A DNA stretch of 42,848 nucleotides, taken from assembly GCA_028281465.1 (NCBI GenBank), contig JANQJV010000086.1, positions 1-42,848 on the forward strand. The letters are read 5' to 3'. Positions 1-42,848 of the stretch are shown in pieces. The position numbers and the translations under genes were made by a program. Under the pieces are notes generated by a model. It ran no database searches. It was not told the DNA's origin and saw only the letters and a program-made list of their open reading frames with translations. Numbering within the stretch: position 1 is the first letter of the stretch; every line of letters begins with the position of its first letter. The DNA comes from Azospirillaceae bacterium. GTDB taxonomy: Bacteria; Pseudomonadota; Alphaproteobacteria; Azospirillales; Azospirillaceae.

Positions 1-377
1 CCGACGGCGGCACCCGCACCGGCGTGCACACGAGGCCGACGAGGCGTCGGCGCTCCCACAAAGGCCTCCTCGGATGGACCCGTTTGTGCCCAACGGCACC
101 GTTAGTTTCTTATTACAGATCATAGGATCCACCTCGGACGCGAAGACACCGGCAGCGGGCAGGGATCACCGGCCGCCCACCGGCTCAGATTCCGGTTGGC
201 GCAGACAACCGCCCGCTCCATGGCTTGCGCTTCGCAGACTGTCTGTCCTAATTGAATGGTTCCTTCCGAAGGGGTATCGGGCCGAAGGGGTATCGGGCCG
301 AAGGGGTATCGGGCCGAACGGGTATCGGGCCGAACGGGTATTGGGCACGATACAGCCGACGTGGGTGAGGCGAGTGC
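1..377. other. Intergenic region with a minisatellite
   Basis: I see no convincing gene here. Open frames in this stretch run through a tandem repeat on either strand and have no family resemblance. The only clear structure is the 16-bp tandem repeat annotated separately at 266-345. The sequence just before position 378 should carry the promoter for the His-rich protein and HupE, but I cannot point to good hexamers. Confidence 0.5.
266..345. repeat. 16-bp tandem repeat, five units
   Basis: Five head-to-tail 16-bp units of the form CCGAAGGGGTATCGGG. Units 1-3 are identical, unit 4 has one change (G to C) and unit 5 has that change plus one more (C to T). The stepwise divergence suggests recent slippage or duplication. 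Sixteen is not a multiple of three, so the repeat shifts frame with every unit, which argues against coding. There are no spacers, so it is not a CRISPR array. Confidence 0.9.
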
Positions 378-731
378 ATGAAACGGGGTCTGACAACGCG
401 ACGGGGCGGCTTGTTTGCCGCGCTCTGCTGCGCCTTCATGGCGTGGAGCATGAACCCCGATGTCGGGCATCTGCCAAAGCTTCTCACGGTGCTCGAGGGT
501 TATGGGCAGGTGGTTGCGGATCACGGCCATACCCATGGCATCATCGAGGATTTCCTCTGGGCCATGCACGGCCACCCCCACGATCTCGCAGATCATGACC
601 ACGGCACCGAGCTACTGCCGAGTGTGGCCGCACCACCGCCGCCGTTGACGCATCGCCGGCCTCCCCCCGCGCAGCCAGCCAACGGCGTACCGTCCCCCAT
701 ATTCCGCTTCGATCGACCTCCGCGCGCCTGA
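378..731 (+). CDS. Small exported histidine-rich protein
   Basis: A 117-residue protein. It begins with positive residues followed by a short hydrophobic stretch (about residues 11-24), which looks like a signal peptide or N-terminal anchor. Residues about 48-77 are packed with His and Asp (HGHTHG, MHGHPHD, DHDHG), a pattern typical of transition-metal binding. The C-terminal 35 residues are proline-rich and look disordered. It lies 58 bp upstream of hupE in the same direction, so a role as periplasmic metal chaperone or buffer for that transporter is a reasonable inference. I do not recognise a named family. The start at 378 has a GAGG-like site a few bases upstream. The reading frame is the weakest of the first three genes, because GC-rich DNA keeps other frames open here. 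Confidence 0.6.
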   Translation: MKRGLTTRRGGLFAALCCAFMAWSMNPDVGHLPKLLTVLEGYGQVVADHGHTHGIIEDFLWAMHGHPHDLADHDHGTELLPSVAAPPPPLTHRRPPPAQPANGVPSPIFRFDRPPRA

Positions 732-789
732 TCGCCTCGGCCCTGCGCCGAGATCGCCGATCACCAACGACAATCGCGGAGATGCATTC

Positions 790-1509
790 ATGCTGTCGCT
801 CTTCCGGGCGGCCGGCACACTGCCATGGTGGCATGTGTCGATTGCCTACGCTCTTGCCCTCGCACTGTGGGCGAGCACCGCCGCAGCCCATAACGTCACC
901 GAGGGTGACGCGGGCTATATCCAGGAGATTTGGGGGGTGCACCTCATCCCCTTCGCTTACCTTGGCGCCAAGCATATGGTCACGGGCTATGACCATATCC
1001 TGTTCCTGCTTGGTGTCGTCTTCTTCCTCTACCGGATGAAGCACGTTGCGATCTACGTAAGCCTCTTTGCCATCGGCCACTCGGTCACGATGCTGGCGGG
1101 CGTCTCCCTGCACTGGGATGTCAACGCTTACGTCATCGATGCCATCATCGGTTTCTCGGTCGTCTACAAGGCTCTCGACAATCTCGGCGCCTACCAGCGC
1201 TGGTTTGGGGTGCAACCCAACACCAAGGCCGCGACGCTGATCTTCGGCCTGCTGCATGGGCTCGGCCTCGCGACGAAAATCCTCGACTACCAGATTGCCG
1301 AGGAAGGCCTCCTCGCGAACCTCATCGCCTTCAACGTGGGCGTCGAGATCGGTCAGATCCTCGCGCTCGCCGTCATCCTGATTGCGATGGGCCATTGGCG
1401 TCGAACCGAGAGCTTCCAGCACCACGCCTACACCGCCAATGTCATCATGATGTCGCTCGGCTTCATGCTGATGGGGGTCCAGATCACCGGCTACTTGGTC
1501 GCCGCCTGA
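790..1509 (+). CDS. hupE: HupE/UreJ family metal transporter
   Basis: A 239-residue integral membrane protein of the HupE/UreJ family, whose characterised members move nickel or cobalt for hydrogenase, urease or cobalamin systems. An N-terminal hydrophobic segment ending near AAAHN resembles a cleavable signal peptide, as is usual in HupE. Family hallmarks are visible: the GYDHILFLLG segment (about residues 66-75), HSVTMLAG (about 97-104) and FGLLHGLGLA (about 155-164), the conserved His and Asp residues lying in membrane helices. About six transmembrane segments follow the signal sequence. A good ribosome binding site (GGAG, 7 bases upstream) supports the start. It sits between the His-rich protein and the membrane-anchored partner as a probable three-gene operon. 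No urease or hydrogenase genes are in view, so the metal is unknown. Confidence 0.9.
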   Translation: MLSLFRAAGTLPWWHVSIAYALALALWASTAAAHNVTEGDAGYIQEIWGVHLIPFAYLGAKHMVTGYDHILFLLGVVFFLYRMKHVAIYVSLFAIGHSVTMLAGVSLHWDVNAYVIDAIIGFSVVYKALDNLGAYQRWFGVQPNTKAATLIFGLLHGLGLATKILDYQIAEEGLLANLIAFNVGVEIGQILALAVILIAMGHWRRTESFQHHAYTANVIMMSLGFMLMGVQITGYLVAA

Positions 1510-1526
1510 AAGATCGGAGACAAAAA

Positions 1527-2144
1527 ATGTACAACGCTCAGAAACCTGCGCCGGAAGAGCTACCGAGCTCGGCGCAGCTCCTACGCTCGACGCTCATTGC
1601 CCTCGCGGTCGCGATCGCCATCCTCGTGACCGTGGTGCTGCCCGCCGAATACGGCATCGATCCCACCGGGCTGGGTCGCGTGCTGGGCCTGACCGAGATG
1701 GGCGTGATCAAGACCCAGCTCGCGGACGAGGCTGAAGAGGACCGCGAGATGCACCGTGGTTCGGACGATCGCTCGAGCGTGCTCGACCTGCCTTTCGGCC
1801 TCTTCCTGTCAACAGCGCACGCACAGGAGGCATGGCGCGACCGGGTCACCTTCACCTTGGCACCAGGCGAACCCGCGGAAACGAAAATCGCCATGGCCGA
1901 GGGCGACACCGCCGAGTATCGCTGGATCGCCGAGGGAGGCCGCATCAACTTTGACCTCCACGGCCACGGCGGCGGTGACTCCGTCACCTACAGGAAAGGT
2001 CGCGGCGAGACGGCCGGCCAGGGCAGCTTCACCACCCCCTTTGCCGGCGACCATGGGTGGTTTTGGCGTAACCGGGACTCCACCAACGTAACCGTCACAC
2101 TGCACATCCGGGGTGCCTATACCGACCTGAAGACCTCCGAATGA
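1527..2144 (+). CDS. HupE-associated transmembrane anchor protein
   Basis: A 205-residue protein with one membrane helix near the N-terminus (about residues 21-42) and a soluble C-terminal domain. It has the features of the family usually annotated 'transmembrane anchor protein' that travels with HupE/UreJ genes: PAEYGIDPTG just after the helix, then LGLTEMG, a variable linker, and a conserved C-terminal region with NFDLHGHGGG and GDHGWFWRNR. The start at 1527 is preferred because it lies 17 bp after the hupE stop and has GGAG in front; longer in-frame starts would run back inside hupE. The C-terminal beta-rich domain is probably periplasmic and may bind metal or ligand for HupE. Its function is not established. 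It is the last gene before a GC-rich hairpin. Confidence 0.85.
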   Translation: MYNAQKPAPEELPSSAQLLRSTLIALAVAIAILVTVVLPAEYGIDPTGLGRVLGLTEMGVIKTQLADEAEEDREMHRGSDDRSSVLDLPFGLFLSTAHAQEAWRDRVTFTLAPGEPAETKIAMAEGDTAEYRWIAEGGRINFDLHGHGGGDSVTYRKGRGETAGQGSFTTPFAGDHGWFWRNRDSTNVTVTLHIRGAYTDLKTSE

Positions 2145-2499
2145 ACTCGTTGCGCCCGCGCCTGCCGCGGGCGCACTCTCCTCTCGGGTCGCCCTCTCGG
2201 GTCGCTTGGCCCCCCGCGTCGACCGTCGCTGCCTGTAAAGCCTCGGCCCCACCGGCGGACTGATCCTGCTGTCTCGGGCGCTTGCCAAGGTTTGGCTCTG
2301 GCGGGCACGACCCGCATGTCCCCTCGGTCATTCGACGCTGTCATCTTTCCCTCGGTTGACCGGTCTCTTGCCCGATCCGGCACCGACCACACCACCACCG
2401 ATGTCTTCCGGAGAATGCGCCATGCTGCACTGCAGCTTGTTTGGCGCCGGCCGGCGTGATATGGCGCAGCCGCAATCCGCAAAAGCAGAGGGTGCCAGC
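2145..2499. other. Intergenic region upstream of typA
   Basis: It contains the hairpin at 2152-2174 and a short duplication of the 12-mer CCTCTCGGGTCG-like sequence near 2180-2205. The rest should hold the typA promoter. In-frame start codons upstream of 2500 would extend TypA by up to 48 residues, but that extension does not look like the family. Confidence 0.45.
2152..2174 (+). terminator. Hairpin after the hupE operon
   Basis: A perfect 9-bp GC-only stem (GCGCCCGCG pairing with CGCGGGCGC) with a 5-base loop, starting 7 bases after the stop of the anchor protein. It is followed by a mixed C/T stretch rather than a clean T run, so it is either a weak intrinsic terminator or an mRNA-stabilising 3' hairpin. 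Confidence 0.5.
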
Positions 2500-4323
2500 A
2501 TGACGATGCGCAACATTGCGATCATCGCCCACGTCGACCATGGCAAGACCACCCTGGTCGATGCCCTGCTGCGACAAAGCGGCGTGTTCCGGGACAACCA
2601 GCAGGTCGCCGAGCGGGCCATGGACAGCAACGACCTGGAGCGCGAACGCGGCATCACCATTCTCGCCAAATGCACCTCGGTGGTCTGGGACGACGTGCGA
2701 TTGAACATCGTCGACACCCCCGGCCACGCGGATTTCGGTGGCGAGGTGGAGCGAATCCTGTCCATGGTCGACGGTGTGGTCGTGCTGGTCGACGCGGCCG
2801 AAGGACCCCTGCCGCAGACCAAATTCGTCGTCGGCAAGGCGCTCAAACTCGGGCTGCGCCCGATCGTGCTGATCAACAAAGTCGACCGGCCGGATGCCCG
2901 GCCGGACGAGGTGCACGAGGAAATCTTCGATCTGTTCGCGGCGTTGGATGCCACCGACGAGCAGCTCGACTTTCCCACGCTGTACGCATCCGGCAAACAA
3001 GGTTGGGCGTCGGAAAGCCTGGACGGCCCGCGCAAGACCATGCAACCGCTGTTCGACTTGGTCGTGCGCCACGTGCCGCCCCCAGAGGTCACGCCCGATC
3101 AGCCGTTCCGCATGCTGGCCACGACCTTGGAACGCAACCCCTATCTGGGCCGTCTGTTGACCGGGCGCATTGACTCCGGCATCGTACGCCCAACCATGGC
3201 GGTCAAGGCGCTCGGCCGCGACGGCAGGCTGATCGAACAGGGGCGGATAACCAAGGTGCTGGCGTTCCGGGGCCTGGAGCGGGTCGGCGTGGACGAGGCA
3301 GAGGCCGGCGACATCGTCGCATTGGCCGGCCTGTCGCGCGCCACGGTCGCGGACACCCTGTGCGACCCCATCGTGACCGAGGCCATCCCGGCGCAGCCGA
3401 TCGACCCGCCCACCCTGGCCATGACGTTCTCGGTCAACGATAGCCCACTGGCCGGCCGAGAGGGCGACAAGGTCACCGGCCGCATGATCCGCGACCGCCT
3501 GATGCGCGAGACCGAGGGCAATGTGGCCATTCATGTGGACGAGACAGCCGATGCCGACGCGTACGACGTGGCGGGACGCGGCGAACTGCAACTGGCCATC
3601 CTGATCGAAACCATGCGGCGGGAAGGCTTCGAGCTGTCGATCAGCCGGCCGCAGGTACTGTTCACGACCGATCAGGTGTCCGGGCAACGGCTGGAGCCGA
3701 TCGAGGAGGTCCTGGTCGACGTCGACGAGGAGTTTTCTGGGGCCGTGGTCAACAAGCTGGCCGAGCGTAAGGCCGAGATGGTGGAGATGCGCCCATCCGG
3801 CGGCGGCAAAGTGCGGCTCACCTTCCATGCCCCGACGCGCGGCCTGATCGGCTACATGGGCGAGTTCCTGACCGATACGCGCGGCACCGGCCTGATGAAC
3901 CGACTTTTCCACGGCTATGCCCCGTTCAAGGGGCAGATCGCCGCACGCCGTACCGGTGTGCTGATCAGCAACGGCGAGGGCACGGCCGTGGCGTACGCCT
4001 TGTGGAACCTGGAAGACCGGGGACCGATGCTGGTCGATGCCGGGGTTCCGGTGTATCAGGGCATGATCATCGGTGAGCATACCCGGGGCAACGACCTGGA
4101 GGTGAATGTCCTCAAGGGCAAACAGCTCACCAACATCCGCGCCGCCGGCAAGGACGAAGCGGTCAAGCTGACACCGCCCATCAAGATGACCTTGGAGAAA
4201 GCGATCGCCTATATCGCCGAAGACGAACTGGTCGAGGTGACACCGAAATCGATCCGCCTACGTAAACGCCTGCTCGACCCGAACGATCGAAAACGTGCCG
4301 CCAGGAAAGCCGAGGCAGGCTGA
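2500..4323 (+). CDS. typA: Ribosome-associated GTPase TypA/BipA
   Basis: A 607-residue translational GTPase, the normal length for TypA/BipA. The G domain opens directly with [10 protein letters not shown] (G1, residues 10-19), then RERGITI (switch I/G2 region), [11 protein letters not shown] (G3) and NKVDRPDA (G4). These are followed by the EF-G-like domains II, III and V and the TypA-specific C-terminal domain, including the conserved PTRGLIGY and HEYxPxxG-like 'HGYAPFKG' regions. TypA binds the ribosome and supports 50S assembly and stress or cold adaptation. The start at 2500 is chosen because the family begins a few residues before the G1 loop, and a purine-rich site (AGAGG) sits about 8 bases upstream. 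It stands alone, without an obvious operon partner. Confidence 0.97.
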
Positions 4324-4486
4324 CCCCATCCGTCACTGCGCGGCAACGGTCCTCTTGTAATCATCGAAACATCGCGTCCGGCTCTCGTCACCGCGGTGCC
4401 GACTGCCCATGTGTTGACCAGGCGGCCTGCTTGGCAACCATTGGAATCGATTTGGCCGTATTTGAGTGAAAGGCGCACCGACCAGT

Positions 4487-4813
4487 ATGCCCTTGCGGAC
4501 CCTCCTGAAACCGGAACATTTTAAAAGCCCTTGGGGCCGTATCGTGGGCCTGGCGGTGGCCTGGGTGATCATCATTTCCGGCCTGCTGTTCCTGCCTTTA
4601 CCCACCCCTTTCGGCCTGCCGTTGCTGGTGGTCGGCGCGACGGTGCTGCTGACCATATCGATCACGGCCCGCAGGGTGTTCATTCGCCTGAAACGCCGGT
4701 ACCCGATCACACTGAATCCGCTGCGCGCTTTGCTGCGTCGACGCCCCCGACCGAAGCCGGCGCATCCTGACACCGCTGGCCGCAGCGCTGTGCCAGTGGA
4801 CTCTGCCGACTGA
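4487..4813 (+). CDS. Small membrane protein
   Basis: A 108-residue protein (from the ATG at 4487; a GTG at 4466 would add seven residues). Two adjacent hydrophobic segments are visible, about residues 20-42 and 46-62, separated by a proline/glycine turn (PLPTPFGLP). A strongly basic tail of Arg and Lys follows, which should face the cytoplasm. It resembles the small two-helix membrane proteins of unknown function common in proteobacteria (PGPGW-like), but I cannot assign it firmly. It lies 163 bp after typA and 22 bp before the next gene, in the same direction. Confidence 0.7.
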   Translation: MPLRTLLKPEHFKSPWGRIVGLAVAWVIIISGLLFLPLPTPFGLPLLVVGATVLLTISITARRVFIRLKRRYPITLNPLRALLRRRPRPKPAHPDTAGRSAVPVDSAD

Positions 4814-4835
4814 CCGGGAGAGCCGGAGGCGCGCA

Positions 4836-5762
4836 GTGGTGTCGATCAAAGCACTCACGGCGGCGTGGCGCCGCCTGATCCTACCGCCATCTGCCCCGGC
4901 AAACGAAAGCGGGCCCATGCCGCTCTGGAGCGCATGTGAATGGACTGCCATGACCCCGCCTGTTGCCGTGGGCGGGGACCATGTGTTGCCTGCCAAGCAC
5001 GCGTCGGGCATCGTCAGTTACGACATAGACCTCTGCTGGACAGAAGGCCATAGCGGCCCACGAATGTGCCGCTCGCTCGTGCTGGCTCCGTTGTCCCAGG
5101 TTGCTCGACCAGAGACATGCCTGGCGACTGCGCGCCGACTCTTGGCCGACGCTCGGGCGACCGGCGTGGCAGCCGCCTTGCAGTGGCACGGCGACGGTGT
5201 GGTGAAGGTATGGCTATTCACAGAACCGCTGCCCCTCACCTCACTCGAGCGCACGGCCCGCGGCCTGATCGAAGAGGCGATGGATAGCTCATCGGTGGCC
5301 GGCTGGCAGATCGAAACCCGAGCGCTCCTGGCACCTGGCTGGAATCCGGCGAGCGCTTCTTGGGCATACTTCTTTGCCGATGATGAGACGCCAACGGAGA
5401 TCAATGGCGAGGTGGTGCCGGACGGACTTTTGGCACACCAAGTGTCGCTGCTCGAGACACTCCAGCCGACGCCGGCGATGCAGGTACACCACCCGACCGG
5501 CGCACCACAACCGATTTCCGCTGGATCAGCGCCGGCGCAGGCGCCGGGAGGTGCACCGGCCCTGGCGGTGTCGGTGTTGCCCGGCGCGGCGAACGGTATC
5601 GTCGTCGTGGTGGATTCGGGGGCGACTCCGACGATGTCCATCGCTCTCACACCCCTGCAGGCGCTGGATTTAGCTCAGGACTTGCTGCGAACCGCCCGCG
5701 TGGCCCTCACGGCCGCCACGCCTCCACAACCGCCACCACAGGCCGAAGGTCCGCCTTTTTGA
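4836..5762 (+). CDS. Unrecognised protein with faint primase-like similarity
   Basis: A 308-residue soluble protein starting at GTG, supported by a perfect GGAGG six bases upstream. I do not recognise it with confidence. Residues about 95-145 (helix, then VAAALQWHGDGVVKVWLF, then TEPLP and a helix rich in Arg and Ala) resemble the part of archaeo-eukaryotic primases of the TOTE type that carries the ALErSRSGxGaHvWiFF motif. The key His appears replaced (VVKVW), and the preceding hhDhD catalytic strand appears as LVLAPLS, so if it is related it is probably catalytically dead. The region about 205-245 is Pro/Ala/Gly-rich and looks like a linker. The last ~65 residues form a separate small domain (ALAVSVLPG ... 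MSIALTPLQALDLAQDLL). No mobile-element genes adjoin it directly, but decayed IS sequence starts just downstream. Confidence 0.55.
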   Translation: MVSIKALTAAWRRLILPPSAPANESGPMPLWSACEWTAMTPPVAVGGDHVLPAKHASGIVSYDIDLCWTEGHSGPRMCRSLVLAPLSQVARPETCLATARRLLADARATGVAAALQWHGDGVVKVWLFTEPLPLTSLERTARGLIEEAMDSSSVAGWQIETRALLAPGWNPASASWAYFFADDETPTEINGEVVPDGLLAHQVSLLETLQPTPAMQVHHPTGAPQPISAGSAPAQAPGGAPALAVSVLPGAANGIVVVVDSGATPTMSIALTPLQALDLAQDLLRTARVALTAATPPQPPPQAEGPPF

Positions 5763-6254
5763 TGCAGCAGGCCGGCCCAGCCTGAGTTCGCGGTCGTTAG
5801 GCACGTAAGGACGCAATTGGGTGTCAGAGGGGCAAAAACGGGTGGCAGATCATAATAGTGCCGTAGGGATGACAGAATTCTTCGAGCCAAATCAATGGGG
5901 TGTAGGTTCAGCAAATCGTCATCTTGGGCCATTGCCACCCAATTGCCCCTCTTACGGACCTCGCATGTAATCCATTGAAATGATCTTACTTTTACAGATC
6001 GAAAAGCGATTGTAGCCGTTGCTATCGGGCGGCATGCTCTTATGTAATATCTTGTAGAACTTTAGAGGAACGAATGACGAGTGTCGCTGTCGCTCATGAA
6101 CGGGAGTCTTACGACGCATTGTACACGGCCGGACATGCGTTTACAGCCGCATCAAGCGTGATCTGATTGGCGGTGGTGGGAAACGACGCGCAATACCGAT
6201 CGATCCGGGCGCCGGCCATGCGCAGGCGCCCGGGGTGCCCAGCGTCAATTACCT
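5763..6254. other. Decayed intergenic sequence left of the phosphonate island
   Basis: No intact gene is visible. It holds one copy of a ~38-bp sequence that recurs at 19472-19509, then AT-richer sequence with no family resemblance, running into the IS1634-like 3' remnant. The base composition is lower in GC than the flanking genes. It looks like a graveyard of old insertions at the left edge of the phosphonate island. Confidence 0.55.
5780..5817. repeat. ~38-bp repeat, left copy
   Basis: The sequence CCTGAGTTCGCGGTCG followed by TTAGGCACGTAAGG, then A/G, CGCA, A/G, TTGG also occurs near 19472-19509, with only two differences. Read on the minus strand the matching frame gives QLRPYVPNDRELR in both copies, and both differences are synonymous. 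The copies diverge immediately on either side. I do not know the parent element. Confidence 0.75.
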
Positions 6255-6536
6255 TTGCCGGTTACCGACAACTACGGTTTCCGGTTTGGAGCGGCGGCGG
6301 TTGGGGGGAGCGAGGGGCGTAGCCCCGAGCGGACAACACCGCGCGCGGTCCTGGAATCGTTGTCGGCCGTCCAAATGGTCGACGTCCATATGCCCACGAC
6401 CGACGGCCGACAGGTCATTCTATCCCGATACACCCACCCCGAATCCGAAATCCAGATCCCGCTCCAACATCTCAAGCTCAAACTGCCGGCACAGCCGCCA
6501 CCCAAAATCACTCAACCGACCATCGTTTCAGCCTGA
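6255..6536 (+). pseudogene. IS1634-like transposase, C-terminal remnant
   Basis: An open frame of 93 codons whose second half (about residues 32-88) reads like the C-terminus of an IS1634-type transposase: a short helix (RAVLESLSAVQMV), a beta strand (DGRQVILSRYTHP), then a helix and a terminal LPAQPPPKI. The first ~30 residues (MPVTDNYGFRFG ...) do not fit and are probably unrelated junk upstream of the truncation. The catalytic core and N-terminus are missing. An N-terminal fragment of the same kind of transposase, in the same orientation, lies at 19598-20083 on the other side of the phosphonate island. Confidence 0.6.
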
Positions 6537-6675
6537 CCCGATAGACCGGCCTGTAGTGCCGACCAGAGGAGGATGATATGTGCTATATAAATTACTTAGA
6601 CTCAAACAAAATCTCGAATTGCGGAAGTCGGCCTAACGGCTGAACCCGGGGATCACAGCGGATCACGCGGCTCAC

Positions 6676-7326
6676 TCACCGGTCCGCAGGAGGCGGAATG
6701 GCCGCCGCAATCCGCCCAACCATGTCCTCCACAAGAACCGCCAAGGGCCGGTCGCCGTCGACCTCCATCCAGCCGAACCGGCGCGACCAGGCGTCCAGAT
6801 GGGCCTGGATTTGGCGCTGGTGAGACAGGAAGCTGTCGGAGCTGCACGTCTCGTCCATCCCGCATTCGTAGGCAACCCGGTCGTCCGGTTTTCGGGCAAG
6901 CAGGGTTTCGGGCGGAAGCTTGACGTACAGGGTGAGATCCGGCTGCGGCAACAGGCTCGCGGCGGCCAAGGCTGCCGCCTCCTCGGCGCCGAAGATGATC
7001 TCGGCGGCCGTGTGTTTCATCCAATAGCTGTCATGGATGAGGACGCAGTTGGGCGGGCCGTCCTTCAGCTGACTTGCGGTCGCGATGGCGATGGACCACA
7101 GGATGAACAAAAGGCGCGACTGTGCCGCAGGCATCGCCATGACGCTTTGCCTGACGGTGAGGACGTCGGTCTTGATGAAAGCCGACGCGGGCGAAAGCTT
7201 TGGGTCGAGGATGTCGAAGCGGTCGAGGCGCACCGCATGAATCCCCCGCGCGCGCAACGCATCCCGCAGGGCCCAGCTGAGCGTGGTTTTTCCCGCGCCA
7301 TCAGGCCCAGCGACAGCAATCAGCAT
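6676..7326 (-). CDS. Thymidylate-kinase-like P-loop kinase
   Basis: A 216-residue P-loop protein. The Walker A motif GPDGAGKTT is at residues 8-16, directly after the first beta strand, as in thymidylate kinase and related nucleoside/nucleotide kinases. A DR(F/Y)-like site appears as HDSYW (about residue 103), followed by a helix and the strand DLTLYVKLPPETLLARK, the usual 'xxYLDVxPExxxxR' region. The C-terminal DGDRPLAVLVEDMVGRI matches the end of this fold. It is not the housekeeping tmk in obvious form (the TYNK/LID residues differ), and its place at the edge of the phosphonate island suggests a dedicated kinase acting on a small-molecule or nucleotide intermediate. It is divergent from the HprK-like gene, with about 130 bp between them, and has a fair AGGAAGG site upstream. 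Confidence 0.75.
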   Translation of the reverse strand: MLIAVAGPDGAGKTTLSWALRDALRARGIHAVRLDRFDILDPKLSPASAFIKTDVLTVRQSVMAMPAAQSRLLFILWSIAIATASQLKDGPPNCVLIHDSYWMKHTAAEIIFGAEEAAALAAASLLPQPDLTLYVKLPPETLLARKPDDRVAYECGMDETCSSDSFLSHQRQIQAHLDAWSRRFGWMEVDGDRPLAVLVEDMVGRIAAAIPPPADR

Positions 7327-7455
7327 GGTCTTTTGCCTTCCTGGCGTTGCGGCCGCGATCGACGAGTCCTCAATGAAAATCGGCTATTTTGCGGCACTTA
7401 CAATATATGCTAACATTGCACTGGTTCGTTGCAACCAGGATTTTGGCAGAAGCGG

Positions 7456-8595
7456 ATGGTCAAGCATCGGCGTATGGCTTCAGGCGACGCCCTCAGTCTT
7501 GAACGCTGGTGGGTGGTGCGCGGCCCCGTAGCGGTTTCCGTGGAATGCCCGAGGCCCGGCTTCGCCCCTCTCCTGCCCCATGTCCTTGGCAATCACGCGA
7601 CCCTGTCGCGCGACACCGGGGCACCGGCGGCATGGACCATCGCCATCACACCGATGCAGGACTATGCGCGGCAACGGGAACAGTTCGCCGCCAAGTTCCG
7701 GACCGATGCGGCCGATGGACTGTCGGACTACTGGCGCGGCGATTTCGAGATCCGACGACTGGGGCGATTCGGCGCTGCGTACGCCGTGCGCCACGTGGTG
7801 CCGTTCGAGGGGATCACCCTTTTCGAACCAACGTCTCGTCGCATCTCTTATATGTTGTCTGACAACGAGGCCCCCTATCTGCCCCACATTGAACATTTAG
7901 TCACCTACGTGATGCGCGTTGCGGGGTGGACGCAGAGGTTCGTGGACGTACACGCCGCTTTCGTGCGCTACCGTGGCAAGGGCGCTACGCTGATCGGCCC
8001 GCGTCAGGCGGGCAAGACCAGCCTCGCCATGCATTTGCTCGCTCGGGGTGGCGAGCTCCTGGGCAGCGACATGGCGCAGATCCGTCCCGGCGCAGACGGA
8101 CGCCTGGACGCCGTGTCCATTCCCCACCTCTGCCGCATCACCCGAGAAACGATTCAGGACAACACCGTCCTGGCGACGGTGATCGGCTCCGCATTCGACG
8201 GCAATCGCGACTACCGGGACGGACCGCTGTTTTCCTACGGAAAATACGAGATGTACGATCCGGCTCTCGAACGGGTCCTGGGCCGGCGCGTCGGCATTTC
8301 CGCCATGGCGCTGGACGCGGTCTTGTTTCCCCGTTTCGACCGGCAAGCCGAACGATCCTCCGTGGTGCCGGCAGAGTCTGGCGACGGTGCGCGCCGGCTC
8401 ATGGACAGCATCCGATTCGACCGTCCCCTGGCGGACTGGCTGCCGTTCGAGCTGTCCGATCGCGAGCGCGCCGAAGTGGGTTTGGAGCGGTGGTTGTCTC
8501 AGGATCGAGCATCGATTCCCGCTTTCGATGTCCACTTCGGCCGGGAGCCGTCGCTCGACTGGGAGAGGATCGACGCCGTTTTCGACGGTCTTTAG
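7456..8595 (+). CDS. HPr-kinase-like P-loop protein
   Basis: About 379 residues from the ATG at 7456 (other in-frame starts at 7429, TTG, and 7474). The middle of the protein has the layout of the HprK C-terminal kinase domain: a His before the loop (VHAAFV), a glycine turn, Walker A GPRQAGKTS (residues 181-189), a helix, then LLARGGELLGSDMAQI, equivalent to the HprK 'rGHxLVaDD' strand. The N-terminal ~165 residues are specific to this subgroup. HprK-like proteins without the phosphotransferase context occur in lasso-peptide and other RiPP clusters, where characterised ones phosphorylate the precursor peptide. Here a peptide gene and a nucleotidyltransferase with an RRE-like end lie next door, so peptide or small-molecule phosphorylation is the working inference. 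It converges with the minus-strand nucleotidyltransferase at 8674. Confidence 0.75.
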   Translation: MVKHRRMASGDALSLERWWVVRGPVAVSVECPRPGFAPLLPHVLGNHATLSRDTGAPAAWTIAITPMQDYARQREQFAAKFRTDAADGLSDYWRGDFEIRRLGRFGAAYAVRHVVPFEGITLFEPTSRRISYMLSDNEAPYLPHIEHLVTYVMRVAGWTQRFVDVHAAFVRYRGKGATLIGPRQAGKTSLAMHLLARGGELLGSDMAQIRPGADGRLDAVSIPHLCRITRETIQDNTVLATVIGSAFDGNRDYRDGPLFSYGKYEMYDPALERVLGRRVGISAMALDAVLFPRFDRQAERSSVVPAESGDGARRLMDSIRFDRPLADWLPFELSDRERAEVGLERWLSQDRASIPAFDVHFGREPSLDWERIDAVFDGL

Positions 8596-8673
8596 CATCG
8601 GCGCGCGCCTGGAGCATTTTATTTTTTCAGCAAATCGTCGTCGCAGATCGCCTCTATCTGCTCTGGAGTTGCT

Positions 8674-9813
8674 CTAGGCAGGAAGACTGAAGCCGGTCCG
8701 GCGGAGTTCGGCAGCAAACTGTTCCACCGATTCCACCGGCACGGTCTGCGGTTCGGCCTCGGTCATGCGCGCGGCCTCCTGCGCCGTGGTCACGTTATCG
8801 AACAGCATCATGAGCGCAAACTCGCCGAAGCTGAGGTGCAGGGTGTCACCTAAGTCGTTCAGGCGACCGACGGCGATGCCACTCTCCGTACGCATGAAAT
8901 CGACGTCGATATCAAGGAACGGCAATGCCGGCGCGGCCCGAGGAGCCGACGGCTCGGACCACTCATATCGCCGGGCGACCTCACGGCCACCGTGGATCAG
9001 AGTCTCTTCCGCCCAAAGGAAGACGGAACGGGCGAAGGTGGCGATCTTGCACGCATATTCAAGCGCCGCCGGGCCACTCGCCTCCGCAGGGGTTCGGTGC
9101 AGCCGCCACATGAGTTCGCTCGGCGTCAAACCGCAGGGACGCATCACCAACCGGCTTTCCCAATCGGCCGGCAGGAGGTCCAGCAGGCGTCTGCGCCACT
9201 TGGGCGTCGGATTGGTCAGGCGATATCCCGCCAGCAAGCCGTCTACAGCGTGGCCAAGCAAATCCTGAGCGGAAAAAACCAGGGACATGTTGTCGCCTTC
9301 CTCACGGTAGCCGGTCATGTCCACTTGCAAGGTTCTGGCCATATGGCGGGCGACGTGCAGCTTCAGGCGGGCCACGTCCTCGCACAACACCAATGTGCCG
9401 GCCGCATTCGGATCGGTCTCCGGCCAGAGTTGCCGGCCTGCCCCCAGGCGGTGCAGCAGCAGCAGTTCGTTCGCGGAAAAACTTGCCGGCAGCGACACCT
9501 CCCAAGGTCCCATAGCCCACTGCCTCAGGCGGGAGCATAACGCATCCAGCGGATCGGTCGGCGCGATCCTCAGGTCGACGATGCAGCGGCCGGCGACGAA
9601 CGACTGTACCTCGTCGGGGGACGCCCCGGCATGCTGGATGCCGGGCGTGACCAAAATAAGATCCACGTCCGACTTCCGGTTGCCGAGACCTTCCGCAAGG
9701 GAACCCACGGCCAAGAGACGGTCACCAGACTCCAGGGGCGTGATGGCGCGCACCCCGTCGACCACCTGGACGAGGTCCGCATCGTGAATGCGCAGAAAGG
9801 TCTCGATATCCAT
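8674..9813 (-). CDS. Nucleotidyltransferase with C-terminal PqqD/RRE-like domain
   Basis: A 379-residue protein. The N-terminal half carries the pol-beta nucleotidyltransferase signature: GS at residues 37-38, then D49-x-D51 (in GSLAEGLGNRKSDVDL) and a third carboxylate at D80 (IVDLRI). All three metal ligands are present, so it is probably active. The central part is helical. The last ~85 residues (from about 295: FLDIDVDFMRTESG, then a turn, LSFGEFALMMLF, TTAQEAARMTEAE, VPVESVEQFAAELRRTGF) follow the strand-strand-helix-helix-helix plan of PqqD-like peptide-binding (RRE) domains. That assignment is by pattern only. It is the third gene of a leftward operon, 38 bp after the diiron protein. 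Uncharacterised nucleotidyltransferases also accompany HprK-like kinases in lasso clusters, which fits the neighbourhood. Confidence 0.7.
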   Translation of the reverse strand: MDIETFLRIHDADLVQVVDGVRAITPLESGDRLLAVGSLAEGLGNRKSDVDLILVTPGIQHAGASPDEVQSFVAGRCIVDLRIAPTDPLDALCSRLRQWAMGPWEVSLPASFSANELLLLHRLGAGRQLWPETDPNAAGTLVLCEDVARLKLHVARHMARTLQVDMTGYREEGDNMSLVFSAQDLLGHAVDGLLAGYRLTNPTPKWRRRLLDLLPADWESRLVMRPCGLTPSELMWRLHRTPAEASGPAALEYACKIATFARSVFLWAEETLIHGGREVARRYEWSEPSAPRAAPALPFLDIDVDFMRTESGIAVGRLNDLGDTLHLSFGEFALMMLFDNVTTAQEAARMTEAEPQTVPVESVEQFAAELRRTGFSLPA

Positions 9814-9851
9814 GGTCGCTTCTGGCCGCCGGCCTTTTGGGATCGACGGGA

Positions 9852-10736
9852 TCAGGAGGCGTGAAAGGCCATCTGCGTGCTACCCGCCTTCGCCCGGCAC
9901 CAGTCGCGCTTGGCACAACATGCAAGGGAGCAGTCGAAAGCGTTGTCTCCAAGCTCTTCAAGCGTGATTTGGTTGAAGTTATGAAAGCGGCGCACGAACA
10001 GCCCCACCACCTTGCGGCGATCCAAATCACGCGCGCGGCGTTCGATGATCACAGCGGTGTAGCCGACATGCGCCAACTCGTCCCGCAAAAGACAGTCCTG
10101 GATGCTCTTGAGTGCCTCCCGGTTCTGCGGCGGGCAATGTAGTCCCAGCGCCTGCCGCTGCAGTACATGGTGGATCGTGGTCCGGATCTCCGCGATGTTC
10201 ATCTGCAGGAAATCGTCCATGGTCGGTTCCTTGGCATAAGGCGACCCCGGGACTGGGGTAAGCGTCTGGTGCATGGAGAACCCAGGTGACAACTGCCGCA
10301 ACTCCCGGCGAAATTCCGGCAATACGGAGCTGGGGAAAACGAGGTCCAGCATCGACAGATACATCAACGAATGCTTGGACTCGTCCACCGCGTGCTGCTT
10401 CAATTGCTCGCGTTCCCCGTCGTCGGCGAAGGCGGCAAGCGACCACAAGCGGCGAGAACCGTCACCCTCGCGTTCCGAATTGGTTATGAGAGACGTCGCC
10501 ATCCACTGCGTGTCCTTGGCGGAGTCGCGGTAGAGCGTGTCGTAAGGTGCGGTGTCGAAAGGCGGCGGCTCCAGCGCCAACGCCTCGGTCATGGCCCCGG
10601 TATAAGTGGGACACTTGCCAAGAGCGCCGAGCATCTCAAGGGAGAGCTCGGCGATCCTGGCGATCCTAGATCCATGGGCTTCCGACATCAGCGCGGCGCT
10701 AGCCCAATCCGCGATTCTGGTCGAGCGCTCGGGCAT
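9852..10736 (-). CDS. Ferritin-like diiron protein
   Basis: A 294-residue, mostly helical protein. Two E-x-x-H motifs, E119-SK-H122 (in VDESKHSL) and E220-LA-H223 (in RDELAHVGY), plus E183 (IAEIRTT) give the four-helix ligand set of ferritin-like diiron oxygenases; the remaining glutamate is probably E88 or E108. The family includes oxygenases and N-oxygenases such as AurF, and desaturases, so an oxidation of the peptide or of the phosphonate is plausible but unproven. The C-terminal 25 residues have four cysteines (C269, C273, C274, C280), which could bind a metal or form disulfides. It is the second gene of the leftward operon, 21 bp after the small peptide gene, with GGTGAGG upstream of its start. 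Confidence 0.75.
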   Translation of the reverse strand: MPERSTRIADWASAALMSEAHGSRIARIAELSLEMLGALGKCPTYTGAMTEALALEPPPFDTAPYDTLYRDSAKDTQWMATSLITNSEREGDGSRRLWSLAAFADDGEREQLKQHAVDESKHSLMYLSMLDLVFPSSVLPEFRRELRQLSPGFSMHQTLTPVPGSPYAKEPTMDDFLQMNIAEIRTTIHHVLQRQALGLHCPPQNREALKSIQDCLLRDELAHVGYTAVIIERRARDLDRRKVVGLFVRRFHNFNQITLEELGDNAFDCSLACCAKRDWCRAKAGSTQMAFHAS

Positions 10737-10757
10737 GTCGACCTCACCCAGGTTAAG

Positions 10758-10979
10758 TTAGTTGACGATCTGCGATTGCGGATCGAATGGAGAGTTAAAC
10801 GCAATGAAGGCCCTATCGGCTTTAGGGAACTTTTGTGCTACCTCATCTTCCGAGGCCTTATCGAGAATCAACTTGCCGTCCTTGATCCGACCGCTGAGGA
10901 CCAACCCCGTGCGATTGTCCGTTACTTCCTTGGCAGCGGCCGTCAGACGTTCGATTTCCTTTCCTTCAAGTGCACTCAT
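10758..10979 (-). CDS. 73-residue peptide, candidate RiPP precursor
   Basis: A short gene with a very strong ribosome binding site (GGAGTTAGGAG just before the ATG) at the head of the leftward operon. The first ~55 residues are charged and soluble (MSALEGKEIERLTAAAKEV, then GRIKDGKLILDKASEDE) like a leader peptide. The last ~18 residues change character: aromatic, proline- and amide-rich, ending FNSPFDPQSQIVN. There is no cysteine. I do not recognise a precursor family. The case for a modified peptide rests on context: a diiron enzyme and a nucleotidyltransferase with an RRE-like end are cotranscribed, and phosphonate enzymes with an AsnB homologue diverge from the same control region. Alternatively it could be a small NHase-like or stress protein subunit. 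Its codons look less GC-rich than those of the neighbours. Confidence 0.6.
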   Translation of the reverse strand: MSALEGKEIERLTAAAKEVTDNRTGLVLSGRIKDGKLILDKASEDEVAQKFPKADRAFIAFNSPFDPQSQIVN

Positions 10980-11007
10980 CTCCTAACTCCTTGTTTTCTG
11001 AGGTTTT

Positions 11008-11037
11008 GTGAGCATATTGCACAGCAATAATGCTCAC
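11008..11037 (-). promoter_or_regulatory. Long inverted repeat in the 5' region of the peptide operon
   Basis: Outer arms GTGAGCAT and ATGCTCAC (8 bp) and inner arms ATTGC and GCAAT (5 bp) pair perfectly around a 3-base loop, with a single unpaired A. It ends 29 bases upstream of the peptide start codon, so on the minus strand it could be an operator or a hairpin in the 5' untranslated RNA. No T run follows, so it is not a standard terminator. Confidence 0.6.
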
Positions 11038-11064
11038 ATCTTGTAGTTAACAGAAGTTGGTCTA

Positions 11065-11084
11065 TCATGAAATTTTCGTCATGA
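11065..11084. promoter_or_regulatory. Paired TCATGA half-sites
   Basis: Two TCATGA hexamers separated by 8 bases make an approximate palindrome. Spacing and position, between the two operons, are compatible with a dimeric regulator binding site. This is inference from symmetry alone. Confidence 0.3.
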
Positions 11085-11381
11085 CAAGGCCTATAAGATA
11101 CTAAATTGCAAAGAAATATCATTATTAATTAAATCAGAACAGATCTCAATTGGGGTTGGATTGAATTATCAATTAAGCCAATATGGATATCAATCAGAAT
11201 ACAATAGGCTATCATCCCATGGATTAGTATACGCCGGCGGGCCTCGGCGATCTCCGGATCGCCGTCCCAGGGCGGCTAATGTCGCTGCAAACAAGGATTT
11301 TTTTCCATATCGGGTGAGGCGACGGACAGTTTGTCATTCAACATCGCGTTCCGTACCGACAATTTTTTCGCTTTCAGTGCA

Positions 11382-11417
11382 TTGTACCTGTACAAAAGCA
11401 GGATTTGCGTTATAATA
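11382..11417 (+). promoter_or_regulatory. Promoter and overlapping operator of the phosphonate operon
   Basis: A consensus -10 box TATAAT (11412-11417) lies 17 bp after TGTACA (11389-11394), a four-of-six match to the -35 consensus, about 30 bp before the aepX start. The -35 region is embedded in a perfect palindrome TTGTACCTGTACAA (11382-11395), which a repressor or activator dimer could occupy. Confidence 0.65.
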
Positions 11418-11446
11418 GGTGTTTCTACACATGGCGGTGAACTGGC

Positions 11447-12742
11447 ATGGGCAAGACGGTTTATGTCCGGGCAGAAGATGATGTGCAGGGTGCACCGTTC
11501 TGCACTCGCGTGGCCACGGCTCGACAATATGGCGACGTCGTGGTGGGTATCGTGACCGATCGGGCTCTGGCCCAAGTCAACCGGCCTGCCCGGCTCGACT
11601 TCGAGGGGCGGCAGCGCATCGTCCTGCAGATGGACGGCGTTGCGCGGGTCGTGGCGCAGGAGGACTTTGATGGTTTAGACACCTTGCGGCGTCTCCAACC
11701 TGACGTTTACGTCTGCGATCTTGATGATGGCGTGGCCAGAAACCCGGGCCTTTTCCTCGCGTCGGCCGGCGAGTGGCAGGGCGAGGTGATCGCCGCGAGC
11801 CAAGGCCCGGCGGGTTCGGAAGTGTGCCAGGTGCTGGACATCGGTTTCGGTGTGACGCCGGCTTTTCGCCTTCGCCAGCTCCGCCGCCTGCTTACCTATT
11901 CCGGCCTGGTTCGCACCATGGAGGTGCACAGCCCGCTTTGTGGCATCATCATTGAGACCGCCGCTGCCGAGCGAGACGGTCAGATGATCGGCTTCGACGC
12001 CATGTGGTCTTCAAGCCTCACCGACGCCACCGTGCGCGGCAAACCCGACAACGAAGTGGTCGACCACAGCACCCGTCTGGCCGGGCTGAACGAACTGTTC
12101 GACGTGACCACGAAGCCAATGCTGTATGACGCCGACACAGGCGGAAAGCCCGAGCATTTCGCTTACACGGTCCGCTCACTGGAGCGCTTGGGCGTCTCGG
12201 CGGTCGTGATCGAGGACAAGATCGGTTTGAAGCGCAATTCCCTGTTGGGCGAGCGCCCCGGCCAGGAACAGGAAAGCATCGACAACTTCTGCCATAAAAT
12301 CAGCACCGGAAAGGCCGCGCAGGCGACCAAGGACTTCGCGGTGATCGGCCGCATCGAAAGCCTGATCCTGAACGCCGGGCTGGAGGATGCGCTTGAACGC
12401 GCCCGCGCTTACGCAAATGCCGGTGCCGACGGGCTCATGATCCACAGCCGCAGCAAGGAGCCGGAGGAGATTTTTTCCTTCTGCAACCGGTTCCGGCGTA
12501 CCGACGGAACCACCGCTCTCGTGGTGGCGCCCACCAGTTACAGCGGCGTCCGTGAAAGCGAACTCCAGGCGCATGGCGTGAACGTCGTGATCTACGCCAA
12601 CCATCTTCTGCGCGCCGCCTACCCGGCCATGCTGAATGCGGCCCAAACCATTCTGGCGCATGGACGCTGCCGAGAGGCGGAGGCGCTATGCATGCCGGTC
12701 GACGCCTTGCTGCGGCTCATTCCGCAGACGTCAGAGCCGTGA
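11447..12742 (+). CDS. aepX: Phosphoenolpyruvate mutase with N-terminal cytidylyltransferase-like domain
   Basis: A 431-residue protein catalysing the committing step of phosphonate synthesis, PEP to phosphonopyruvate, forming the C-P bond. The mutase domain spans about residues 150-430: WSSSLTD (187-193), DADTGGKPEHF (228-238), the diagnostic PEP mutase motif EDKIGLKRNS (256-265) and MIHSRSKEP (331-339). The EDK...NS signature separates it from isocitrate lyase and other superfamily members. The N-terminal ~130 residues align in layout with the cytidylyltransferase-like domain fused to some PEP mutases (KTVYVRAED, GDVVVGIVTDRA, LRRLQPDVYVCDLDDG), but the HxGH nucleotide-binding motif is absent (GAPFCTRV), so that domain is probably inactive. 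First gene of the rightward operon; its stop overlaps the GTG start of aepY. Confidence 0.95.
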   Translation: MGKTVYVRAEDDVQGAPFCTRVATARQYGDVVVGIVTDRALAQVNRPARLDFEGRQRIVLQMDGVARVVAQEDFDGLDTLRRLQPDVYVCDLDDGVARNPGLFLASAGEWQGEVIAASQGPAGSEVCQVLDIGFGVTPAFRLRQLRRLLTYSGLVRTMEVHSPLCGIIIETAAAERDGQMIGFDAMWSSSLTDATVRGKPDNEVVDHSTRLAGLNELFDVTTKPMLYDADTGGKPEHFAYTVRSLERLGVSAVVIEDKIGLKRNSLLGERPGQEQESIDNFCHKISTGKAAQATKDFAVIGRIESLILNAGLEDALERARAYANAGADGLMIHSRSKEPEEIFSFCNRFRRTDGTTALVVAPTSYSGVRESELQAHGVNVVIYANHLLRAAYPAMLNAAQTILAHGRCREAEALCMPVDALLRLIPQTSEP

Positions 12743-13887
12743 TCGTCGCCCGGGCGTTCCTGACTGCCTTGCAGGCGGTGGGCGTACGCTTCTTCACGGG
12801 CGTGCCCGACTCGACCTTGAAGGCGTTCTGCCGGGTTCTTGAAGCCGATATCCCCTCCGACCGGCATGTCGTCGCCGCCAATGAGGGCACCGCCGTTGCC
12901 CTGGCGGCCGGACACTATCTTGCCACCGGGGCCGTCGGCTGCGTCTATATGCAGAATTCCGGTCTCGGCAACGCCGCCAATCCGCTGATATCACTGAATG
13001 CACCAGAGGTCTACGGCATTCCGGTGCTGTTGGTCGTCGGATGGCGCGGCGAGATGGCGGATGGTGTGCAGCTCCGCGACGAGCCCCAGCATGCGATGCA
13101 AGGACGGATCACGCTGTCCATGCTGGACGGCCTCGAGATCGAGCACGTCGTGCTGGGGCCGCGGGATTCGGACCCCGAGGGGATGATACGCGATTTGGTC
13201 GAGCGCGGCCGTTCGCGATCCCGTCCGGTCGCACTCGTCGTGCGACGCGGCTTGCTCGACGGTGCAGGACCCCGGACGCCGATCACGGTAGCGGAGCCGG
13301 CCGTGACACGCGAAGCCGCAGTGGCGCAAGCTCTGGACGCGTTGCCGCCGGAGGCCCTGTGCGTCGCCACCACAGGGAAAGTTGCGCGGGAACTCTACGC
13401 GTATCGGCAGCGCCACGGCACCGACCCCCGGCGCGACTTCCTGATGGTAGGATCCATGGGACACGCGGTTCAGATCGCAGCCGGCGTCGCCTTGGCCCGA
13501 CCCGACCGGCAAGTGGTCTGCATCGACGGCGACGGGGCGATGATTATGCACATGGGCGGTCTGACCACGAGTGCCATCGTACCCAACCTCCTGCATCTGG
13601 TCATGAACAACGGCACCCATGAATCCACCGGCGGAGCCGCGAGCCGGGGCTTTGCCATCGACATGCCGGGTATCGCGCGGGCCTGCGGCTACGCCTTCGC
13701 AGCCCGGGTTGACAGCCTCGGCGAGGTCGCACCAACGGTGCGGCGGGCACTGAAGACGAGCGGGGCATCCTTCCTGGAAATCCGGGTCGCGGCGCGTTCC
13801 CGGCCGGACCTGCCGCGTCCCGAGGGCACGCCCGCCGATGCGAAGCGCATCTTCATGGCCCGGCTCCTGGGCGATGCCGTCGCATGA
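12739..13887 (+). CDS. aepY: Phosphonopyruvate decarboxylase
   Basis: A 382-residue thiamine-diphosphate enzyme that decarboxylates phosphonopyruvate to phosphonoacetaldehyde and so pulls the unfavourable mutase reaction forward. The family opening FFTGVPDSTLKAF is near residues 18-30, ANEGTAVALAAG gives the catalytic Glu region, and the ThDP/Mg motif starts with GDGAMIMHMGG at about 264 and ends with MNN near 290, followed by GTHESTGG. The GTG at 12739 is preferred: it overlaps the aepX stop as GTGA, and the family starts just before this point. An ATG at 12688 would add 17 residues that do not fit. Two motif-complete enzymes in tandem make the phosphonate assignment secure. Confidence 0.95.
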   Translation: MIVARAFLTALQAVGVRFFTGVPDSTLKAFCRVLEADIPSDRHVVAANEGTAVALAAGHYLATGAVGCVYMQNSGLGNAANPLISLNAPEVYGIPVLLVVGWRGEMADGVQLRDEPQHAMQGRITLSMLDGLEIEHVVLGPRDSDPEGMIRDLVERGRSRSRPVALVVRRGLLDGAGPRTPITVAEPAVTREAAVAQALDALPPEALCVATTGKVARELYAYRQRHGTDPRRDFLMVGSMGHAVQIAAGVALARPDRQVVCIDGDGAMIMHMGGLTTSAIVPNLLHLVMNNGTHESTGGAASRGFAIDMPGIARACGYAFAARVDSLGEVAPTVRRALKTSGASFLEIRVAARSRPDLPRPEGTPADAKRIFMARLLGDAVA

Positions 13888-15029
13888 CCGGCGCTTCCGG
13901 CCTGCAGGGCGGCATCGCGCCGGACGCAGCCGCATTCGATCTCGGTCGTCTCGCCGACGCCCTTGGTGAGGTCGGGTTTGGTGAGTATGTTGCTGACCTC
14001 GATCTCCACCGGCCCCGACGCGGCGACTGGGAGCGCCATCGCGACGACGCTCCGAGAGACCTGCAGCCCCTGATCGATCTCTTCCTGTTGGCACGAGGCG
14101 TGGATCCGGAGGCCTTGGACCCTCGGTTCGGGAGCCTGCTTCGCGGGCTGGAGGATCTCGGCCTGGCGATCCGGGGCGACCGGGATATTGCCATGGCGGG
14201 CGGCCTGGTTGTCGTACCGGTCTTCGGTCGCTGGTTGATGTGCCACGCACCGCAACCGAACACCCGGTTCTACTTCGGCGATGACACCGTGGCGCTCCTG
14301 ACGCGCCTCACGCCTCCGGCCGGCGGGCGATGCCTCGACCTTTGCAGCGGGCCGGGCATGCTCGCGCTGCACGCGGCGGGAATTGCGGATGAGGTGGTTG
14401 CGGTGGAACGGACGGCGGTGGCGGCGCAGCTCGCCCGCATGAACCTGCGTCTCAATCGGCTGGAGCACAGGGTCAGGGTATACGAAGGAGACCTCTACGC
14501 GCCGGTTCAGGGCGAGACCTTTGACTTTGTCGTCGCAAACCCGCCGATGCTCCCCGTCCCGCCGGGCCTGGACGGTGGCCCGATCGGGCTTGGCGGGACG
14601 GACGGGTTCCGGCTGACCCGGCGGATTCTGGCCGGCCTCCCCGCGGCATTGCGGCCTGGAGGCGTGGCCCAGATCATCGGTCTGTCGCTCAGCGACGGCA
14701 CCACCCCCCTTGGAATCGAGCACCTTACGGATGCGGCGAGCGGCCATTTTGACCTGACCGTCAGCATCTTGTCTCACGTCTCCGCCGATGCCGGGACGGC
14801 CTGTTTCGACGCTTTGGCAGCGACGATCGCTCAAATTTCAGGCACGGAGATCACTCGCGTCCGCAGGGCATGCCGCACACATCTGCAGCAGTCGGGAGCG
14901 ACCGGGCTCTGCCACCTCTTCATCCATGCTCGCCATCGGCGGGGCGAGGGACCGGGACGCCTCGCGGTGATCGACGTCTCGTCCACCAACCGTGAACGCG
15001 ACTGGCGTTGGAGGGGATATGCACCCTGA
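13884..15029 (+). CDS. Class I SAM-dependent methyltransferase
   Basis: A 381-residue protein starting in an ATGA overlap with the aepY stop. The SAM-binding motif I is LDLCSGPGML (151-160), motif II ends in VVAVER (about 171-176), and VVANPPM (216-222) is the NPPY-type motif seen in methyltransferases acting on planar amide or amino nitrogen (HemK/PrmC and RsmC-like groups). The N-terminal ~140 residues form an extra domain, as in RsmC/RlmG or PrmC relatives. In this operon an N-methylation of an amide, amine or peptide group of the phosphonate product is the natural guess, but substrate cannot be read from the sequence. O-methylation is not excluded. Translational coupling to aepY and to the dioxygenase ties it firmly to the pathway. 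Confidence 0.8.
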   Translation: MTGASGLQGGIAPDAAAFDLGRLADALGEVGFGEYVADLDLHRPRRGDWERHRDDAPRDLQPLIDLFLLARGVDPEALDPRFGSLLRGLEDLGLAIRGDRDIAMAGGLVVVPVFGRWLMCHAPQPNTRFYFGDDTVALLTRLTPPAGGRCLDLCSGPGMLALHAAGIADEVVAVERTAVAAQLARMNLRLNRLEHRVRVYEGDLYAPVQGETFDFVVANPPMLPVPPGLDGGPIGLGGTDGFRLTRRILAGLPAALRPGGVAQIIGLSLSDGTTPLGIEHLTDAASGHFDLTVSILSHVSADAGTACFDALAATIAQISGTEITRVRRACRTHLQQSGATGLCHLFIHARHRRGEGPGRLAVIDVSSTNRERDWRWRGYAP

Positions 15030-16047
15030 AGCACTGGGGCCGGGGACCCGCCCCCCGCGCCTTTCCAAACCAATCGGTGATCCTGACGGTGCCTGGGGAA
15101 CCGGTGGCAAAAATGTGATCCTGCCGATCCCGACGGATGTGCTGGAAGAGCTGGAGCGCCATCGCCCGCTTCTGGACGCAGCCGTGCCCCCGCACGGCAT
15201 GACGGTGGACAACACGCCGCTGCCCGCGCTTCGGCAGCATGCGGCAGAACTTCTCAGGACGCGCTTGGACGCCAGACTCGGCTTTATCATTCTGCGGGGA
15301 ATCGAGTCGACCCGCTTCCCGCCGCCAGCGGCTGAGAACATCTTTTGGCGGTTTTGTGCCGCGCTCGGCGATCCCCTGGCGCAGCGGGGGGATGGGATCC
15401 GCTTCGGCCGCGTTGCGAACCTCGGCCTGCCGGCCTCGGCCCGCCCCCGTTACCACGAGACCGGAGTCGGAGGTTCGGTGCACACAGATAGCCCGATCAT
15501 GGCCGAGGTGGCCGATTTGGTGGGCCTTCTGTGCATTCGGGGGGCTGCGGCAGGCGGAGAGAGCAAGTTCGTCAGCGTCGCCCGCGTCCATGACATCCTC
15601 TTGTCCCATGCCGAAGACCTGCTGGCAGAGCTTTACGAACCGTTTTTCTTCGACCGCAGGGTCAAACCGGAAGACGTTTCGCCGTCCAACCCGGCCGTGT
15701 TGCAGGCGCCGATCTTCACCTACGATCCAACCCTTGGCACGCGCGGACTCAGGCTGCGGTGGCAACCGGAATACGTGTGGGAGGCTCCCGGGTTGCCGGA
15801 CGTGCCGGCCCTCGGCGAACGGCAGCAGCTTGCACTGCATCTGCTCGAAGGCGTGCTTGAGGATCGCGCGGACGCCATTACCCTGCGGGTGCGCATGCAG
15901 CCTGGTGACATGCAGTTCCTCAACAATCACACGGTTGCGCACGGCCGCACTCCGTTCCTCGACGATCCTGGAGGCATGGAGGGCGCCGGCCCCAACCCAT
16001 CGACGCGCAGGGAGATGCGCCGCGTCTGGTTGCGCCGCCGTTGCTGA
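15019..16047 (+). CDS. TauD/TfdA-like Fe(II)/2-oxoglutarate dioxygenase
   Basis: About 342 residues from the ATG at 15019, which has GGAG five bases upstream and overlaps the methyltransferase end by 11 bp; a GTG at 14992 would add nine residues. The iron ligands are visible: H155-x-D157 (in VHTDSP) and the distal His in NNHTVAHGRTPF (H308), followed by the 2-oxoglutarate-binding Arg in the terminal RREMRRVWLRR. The NNHxxxHGR form and C-terminal WLR are typical of the TauD/TfdA superfamily, as in TfdA-like enzymes of phosphonate pathways. It probably hydroxylates or oxidatively cleaves a carbon of the phosphonate or its conjugate. In other phosphonate clusters such enzymes hydroxylate the carbon next to phosphorus. 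Confidence 0.88.
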   Translation: MHPEALGPGTRPPRLSKPIGDPDGAWGTGGKNVILPIPTDVLEELERHRPLLDAAVPPHGMTVDNTPLPALRQHAAELLRTRLDARLGFIILRGIESTRFPPPAAENIFWRFCAALGDPLAQRGDGIRFGRVANLGLPASARPRYHETGVGGSVHTDSPIMAEVADLVGLLCIRGAAAGGESKFVSVARVHDILLSHAEDLLAELYEPFFFDRRVKPEDVSPSNPAVLQAPIFTYDPTLGTRGLRLRWQPEYVWEAPGLPDVPALGERQQLALHLLEGVLEDRADAITLRVRMQPGDMQFLNNHTVAHGRTPFLDDPGGMEGAGPNPSTRREMRRVWLRRRC

Positions 16048-16107
16048 GTCCACCTCCCCAATCCGTAGCGTCTCCCCCAGGTACCGAAAATAGAGCCGGA
16101 TCATGCA

Positions 16108-16803
16108 ATGCAAGCCTTGATTCTCGCCGCGGGATGCGGATCACGCCTCAAGGCCGTCACCGAGGGTCGGCCCAAGGGCCTTGTCGACGTCGGCGGCACG
16201 GCGTTACTCGATCGCCAGATCGCGACGCTCGCCGCAGCCGGCATCCGACGAATCTGCCTCGTGACCGGCTACGAACACGCCCAGTTGGAACAGCGGTTCG
16301 GCCAACGGGTCGAATACCGCCACAATCCGTTTTTCCAACAGTCGAACAACCTGGTGAGCTTCCTTTTTGCCCGGGACTGGATCCGGGAGGGTTCCCTGGT
16401 CCTGTACGCCGACCTTCTATATGGCCCGGACATTCTGGAGCTCGCGTTGGCGGCGCAGGGCGACGTCAGCCTCCTGGTCGATCGGTCGGCCGTGGTGCCG
16501 GGGCACGCGCTCGTATCCATGGAAGGAAACCTTGTGCGCAGGATCGGACGAGACCTGCCAGGAAAGACTACCGACGCGCGCTTCATCGGTATCGCCCGTT
16601 TTTCCCAGCGGGGTCTGGACGCCTTCCTGCCAGAACTGGAGACGGCGGCCAAGGCTGGCCAACTCGATCAATACTACACGGTTGGCGTGGACGCCCTTGC
16701 GGCGCGGGGTTATCCCGTGGAAGCCGTGGAGGTGGACGGCAAAGCATGGCTGGAGATTGACACCCCCGAGGATCTCCGAAACGCACGAGAAACGTGGGGT
16801 TAG
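16108..16803 (+). CDS. NTP-transferase-type nucleotidyltransferase
   Basis: A 231-residue single-domain protein of the sugar-phosphate nucleotidyltransferase fold. The signature LAAGCGSRL with PKGLVDVGG (residues 6-30) binds the nucleotide; LDRQIATLAAAGI, then VTGYEHAQL and the metal-binding Asp in VLYADLLYG (about 98-106) follow the LicC/PntC-like plan. Family members make CDP-choline (LicC) or CMP-aminoethylphosphonate (PntC), and others make NDP-sugars. Next to aepX/aepY, activation of a phosphonate as its CMP ester is the leading inference. It lies 60 bp after the dioxygenase and only 2 bp before the asparagine synthetase homologue. Confidence 0.85.
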   Translation: MQALILAAGCGSRLKAVTEGRPKGLVDVGGTALLDRQIATLAAAGIRRICLVTGYEHAQLEQRFGQRVEYRHNPFFQQSNNLVSFLFARDWIREGSLVLYADLLYGPDILELALAAQGDVSLLVDRSAVVPGHALVSMEGNLVRRIGRDLPGKTTDARFIGIARFSQRGLDAFLPELETAAKAGQLDQYYTVGVDALAARGYPVEAVEVDGKAWLEIDTPEDLRNARETWG

Positions 16804-16805
16804 CC

Positions 16806-18734
16806 ATGTGCGGCGTCTTCGGGGTGGCCTCCGTCGATCCCTTGACCGAGTCGCGCGACGTCCTGGAGGGGCTGACCGACAGACTGGCGCACCGCGGCCC
16901 CGACGATCGCGGCACACACGCCGGGCCAGCGGTTTTCCTCGGCCATCGGCGTTTGTCGATCCTGGATCTGGCGGGCGGGCGGCAACCCATGAGCACCGCC
17001 GATGGGCGCCATATCATCGTCTACAATGGCGAACTCTACAACTTCCGGGAGATCAGGGCCGCGTTGGAGGAACGCGGACGTAGCTTTCTCACCGATTGCG
17101 ACACGGAAGTGGTGCTACTGGCCTACCGTGAGTGGGGCGTCGACTGTCTGGCCAAGCTCCGCGGCATGTTCGCCTTCGCTGTCTGGGACGTAGCGCAACG
17201 AACGCTGTTCCTGGCCCGCGACCGGCTCGGTATCAAGCCGCTCTATTACGCCCTGATCGGCCGGCGCCTGGTGTTCGCTTCCGAGATGAAGGCGATTACC
17301 GGCCATCCCGATTTCCGCTGCTCGGCCAATCTTGAGGCACTATCGAGCTATCTCAGCTTCCGGACTGTGATCGGCGACCGCACCGTGTTTGAAGGGGTGA
17401 GAACCTTGCCGCCCGGATGCTGTCTCGTTTACGCGAATGGAACGGTCAGCCTGCGGTGCTACTGGGATGTCCCATGCCCGGCGGTCCGAAAGGATCGGGG
17501 CGAGGCCTTCTATCTTGAACATCTGCGCGGCATGCTGCCGCAAATCGTCAAAAGCCATATGGTCAGCGACGTGGCGCTTGGCGCCTACCTCAGCGGTGGG
17601 GTCGACTCCAGTCTGCTTGTCGCCCTGATGGCCGGTCTGCAGTCCGGACCGGTAAGAACCTACTCGGTCGGTTTCGACGTCCCCGGTTACGACGAGGGCG
17701 ACCACGCCGAAATGGTCAGCCGGCATCTGGGGACGAGGCACGACCGCCTGGTGATCAGTGCCGCAGGCTTTCTCGATTCAATGGACGCGATGATCAGGCA
17801 TCGCGACCAGCCGCTGTCCATTCCGCACGAGCCTGCACTCTTGGCCCTCTCCCACCATCTGCGCCGGGACGTCACCGTCTGCCTGTCCGGCGAAGGAGCG
17901 GATGAACTGTTCGGCGGTTACGGGCGGGTCCAACGCTCGCCCATGGACCTTCGCAAGGTCAGACTTTTCAACGCGCTGCCGCGACCACTCCGGGAGATAA
18001 TCCGGGCGTTGGCAAAGGCTCCGGAGGTTCGCAGGCGCCTGGACCTCACGGACGACGTCGAGCACTTCCTGCATGTCTACCACTGGTGGCCGATGGACGA
18101 GAAGTCGGGACTCCTTAGCCGCGAGACGCGGGAGACGCTGCGGGAAGACGAGGCCTTGCGCCGGCAATGTCGTGGCATATTTTCGAACTGTGGCAGCGCC
18201 GATCCCTATGATCGGGTATTGTATTTCTTCGAAAAGGTCCACTTGGCCAACCTCCTGGACCGGCTCGACGTGCAGAGTATGACCGCCTCCGTCGAGGCAC
18301 GCGTTCCATTCGTCGACCACGAGCTGGTGGAATTCGTTAGCGCGATCCCCTTGCACTATAAGATGCGGTGGAAGTCACCGCTACACATGCTTTGTGCTGC
18401 ATTCGTGACCAGCGAAGCGGCGAGCGAGGTTCTGGACACGAGTAAATACCTTCTGCGCAAGCTCGCCGATGAACGGCTGCCAAGGTCGATATCCCACCGT
18501 CGCAAGCTCGGCTTTCCAGCACCTCTCGACGTGTGGCTCGGCGGACCGCTGCGGGCTCGGGCGCGAGAGATATTGCTCGACCCAGTTACACGCCGACGCG
18601 GCCTGTTCGATATGGCGGTCCTTGACCGCCTCCTCGGCGCGGAACCCCACCTGCGCTATGACTTCTTCGGCAAACGTATCTGGATGCTGATGAACGTCGA
18701 ACTCTGGTTCAGGGCCCACATCGACCGAAGCTGA
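16806..18734 (+). CDS. asnB: Glutamine-dependent asparagine synthetase homologue
   Basis: A 642-residue AsnB-type amidotransferase. The start at 16806 is fixed by MCG, which gives Cys2 as the glutaminase nucleophile after Met removal; the class II glutaminase domain continues to about residue 210 (AHRGPDD, YNGELYNF, SFLTDCDTE, GMFAFAVWD). The ATP pyrophosphatase domain has SGGVDSS at about 263-269 and GEGADELFGGYGR. Both active sites are intact, so it should make an amide from glutamine ammonia. As last gene of the phosphonate operon it may amidate a carboxylate of the product, or couple an amine, rather than make free asparagine. Lasso cyclases share the fold but lack Cys2 and function without glutaminase activity, so this is not one. 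Genes of this family also occur in capsule and exopolysaccharide loci. Confidence 0.9.
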   Translation: MCGVFGVASVDPLTESRDVLEGLTDRLAHRGPDDRGTHAGPAVFLGHRRLSILDLAGGRQPMSTADGRHIIVYNGELYNFREIRAALEERGRSFLTDCDTEVVLLAYREWGVDCLAKLRGMFAFAVWDVAQRTLFLARDRLGIKPLYYALIGRRLVFASEMKAITGHPDFRCSANLEALSSYLSFRTVIGDRTVFEGVRTLPPGCCLVYANGTVSLRCYWDVPCPAVRKDRGEAFYLEHLRGMLPQIVKSHMVSDVALGAYLSGGVDSSLLVALMAGLQSGPVRTYSVGFDVPGYDEGDHAEMVSRHLGTRHDRLVISAAGFLDSMDAMIRHRDQPLSIPHEPALLALSHHLRRDVTVCLSGEGADELFGGYGRVQRSPMDLRKVRLFNALPRPLREIIRALAKAPEVRRRLDLTDDVEHFLHVYHWWPMDEKSGLLSRETRETLREDEALRRQCRGIFSNCGSADPYDRVLYFFEKVHLANLLDRLDVQSMTASVEARVPFVDHELVEFVSAIPLHYKMRWKSPLHMLCAAFVTSEAASEVLDTSKYLLRKLADERLPRSISHRRKLGFPAPLDVWLGGPLRARAREILLDPVTRRRGLFDMAVLDRLLGAEPHLRYDFFGKRIWMLMNVELWFRAHIDRS

Positions 18735-19597
18735 TCCGAACGGTCAGCCTGCGGCCGCCGATCCTCGCCTCCTGGGTGTCACTCCGGCCTCACGGCTTTC
18801 TTGACGCCCAGAATAGTCATAACGGACCTTCCCGAGAAAAATCAGAAAATTGGCTGATTCCCTTGAGTTTGGGTCGATTTTAGTGGCTATCCGGTCACTA
18901 ATTCGATTCGTCTCGAAGGGTTTGCTGTTACTTGCGCAGAGCTTCCATAGGCCTTAAGTAAGACTTCGGAACATTTACGGAGGTCTGTAGTCACAACGCA
19001 CTGCATTATTTTTTATTTAAGCCGTTGATTTTCTTGGATACCTCTGCGCCGTTGGCGGGAAGGTCCGTCATAATCAACGAAATCATCGGCAGGTCCCCCC
19101 CCGATGGCCCATGCGGCCCAATTTGATGACCGTGTTTTTGAAGCGGGCGCCCTACCCCGACTTCCGCGATTCAGGTTGTCGATCGTCCGCTTTGACGAAT
19201 ATTTGGGTTGCGAGATCGGCAGAAAGGCTTTGTCGTCATCGTCGCCTTGTCTCCAGAACGGCTTGTAGTGCCAACCCACCCGGTTGACCTCGTCGGGGGT
19301 TCAGCAGGACTCTGGGTCATGTTTCTGCGATCCAAGACACGCCGCAAGGACGCAAGGTTCACCGGACCTGGAGCATCGTCGAGCCGACGCGTACGCGGTA
19401 ACCGGATCGTTCAAAAGCAAGTTCTTTACCTCGGTGAGATCAACGACAGCCAGCAGACAGCTTGGCCTGAGTTCGCGGTCGTTAGGCACGTAAGGGCGCA
19501 GTTGGACATGGTAAGTCTTTGTTATAAAACAATCTGACTCTTTGAGCAACCACCGAAACACCGACAAACCTAGGCACACGATAATCCTTCGTAAGCT
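18735..19597. other. Decayed intergenic sequence right of the phosphonate island
   Basis: About 860 bp with no convincing gene. GC content falls, stops are frequent in all frames, and the second copy of the ~38-bp repeat lies near its end. It mirrors the gene-poor stretch at 5763-6254 on the left side of the island. Confidence 0.55.
19472..19509. repeat. ~38-bp repeat, right copy
   Basis: Partner of the sequence at 5780-5817, same orientation, two differences. It lies about 90 bp upstream of the IS1634-like N-terminal remnant. Confidence 0.75.
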
Positions 19598-20083
19598 TTG
19601 ACTCTGATGAAAACCCAGGCATTGATCCTGGGCATGTACTTACGCATCACCAAACGCCACAACCGCGATGGCTCCACGGTCACCGACGACGCCCTGGCCG
19701 AGACGGTTTGGAACGCGGCGGCCAAGCGTGCCGATGCCAAGGTCATCCATCGCTTTGGCCGCGCCGATCAGCTCGACCATGATGCGCTCAAGCGGCTGGT
19801 GTGCAGCATCAGCCGCGTTCTGGATGCTGAAGAAGCACCGCAGACTGCCGGCGCGACGCTTATCGATGCCAAGGCCGAGCCGACGCTGCCGGAGATTGAG
19901 ATCGACCGCGTGTACGATCTCGGGATCGTTCTGGCAGCGCGGTCGTTGTGGGAACAGCTTGGCATCGGCGATGCCGTCCGGTCATGCCTGGCCAAGGCTG
20001 GGTTGTCGGCGCCCCATGAAGCGGCCGTGTTGGCCCGACTTCCGCAATTCGCATGGCCGAAGAGGATCAAGTGGTTGATTTGA
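19598..20083 (+). pseudogene. IS1634-like transposase, N-terminal remnant
   Basis: A 161-codon frame whose first ~145 residues read as the N-terminus of an IS1634-type transposase: MYLRITKRHNRDGS, then VIHRFGRADQLDHDALKRLVCSI and a helical part ending LSAPHEAAVLA (the usual place where the catalytic domain begins). After about 20035 the frame continues into unrelated sequence (RLPQFAWPKRIKWLI) and stops, so more than two thirds of the protein is missing. The natural start is probably MYLRI at 19634. It is in the same orientation as the C-terminal remnant at 6255-6536. Confidence 0.75.
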
Positions 20084-20583
20084 TTAAGGCGTATACCCAA
20101 AGTCGGCTCTCCCCACCCCTAGATCCACCATCGTTGCTTGTTGCATCCGCGTACGTAGCTGTGTGGCAAGCACCGGAAAGTCTCAGCTGAAAGGCATGCG
20201 TGATCCCGTTCGCACCTTCAGTATGGTTCTGCTGGCAGTATGGTTCTGGCAGTATGGTTCTGGCAGTATGGTTCTGGCAGTATGGTTCTGAACAGATGTA
20301 TGCGCATCCAGTTATCGAAATAGGAGGAGGCGCTCGAGAGCATCAAGCGTACAGGTCGGCACGATACGCCCACCCGACCAGCCAACACTCCAGAGAGACA
20401 AACAAACCCGCCAACTCGTCTCATCAGATCACCCGAAGTTTCCCGGTATCCACGGCGAATTGCGGAAACCGGGCTAGACACCGCGAACACAGGCCTGGGC
20501 CCCGACGCTCCCGCCCGCACGGACATGCGGGTCCGCCTCGATCGGCCTCGCCGACCTTCGACCAATCCCTTGCGGCAGTTGTG
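20084..20583. other. Intergenic region with a 14-bp tandem repeat
   Basis: Apart from the minisatellite at 20219-20289, I see no supported gene between the transposase remnant and the 3' end of the TPR/glycosyltransferase-like gene. Confidence 0.5.
20219..20289. repeat. 14-bp tandem repeat, four full units plus one partial
   Basis: Units of GGCAGTATGGTTCT repeated perfectly four times (20234-20289), preceded by a 12-base partial copy and a 3-base interruption. The perfect identity points to recent expansion. It lies in non-coding sequence and has no spacers. Confidence 0.9.
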
Positions 20584-22005
20584 TCAGATGTAGCGTCGGA
20601 ACGTCTCACCAGCCAGGGCCGACTCCTGACCCGGAACCGATGCGTACAGGTTCCAAAGCACAAGTTCATCACTGCCCGATAGGATGGGGGGAGCGGTACA
20701 GATTTCCGCGTTGACGAAACGCTCGGGTAAGAATGCTATCCGTGCCGGTGCCGGCTGCCGTGGTTCCAACAGCAGACAAGCTTGCAGCGCCACCTGGTCC
20801 AAATACCAAGGGTCGGCCGGAGCGGATGCCAAGGCACGACGAATGTATGCGGCAACGCGGGCACAGAACGCCCTACCCGCTGGCGTTGGTGCGGCAAAAA
20901 CCGCATTGGCCAGGATGTGACTGGAGAAATCGAGCCGGTTGGCAGACACACGGAACAAGCCCACATCCGCCTCGGCGGCTGCCAATCGATCCAGCACCGG
21001 TCCCAAAGGCTTCAAGGTGAGCTGATCGGAATCACCGGCAAGGATGGGCGCTCGGTACCGTGCCAGAAGGCGTGGCAATTCCAGGAAGCGTGCACACGCA
21101 TAGTATGTACGCCGCCAAGCCAGGGAGCGTATGGGTCCGCTGAGATCGATCTGTTCCATCGAGATGGCGAGACGATCCGCCCCGAGCTCGGTTTCAAGAG
21201 AGGCGATGGACGGCGCCACGGCCCGGTCCGGGTCGACGACATGAATATGCAGACGAATCGCCGGGCCCGCGTGCGCCCGTACTGAGCGCAAGACGGCCCG
21301 GGCGAAGCGGTGGAAGTATCCGGAATCGCAAGCGATGACGTAGACCGGTGCGGCCGTGGCGTCCGCGGCCGGCGCCAATTCGAGGTCAGCCGGCGGATCA
21401 GCGGGGACCGGCTCGGTCAGGCGAACCATAGCGGCAACCGCCACCAAGGCCCGTTCAGCATCCGAAACCGCCTCCGCCAAGGCCTCCAGCCGGCGGAAGG
21501 CCGCATCGGCCGCTGCGAGCCGACCGGCATGGGCCAGGGCACTGCCAAGCCAATACAGGACCCGGGGCTGGTCCGGCCGCCGCTGCAAGGCGGCTTGAAA
21601 GGCTTGCGCTGCGGTCGCCGGCCGGCCGGTCATCGCATCGGCCACCCCAAGTTCCGTCCAACGCTCGGCCGGAGTCGGGTCGAGCGCTAACGATCGTCGA
21701 TAGGCCGCCGCGGCCTCACCCCACCGCCCACAGGCCGACAAGGCCTTACCCAGGTTACCGTGGCAGTCGGCATTGTGCGGCTCGAGGGTCAAGGCGCGCC
21801 CGATCAGGCCGATCGCATCCTCCGGAGCGCCCGCTTGCGCCCGGCACACCCCCAAAAGGTGTAGAGCATGGGCATGGGATGGATTACGCCTTAAGATCTG
21901 CCGGTAGAGCGCTTCCGCTTGCGTCCGATCGCCGCAGCGGTGCGCAGCCGCCGCTCGGGCAAGCTCCGCGTCCACAGCCTTTTCGCGCGGCATCGTTGAC
22001 GTCAT
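20584..22005 (-). CDS. TPR protein with C-terminal glycosyltransferase-like domain
   Basis: A 473-residue protein. Residues about 12-185 are TPR repeats (AEALYRQILRRNPSHAHAL, AIGLIGRALTLEPHNAD, AAAAYRRSLALDP and so on). The C-terminal region from about 218 starts with a beta strand (VYVIACDSGYF), has RLHIHVVDPD, a conserved-looking helix YYACARFLELPRLL and then ILAGDSDQLTL, where DSD (325-327) resembles the metal-binding DxD of GT-A glycosyltransferases (GT8-like order). The combination suggests a TPR-guided glycosyltransferase acting on proteins or surface glycans. The gene follows the small helical protein by 14 bp in the same direction. Confidence 0.7.
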   Translation of the reverse strand: MTSTMPREKAVDAELARAAAAHRCGDRTQAEALYRQILRRNPSHAHALHLLGVCRAQAGAPEDAIGLIGRALTLEPHNADCHGNLGKALSACGRWGEAAAAYRRSLALDPTPAERWTELGVADAMTGRPATAAQAFQAALQRRPDQPRVLYWLGSALAHAGRLAAADAAFRRLEALAEAVSDAERALVAVAAMVRLTEPVPADPPADLELAPAADATAAPVYVIACDSGYFHRFARAVLRSVRAHAGPAIRLHIHVVDPDRAVAPSIASLETELGADRLAISMEQIDLSGPIRSLAWRRTYYACARFLELPRLLARYRAPILAGDSDQLTLKPLGPVLDRLAAAEADVGLFRVSANRLDFSSHILANAVFAAPTPAGRAFCARVAAYIRRALASAPADPWYLDQVALQACLLLEPRQPAPARIAFLPERFVNAEICTAPPILSGSDELVLWNLYASVPGQESALAGETFRRYI

Positions 22006-22019
22006 CCTGGTCGACCGCG

Positions 22020-22391
22020 CTAGGCGCAGGGGCCCAGCGCCTGCGTGCGCCCATCCCCCCCCGGTCGTGACACGGCGGCCGTGGCGGCACTGTCCGGGTT
22101 CGCAGCCATGTTGGCGTGCGGTAGCAGATCGCCCGGCCGATCGATCAAAGCGACAAGATCGCAGAAGCGTTGATCGATCGACTGGACCCAGCCGGCAATC
22201 GAATCCAGCTTTGCCTCAAACTGGAAGAGGCTTGCCAGATCCGCGGAGTCACCCGCTCCGGGATCACCCGCAGACGGAAGGAAGCCTTTGCTGGCGTCGT
22301 CGGTCATGGTTTCATAATGGCGCAGAAACCAATCAAGCTTGTCCAAAATGTTTTCGGCCTTTTCTGCACTGAGTACGCCGCTTTGGGTCAT
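22020..22391 (-). CDS. Small helical protein of unknown function
   Basis: A 123-residue protein from the ATG at 22391, chosen because GGGAGA lies a few bases upstream and an upstream extension to 22523 looks non-coding. Residues about 8-30 and 50-82 are predicted helical (AEKAENILDKLDWFLRHYE; LFQFEAKLDSIAGWVQSIDQRFCDLVALID), suggesting a coiled-coil or helical bundle. The tail is disordered. It may be translated with the TPR/glycosyltransferase-like gene 14 bp downstream. I do not recognise it. Confidence 0.6.
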   Translation of the reverse strand: MTQSGVLSAEKAENILDKLDWFLRHYETMTDDASKGFLPSAGDPGAGDSADLASLFQFEAKLDSIAGWVQSIDQRFCDLVALIDRPGDLLPHANMAANPDSAATAAVSRPGGDGRTQALGPCA

Positions 22392-22608
22392 GATACAACG
22401 TCTCCCGCCATAGGGTGCCGACGGCGGCATGGTATGGGTAATGACCCCGCCGTAAGCAAGAAGAAACCCCACCGGGCGACGATGGCAATGGGCGTCAAAG
22501 GGGAACGGGGACTCCACCGCCATGGATTTTTTCGAACCTTGCGGGCCGCGGCATGACGGTCTCAGCGCCGACGTGCAGTGCGAACCGGTGGTGCGTCCGC
22601 GAACCAGA

Positions 22609-23223
22609 TCAGCGTTCCAATCGCATCGCCAGTCGAACCAGTTCGGCCAATGTCCGCACGTTCATTTTCTCCATCACGCGGGCGCGGTAGATTTCCACCG
22701 TGCGTGGACTGATACCGAGTTTCGATGCAATCGCTTTATTGGAGTGCCCCATCACCATGAAGTCCATGACCTCGCGCTCGCGGGGCGTCAATCGGGCGAG
22801 CAACCCATGTAATTCCTCCACCGCGGACTGATCGCGGCGCACCTGGATCTCCCGGCTCAACGCCTGGCGGATGCCTTCCAGCAAGCGGTCCGGGTCGAAC
22901 GGTTTTTCGATGAAATCGACGGCTCCTGCCTTGAGGGCTTCCACGGCCATCGGGACATCGCCATGACCGGTGACGATCACCACCGGCATATTGACCTTGT
23001 CGGCCTGCAGCTTATGAAACAGGGCCATGCCGTCCATGCCGGGCAAACGCACATCGATGACGGCACAGCCAAAGCTGCCGCTGCCGACGACGGCGAGGAA
23101 GGCCTCGGCGGTGGGAAAACCTTCCGGCTTCAAACCGGCGGCCTCCAGCATCATGGACATGGCGTCGCGCAGGGCATCATCGTCGTCGATAACCGCGACA
23201 GTCGGTTCGATTTCGTTATTCAT
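22609..23223 (-). CDS. FixJ-like two-component response regulator
   Basis: A 204-residue response regulator of the FixJ/TodT/StyR type. The receiver domain (about 8-120) has the acidic pocket VIDDDDA, the phospho-acceptor Asp in CAVIDVRLPGMDG (near residue 57), the Thr in VIVTGHGDV and the Lys in DFIEKPFDP. A LuxR-type helix-turn-helix follows (LTPREREVMDFMVMGHSNKAIASKLGISPRTVEIYRARVMEKM). Its start overlaps the sensor kinase stop by 8 bp, so the two are translationally coupled. The regulon is not evident from neighbours. Confidence 0.93.
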   Translation of the reverse strand: MNNEIEPTVAVIDDDDALRDAMSMMLEAAGLKPEGFPTAEAFLAVVGSGSFGCAVIDVRLPGMDGMALFHKLQADKVNMPVVIVTGHGDVPMAVEALKAGAVDFIEKPFDPDRLLEGIRQALSREIQVRRDQSAVEELHGLLARLTPREREVMDFMVMGHSNKAIASKLGISPRTVEIYRARVMEKMNVRTLAELVRLAMRLER

Positions 23224-25270
23224 CGGCCAGCATCAAATCGAAGCTGAAAACGGCACCGGGGCCGTTCTGGGGAAGGTATTGCAACGTGCCGCCATGGGCT
23301 TCCACGATGGTCTTGCTGATGGACAGGCCGAGGCCCATGCCGGACCCTTTCGTCGTCGTAAAAGGTTGGAACAAGCGACTGGCCACGGCTGGATCAATGC
23401 CGGGACCGGTGTCGCGGACGATGAATCGCACGCGGCCATCACACTGGCGTGCGCAAATGGTGATCTCTCGGCTCTCGCCGGGGTGATCCGATAGGGCATC
23501 AACGGCATTGCGCACAAGATTGAGGGCCACTTGCTCGATGTGCACACGATCGGCCAAAACCTCGGGCAGGTCGGATTCCAGGTCGACGACCAGCTTGATG
23601 CCGTGCACCGTCACGTCGGTGCGTGCGAGTTCCGCCACGGCGCGGACCAATTCGGCCGCATCGGTGGGTTGCACCTGCATCTCGCCGCGCTGCAGGAACT
23701 CGCGCAACCGGTTCAATATCTCCCCGGCACGGATCGCCTGCTCCGCGACCTTTTCCAATGAGTTGCGGATCTTGGCAAGGTCGGTGCCCGGCGCCCGCAG
23801 CAGCAACAGGCAGGCTCGTGTATAGGCGGCAATGGCCGCCAATGGCTGGCTTTCTTCATGGGCGATGGCCGACGCCATTGCCCCGACCATGCTGACACGG
23901 TCGGCATGGGCAAGCTCGAGCTGGTGCTTGCGCACCCAGGTTTCCGCATCGACCCGGCGGGTGACGTCGCGCGCGGCCGCAATGTAAACGTTGCGCTGAT
24001 CGACAATCGCTTCGCCGACCGCAACTTCAGCGGGAAAGTTCGTCCCGTCACCGCGTGTTCCCGGCATCTCACGCAACCCATCCGAGGCACGCAGGTCCAG
24101 TTGCGGCAACAATCGATTGATCGAGGTATTGAGCAGCCCGTCCCGGGCCGACCCGAACATGCGTTCTGCCGCCGGATTGGCGGACTCAATACGGCCGTCG
24201 CTGTCCAGCGTGAACATGGCGTCCGGGGCGGTTTCCAGCAGGGCGGTCAGACGCGCCTCGTTGGCCCTAAGGGCCCGGTTCGCCATTCGCCGCTCGCTGA
24301 CGATGGCACCCAGGAACAGACCGGCCAGACACAACGACAGCATGAGCATCTGGAATTCGATCAGAGTCGTGGCTTCATGCCCCTGGTCTTGCAACGCCAG
24401 GATCAGCCCAACCTGTGTCACCAGGATGCCCGCGGTCGCCCCTTCCACACCCTGGCGCACCGCCATCCAGGTGACCGGCAGAAAGAGGAGATAGAAGAAC
24501 TTGTAGGCCTCGGCGCCACTCAGGTCGAACACGATCCACAACGTGAACAGAATGCCGAGAACCTGCACCAAGGACTCAACCCCGAGGCGTAGGCGAGCTA
24601 GAGTACCGCGTGGCAGCAGCGACCAGGTGCGCGGATGGGAATAAACCAGGAGGGCCGGCGCCAGTGCCAGAATGCCGATGAAATCACCAACCCAGGAGCG
24701 TAGGGCGGCGGCCGAGAAATCCCCCGGTGTCAACAGGCTTGCAGCAATGAACTGCAGCACCACGGCCGTTGCTAGGGCCAGGGTGGCCCCGAGCGACACG
24801 GCGGCAAACCGCACGACATCGATCACCCGCGACAAGCCGGTGTCGATCTTGAACCAGTGACGCAGCAACAAGGCCGAAACAACATGAACGACGGTCACAA
24901 TGGTGGCCGAAACCAGGGTGGGCAAAGCGGTGACCGACAGGTCGCGGACAAAAATGTCCGAGCACAGGATCGCCACGGGGACGATCCAGCCGAACTTGAG
25001 ACCGAAGCGCAGAAGAAGCGATAAAGTGAGCGCGGTCGGCGGATCCCAGGGTTTGATGCCGAACGGGCTGAATGGGTGGATGAAGCTGATCCAATCCAGG
25101 ACGAGGAAACTGGCGATATAACCCACCGAGATGAGGCCGGCGGACCAGGGCCGCCATCCAGCCCGGAGGCCGTTCGCCGTTTCGCCCCGCCAGGCTGGGG
25201 CCAATTCGCTGTTGCTCACGATCGCCACGTCAGAACCAGTCCACACAACACCGACGAAACCAACCACCAT
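23216..25270 (-). CDS. MASE1-PAS sensor histidine kinase, FixL-like
   Basis: About 684 residues from the ATG at 25270; starts at 25306 or GTGs near 25228 and 25219 are possible. The N-terminal ~300 residues form a MASE1 membrane sensor with about eight helices and its hallmark LDWISFIHPFSPFGIKPWDPPTAL. A PAS domain follows (LLETAPDAMFTLDSDGRIESANPAAERMFG), then a FixL-type kinase core: the phospho-His in AIAHEESQPLAAIAAYTR, the N box NLVRNAVDAL, DTGPGID and GSGMGLGLSISKTIVEAHGG. The H box normally reads AHELNQPL; here EES replaces ELN, leaving the His intact. The ligand of MASE1 domains is not established. It is the first gene of the pair with the FixJ-like regulator. Confidence 0.9.
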   Translation of the reverse strand: MVVGFVGVVWTGSDVAIVSNSELAPAWRGETANGLRAGWRPWSAGLISVGYIASFLVLDWISFIHPFSPFGIKPWDPPTALTLSLLLRFGLKFGWIVPVAILCSDIFVRDLSVTALPTLVSATIVTVVHVVSALLLRHWFKIDTGLSRVIDVVRFAAVSLGATLALATAVVLQFIAASLLTPGDFSAAALRSWVGDFIGILALAPALLVYSHPRTWSLLPRGTLARLRLGVESLVQVLGILFTLWIVFDLSGAEAYKFFYLLFLPVTWMAVRQGVEGATAGILVTQVGLILALQDQGHEATTLIEFQMLMLSLCLAGLFLGAIVSERRMANRALRANEARLTALLETAPDAMFTLDSDGRIESANPAAERMFGSARDGLLNTSINRLLPQLDLRASDGLREMPGTRGDGTNFPAEVAVGEAIVDQRNVYIAAARDVTRRVDAETWVRKHQLELAHADRVSMVGAMASAIAHEESQPLAAIAAYTRACLLLLRAPGTDLAKIRNSLEKVAEQAIRAGEILNRLREFLQRGEMQVQPTDAAELVRAVAELARTDVTVHGIKLVVDLESDLPEVLADRVHIEQVALNLVRNAVDALSDHPGESREITICARQCDGRVRFIVRDTGPGIDPAVASRLFQPFTTTKGSGMGLGLSISKTIVEAHGGTLQYLPQNGPGAVFSFDLMLADE

Positions 25271-25645
25271 TCTGCGGCGCAATGCGCCTAGGCACAACGG
25301 CAACACCGCATCGGGAATCCATCATTCCAGGCCGAACCGCAGCGTCGGTGCATTTCCTTCGCCCGATCCCAACAATATGCTAGCTGGTGAACTGTCGGCG
25401 AGTTCGGAAGCGTTGGTGCCACCATGCGAGGACTTAGATCGAAATCTCGCTGGCTTGGGCCGTTGGATGCACAAGGGGGCCGCCCTCCGTGGTAGGGGAA
25501 GCCCCTAGGTGAAAACCCTAATTTGGGTGCGGGTTAGACGGGTCTATGATCCTCGGTGTCGGCCCATTCTGCGACATGGCTGCCCTTGACCCGCTGATCG
25601 CTCCCCCTTGCCGGTCACCCGAGTGGGCAGAGAGAAACCTCAACG
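25271..25645. other. Intergenic region between divergent genes
   Basis: This stretch separates the leftward kinase from the rightward coiled-coil protein and should contain both promoters. I see no gene and no clear operator. Confidence 0.4.
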
Positions 25646-26305
25646 ATGATCACGTTCACCCAAGTCCTTGTCCTTGCGGCCTGCTCGATCGGGCTGTTTG
25701 CTTTCATTTTCGTCAATTGGTTCACCTACCGTCGTCTGCGCTTCGAACAGCGCAGGGCCGAAGCGGAGAAGATCGAACGGCCGGCGGGGCTCGGCTTGGC
25801 CGACCAAGGCTACGACCAAACGCCTGGTCGGGATATCGACTTACAACAGCGTGACCAAGCCCTGTTCTACATGCACCAGGAACAGGTGCGAAAAATCTTT
25901 GATGCCAAGCTCGAGATCATCAAATCGGCAGCCGATGCCCAGCATAAAATTTCCGTGATCCAGGCCGAGGTCCTCAAGCTCAAGGCGGAGAAAGATTTCA
26001 AACTGCTTGAAGATCGCTCGGACATGGGCGACGAAGAGGCCATGGTGCTGATCGGACAGCCGGCTGCGTCGGTGGAAAACCTGCCATCGACGGTGGACTC
26101 GGATGACTCGGGGAACGGCGTCGCCAACCTGCCGGCCAACGTCAACGACTATGAGCGCATGATGCAGTTCCTGGCCGAGCAGCAGGAGCGCACCAAGGTT
26201 GATGTGCAGTCGCGCCTGGACGAATTGGACGCCCAACTCCGCGCCCTACCCGGCCAATCGGTCGATCGTTGGGTCAAAGCACAAACCGACTCAACGGAGG
26301 AATAA
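25646..26305 (+). CDS. Membrane-anchored coiled-coil protein
   Basis: A 219-residue protein with one N-terminal membrane helix (about residues 5-25, FTQVLVLAACSIGLFAFIFVNWF) followed by a basic stretch, which places the rest in the cytoplasm. Residues about 75-122 form a long charged helix likely to be a coiled coil (EQVRKIFDAKLEIIKSAADAQ...), and a second helix lies at about 165-200. The linker (about 125-160) is acidic and disordered. No enzyme motif is visible. Purine-rich GAGAGAAA precedes the start. A weak terminator-like element follows at 26342-26369. Confidence 0.7.
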   Translation: MITFTQVLVLAACSIGLFAFIFVNWFTYRRLRFEQRRAEAEKIERPAGLGLADQGYDQTPGRDIDLQQRDQALFYMHQEQVRKIFDAKLEIIKSAADAQHKISVIQAEVLKLKAEKDFKLLEDRSDMGDEEAMVLIGQPAASVENLPSTVDSDDSGNGVANLPANVNDYERMMQFLAEQQERTKVDVQSRLDELDAQLRALPGQSVDRWVKAQTDSTEE

Positions 26306-26341
26306 AAGAGGTATCTTAGCTCCTTCTTGCTACGCCCGATG

Positions 26342-26369
26342 CCGAGGTTCAGCCTGCGTCGGTTTTTTC
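26342..26369 (+). terminator. Terminator-like hairpin with T run
   Basis: An imperfect short stem (CCGAGG with the CCT and CGG of CCTGCGTCGG) is followed by six T residues, 36 bases after the coiled-coil gene's stop. The stem is broken, so this is a weak intrinsic terminator call. Confidence 0.4.
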
Positions 26370-26756
26370 TAGGGTGTGGCCGCGTATCAACAGCCGCTTG
26401 GCGGCTGCGCTCAGAACCAGGGCGGCAGCCGGAGACCCAACGGCCGGGCAACAGGAATCGAGCCGATGCCCAACACCATCACGGCCAAACGCATTTGCCT
26501 TGATCTCGGTGTGCAAAGGGATGGTAGCACGCCGTTTGTCACGGTTGACCGGTACATTTTCCGGGCACTTGGCCGCAGTATCCGGATCATGATGCGGTCT
26601 CCTTTGGCCATGATCACTGGCTGCGTCGCGGTTGGCGCGGAACCAGGTGGAACACCGCCGCGGCGTCGCTTCCACTTGGTCCGGGTCGGGCAGCTACGCT
26701 GACCCCTGACGCCGGGTGTGGTTCGCAGACGATCAATCGGGTATCGGGCAGATATC

Positions 26757-26925
26757 ATACCCATGGCCCGCATTGATGACACGTTCGGTTTCGGCGCTGA
26801 ACGAGGAGCGCCGGCATCCCTGCCGGCCGGACCGCCGCCATCTTGGCGGCCGGCTGCTGGGCGTGGTCCGGGCCGGCTGGAAGCCGGCGGTCCAGCCGGC
26901 AAGGAGGCCGGCGCTTCGAAACAGG
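26757..26925. repeat. Dispersed palindromic repeat, full copy
   Basis: A chain of hairpins: GCCGGCA/TGCCGGC with a 4-base loop, GCCGCCA/TGGCGGC with a 3-base loop, GCCGGCT/AGCCGGC with a 3-base loop and a fourth GCCGGC pair, all enclosed by GCGCCGGC and its complement near 26919. The first ~100 bp recur at 42748-42848 with few differences. Such hairpin chains, whose spurious translations read like 'GAPASLPAG', are dispersed in many bacterial genomes. Confidence 0.85.
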
Positions 26926-27225
26926 GCGGCCCGAGGACCGGTCATTGAAAGCAATCAGCGCCCTGTGTAACGGGATGGTCGCGATGGTCGGAGCGACCAA
27001 TTTAGCGCCGGGATTATCCGGCCGGCCGCTTGATCCGCGACATCATGCGGGTAACGCACGACCGCCTGCAAAAGAGGTCTTGCAGTGCACCGACACCGGC
27101 TGGCACCAAGGACCCTTGTGACAGGATGGCGTGGCACGCTTGTCCGCCCTTGGTGCCGAGATACCGTGCCCGCGATCTGGACCGGAGGGTGAAGGGCTGG
27201 AAACCGCGACCGGAAAGAGAGGCCA

Positions 27226-27975
27226 ATGCTTTTCCAAGCCTGCTTGAACGGCGGCCGGTCCAAGGCGGAAGCGCCCGGCGTTCCGGTAACGCACCAGGAG
27301 TTGGCCGCCGATGCCGCGGCCGTTCGGCAGGTTGGCGCCGCAGAGCTGCACGTGCACCCGCGCAATGGCGCCGGCGCCGAGAGTCTGGACCCGGCGGATG
27401 TGGCAGCATGCCTTGGCGCCATCCGGGCCGCGGTGCCGGGTATGCCGGTCGGGGTGGGCACCGGCGCCTGGATCGCGCCCGGTGGCCGGCCCCGGTTAGA
27501 CCTGATCCGACGCTGGACCGGAACCAACCTGCCCGATTACGCCTCGGTCAACCTGAACGAAGTCGACGCACCGGAAACCATGGAGATTTTGCTATCCCTT
27601 GGAATCGGCATCGAGGCCGGCATTTGGACCGCGCAGGACGCGGCGCGCCTCGCCGACCTGCCGTTCAAACACCAATGCCTCCGGATTCTGCTCGAGATGA
27701 CCAGCGACGACCCGGCGGAAGCCACCCGTGAGTATCATGCGGCCCGTGCCATCTTGTCCGACGCCGACATCATGACCCCGATCCTGCTGCACGGCGAGGG
27801 TGGCAGCGTCTGGCCCATGGTCGCCCTGGCCCGGGCCGACGGCCACGCCACCCGCATCGGCTTCGAAGATACCCTCACCCTACCGGACGGCGGCCCGGCC
27901 ACAAGCAATGCCGAGATCGTCGCGGCAGCTTTGCGATTCTTGGAACCAGGTGCCCCCCTCCCGACCCGGATCTGA
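27226..27975 (+). CDS. BKACE-family beta-keto acid cleavage enzyme
   Basis: A 249-residue TIM-barrel protein of the BKACE (DUF849) family, whose founding member Kce cleaves 3-keto-5-aminohexanoate with acetyl-CoA. Visible family features are the N-terminal ACLNGGRSK, the GAAELHVHPRN strand carrying metal-binding His residues (HVH at about residues 43-45), VGVGTGAW, a strand with VNLNE (about 103-107) and the C-terminal GFEDTL. At 249 residues it belongs to the shorter branch of the family (typical members are 270-310), so the substrate should not be assumed to be the Kce one. AGAGAGG precedes the ATG. It appears to be a single-gene unit. Confidence 0.85.
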   Translation: MLFQACLNGGRSKAEAPGVPVTHQELAADAAAVRQVGAAELHVHPRNGAGAESLDPADVAACLGAIRAAVPGMPVGVGTGAWIAPGGRPRLDLIRRWTGTNLPDYASVNLNEVDAPETMEILLSLGIGIEAGIWTAQDAARLADLPFKHQCLRILLEMTSDDPAEATREYHAARAILSDADIMTPILLHGEGGSVWPMVALARADGHATRIGFEDTLTLPDGGPATSNAEIVAAALRFLEPGAPLPTRI

Positions 27976-28050
27976 TCGGCCTTGCCTGAGCACGGACGTA
28001 AAGAGAGACCGTCGGTGCAGCACCAGCGACGGCATCCGCCCCAGTCCCAT

Positions 28051-28096
28051 AGGGTTCGGCGCCCAAAGGGTTTGACGCCCAGAGGGTTTAACGCTC
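28051..28096. repeat. Imperfect 15-16 bp tandem repeat
   Basis: Three diverged units built on AGGGTTxGRCGCCCA follow each other between the BKACE gene and the TPR/methyltransferase gene. The units differ at several positions, so the array is older than those at 266 and 20219. Confidence 0.55.
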
Positions 28097-28211
28097 GTCA
28101 AGTCACGTTTCGCGAACCTAGCATGCTGATCATCAAACACCTGCCCCCAATGCCCTCCGCCCCACGTGCCCCCTTGCGCCCGTGCAGGGGGTCCCGTACA
28201 CCGGGGCGGAG

Positions 28212-29846
28212 ATGAGCGAGGCCATCGACCACGATATCGAGCTGGCGACCGACCAGTTCATGGCCGGGCGGCTGCAAGAGGCCTGGACGGCCTGTCGTCG
28301 CGTGCTCGACGCCAAGCCGCTGCACGCCCAGGCGCTGCATCTGGCCGGGCTGATCTCCTACCAACTCGACCGGGCCGCCGAGGCGCTTGACTATCTGGAC
28401 CAAGCGATCGCCGTCAATCCGGCGGATCCGTCGGTACACAACAGCCGCGGCAGCATCTTTTACCAACTCGGTCGATATGCCGAAGCGGAACCGGCGTTTC
28501 GCCAAGCCATCACCCATGGCGGCGACTTGGTCGATCCGCACATCAACCTGGGAAACGCCCTGTTTGCCCAAGGCCGGCCAGCGGATGCGGAGGCCTGCTT
28601 CCGCACCGCCATCGGCCTCGCCCCCGGAAATGCGGGCGCCCATAACAATTTGGGGACCGCCCTGCGGGCCCAGGGCCGCGGTGATGATGCCGTTGCCGCG
28701 TTCCGCCAAGCTCTGCTGCTGCGGCCGACTGACTTGGAAGCCCGCTACAATCTGGGAGACGCCTTGCTGGCACAGATGCAGTTGGAAGAGTCCGAAGCGT
28801 GCTTCCGCTATGTCATCACCCACCAGCCGCGCTTCGTTCCAGCCCACGCCGGGTTGGGCCAAACCCTGTATCACCAGCACCGCATCGACGAGGCAATCGA
28901 GGTTCTCGACCGCGCCGCAGCACAGGCCCCCGATCACCCGGTGCTCGATTATGCCCGCCGTCTGGCTTATGGGCTGCGCGTGCCGGCAGGCTATCCAACC
29001 ATGCTCACCGACCAGCGGCGCAACGATGCTTTCGACGCGGCGATCGCCCGGGCAGTAGCGGTGAACGACCTGGTGTTGGAGATTGGCACCGGCTCCGGCC
29101 TGTTCGCTCTGATGGCGGCACGGGCGGGGGCCGGCCACGTCATCACCTGTGAAAACAATCAGGTGTTGGCCCGCGTCGCCGGTGAGATCGTGGCGCGCAA
29201 TAGCCTAGCTGATCGCATTGCCGTCGTGCCGACCATTTCCACCCGGCTGCGCGTCGGCATCGACCTGAAACGCCGGGCAGATGTGCTGATCTTCGAACTG
29301 GTTACCCCTGGCTTTCTGGCACCCAACGCCCTCACCTACCTCAAGCACGCCAAGGCCGAACTGCTGCGACTGGAGGCGTCCATCATCCCGCGTGCGATCA
29401 CGGTGCACGCGGTGCTGGTCGAATCCGAGACGGTCAAGCGCCGGCATCCGATGGGCGAGGTCAAGGGCTTCGATCTCGCTCCGTTCGACCGCCTGTGCCA
29501 ACCCGGGGCCGCCCGCATCGACCTGGCCTCGGAACCGCACCGCCGTCTGAGTGCCGCCTTCGCGGCCCTCACCCTCGATTTTCGCCAACCGATCGCGCTC
29601 GAGGGCAGCCGGACAGACTCGGTGCCAGTGACGGCAGACGGTCTGTGCCACGGCGTGGCGTTTTGGCTCGTGCTGCACCTGGACGACACCACCGACTACA
29701 CGAGTGCGCCAGACGATCACCCCGGCACGCATCTGAAACAGGCCCTGCACATCTTCCCCGAGCCGCGACCGCTACGCGCCGGCGACCTGCTGACCGTCAC
29801 GGCACGCTACGACAACACCCGTCTGGTCTTCGAGCCGGACGGCTGA
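28212..29846 (+). CDS. TPR protein with PRMT-like methyltransferase domain
   Basis: A 544-residue protein from the ATG at 28212; an upstream start at 28182 is less likely. About seven TPR repeats fill residues 5-245 (for example ALDYLDQAIAVNPADPSVHNSRG and AVAAFRQALLLRPTDLEARYNLGDAL). A SAM-binding domain follows: EIGTGSGLFALMAARAG (motif I, near 295), then VITCENN with the acidic ribose-binding residue. The segment ADVLIFELVTPGFLAPN corresponds to the double-E loop of protein arginine methyltransferases, though only one Glu is evident. The plan TPR plus PRMT-like domain matches the PRMT7/PRMT9 group. Protein substrate methylation is plausible. The gene stands 55 bp upstream of a UMF1 transporter. 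Confidence 0.82.
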   Translation: MSEAIDHDIELATDQFMAGRLQEAWTACRRVLDAKPLHAQALHLAGLISYQLDRAAEALDYLDQAIAVNPADPSVHNSRGSIFYQLGRYAEAEPAFRQAITHGGDLVDPHINLGNALFAQGRPADAEACFRTAIGLAPGNAGAHNNLGTALRAQGRGDDAVAAFRQALLLRPTDLEARYNLGDALLAQMQLEESEACFRYVITHQPRFVPAHAGLGQTLYHQHRIDEAIEVLDRAAAQAPDHPVLDYARRLAYGLRVPAGYPTMLTDQRRNDAFDAAIARAVAVNDLVLEIGTGSGLFALMAARAGAGHVITCENNQVLARVAGEIVARNSLADRIAVVPTISTRLRVGIDLKRRADVLIFELVTPGFLAPNALTYLKHAKAELLRLEASIIPRAITVHAVLVESETVKRRHPMGEVKGFDLAPFDRLCQPGAARIDLASEPHRRLSAAFAALTLDFRQPIALEGSRTDSVPVTADGLCHGVAFWLVLHLDDTTDYTSAPDDHPGTHLKQALHIFPEPRPLRAGDLLTVTARYDNTRLVFEPDG

Positions 29847-29901
29847 GCTGGTGCCCAAATCCCGAACCCAGCGGCGCCCCAACCCAAACCCATAAGGTTC
29901 C

Positions 29902-31182
29902 ATGACGCATCCAGGCGATCAGCAGGCCGGTACACGGGCGAGCGCCATCGCCGCCTGGTGCCTCTATGACTGGGCGAACACCGCCTTCGGGTCGGTCATC
30001 GTCACTTTCATCTTTGCGGTGTACTTCACGCAGCAGGTGGCTGTGGATGCGGTCACCGGCACGGCGCAATGGAACTACGCCACGGGTGCTGCCGGCATTG
30101 TCGTCGCCCTGCTCAGCCCGATGCTCGGCGCCATCGCTGACCATTCCGGCGCCCGCAAGCCATGGATCGGCCTGTTCACGGGCCTGACCGTGTTCGCCAG
30201 CCTGACGCTGTGGTTCGCCGCCCCGACACCTGAGTGGGTACCGCTGGCCATGCTCGCTGTCGCCGTCGGCGTCATCGGCCTGGAGTTGGCCACCGTGTTC
30301 TACAACGCCATGCTGCACGACCTCGCACCACCCGGCTACACCGGACGGATTTCGGGCTGGGGTTGGGGTCTGGGGTATCTGGGCGGACTGGGGTGCCTGG
30401 TGACCGCGCTGTTTGTCCTGGTGCGGCCGGAGCAACCGCTGTGGGGCTGGCTCGACACGGCCGAGAGCGAGCACCTGCGCGCCACCGGCCCGCTCGTTGC
30501 GCTGTGGTTCACCGTCTTCGCGCTCCCGATGTTTCTGATGACGCCGGACCGGCCGCCAAGCGGCCTGCGCTTGGGCGCCGCCGTCACCAAGGGGTTGCGC
30601 ACGCTGAAAGAGACTCTGGTGGAGGTACGGCGCTACACCAATATCGTGCGCTTCTTCATCGCCAGCGCGTTTTATCGCGATGGACTGGCAACATTGTTCA
30701 ACGTCGGCGGCATCTATGCCGGCACGACCTTCGACATGGATTTCGACGAAATCGTGCTGTTCGCCATCGCGCTCAATGTGACGGCGGCGCTGGGTTCGGT
30801 GCTGTTTGCCTGGGTGGACGACTGGATCGGCGCAAAGCCGACCATCGTGATCAGCCTCATTGGGCTGATCGGCCTCGGCGTTCCAACGCTCCTGATCACG
30901 GAAAAATCAACGTTTTGGCTCCTCGCCATGGGTCTCGGCCTGTTCATGGGGCCGGCCCAGGCCGCGGGCCGCTCGCTGCTGGCGCGCCTGGCCCCGCCAC
31001 ACATGATGACCGAAATGTTCGGCTTGTACAGCCTGTCGGGTAAGGCGGTGTCGTTCATCGGCCCGTGGGCCTTCGCCGTCGCCACCCAGGCCTTCGAGAG
31101 CCAACGTGCCGGCATGGCCACAATCCTGGTGTTGTTCGCGATTGGTCTCACTGTGATGATAACCGTGCGCGACCCACGGTGA
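29902..31182 (+). CDS. UMF1-family MFS transporter
   Basis: A 426-residue membrane protein with about twelve helices. The N-terminal AWCLYDWANTAFGSVIVTFIFAVYF is the hallmark of the UMF1/Atg22-like branch of the major facilitator superfamily; PMLGAIADHSGARKPWI is the loop 2-3 signature, and GRISGWGWGLGYLGG lies in the fifth helix. Fungal Atg22 relatives export amino acids from the vacuole; bacterial substrates are unknown. The gene follows the TPR/PRMT-like gene by 55 bp and may be cotranscribed with it. Nothing connects it to the phosphonate island 11 kb away. Confidence 0.9.
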   Translation: MTHPGDQQAGTRASAIAAWCLYDWANTAFGSVIVTFIFAVYFTQQVAVDAVTGTAQWNYATGAAGIVVALLSPMLGAIADHSGARKPWIGLFTGLTVFASLTLWFAAPTPEWVPLAMLAVAVGVIGLELATVFYNAMLHDLAPPGYTGRISGWGWGLGYLGGLGCLVTALFVLVRPEQPLWGWLDTAESEHLRATGPLVALWFTVFALPMFLMTPDRPPSGLRLGAAVTKGLRTLKETLVEVRRYTNIVRFFIASAFYRDGLATLFNVGGIYAGTTFDMDFDEIVLFAIALNVTAALGSVLFAWVDDWIGAKPTIVISLIGLIGLGVPTLLITEKSTFWLLAMGLGLFMGPAQAAGRSLLARLAPPHMMTEMFGLYSLSGKAVSFIGPWAFAVATQAFESQRAGMATILVLFAIGLTVMITVRDPR

Positions 31183-31499
31183 ACGGCTTAGACCGAACCG
31201 GCATGCACGACGGAAAAAACCATAGCTGTCACCTGCGACCCAATGCCGCAGCCCAAGCCACCAGCCGGCGCCGTGACCCCGAGGTTTCAACCGTCTCGCC
31301 ACGTTAGACCCGGGCCGGCCAAGGCGCCTGCGGCAGTTCGCACCGGGCGAGTGCACGGAACGCCCGTATAGCATGCGCTGTGAGCATCCGTCCCATGTCG
31401 TCCGGGTGTTGGTCCAGGGGCGACGCGAACCGGAGACCGTGCGACCGGATCGGGTGCCCTGGCAGGAACCGACCATGCGGCTGCGGCCCCGGAGTGATC
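31183..31499. other. Intergenic region upstream of the MarR gene
   Basis: An in-frame extension of the MarR gene to 31380 exists but does not look like protein-coding sequence of the family. I see no other gene. Confidence 0.4.
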
Positions 31500-31997
31500 A
31501 TGGATACGATCGAAACCCACCCAAGCATTGATCTGCCGTACGCGTCGCCGACGCTCATGCTGGAGGACTTCCTGCCCTATCGGCTGTCGGTGCTCAGCAG
31601 TACGATCAGCCGAACCCTGGCGCGCCTGTACGAACGCCGTTTCGGCATCACTGTCGGCGAGTGGCGCGTCATTGCCAACCTGGCCCGCCACGGCCCTTTG
31701 TCCGCCAACGGCGTGTGCGACCGCAGCGCCATGGACAAAGTGCAGGTCAGCCGAGCTGTGGCGAAAGCGGTCGATGGTGGGTTGATCGACCGGTCGATCG
31801 ACCCGTATGATCGCCGTCGCTCCATCCTCACCCTCACCGCCAAAGGTCGGTCTGTGCACGACCAGGTTCTCCCGTTGGCGCGCGAATATCAGGACCATTT
31901 GCGAACGGCGCTGGACGACGAGGAACACGCCCAGTTTCTCGAGATGCTGTCGCGGCTGTTGATGCGTGCCTCAAGCCCTCGCTACCTCGACAGCTAG
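31500..31997 (+). CDS. MarR-family transcriptional regulator
   Basis: A 165-residue winged-helix regulator. The core shows an N-terminal dimerisation helix (YRLSVLSSTISRTLARLYERRFGIT), the first DNA-binding helices (GEWRVIANLARHGPLSANGVCDRSAMDKVQVSRAVAKAVDGGLIDR) and the wing DPYDRRRSILTLTAKGR, the classic MarR DxRxxxxxLT signature. The start at 31500 is taken because upstream extensions lack resemblance. Its targets are unknown; local genes (UMF1 transporter, periplasmic AMIN protein) are candidates. The stop codon TAG is completed by the first two bases of a MITE-like element, so the last residues may differ from relatives without the insertion. Confidence 0.9.
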   Translation: MDTIETHPSIDLPYASPTLMLEDFLPYRLSVLSSTISRTLARLYERRFGITVGEWRVIANLARHGPLSANGVCDRSAMDKVQVSRAVAKAVDGGLIDRSIDPYDRRRSILTLTAKGRSVHDQVLPLAREYQDHLRTALDDEEHAQFLEMLSRLLMRASSPRYLDS

Positions 31998-32147
31998 AGC
32001 AAATTCCGAGTAGATCGATGCACTCTGCGACGAGGCTCTACCGAAGAATCAGATAACGAGAGGGTTTTCCACGAATCCAAAGAGAGCGGAAGACGCTCTT
32101 AGGATCGGCTCTTCGCAGACACAATCGATCCACTCGGAATTTGCTCT
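31996..32147. mobile_element. MITE-like inverted-repeat element, copy 1
   Basis: About 152 bp bounded by near-perfect inverted repeats AGAGCAAATTCCGAGT, continued by A/G then GATCGAT. It encodes no transposase. Part of the interior (GCGGAAGACGCTCT and TCTGCGACGA) recurs in the element at 35898-36024. The spurious minus-strand translation (SVFRSLWI) matches that of the second element (SVFRSYWF), supporting common origin. No clear target duplication is seen. Confidence 0.7.
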
Positions 32148-32339
32148 GGGTGGCGGTTCGTTTGTGGTCGACCATGAGTGGACGGTGTGGCCTAGCCCGG
32201 CCCCCAGGGGCGGTCCGCGGTGTGTTTGACCCTTCACTGTGCTTTTGCGTATCTTGACCGCACGGGGATCGGATCGGGACCGCCGGTGTTGCCGATCGAC
32301 CGGTCCCTTTCCGTACACCGGAACGGAGACGTATCGAGA
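31998..32339. other. Intergenic region, mostly the MITE-like element
   Basis: Nearly half is the inverted-repeat element. The rest should contain the promoter of the AMIN/Sel1 gene. No other gene is supported. Confidence 0.5.
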
Positions 32340-33671
32340 ATGCAGGCACACCGGGGTCGCTGGCTCGCCATCATGCTTGTCTGGCTGTTGCCGTGCACCG
32401 CCCTGGCGCAATCGGTCGCACCCGAGGTGGTGCGCCTGCGCACGGGCCAACATCGGAATTACGAACGCGTTGTTCTCGACCTTACCGGTCCAGCCGGTCA
32501 GGTGCGCACGGCTACCAACGCCGACGGCACCAGCGTTTTGATCGATTTTCCCGCTGGCATCGGCTGGCGGCCCGCGGCGACCGGCAACCTGGCGCGCGTC
32601 GCCCTGTTGCAATCCTATCGTTTCGCCCCCTTACCGCCCGGCGGAAGCCGATTGACCATCGACACCGCCCGCCCGGTCCGTGTCCTGCGCCTGGAACAGT
32701 TATCGCCGGGCGGGACGGCCGGTCATCGGCTCATGCTGGATGTGACCGCTACGACAGCCCCGGCGCCGCAGGCCGTGACCGCCGATACCACGCCGGACCG
32801 GTCTCCGGCCGTCGTCCCCGTACGACCCAAACCGCGTCCGTCACCGCCATCCGCGAACGCAGCCGTGGCGGTGGTCGGCCCAGAGATCGGGGCCGACTCG
32901 GATGAGGCTTCACCAGCCGATTCTTCGCCGGCAGAAGACCGGGCGCCGGCAGAAGACCGGGCGCCGGCAGGGGAGCAATCCGGACCGCTGGCGCCCCTGG
33001 CGCAAAACCAGCCAGCATTGGCACCAGCATCCAGACCAGACGCTGCGACTGGGACCACGGGAGCGACCACCCCGGCAGGGAATGTTGAACCACACGCGCC
33101 CGTGGCCGCGTTGAGGGCACCGCCAGAGGATGCAACGTCCCCGCCCCCACCGGCACCGATGGCCCCACCGGAACCGGCGCCACCGCCGGCACCGGCCGCT
33201 GCCGACGGGGCTGGCGGCACCGAGGCAGACTGGAATGCGTCCGATGACGGGTCGTTGCGGGCGGCCGCGGAGCAGGGCGACACAGAGGCCATGCTGCTCC
33301 TGGCCAACCAGTCTTTGGCGCAAGCCCTCGAGTGGTTCGCTCGCGCCGCTGACTCCGGCAGTGCCCCAGCGGCCTTCAACGCAGCCCAAATGTATCGCAT
33401 GGGGCTCGGGACGGAACCGGACTTGGCCGCCGCAGCCGCGTGGTTCGAACGCGCCGCCGACACCGGCCTAGCACCAGCCCAGGTCAATCTCGCGATCATG
33501 AAACTACGCGCCATGGGCACACCGCTCGACCGGGCCGGTGGTCTGGCATTGCTCCGCGCGGCCGCCGAGCAGGGATTCGAAGAGGCGCGGACCCTGCTCA
33601 GTCGCCTGGAACCGGCCCCCCAAACAGCTCCAGAGACAGCCCCGGAAACCACCACGTCACAACAGCCCTGA
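32340..33671 (+). CDS. Periplasmic AMIN-domain and Sel1-repeat protein
   Basis: A 443-residue secreted protein. Residues 1-24 are a signal peptide ending CTALAQS. An AMIN domain follows (about 28-135: VVRLRTGQHRNYERVVLDLTGP, FAPLPPGGSRLTIDTARPVRV, HRLMLDV), a beta fold that targets proteins to peptidoglycan or septal sites. A long Pro/Ala linker (about 140-300) contains an exact duplication of PAEDRA. The C-terminal ~130 residues are Sel1-like repeats (AAEQGDTEAMLLLAN, ARAADSGSAPAAFNAAQMYRMGLGTEPD, ERAADTGLAPAQVNLAIM). The make-up suggests an envelope scaffold or cell-division factor. No amidase domain is present. The start at 32340 is set by the signal peptide. Confidence 0.85.
   Translation: MQAHRGRWLAIMLVWLLPCTALAQSVAPEVVRLRTGQHRNYERVVLDLTGPAGQVRTATNADGTSVLIDFPAGIGWRPAATGNLARVALLQSYRFAPLPPGGSRLTIDTARPVRVLRLEQLSPGGTAGHRLMLDVTATTAPAPQAVTADTTPDRSPAVVPVRPKPRPSPPSANAAVAVVGPEIGADSDEASPADSSPAEDRAPAEDRAPAGEQSGPLAPLAQNQPALAPASRPDAATGTTGATTPAGNVEPHAPVAALRAPPEDATSPPPPAPMAPPEPAPPPAPAAADGAGGTEADWNASDDGSLRAAAEQGDTEAMLLLANQSLAQALEWFARAADSGSAPAAFNAAQMYRMGLGTEPDLAAAAAWFERAADTGLAPAQVNLAIMKLRAMGTPLDRAGGLALLRAAAEQGFEEARTLLSRLEPAPQTAPETAPETTTSQQP
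32932..32972. repeat. 18-bp in-frame tandem duplication
   Basis: GCAGAAGACCGGGCGCCG occurs twice head to tail, with a further partial copy, inside the linker of the AMIN/Sel1 gene. Being 18 bp, it keeps frame and yields PAEDRAPAEDRAPAG. Confidence 0.8.
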
Positions 33672-33737
33672 CCGGTGCTGACCCCATCTGCCACGGCGGT
33701 GACGCCCCCACCGCCGCCCACGCACAGGATTCCCACT

Positions 33738-34937
33738 GTGACCGCATCAACTGCTGCCGATCCGCCGTTCCGTATCGCCGCCGCCCTATCCCGCCTGGGA
33801 ACCGAAACCGCCTTTGAGGTGCTGGCGCGGGCCCACCAACTGGAAGCAACTGGCCGATCCATTCTCAACCTTGGCATCGGCCAGCCGGATTTCACACCGG
33901 CCGCCCACATCACCGAAGCCGCCGTGAAAGCGCTGCGCGACGGGCAGCACGGCTATACGCCGAGCCCAGGCATCCTGCCTCTGCGTGAGGCGGTGGCAGC
34001 GGACCTAAATGGGCGGCACGGCGTCCCGGTCGATCCGGATCACATCGTCGTCGTACCGGGCGGTAAAGTGACCATGGCCTTCGCCATCCTGATGTTCGGT
34101 GAAGCGGGGGCCGAGATTCTCTACCCCAACCCCGGATTTCCGATTTACGAGAGCCTGATACGGTTCAGCGGCGCGACGCCGGTGCCGATCCGCCTGCATG
34201 CTGATCTCGGCTTCTCGTTCCGCGCCGAGGAAGTCCTGGCCCAGATCACCCCGGCCACCCGGCTCATCATCCTCAACAGCCCGGGCAACCCGACCGGCGG
34301 CATGACCGACGATGCAGAATTGTCGGCCCTGGCCGACGGCCTCACCGCGCGGCCCGACATCGCCATTCTGTCGGACGAGATTTACTCCCGGCTGAGCTTC
34401 GACGGCCGACCGCATCGGTCACTGCTCGCCACGCCGGCTTTGCGCGACCGGGTCATCCTGCTCGACGGCTGGTCCAAAACCTATGCCATGACCGGGTGGC
34501 GGCTCGGTTACGGTGTGTGGCCACGCGCCCTGGTGCCGCACGCCACCCGTCTCTCCGTCAACATCCATTCCTGCGTCAATGCTGCGGCGCAATATGCCGG
34601 CATTGCAGCCCTGATCGGGCCGCAGACCCAGGTGGCCGAGATGGCAGCGGCGTTCCAGCACCGCCGCGACATCGCCCACGACCGCTTGAACCGATTGCCC
34701 GGCGTGGTCTGCGCCAAGCCGCGCGGCGCCTTCTACGCCTTCCCCTCGATCACCGGCACTGGCCTGGACGCACGCACCTGCCAGACCCGGCTTCTCGAAG
34801 AGGCTGGCGTGGCCACGGTTGCCGGCACCAGCTTCGGCGCCGCCGGCGAAGGCCACATTCGTTTGTCCACCGCGGCCTCGCCGAGTGTGATCGAGCGGGC
34901 GATTGACCGGATGCACGGCTTGCTGGCCACAGCGTGA
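33738..34937 (+). CDS. Class I PLP-dependent aminotransferase
   Basis: A 399-residue aminotransferase of the aspartate aminotransferase fold type I. Features include NLGIGQPDF near residue 45, GYTPSPGI, the NSPGNPTGG motif, SDEIYSRL and the PLP-binding Lys in DGWSKTYAMTGWRLGY, then GHIRLS with the carboxylate-binding Arg at the end. The GTG at 33738 gives the usual length; a GTG at 33675 would add a Pro-rich 21-residue extension. Substrate is uncertain: the sequence fits the Ib subgroup (aspartate, aromatic or branched amino acids). Its stop overlaps the start of the pseudouridine synthase (GTGA). Confidence 0.9.
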   Translation: MTASTAADPPFRIAAALSRLGTETAFEVLARAHQLEATGRSILNLGIGQPDFTPAAHITEAAVKALRDGQHGYTPSPGILPLREAVAADLNGRHGVPVDPDHIVVVPGGKVTMAFAILMFGEAGAEILYPNPGFPIYESLIRFSGATPVPIRLHADLGFSFRAEEVLAQITPATRLIILNSPGNPTGGMTDDAELSALADGLTARPDIAILSDEIYSRLSFDGRPHRSLLATPALRDRVILLDGWSKTYAMTGWRLGYGVWPRALVPHATRLSVNIHSCVNAAAQYAGIAALIGPQTQVAEMAAAFQHRRDIAHDRLNRLPGVVCAKPRGAFYAFPSITGTGLDARTCQTRLLEEAGVATVAGTSFGAAGEGHIRLSTAASPSVIERAIDRMHGLLATA

Positions 34938-35698
34938 CCGATTCGTCACCGGGCCCGTCGGCGGAGTCTCTCCAGCGCCGTGTTCTGTTCCGCGATAGCG
35001 TCGTGCTCGTGCTGGACAAGCCGGCCGGTTTGTCCATACACCCGGGGCCACGAACACCGATCAGCCTGGAGGCCTTCCTGCCAGCGCTGCAGTTTGGTCT
35101 GTCCGCACCACCACACCTGGTGCACCGACTGGACCGTGACACCAGCGGCTGCCTGGTCCTAGCCCGGCACCGGAAAGGTCTGCGCCGGCTCAACCAAGCC
35201 TTTGCCGACGGCAGAGTGGAAAAGCTCTACTGGGCCGTGGTTGACGGCCGCCCGCCCTGCGCGGCCGGTCGGATCGACACCCCCTTGATCAAGCACAACG
35301 ACCCGAGCGGCTGGCGCATGATGGAAGCCCCCGGTGGGCAGTCCGCCGTGACCGACTATCACGTGTTGTATGCTTCCGCCGTCGGCAGCCTGTTGGCGCT
35401 GTGGCCGCGCACCGGGCGTACACACCAGGTGCGCGTCCACTGCGCCGGGATCGGCTGTCCGGTGGTCGGCGACCCGGTCTACGGCCAGGGCCATGGCGCC
35501 ATGTTATTGCATGCCCGAGCCATCACCATTCCGCCGCTCAGCGTCAACCGCCAAGCCATCCCAGTGGTCGCGCCGGTGCCCGAAGCCATGGCCCACGCCC
35601 TCCACACCCTAGGGACGCCGATGTCGATTCTTCGTCACGACGCCCCATCGGCGACGCAGCACACATCCAAGTCCGGGCACACATCCAAGCCCGGGTGA
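34934..35698 (+). CDS. RluA-family RNA pseudouridine synthase
   Basis: A 254-residue pseudouridine synthase. The catalytic Asp lies in HRLDRDTSGCLVLAR, the RluA signature; VLDKPAGLSIHPG precedes it and PRTGRTHQVRVH follows, both family landmarks. There is no S4 domain, so it resembles the shorter RluA-type enzymes. RNA target unknown. It starts at GTG in a GTGA overlap with the aminotransferase stop. The C-terminal end carries a short tandem duplication (HTSKSGHTSKPG), outside the conserved fold. Confidence 0.9.
   Translation: MTDSSPGPSAESLQRRVLFRDSVVLVLDKPAGLSIHPGPRTPISLEAFLPALQFGLSAPPHLVHRLDRDTSGCLVLARHRKGLRRLNQAFADGRVEKLYWAVVDGRPPCAAGRIDTPLIKHNDPSGWRMMEAPGGQSAVTDYHVLYASAVGSLLALWPRTGRTHQVRVHCAGIGCPVVGDPVYGQGHGAMLLHARAITIPPLSVNRQAIPVVAPVPEAMAHALHTLGTPMSILRHDAPSATQHTSKSGHTSKPG
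35660..35695. repeat. 18-bp in-frame tandem duplication at a gene end
   Basis: Two copies of CACACATCCAAGYCCGGG, one base different, lie in the last codons of the pseudouridine synthase gene and keep frame. Confidence 0.75.
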
Positions 35699-36192
35699 GT
35701 CCGGCCAATGCCAACGGCCTGATGTGATGACTGTTCGTTGAACCGGCTTGCTTCGAAACACCGGCCTCCGTGTCAGCGGACCTGGTTTGACATCGAAACG
35801 AACACAAGTCGGCAACGGGGGCCGCAACCGAGGGGCCTTTACCATGACACCCGTACATCTGATCCCAATCGAACTCAACGCCGAGCCGAGCGACGCTAGG
35901 GCAAATCCCGAGCAGACTGATTCAATCTGCGACGACGATTTGATCTAAAATCAAAGCGCTAGAGCGTTTGCCGCGAACCAGTACGAACGGAAGACGCTCT
36001 CGCCCGCCTTCGCGGATTTGCTCTCGAAACACCGATTTTGCGGGTTGATGGCGCCTGCTAACGCTTTAGCCCTACGCGATGAGCGTTTATCTAATCGCGG
36101 ACAGCACAGTCCCGTCCTCATTCCGTCCAAGTGCAACCCCGTCCACGACTCGGCCGTGGACCGGCGCGCAGCCGGACCGCCGAGATGAACCA
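35699..36192. other. Intergenic region between convergent genes, with a MITE-like element
   Basis: Sequence between the pseudouridine synthase and the transketolase, whose 3' ends face each other. Apart from the element at 35898-36024, no gene is supported. A 66-codon open frame across the element has no family resemblance. Confidence 0.5.
35898..36024. mobile_element. MITE-like inverted-repeat element, copy 2
   Basis: About 127 bp with ends AGGGCAAATCC and GGATTTGCTCT, a diverged version of the 31996-32147 element. It shares TCTGCGACGA near the left end and CGGAAGACGCTCT near the right. The centre has its own palindrome-like AAAGCGCTAGAGCGTTT. No coding capacity. Confidence 0.65.
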
Positions 36193-38202
36193 TCACGCCC
36201 CAAGCTTCGCCATGACTTTCTCCGCCACGGCTTCGCCGGTCAGGCCGAACTCCGCAAACAGGGCGTCGCCCGGGCCGGATAGACCGAACGAGGGCAATGC
36301 GATGATTAGACCATCCGGCCCGACATACCGCTCCCACCCGAAAGGCGCCGCCGCCTCGATCGCCACGCGCAGGACACCGGCCCCACCCAGCACATGGGAT
36401 CGGTAAGCGGCGGGCTGCGCCTCAAACAGCTCCCACGACGGCAATGACACCATGGCCGCCCCGATGCCGTTTCCCTGCAGCAGCTCGCGCGCGCGCTTCG
36501 CCACCGCCACTTCCGATCCTGTCGCGATCAGGGTCACGCGGCGTGGGCCGTCGGCCTCTTCCAACACGTAGCCGCCCTGTGCACACCGGTTTTGCGCCGT
36601 GTGGTGCACACGCACCGTAGGCAGTGGCTGGCGTGACAAGGCCAGAACGCTTGGTCCCCGGACTTCGGACAAGGCGAGCGCCCAGCATTCCGCCGTTTCG
36701 ACGCTGTCGGCCGGCCGGAACACGGTCAGTTGCGGCGTCGCCCGCAGCATCGCCAGATGTTCCACCGGTTGGTGAGTCGGTCCATCTTCGCCAACACCAA
36801 TCGAATCGTGGGTCAACACATAGACCACGCGCAACCCCATCAGGGCGGACAGCCGCATGGCATTGCGCATGTAGTCGGCGAAAACCAGGAATGTGCCGCA
36901 ATACGGGATGAAGCCCCCGTGCAGCGCCAGGCCGTTGACCGCCGCCGCCATGGCAAACTCGCGCACGCCGTAGTGGATGTACCGTCCTCCGTAGTCGCCC
37001 GGGGCGACCCGCTCCATTTCCTTCGCCTTGGTCAGGTTGGAGCCGGTCAGGTCCGCGGACCCCCCGATGAGCGTCGGCACGGCCTTCACCAAGTGTTCCA
37101 GCACGTCCTGCGACGCCTTCCGCGTCGGCACCTTGGGGGGCGCACCGCATACGTTGCGCTTAAAGGCGGTCAAGACGTCTTGCCAGCCCTCCGGCAGGGT
37201 GCCGGCCAGGGCGGTCTCAAAGCGGCCGCGACGGTCCAGCTCAACAGCGGCGAGACGGCGCTGCCAGGCCTGACGCGGCGCTTGGCCACGCAGGCCCGCT
37301 TCGCGCCATACGGCCAGAATCGGCTCGGGCACATCGAACGGTGCATGCGGCCAGTCCAGGTGCTGCCGCAAACCGGCCAGCTCTTCCGCACCCAGCGCCG
37401 CCCCATGGGCCTTCTCGCTGCCGGCCTTGGTCGGGGCACCGTAGCCAATGGTGGTGCGACAGGCGATCAGGAAGGGTCGATCACTCTGCTGTGCCTGGAT
37501 AATGGCATCGCCAACCGCCACCGGGTCGTGTCCATCGACCGCGGTGCCATCCCAGCCGCATGCCCGCACGCGAGCCAACTGGTCGTCCGACACGGCCAAA
37601 GCCGTCCGCCCGTCGATACTGATGCCGTTGTCGTCCCAAAACACGGTGAGCTTGTGCAGGCGCAAGTGGCCAGCCAATGAGATCGCTTCGTGGCTGATGC
37701 CTTCCATCAGATCGCCGTCACCGGCAATGACGTAGGTGCGGTGGTCGACCAAATCGTCACCGAATCGGGCGTTCAGCATGCGCTCGGCCAGGGCCATGCC
37801 AACGGCATTGGCCAAACCCTGCCCGAGCGGCCCCGTCGTCGTCTCCACACCACGGGTGAGGAATGCCTCCGGATGCCCTGGTGTCCGGCTGTGGAGCTGG
37901 CGGAACGCCGCAATCTGCGCCCGGTCGACGTCGGCATAGCCGGTGAGATACAAGAGCGCATACTGCAGCATCGAACCATGACCGGCAGACAGCACGAAGC
38001 GGTCGCGGTCCGGCCAATCGGGGACCGTTGGATCGAACTTCAGGAAGCGCGTGAAGAGAACCGTGGCAACATCGGCCATCCCCATGGGCATACCGGGATG
38101 GCCGGAGTTGGCAGCCTGCACGGCATCGGCCGCAAGCATGCGGATGGCATTGGCCATGCGGCCATGGTCCCGGACGGGACCGTCAGTCTCGGCTGTCGAC
38201 AT
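36193..38202 (-). CDS. tkt: Transketolase
   Basis: A 669-residue thiamine-diphosphate enzyme of the pentose phosphate pathway, full length. It opens with MANAIRMLAADAVQAANSGHPGMPMGMA, the N-terminal transketolase motif with the substrate-binding His. The ThDP motif is GDGDLMEGISHEAISLAGHLRLHKLTVFWDDN; the pyrimidine-binding domain has GVREFAMAAAVNGLALHGG and DSIGVGEDGPTHQPVEHLA; the C-terminal domain ends with FGLSGPGDALFAEFGLTGEAV. All catalytic elements look intact. It follows lptF by 52 bp on the same strand. In some hosts transketolase is linked to carbon fixation genes; none is seen here. Confidence 0.97.
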   Translation of the reverse strand: MSTAETDGPVRDHGRMANAIRMLAADAVQAANSGHPGMPMGMADVATVLFTRFLKFDPTVPDWPDRDRFVLSAGHGSMLQYALLYLTGYADVDRAQIAAFRQLHSRTPGHPEAFLTRGVETTTGPLGQGLANAVGMALAERMLNARFGDDLVDHRTYVIAGDGDLMEGISHEAISLAGHLRLHKLTVFWDDNGISIDGRTALAVSDDQLARVRACGWDGTAVDGHDPVAVGDAIIQAQQSDRPFLIACRTTIGYGAPTKAGSEKAHGAALGAEELAGLRQHLDWPHAPFDVPEPILAVWREAGLRGQAPRQAWQRRLAAVELDRRGRFETALAGTLPEGWQDVLTAFKRNVCGAPPKVPTRKASQDVLEHLVKAVPTLIGGSADLTGSNLTKAKEMERVAPGDYGGRYIHYGVREFAMAAAVNGLALHGGFIPYCGTFLVFADYMRNAMRLSALMGLRVVYVLTHDSIGVGEDGPTHQPVEHLAMLRATPQLTVFRPADSVETAECWALALSEVRGPSVLALSRQPLPTVRVHHTAQNRCAQGGYVLEEADGPRRVTLIATGSEVAVAKRARELLQGNGIGAAMVSLPSWELFEAQPAAYRSHVLGGAGVLRVAIEAAAPFGWERYVGPDGLIIALPSFGLSGPGDALFAEFGLTGEAVAEKVMAKLGA

Positions 38203-38254
38203 GGAAGCCCGAACCTTCTTTTTGCGGGACCGCGGCCGGCCCCAAAATCCCGCA

Positions 38255-39334
38255 TTACTGCCGCGACATCAGCCAGGCGGCCGGCAGAACGGGTATCAGG
38301 TAGGCCAGATACATGACCGGTACGAACCCCAGGTTCTTGCTGGCAAGACCGGTCAACCCGAGAGAGGAACTTTGCAGGACGAGTACCAGAACGCAAGCGA
38401 CGACAATACGTTGGCTCTGGCCGCGGCGATTGTACTCGCCGAGCAGCACGGCGGCCGTGGCAATGAAGGCGAAGGCGAGCGCCAACAGCGGAGTCGACAG
38501 ACGCATGTGCAGTTCGGCCAAAAACTGCCGGATCATCTCCACCGGCAGATCAGGCCCTTCGGGTGGTGACAGCAATTCCGCGACGGAGCGCTCGCGCGGG
38601 TCGGCGAACCGCCCCTCTCCATCACCGGATTCAAGAAGAAAATCAACAACGTAGCGGTCGAAATGCAACTCAGAGAAACGGTTGGTCGCGGTTTCCAACT
38701 CCTGGCGTACGCCGTCCTCCATAACCAAGCGAATCCCACCGGGCGCGTCGCCCATGAGGCCATGCCGCGCCATCACGGTGACCTCCTTGCCGTCCTTACG
38801 CCGGTCGTGCACCAAAAGGCCTTGCAGGGCGCCATCCGCACCACGACTGCGGATGTAGACGGTGAGGCCCTCGGCCACCTGGTTGAAGGCGCCTTCGCGG
38901 ATCAACACTGACGCGTACTCATGACGCACGGCGTACTGCAGGCGTACGAGCTCGCGGTTAGCCCACGGGCTGGCATACAGATTGATGGCGTACACAAGCA
39001 GGGTGACAATCAGCCCTAGCAACAGCGCCGGCGCTGCAAGCGACAAAGGCCCGACACCCGTGGCGCGCATCACCACCAATTCGCTATCCATGGTGAGCTT
39101 GTTATAGGTGAACAATACCGCACCGGCCAAGGCGAGAGGCAGCACGATGCCGATGAAGGTGGGGACGGTGAGCAGCATGAGCTGCAGGAAGACATGGAAC
39201 GGTGCGCCAGCGTTGATGACGAGATCGATCAGGCGCAGGGACTGGGTCACCCAGATTGCTGCGGTCACGGCCAAGGTGGACAGCAACGTCGCCGTGGCGA
39301 GGTTGCGGAACAGATAACGGCTGAGGCGGTTCAT
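38255..39334 (-). CDS. lptF: LPS export ABC transporter permease LptF
   Basis: A 359-residue inner-membrane permease of the LptF/LptG family, part of the LptBFG complex that extracts lipopolysaccharide. The order is three N-terminal helices (NLATATLLSTLAVTAAIWVTQSLRLIDLVIN, then FLQLMLLTVPTFIGIVLPLALAGAVLF, MDSELVVMRATGVGPLSLAAPALLLG), a periplasmic beta-jellyroll (about 125-260) and three C-terminal helices starting MRLSTPLLALAFAFIATAAVLLGEYNRRGQ. The E...RRGQ pattern and early MDSELVVMRA fit LptF rather than LptG. The usual partner lptG is not adjacent in this window, which is mildly unusual. Confidence 0.9.
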   Translation of the reverse strand: MNRLSRYLFRNLATATLLSTLAVTAAIWVTQSLRLIDLVINAGAPFHVFLQLMLLTVPTFIGIVLPLALAGAVLFTYNKLTMDSELVVMRATGVGPLSLAAPALLLGLIVTLLVYAINLYASPWANRELVRLQYAVRHEYASVLIREGAFNQVAEGLTVYIRSRGADGALQGLLVHDRRKDGKEVTVMARHGLMGDAPGGIRLVMEDGVRQELETATNRFSELHFDRYVVDFLLESGDGEGRFADPRERSVAELLSPPEGPDLPVEMIRQFLAELHMRLSTPLLALAFAFIATAAVLLGEYNRRGQSQRIVVACVLVLVLQSSSLGLTGLASKNLGFVPVMYLAYLIPVLPAAWLMSRQ

Positions 39335-39425
39335 GCGGGACCCGGCACGCGACGACGCCGACGATCTGGGTACTGCAGCGTCATGCTGCAGTGCCGCACG
39401 GGTCGGCTTGCAAATGAGACCATGG

Positions 39426-40703
39426 TTACAGGGGATTGCTGGAATCGGTCAAGCCGGAGCCGTGGTGGCCGGCAGTGCTGCGTGCTTTGGCGAGTCCGCT
39501 GGCCGCGATGGCGCTGATCGGCACCAAGGTCAGACCGCGCGCGGCCAGGCGGGATAGCCATTCGGCGAGGACGGCCAACGTACTATCGTAAGGATGACCG
39601 ATACCGACGGCCCGGCCCCGGCTGCGCGCCACCTGTTCCAATTCCGCGAGACGGAGGCGGATCGCCGCCGGGGTGGCGTCGGTGTCGAGAAACACGTCGC
39701 GCCGCACCAGCGGCACGGCGCGGTGAGCGGAAAGCCCGCTCGCCACGCTCGCGCCCGTGGTCAAAGAGTCCAAGAACAACAGTCCGCGCGCCGCTACCTC
39801 GTCGAGCACCAGGGCCATACCCGCCGCGTCCGCAGTGAATCGGCTGCCCATATGGTTGTTGATGCCGACATAGCCGTCGAACCGCGCCAGGGCGGTGGTT
39901 AGGCGGTCGCGGATCTGCGCCGCCGCCAGGTGGGTGTACAAGGCGCCCGGACCCGGGTCGTGTTCAGGGCTGACCGGTTCCATGGGGACGTGCACCAACA
40001 GCTCGTGGCCGGCGGCACGGGCGGCCTTGGTCTGCTGTGGCAATCCGGCGGCGTAGGGCAGGAACGCTAGGGTCAGGGGGCCGGGCAGACCGATCACCCA
40101 GCGCACCCGCTCGGGGTCGAGGCCTAGATCGTCCAAGACCACGGCGACACGCGGCTGGCCCGCCGACATAACCACCGGCACGGCATATCTTCGCCAAGCC
40201 GGCAGATCCACCAGCCGTGACGGCCTTGAGTCGTCCGGCAACCGGGTGGACCGCACCGCCTGGGGCTCTGGCTCGGGCTGGGGCTGGGGCTGGGGTGCGA
40301 CCACCGGTGCTGGCGGCACGGGCCAGACCGGTGTGGGCGGTCGAGCCGGTGCCGTCACCGTGCCGGGCGTCGACAAGGCGTCGTCCCACCAGGGCCGGGG
40401 CAGACGGGCCGGCAAGGGTCCGGGCGACCAGGTCACCGGCGGCCGCACCGACGCCTCCGGGCCGCGTGGCGCGGCCCCCCCGGGCCGCCCGGACGTCGCA
40501 CCGGGACGTCGCACCTCCGACACCGCGGTCGCGGCCGGCTCCGGTGCGCCGGAGCCAAGGACCAAGCCCACCAACAGCCCAATCAGAACGCCGATACAGA
40601 ACAGGCAAGTGCCGCCCGTCAGCACCGGCATCCAGCCAGAGGAGGGGGGCCGCTGCCGGGGGGCACGATGCGACCGTGCGGCCGATCGGACCGGCCGCGT
40701 CAA
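39426..40703 (-). CDS. Divergent polysaccharide deacetylase family protein
   Basis: A 425-residue protein with one membrane helix (about residues 27-50), a long Pro/Ala/Gly linker (about 52-165, including a PQPQPQPEPEPQ stretch) and a C-terminal domain of the 'divergent polysaccharide deacetylase' family (about 180-410). Landmarks are VAVVLDDLGLD, LTLAFLPYA, GHELLVHVPMEP, NNHMGSRFT, LLFLDSLTT and GIGHPYDSTL, in the family's order. The Asp-Asp and His positions suggest metal binding. The domain should be periplasmic. It likely modifies an envelope glycan, but no member's substrate is clear to me. Confidence 0.9.
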   Translation of the reverse strand: MTRPVRSAARSHRAPRQRPPSSGWMPVLTGGTCLFCIGVLIGLLVGLVLGSGAPEPAATAVSEVRRPGATSGRPGGAAPRGPEASVRPPVTWSPGPLPARLPRPWWDDALSTPGTVTAPARPPTPVWPVPPAPVVAPQPQPQPEPEPQAVRSTRLPDDSRPSRLVDLPAWRRYAVPVVMSAGQPRVAVVLDDLGLDPERVRWVIGLPGPLTLAFLPYAAGLPQQTKAARAAGHELLVHVPMEPVSPEHDPGPGALYTHLAAAQIRDRLTTALARFDGYVGINNHMGSRFTADAAGMALVLDEVAARGLLFLDSLTTGASVASGLSAHRAVPLVRRDVFLDTDATPAAIRLRLAELEQVARSRGRAVGIGHPYDSTLAVLAEWLSRLAARGLTLVPISAIAASGLAKARSTAGHHGSGLTDSSNPL

Positions 40704-40879
40704 GGCCGTTGTCCTGACTCACAGCACCCGGTGCCGGACCGCGGCACCGGGCGACGAACGGATGAGTTGAACCGCACCGGCCACCCTCATTCGGGGACGA
40801 ACGGCCCGACCATCCCGCGTGCGAACGCGTGGCGTCAATGCCCCGACCGCCCCCGCACGCTTTGTGCACAGCTAAGCGG

Positions 40880-42205
40880 TCACGCCTGTGCGTCACCCGC
40901 CGGCGGCTTGGTGTCTCGTTTCGACCGCCCGGTCACTGCTGCGTCGACGCTTTCGCCCGGCATCAAGGTGTCTGCGGCATGCTCGACGAAATCCTTGGCA
41001 AACCGCTCACTAAACCCGGACAGGAAACCGATGATCCACACGGTGCCCAGAACATTGGCCGGATTGGTCGCCGCGCTTCCGCCGAAGGGACCGATCGTCG
41101 CCACCGACAAAAGCCCAGCGTTGAAGATGGCAAACACCAAGCATGCGAAGGCAATGCCGACCAAGGGTTTCACGAACGCCGTGGCGGCGACCAAGAGCGG
41201 GTTGAAGGTGGTGAGCTTGGCATAGGTGTCGAGCCGCGTGAGAATGCTAACGATGCCGCCGATCGCGGCGGAGAAGATCAAGACACCGATCAAGGATTCG
41301 GCCCCGGTCGCCTCTGCGGCCGGAACCAGCGGTGGGCCGAACAGGGCCATGAAAACGGCGAACAAGACAAAGAAAACGAACAGGCTTGCCAGCAGGGTGC
41401 CCAGTGCGGAATCGCCGGCCACCCGGTAGACTTGGCGCGACAGAATGCCCGTACTGTACTGCACCGAGCGGGCCAATTCGTCGGCGAGGGCCCGCGCGAT
41501 GACGACATTGGGCGTTTCACCGGTCAGGCTGTCGACGACGACCATCATTGCCTGTTCCCGCTCCACCAACTGTTCGGCCGATGCCCGGGGCAAGAGCGTC
41601 AAGAGCCGCGCCAACTCCACCTGCGCCGCTTCGCTCAGCGGTTGGTTCAATCGCTGGTGCACAGCCGCGGCGACATCGTCGCGAATCGTCTGCGCCTTGG
41701 CCTGCATCGCCGCCGTCGCTGCGCTCGGCGTCCGCACACTCTGCAGCGCTTTTGCGGTCTGATCACGCACCACGGTCGCCGCCGTGCGCACGAAGCTGCC
41801 GGCTTGCTTGGCCGCCTCCTTCAAGCCTTGGGCTGCCACGCTGGCCACGCTGGCCGCTTTGGCGACAGCCCCGGGCTGTTCACCCGGTGCCGGCTCGGTG
41901 CCCCGCGACGGCTGTGCCTCGAGCGATGGTGCCGACTCGCCGGCATCCGGCCCAGCGGTGGCGGTAGCGGTCGTGGTCGACGATGTGCCATCGGTCGGCG
42001 CGGGCGCCTCGGATGCCGACGGTGTTGGTGTTGCTGCGGCCGACGCAGCAGCGGCAACCGGCGCGGGTGTTTCGGCCGCTTTGGCCACCCTGGCACGGTT
42101 GCCGCTCTGACCGCGACTGGTCTTGGACTCGGCGGTAGCACCACCGCCTGCCGCATCGCTCGATGCCGATCCGGTTTTGTTGCTCTCGTTTTCCGGCGTC
42201 GTCAT
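40880..42205 (-). CDS. Membrane protein with long low-complexity N-terminus
   Basis: A 441-residue protein from the ATG at 42205; upstream in-frame starts reach 42283 but look non-coding. The first ~115 residues are Ala/Thr/Ser/Pro-rich low-complexity sequence. A helical, partly amphipathic stretch follows (about 120-235, with repeated Ala and Arg/Lys). Four or so hydrophobic segments come after about residue 250 (ALGTLLASLFVFFVLFAVFMALFG; SLIGVLIFSAAIGGIVSILTRL; FNPLLVAATAFVKPLVGIAFACLVFAIFNAGLL; NVLGTVWIIGFLSGFSERF). The end is a short charged tail. The FLSGFSERF segment is the most conserved-looking motif. I cannot assign a function. Confidence 0.75.
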   Translation of the reverse strand: MTTPENESNKTGSASSDAAGGGATAESKTSRGQSGNRARVAKAAETPAPVAAAASAAATPTPSASEAPAPTDGTSSTTTATATAGPDAGESAPSLEAQPSRGTEPAPGEQPGAVAKAASVASVAAQGLKEAAKQAGSFVRTAATVVRDQTAKALQSVRTPSAATAAMQAKAQTIRDDVAAAVHQRLNQPLSEAAQVELARLLTLLPRASAEQLVEREQAMMVVVDSLTGETPNVVIARALADELARSVQYSTGILSRQVYRVAGDSALGTLLASLFVFFVLFAVFMALFGPPLVPAAEATGAESLIGVLIFSAAIGGIVSILTRLDTYAKLTTFNPLLVAATAFVKPLVGIAFACLVFAIFNAGLLSVATIGPFGGSAATNPANVLGTVWIIGFLSGFSERFAKDFVEHAADTLMPGESVDAAVTGRSKRDTKPPAGDAQA

Positions 42206-42848
42206 GACCCTGTATCTCCCTTGGTTTTGAACCCGGCTCGGCCCGACTGGCTCCCAAGTCCGCCCACAACCGGGCGGCACCACGACACGAGGCCGGCAAA
42301 ACCGTGGCCGGACTGTCCGGCAAGATCAAGGCTCTTCCCTTGCGAAATAGCATCGCACCCGAAGCCGACGCAGCGATCGTTTTGAGGTCGTTTCAATGAC
42401 TCCATCCCACCGCCGGTCTGTGGGTCGGCAGTTTTCGAGGCTTGACTGCTGCCAGTACCGTAAACCTCTGGCGCCGTTCGTGATCTGTAGCGCCGACACC
42501 CCACAGCAGGAACCGACGGCCCCCGACACCGGGGGCACACCCCAGACACCACCTTGGTTAATGATGAAGCTCTGAGAGCCTTGAGACAGCCGCTACTGAT
42601 TGCGGCCAAGTCAAGACAGCGTTGTTTCTCGTAGTTCACTGCATTGCATGGGCAGCTCGCGCATTCGTGCGGCCTGCTGGCAAGTCTTCCGCGGACGCCC
42701 GGATGCGACCCGCCCCGTCCGCCGCCATTCTCCGCCGTCATGGTGTTATACCGATGGCCCGCCTTGACGACAGGTTCGGTTTCGGCGCTGAACCAGGAGC
42801 GCCGGCATCCCTGCCGGCTGGACCGCCGCCATCTTGGCGGCCGGCCGC
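42206..42848. other. Intergenic region at the window end
   Basis: No gene is supported. It contains sequence able to form small GC hairpins near 42510-42545 and ends in the second copy of the palindromic repeat. Confidence 0.45.
42748..42848. repeat. Dispersed palindromic repeat, partial copy cut by the window end
   Basis: It matches 26757-26857 over its whole visible length with roughly nine scattered differences, same orientation, including the two hairpins GCCGGCA/TGCCGGC-like and GCCGCCA/TGGCGGC. The remainder lies outside the window. Confidence 0.85.

Follow-up and report, generated by a model that had tools for sequence, protein, structure and literature searches.

What might a short peptide gene be doing beside genes for phosphonate biosynthesis? 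The question is raised by a contig of an Azospirillaceae bacterium (the window, 42,848 nucleotides), in which genes for a 73-residue peptide, a diiron enzyme and a nucleotidyltransferase (NT) form a minus-strand operon at 8674-10979. The first-pass annotation had described a three-gene operon headed by the peptide gene and diverging from phosphonate genes, and this layout was confirmed, with the open reading frames at the coordinates listed below. The diiron gene starts 21 bp beyond the peptide gene and the NT gene 38 bp beyond the diiron gene; the peptide frame has an ATG start with TTAGGAG upstream, a strong ribosome binding site. The answer favored here, with a probability of about 0.6, is an undescribed RiPP route working together with phosphonate biosynthesis. 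The features concerned are:

6676..7326, minus strand: thymidylate-kinase-like P-loop kinase, an open reading frame with a homologue in the Rhizobium gene set
7429..8595, plus strand: HprK-related P-loop kinase (putative N-terminal start)
8674..9813, minus strand: pol-beta NT, 379 aa; ANT/KNT-like in residues 1-275, with an RRE/PqqD-like domain at about residues 297-379
9852..10736, minus strand: ferritin-like diiron oxygenase/oxidase, 294 aa; E90-x28-E119-x2-H122 ... E183-x36-E220-x2-H223, and a Cys-rich C-terminal tail
10758..10979, minus strand: predicted precursor peptide, 73 aa; core DRAFIAFNSPFDPQSQIVN; invariant F58, A60, N62, P64 and F65
11007..11038, no strand: inverted repeat TGTGAGCAT-N14-ATGCTCACA, in the spacer of the divergent operons, close 5' of the peptide gene
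11447..12742, plus strand: PEP mutase; EDKIGLKRNS motif; 384.8 bits against a cutoff of 319.55 (TIGR02320)
12688..13887, plus strand: phosphonopyruvate decarboxylase; 425.6 bits against a cutoff of 312.5
13884..15029, plus strand: HemK/PrmC-like N-methyltransferase; NPPM motif; in Nocardia and Saccharothrix, part of a fusion with the NT
14992..16047, plus strand: Fe(II)/2-oxoglutarate (TauD) dioxygenase; HTD motif
16108..16803, plus strand: LicC/PntC-like CTP:phosphonate cytidylyltransferase; homologue annotated as phosphocholine cytidylyltransferase family
16806..18734, plus strand: asparagine-synthase-like amidotransferase (AsnB) with an intact N-terminal Cys

The two kinase genes lie on the opposite side of the operon from the phosphonate series. 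The divergent operons are separated by 467 bp of AT-richer DNA (GC 0.42), in which the inverted repeat is a possible operator for both; no regulator gene is conserved together with the cluster, and an Rfam search of 6000-20500 gave no match. Just outside the cluster lies a perfect 14-bp tandem repeat (CTGGCAGTATGGTT, 4.2 copies, 20232-20290). All 11 genes of 6676-18734 could be assigned, and none is a leader protease or a dedicated exporter. PADLOC returned nothing for the peptide/diiron/NT trio, and a PHROGs search nothing significant.

A short peptide with an Asn-centred core

The peptide has no significant relative in Pfam, NCBIfam, PHROGs or the PDB, and a profile built from its family found no credible relative in the PDB either. 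An alignment of 11 peptides shows conservation of G30, G35, F58, A60, N62, P64 and F65, the most conserved stretch being the C-terminal F-x-A-x-N-[S/A]-P-F, which is the reverse of the conserved leader and variable tail that had been expected at first; inside a lineage the tail is nearly invariant. The strict motif [F/Y]xAxN[A/S]PF occurs in 13 of the 2,975 small open reading frames of the loci, and all 13 are diiron-associated peptides. Two Rhizobium peptides (L003 and L004) differ at codon position 3 in 30 places compared to 12 at positions 1 and 2. Peptide length across the family ranges from 47 to about 89 aa.

In some relatives the core is multiplied. The peptide of a Pseudoduganella MAG (L017:9766-9996) carries four tandem F-x-A-C-N-A-[P/A]-F cores (NFIACNAPFVACNAPFTACNAAFTACNAPF); there the diiron gene lies downstream of the peptide gene and is followed by a methyltransferase gene, and phosphonate genes were not found nearby. 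Two distant Burkholderiaceae peptides contain three GAFxIRN[HY]xF repeats each and have a distant diiron homologue and a JmjC protein as neighbours. YRAWNAHF is found in the peptide of another actinobacterium. The distant Burkholderiaceae peptides (L072:7555-8028 and L073:7993-8262) and one from a Dolichospermum plasmid (L005:15489-15704), all of the form F-x-I-R-N-x-x-[F/L], make up a distant branch of the family, in which peptide, diiron homologue and JmjC protein form a three-gene row. In the Dolichospermum peptide FAIRNHTL follows a leader with a weak likeness to class I lanthipeptide leaders, and a diiron homologue adjoins.

An invariant Asn with flanking aromatic residues, multiplied in tandem, is expected of modification sites. 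The locus has the general features of a RiPP, a short gene-encoded precursor beside modifying enzymes, and the family adds those of a RiPP core, namely conserved and repeated candidate sites (the tandem cores of L017 and L072/L073, and the 13 strict motifs). Judged from these sequences, the best reading of the peptide is that of a RiPP precursor whose core, [F/Y]-x-[A/I]-x-N-x-x-[F/L], is centred on Asn.

The diiron enzyme, the nucleotidyltransferase and the tailoring enzymes

The diiron homologues share two invariant E...(D)ExxH motifs (E90 and (D)E119xxH122; E183 and (D)E220xxH223), and these lie in a helical bundle, as is characteristic of diiron carboxylate proteins. The AlphaFold model (mean pLDDT 86.8) was matched by VIA-align to an ADO-like protein (Z 13.6), MiaE (13.2), UndA (12.4) and VlmB (12.4), a broad ferritin/HDO-like set with tied Z scores that does not reveal the exact subfamily or chemistry. 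Foldseek with the model alone gave no match at E <= 0.001, the diiron profile found nothing in the PDB, and neither Pfam nor NCBIfam has a model for the family; AurF (PF11583) does not match the window protein, and the homologue in L073 reaches 17.1 bits with a cutoff of 29.6. The C-terminus of the enzyme (window 9852-9948) has a C-x3-CC-x5-C pattern that is also present in the Rhizobium, Nocardia, Saccharothrix and Rhodobacterales enzymes and absent in those of Burkholderia, Shewanella and the loci with NIS synthetases; it is possibly a metal site.

The NT is catalytically intact, with a GS-x10-DxD motif and a third Asp that are all invariant among homologues, and its fold resembles aminoglycoside nucleotidyltransferases (Foldseek 2e-5 to ANT-4''; VIA Z 9.3 to LinB). 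The last 80 residues are predicted to form three strands followed by three helices, the order of RRE/PqqD, and the AF2 model places strands at 304-327 and helices at 329-372 with a pLDDT of about 60-66; the VIA rows span residues 1-303 and barely cover this domain. Its comparison with a PqqD profile by hhalign was weak (score 20.6, probability 16.5%; maximum of shuffled controls 14.6), and it has no Pfam PqqD match. Of the fusion of an intact NT with a peptide-binding domain suggested earlier, the intact NT and the topology thus stand, while the PqqD similarity is weak. In two Rhizobium loci (L004:16901-17965 and L008:10907-11950) the RRE-like domain is truncated after the first helix.

PEP mutase, scoring above the TIGR02320 cutoff and bearing the EDKx5NS motif, is the marker of phosphonate biosynthesis in the gene set. 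Its 145-residue N-terminal extension (11447-11880) resembles a cytidylyltransferase-like domain without the HxGH motif, an extension that the Rhizobium PEP mutase annotated in L003 does not have. AsnB scores 451.7 bits against the asparagine synthase cutoff of 267.1. The HprK-related kinase reaches 13.9 bits with the HPr-rel-A kinase model TIGR04352, whose cutoff is 200. HemK/PrmC-type methyltransferases with an NPP motif methylate glutamine side chains. The peptide end FD[PA]xSQ is present at every locus bearing the methyltransferase and at none without it (a small sample, with kinship ignored), and as the SQ tail tracks the methyltransferase, Gln70 is its likely substrate. Moreover, a single open frame encodes both the NT and the methyltransferase in Nocardia and Saccharothrix, which links the methyltransferase to the NT and the peptide.

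Distribution of the family and its phosphonate neighbours

A single-protein search of 398 genomes of the phylum with the diiron sequence found the window alone, and profile and plasmid searches were needed. In plasmid searches, Rhizobium plasmids were found to carry the trio with its gene order unchanged. The remaining eight genes (PEP mutase, phosphonopyruvate decarboxylase, cytidylyltransferase, dioxygenase, AsnB, methyltransferase and the two kinases) lie around it there at 31-58% identity, in a different order and orientation, so that 11 genes are common to Rhizobium and the window. Scanning GTDB genomes with a profile of the diiron family located 11 loci, spread over Actinobacteria and Alpha-, Beta- and Gammaproteobacteria. 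Besides Rhizobium, the trio is present in Nocardia, Saccharothrix, Burkholderia and a Rhodobacterales bacterium; Shewanella has the peptide and NT genes directly before PEP mutase, with the diiron gene 11 kb further on. In most of the loci found a peptide homologue directly precedes the diiron homologue, which indicates a pairing beyond chance. The distribution is sporadic (2 to 3 matches per roughly 345 genomes, in three families), as expected of horizontally moving biosynthetic genes.

In four separate lineages, those of the window, Rhizobium, Nocardia and Shewanella, PEP mutase and peptide are no more than about 13 kb apart, against a base rate of 5% (15 of 299 genomes of the phylum above cutoff). 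In Saccharothrix the decarboxylase is inside the peptide cluster and PEP mutase elsewhere, and the Nocardia and Saccharothrix loci have no cytidylyltransferase. Gene-content conservation of this kind strongly suggests that the putative RiPP family is coupled to phosphonate genes. Burkholderia has the trio and the methyltransferase with no phosphonate gene beside them, its PEP mutase being on another contig in what looks like a cluster for phosphonolipid synthesis, and the Rhodobacterales genome with the trio has no PEP mutase above cutoff. Phosphonate is therefore dispensable for some family members: the peptide-diiron-NT unit has its own role, to which phosphonate is an addition in some lineages. 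The acid-activating enzyme varies as well, being AsnB in the window and Rhizobium, an ATP-grasp enzyme in Nocardia, and an NIS synthetase in Sphingomonas, Chromobacterium and an actinobacterial MAG. In these last three (L014, L015 and L016) peptide and diiron genes are followed by the IucA/IucC NIS synthetase gene, possibly for a metallophore-like RiPP; Sphingomonas L014 also has a radical SAM/SPASM gene (540 bits to TIGR03913, cutoff 592). Rhodobacterales L011 holds a second RiPP-like set (15901-18159; radical SAM/SPASM with a PqqD part and a discrete PqqD protein) about 5 kb from its peptide-diiron-NT-kinase operon.

Other arrangements of the same facts were considered. The peptide could be a scaffold or carrier, on whose conserved C-terminus a small phosphonate or amino-acid metabolite is built and cut off before the peptide is recycled, so that the final product would be a small molecule, by analogy with the logic of PEARL/3-thiaglutamate or LysW carriers. 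Such a role would suit a tail that exceeds the rest in conservation, where most peptide antibiotics have variable cores, and the presence of kinases, AsnB or ATP-grasp enzymes and NIS synthetases with no protease or exporter; however, the assigned genes include no peptide aminoacyl-tRNA ligase and tandem cores are more typical of RiPP precursors freed as several products, and we regard a carrier as unlikely, if a serious contender. Strict pairing with the diiron gene and an N-terminal half that looks foldable from its sequence would also fit a small effector or regulatory subunit, MmoB-type-like, of a diiron oxygenase acting on a small phosphonate. This seems improbable given a peptide length that varies from one relative to another, the core repeated in tandem in two lineages, the RiPP-type partners (JmjC, rSAM/SPASM) or leaders at other loci, and several family members without phosphonate genes.

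The window might also hold two unrelated neighbouring pathways, a RiPP operon and a phosphonate operon making a surface decoration. LicC/PntC-type genes usually serve surface tailoring (PMC6697681), and the Burkholderia and Rhodobacterales trios stand without adjacent phosphonate genes, but chance neighbours are hard to reconcile with 11 of 11 genes common to the window and Rhizobium despite their shuffled order, with PEP mutase near the peptide in four lineages against the low base rate, or with a Saccharothrix decarboxylase that stays in the peptide cluster although PEP mutase is elsewhere; this is the explanation to which we give least credence. A RiPP route working with phosphonate biosynthesis is thus preferred. 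Of the earlier suggestion of a ribosomal peptide modified with nucleotide and/or phosphonate chemistry, there is good support for a modified peptide whose pathway also takes in the phosphonate genes, because the gene set is conserved despite shuffling, the cores are repeated in tandem and the NT is fused to the methyltransferase; that a nucleotide or phosphonate ends up on the peptide is the inferential part.

Proposed pathway and comparison with known systems

Starting from a precursor, a peptide-diiron pairing and a coupling to phosphonate genes that comparison of sequences supports, we infer every modification, its site and the order of steps as follows. The 73-aa precursor would be recognised via its N-terminal part, and the family-specific diiron enzyme would oxidise F-x-A-x-N-[S/A]-P-F, with the invariant Asn or its neighbourhood as the likeliest site. 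Phosphonoacetaldehyde would come from PEP mutase and the decarboxylase, and from it the dioxygenase, AsnB and the LicC/PntC-like cytidylyltransferase would make a tailored CMP-activated phosphonate. The NT, held to the leader by its C-terminal RRE-like domain, could then transfer a phosphonyl or nucleotidyl group to a peptide hydroxyl, e.g., that of the Ser in the SQ tail; methylation of the tail Gln would probably fall to the HemK-like methyltransferase, the kinases may phosphorylate the peptide and/or the donor, and a host protease would release the product. Transfer of this kind is suggested by analogy: LicC-like cytidylyltransferases encoded near PEP mutase convert phosphonates to activated CMP conjugates (PMC6697681), and a Ser of lasso peptides is decorated by an HprK-like kinase together with an NTP transferase (PMC9266682; PMC13381572). 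That the product is the first natural phosphonate-RiPP hybrid, made by a leader-guided NT-fold enzyme moving a CMP-activated C-P unit onto an Asn-core peptide oxidised by a new family of diiron oxygenase, is a tentative proposal with somewhat less than even odds.

Phosphonates occur as small bioactive metabolites or as decorations of surfaces; RiPPs are encoded by genes and easily re-engineered. In the literature searched (CC-licensed PMC papers), no pathway joining phosphonates and RiPPs, or a ribosomal peptide and PEP mutase, is described, nor a ferritin-like diiron enzyme with a ribosomal peptide, nor the NAPF motif. The occurrence of the peptide-diiron pair also without phosphonate genes, beside NIS synthetases, JmjC or radical-SAM enzymes, points to a wider RiPP family, which the pair appears to define with a portable core motif and its oxygenase family. 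The peptide-diiron family is probably an undescribed RiPP family, and the hybrid phosphonate product remains a proposal.

Among known enzymes, AurF, ADO, MiaE and VlmB have the two E...(D)ExxH motifs in common with the window enzyme, which differs from them in being encoded with a peptide, in its Cys-rich tail and in lacking a Pfam or NCBIfam model. Paeninodin/pseudomycoidin-type lasso systems, which combine a kinase and an NTP transferase with an RRE and an AsnB-like cyclase, likewise have a short precursor accompanied by an HprK-like kinase, a nucleotidyltransferase and an enzyme of the asparagine synthase family; there the C-terminal Ser is phosphorylated by PsmK, after which PsmN adds a hexose (PMC9266682). 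A lasso peptide was rejected, as AsnB scores 222.7 against the lasso cyclase cutoff of 525 and leader peptidase B2 is absent among the 11 assigned genes (6676-18734); unlike lasso systems, the window adds a diiron enzyme, a methyltransferase and phosphonate genes, and the glutaminase Cys of AsnB is intact. Linear polyphosphorylated peptides (LPP, PMC13381572) also share the HprK-like kinase and the NTP transferase, and have an RRE, to which the RRE-like domain of the window NT may correspond. They were rejected because the SpI-like peptidase and the MsbA-like transporter are absent among the assigned genes of 6676-18734; the window precursor differs further in having no YxxPxVLxHQ leader motif and in its added diiron and phosphonate genes. 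In the nitrilobacillin pathway (PMC13060819) an asparagine-synthetase-like enzyme acts on a RiPP precursor as well, with MNIO and alphaKG-HExxH enzymes in place of the window diiron family and no phosphonate genes reported. Finally, Pnt clusters with PntC (PMC6697681) share PEP mutase, often fused to a cytidylyltransferase-like domain as it may be in the window, and a LicC-like cytidylyltransferase from which a CMP-activated phosphonate is expected; unlike them, the window cluster has no aminotransferase, and the proposed acceptor is a ribosomal peptide rather than a glycan or lipid.
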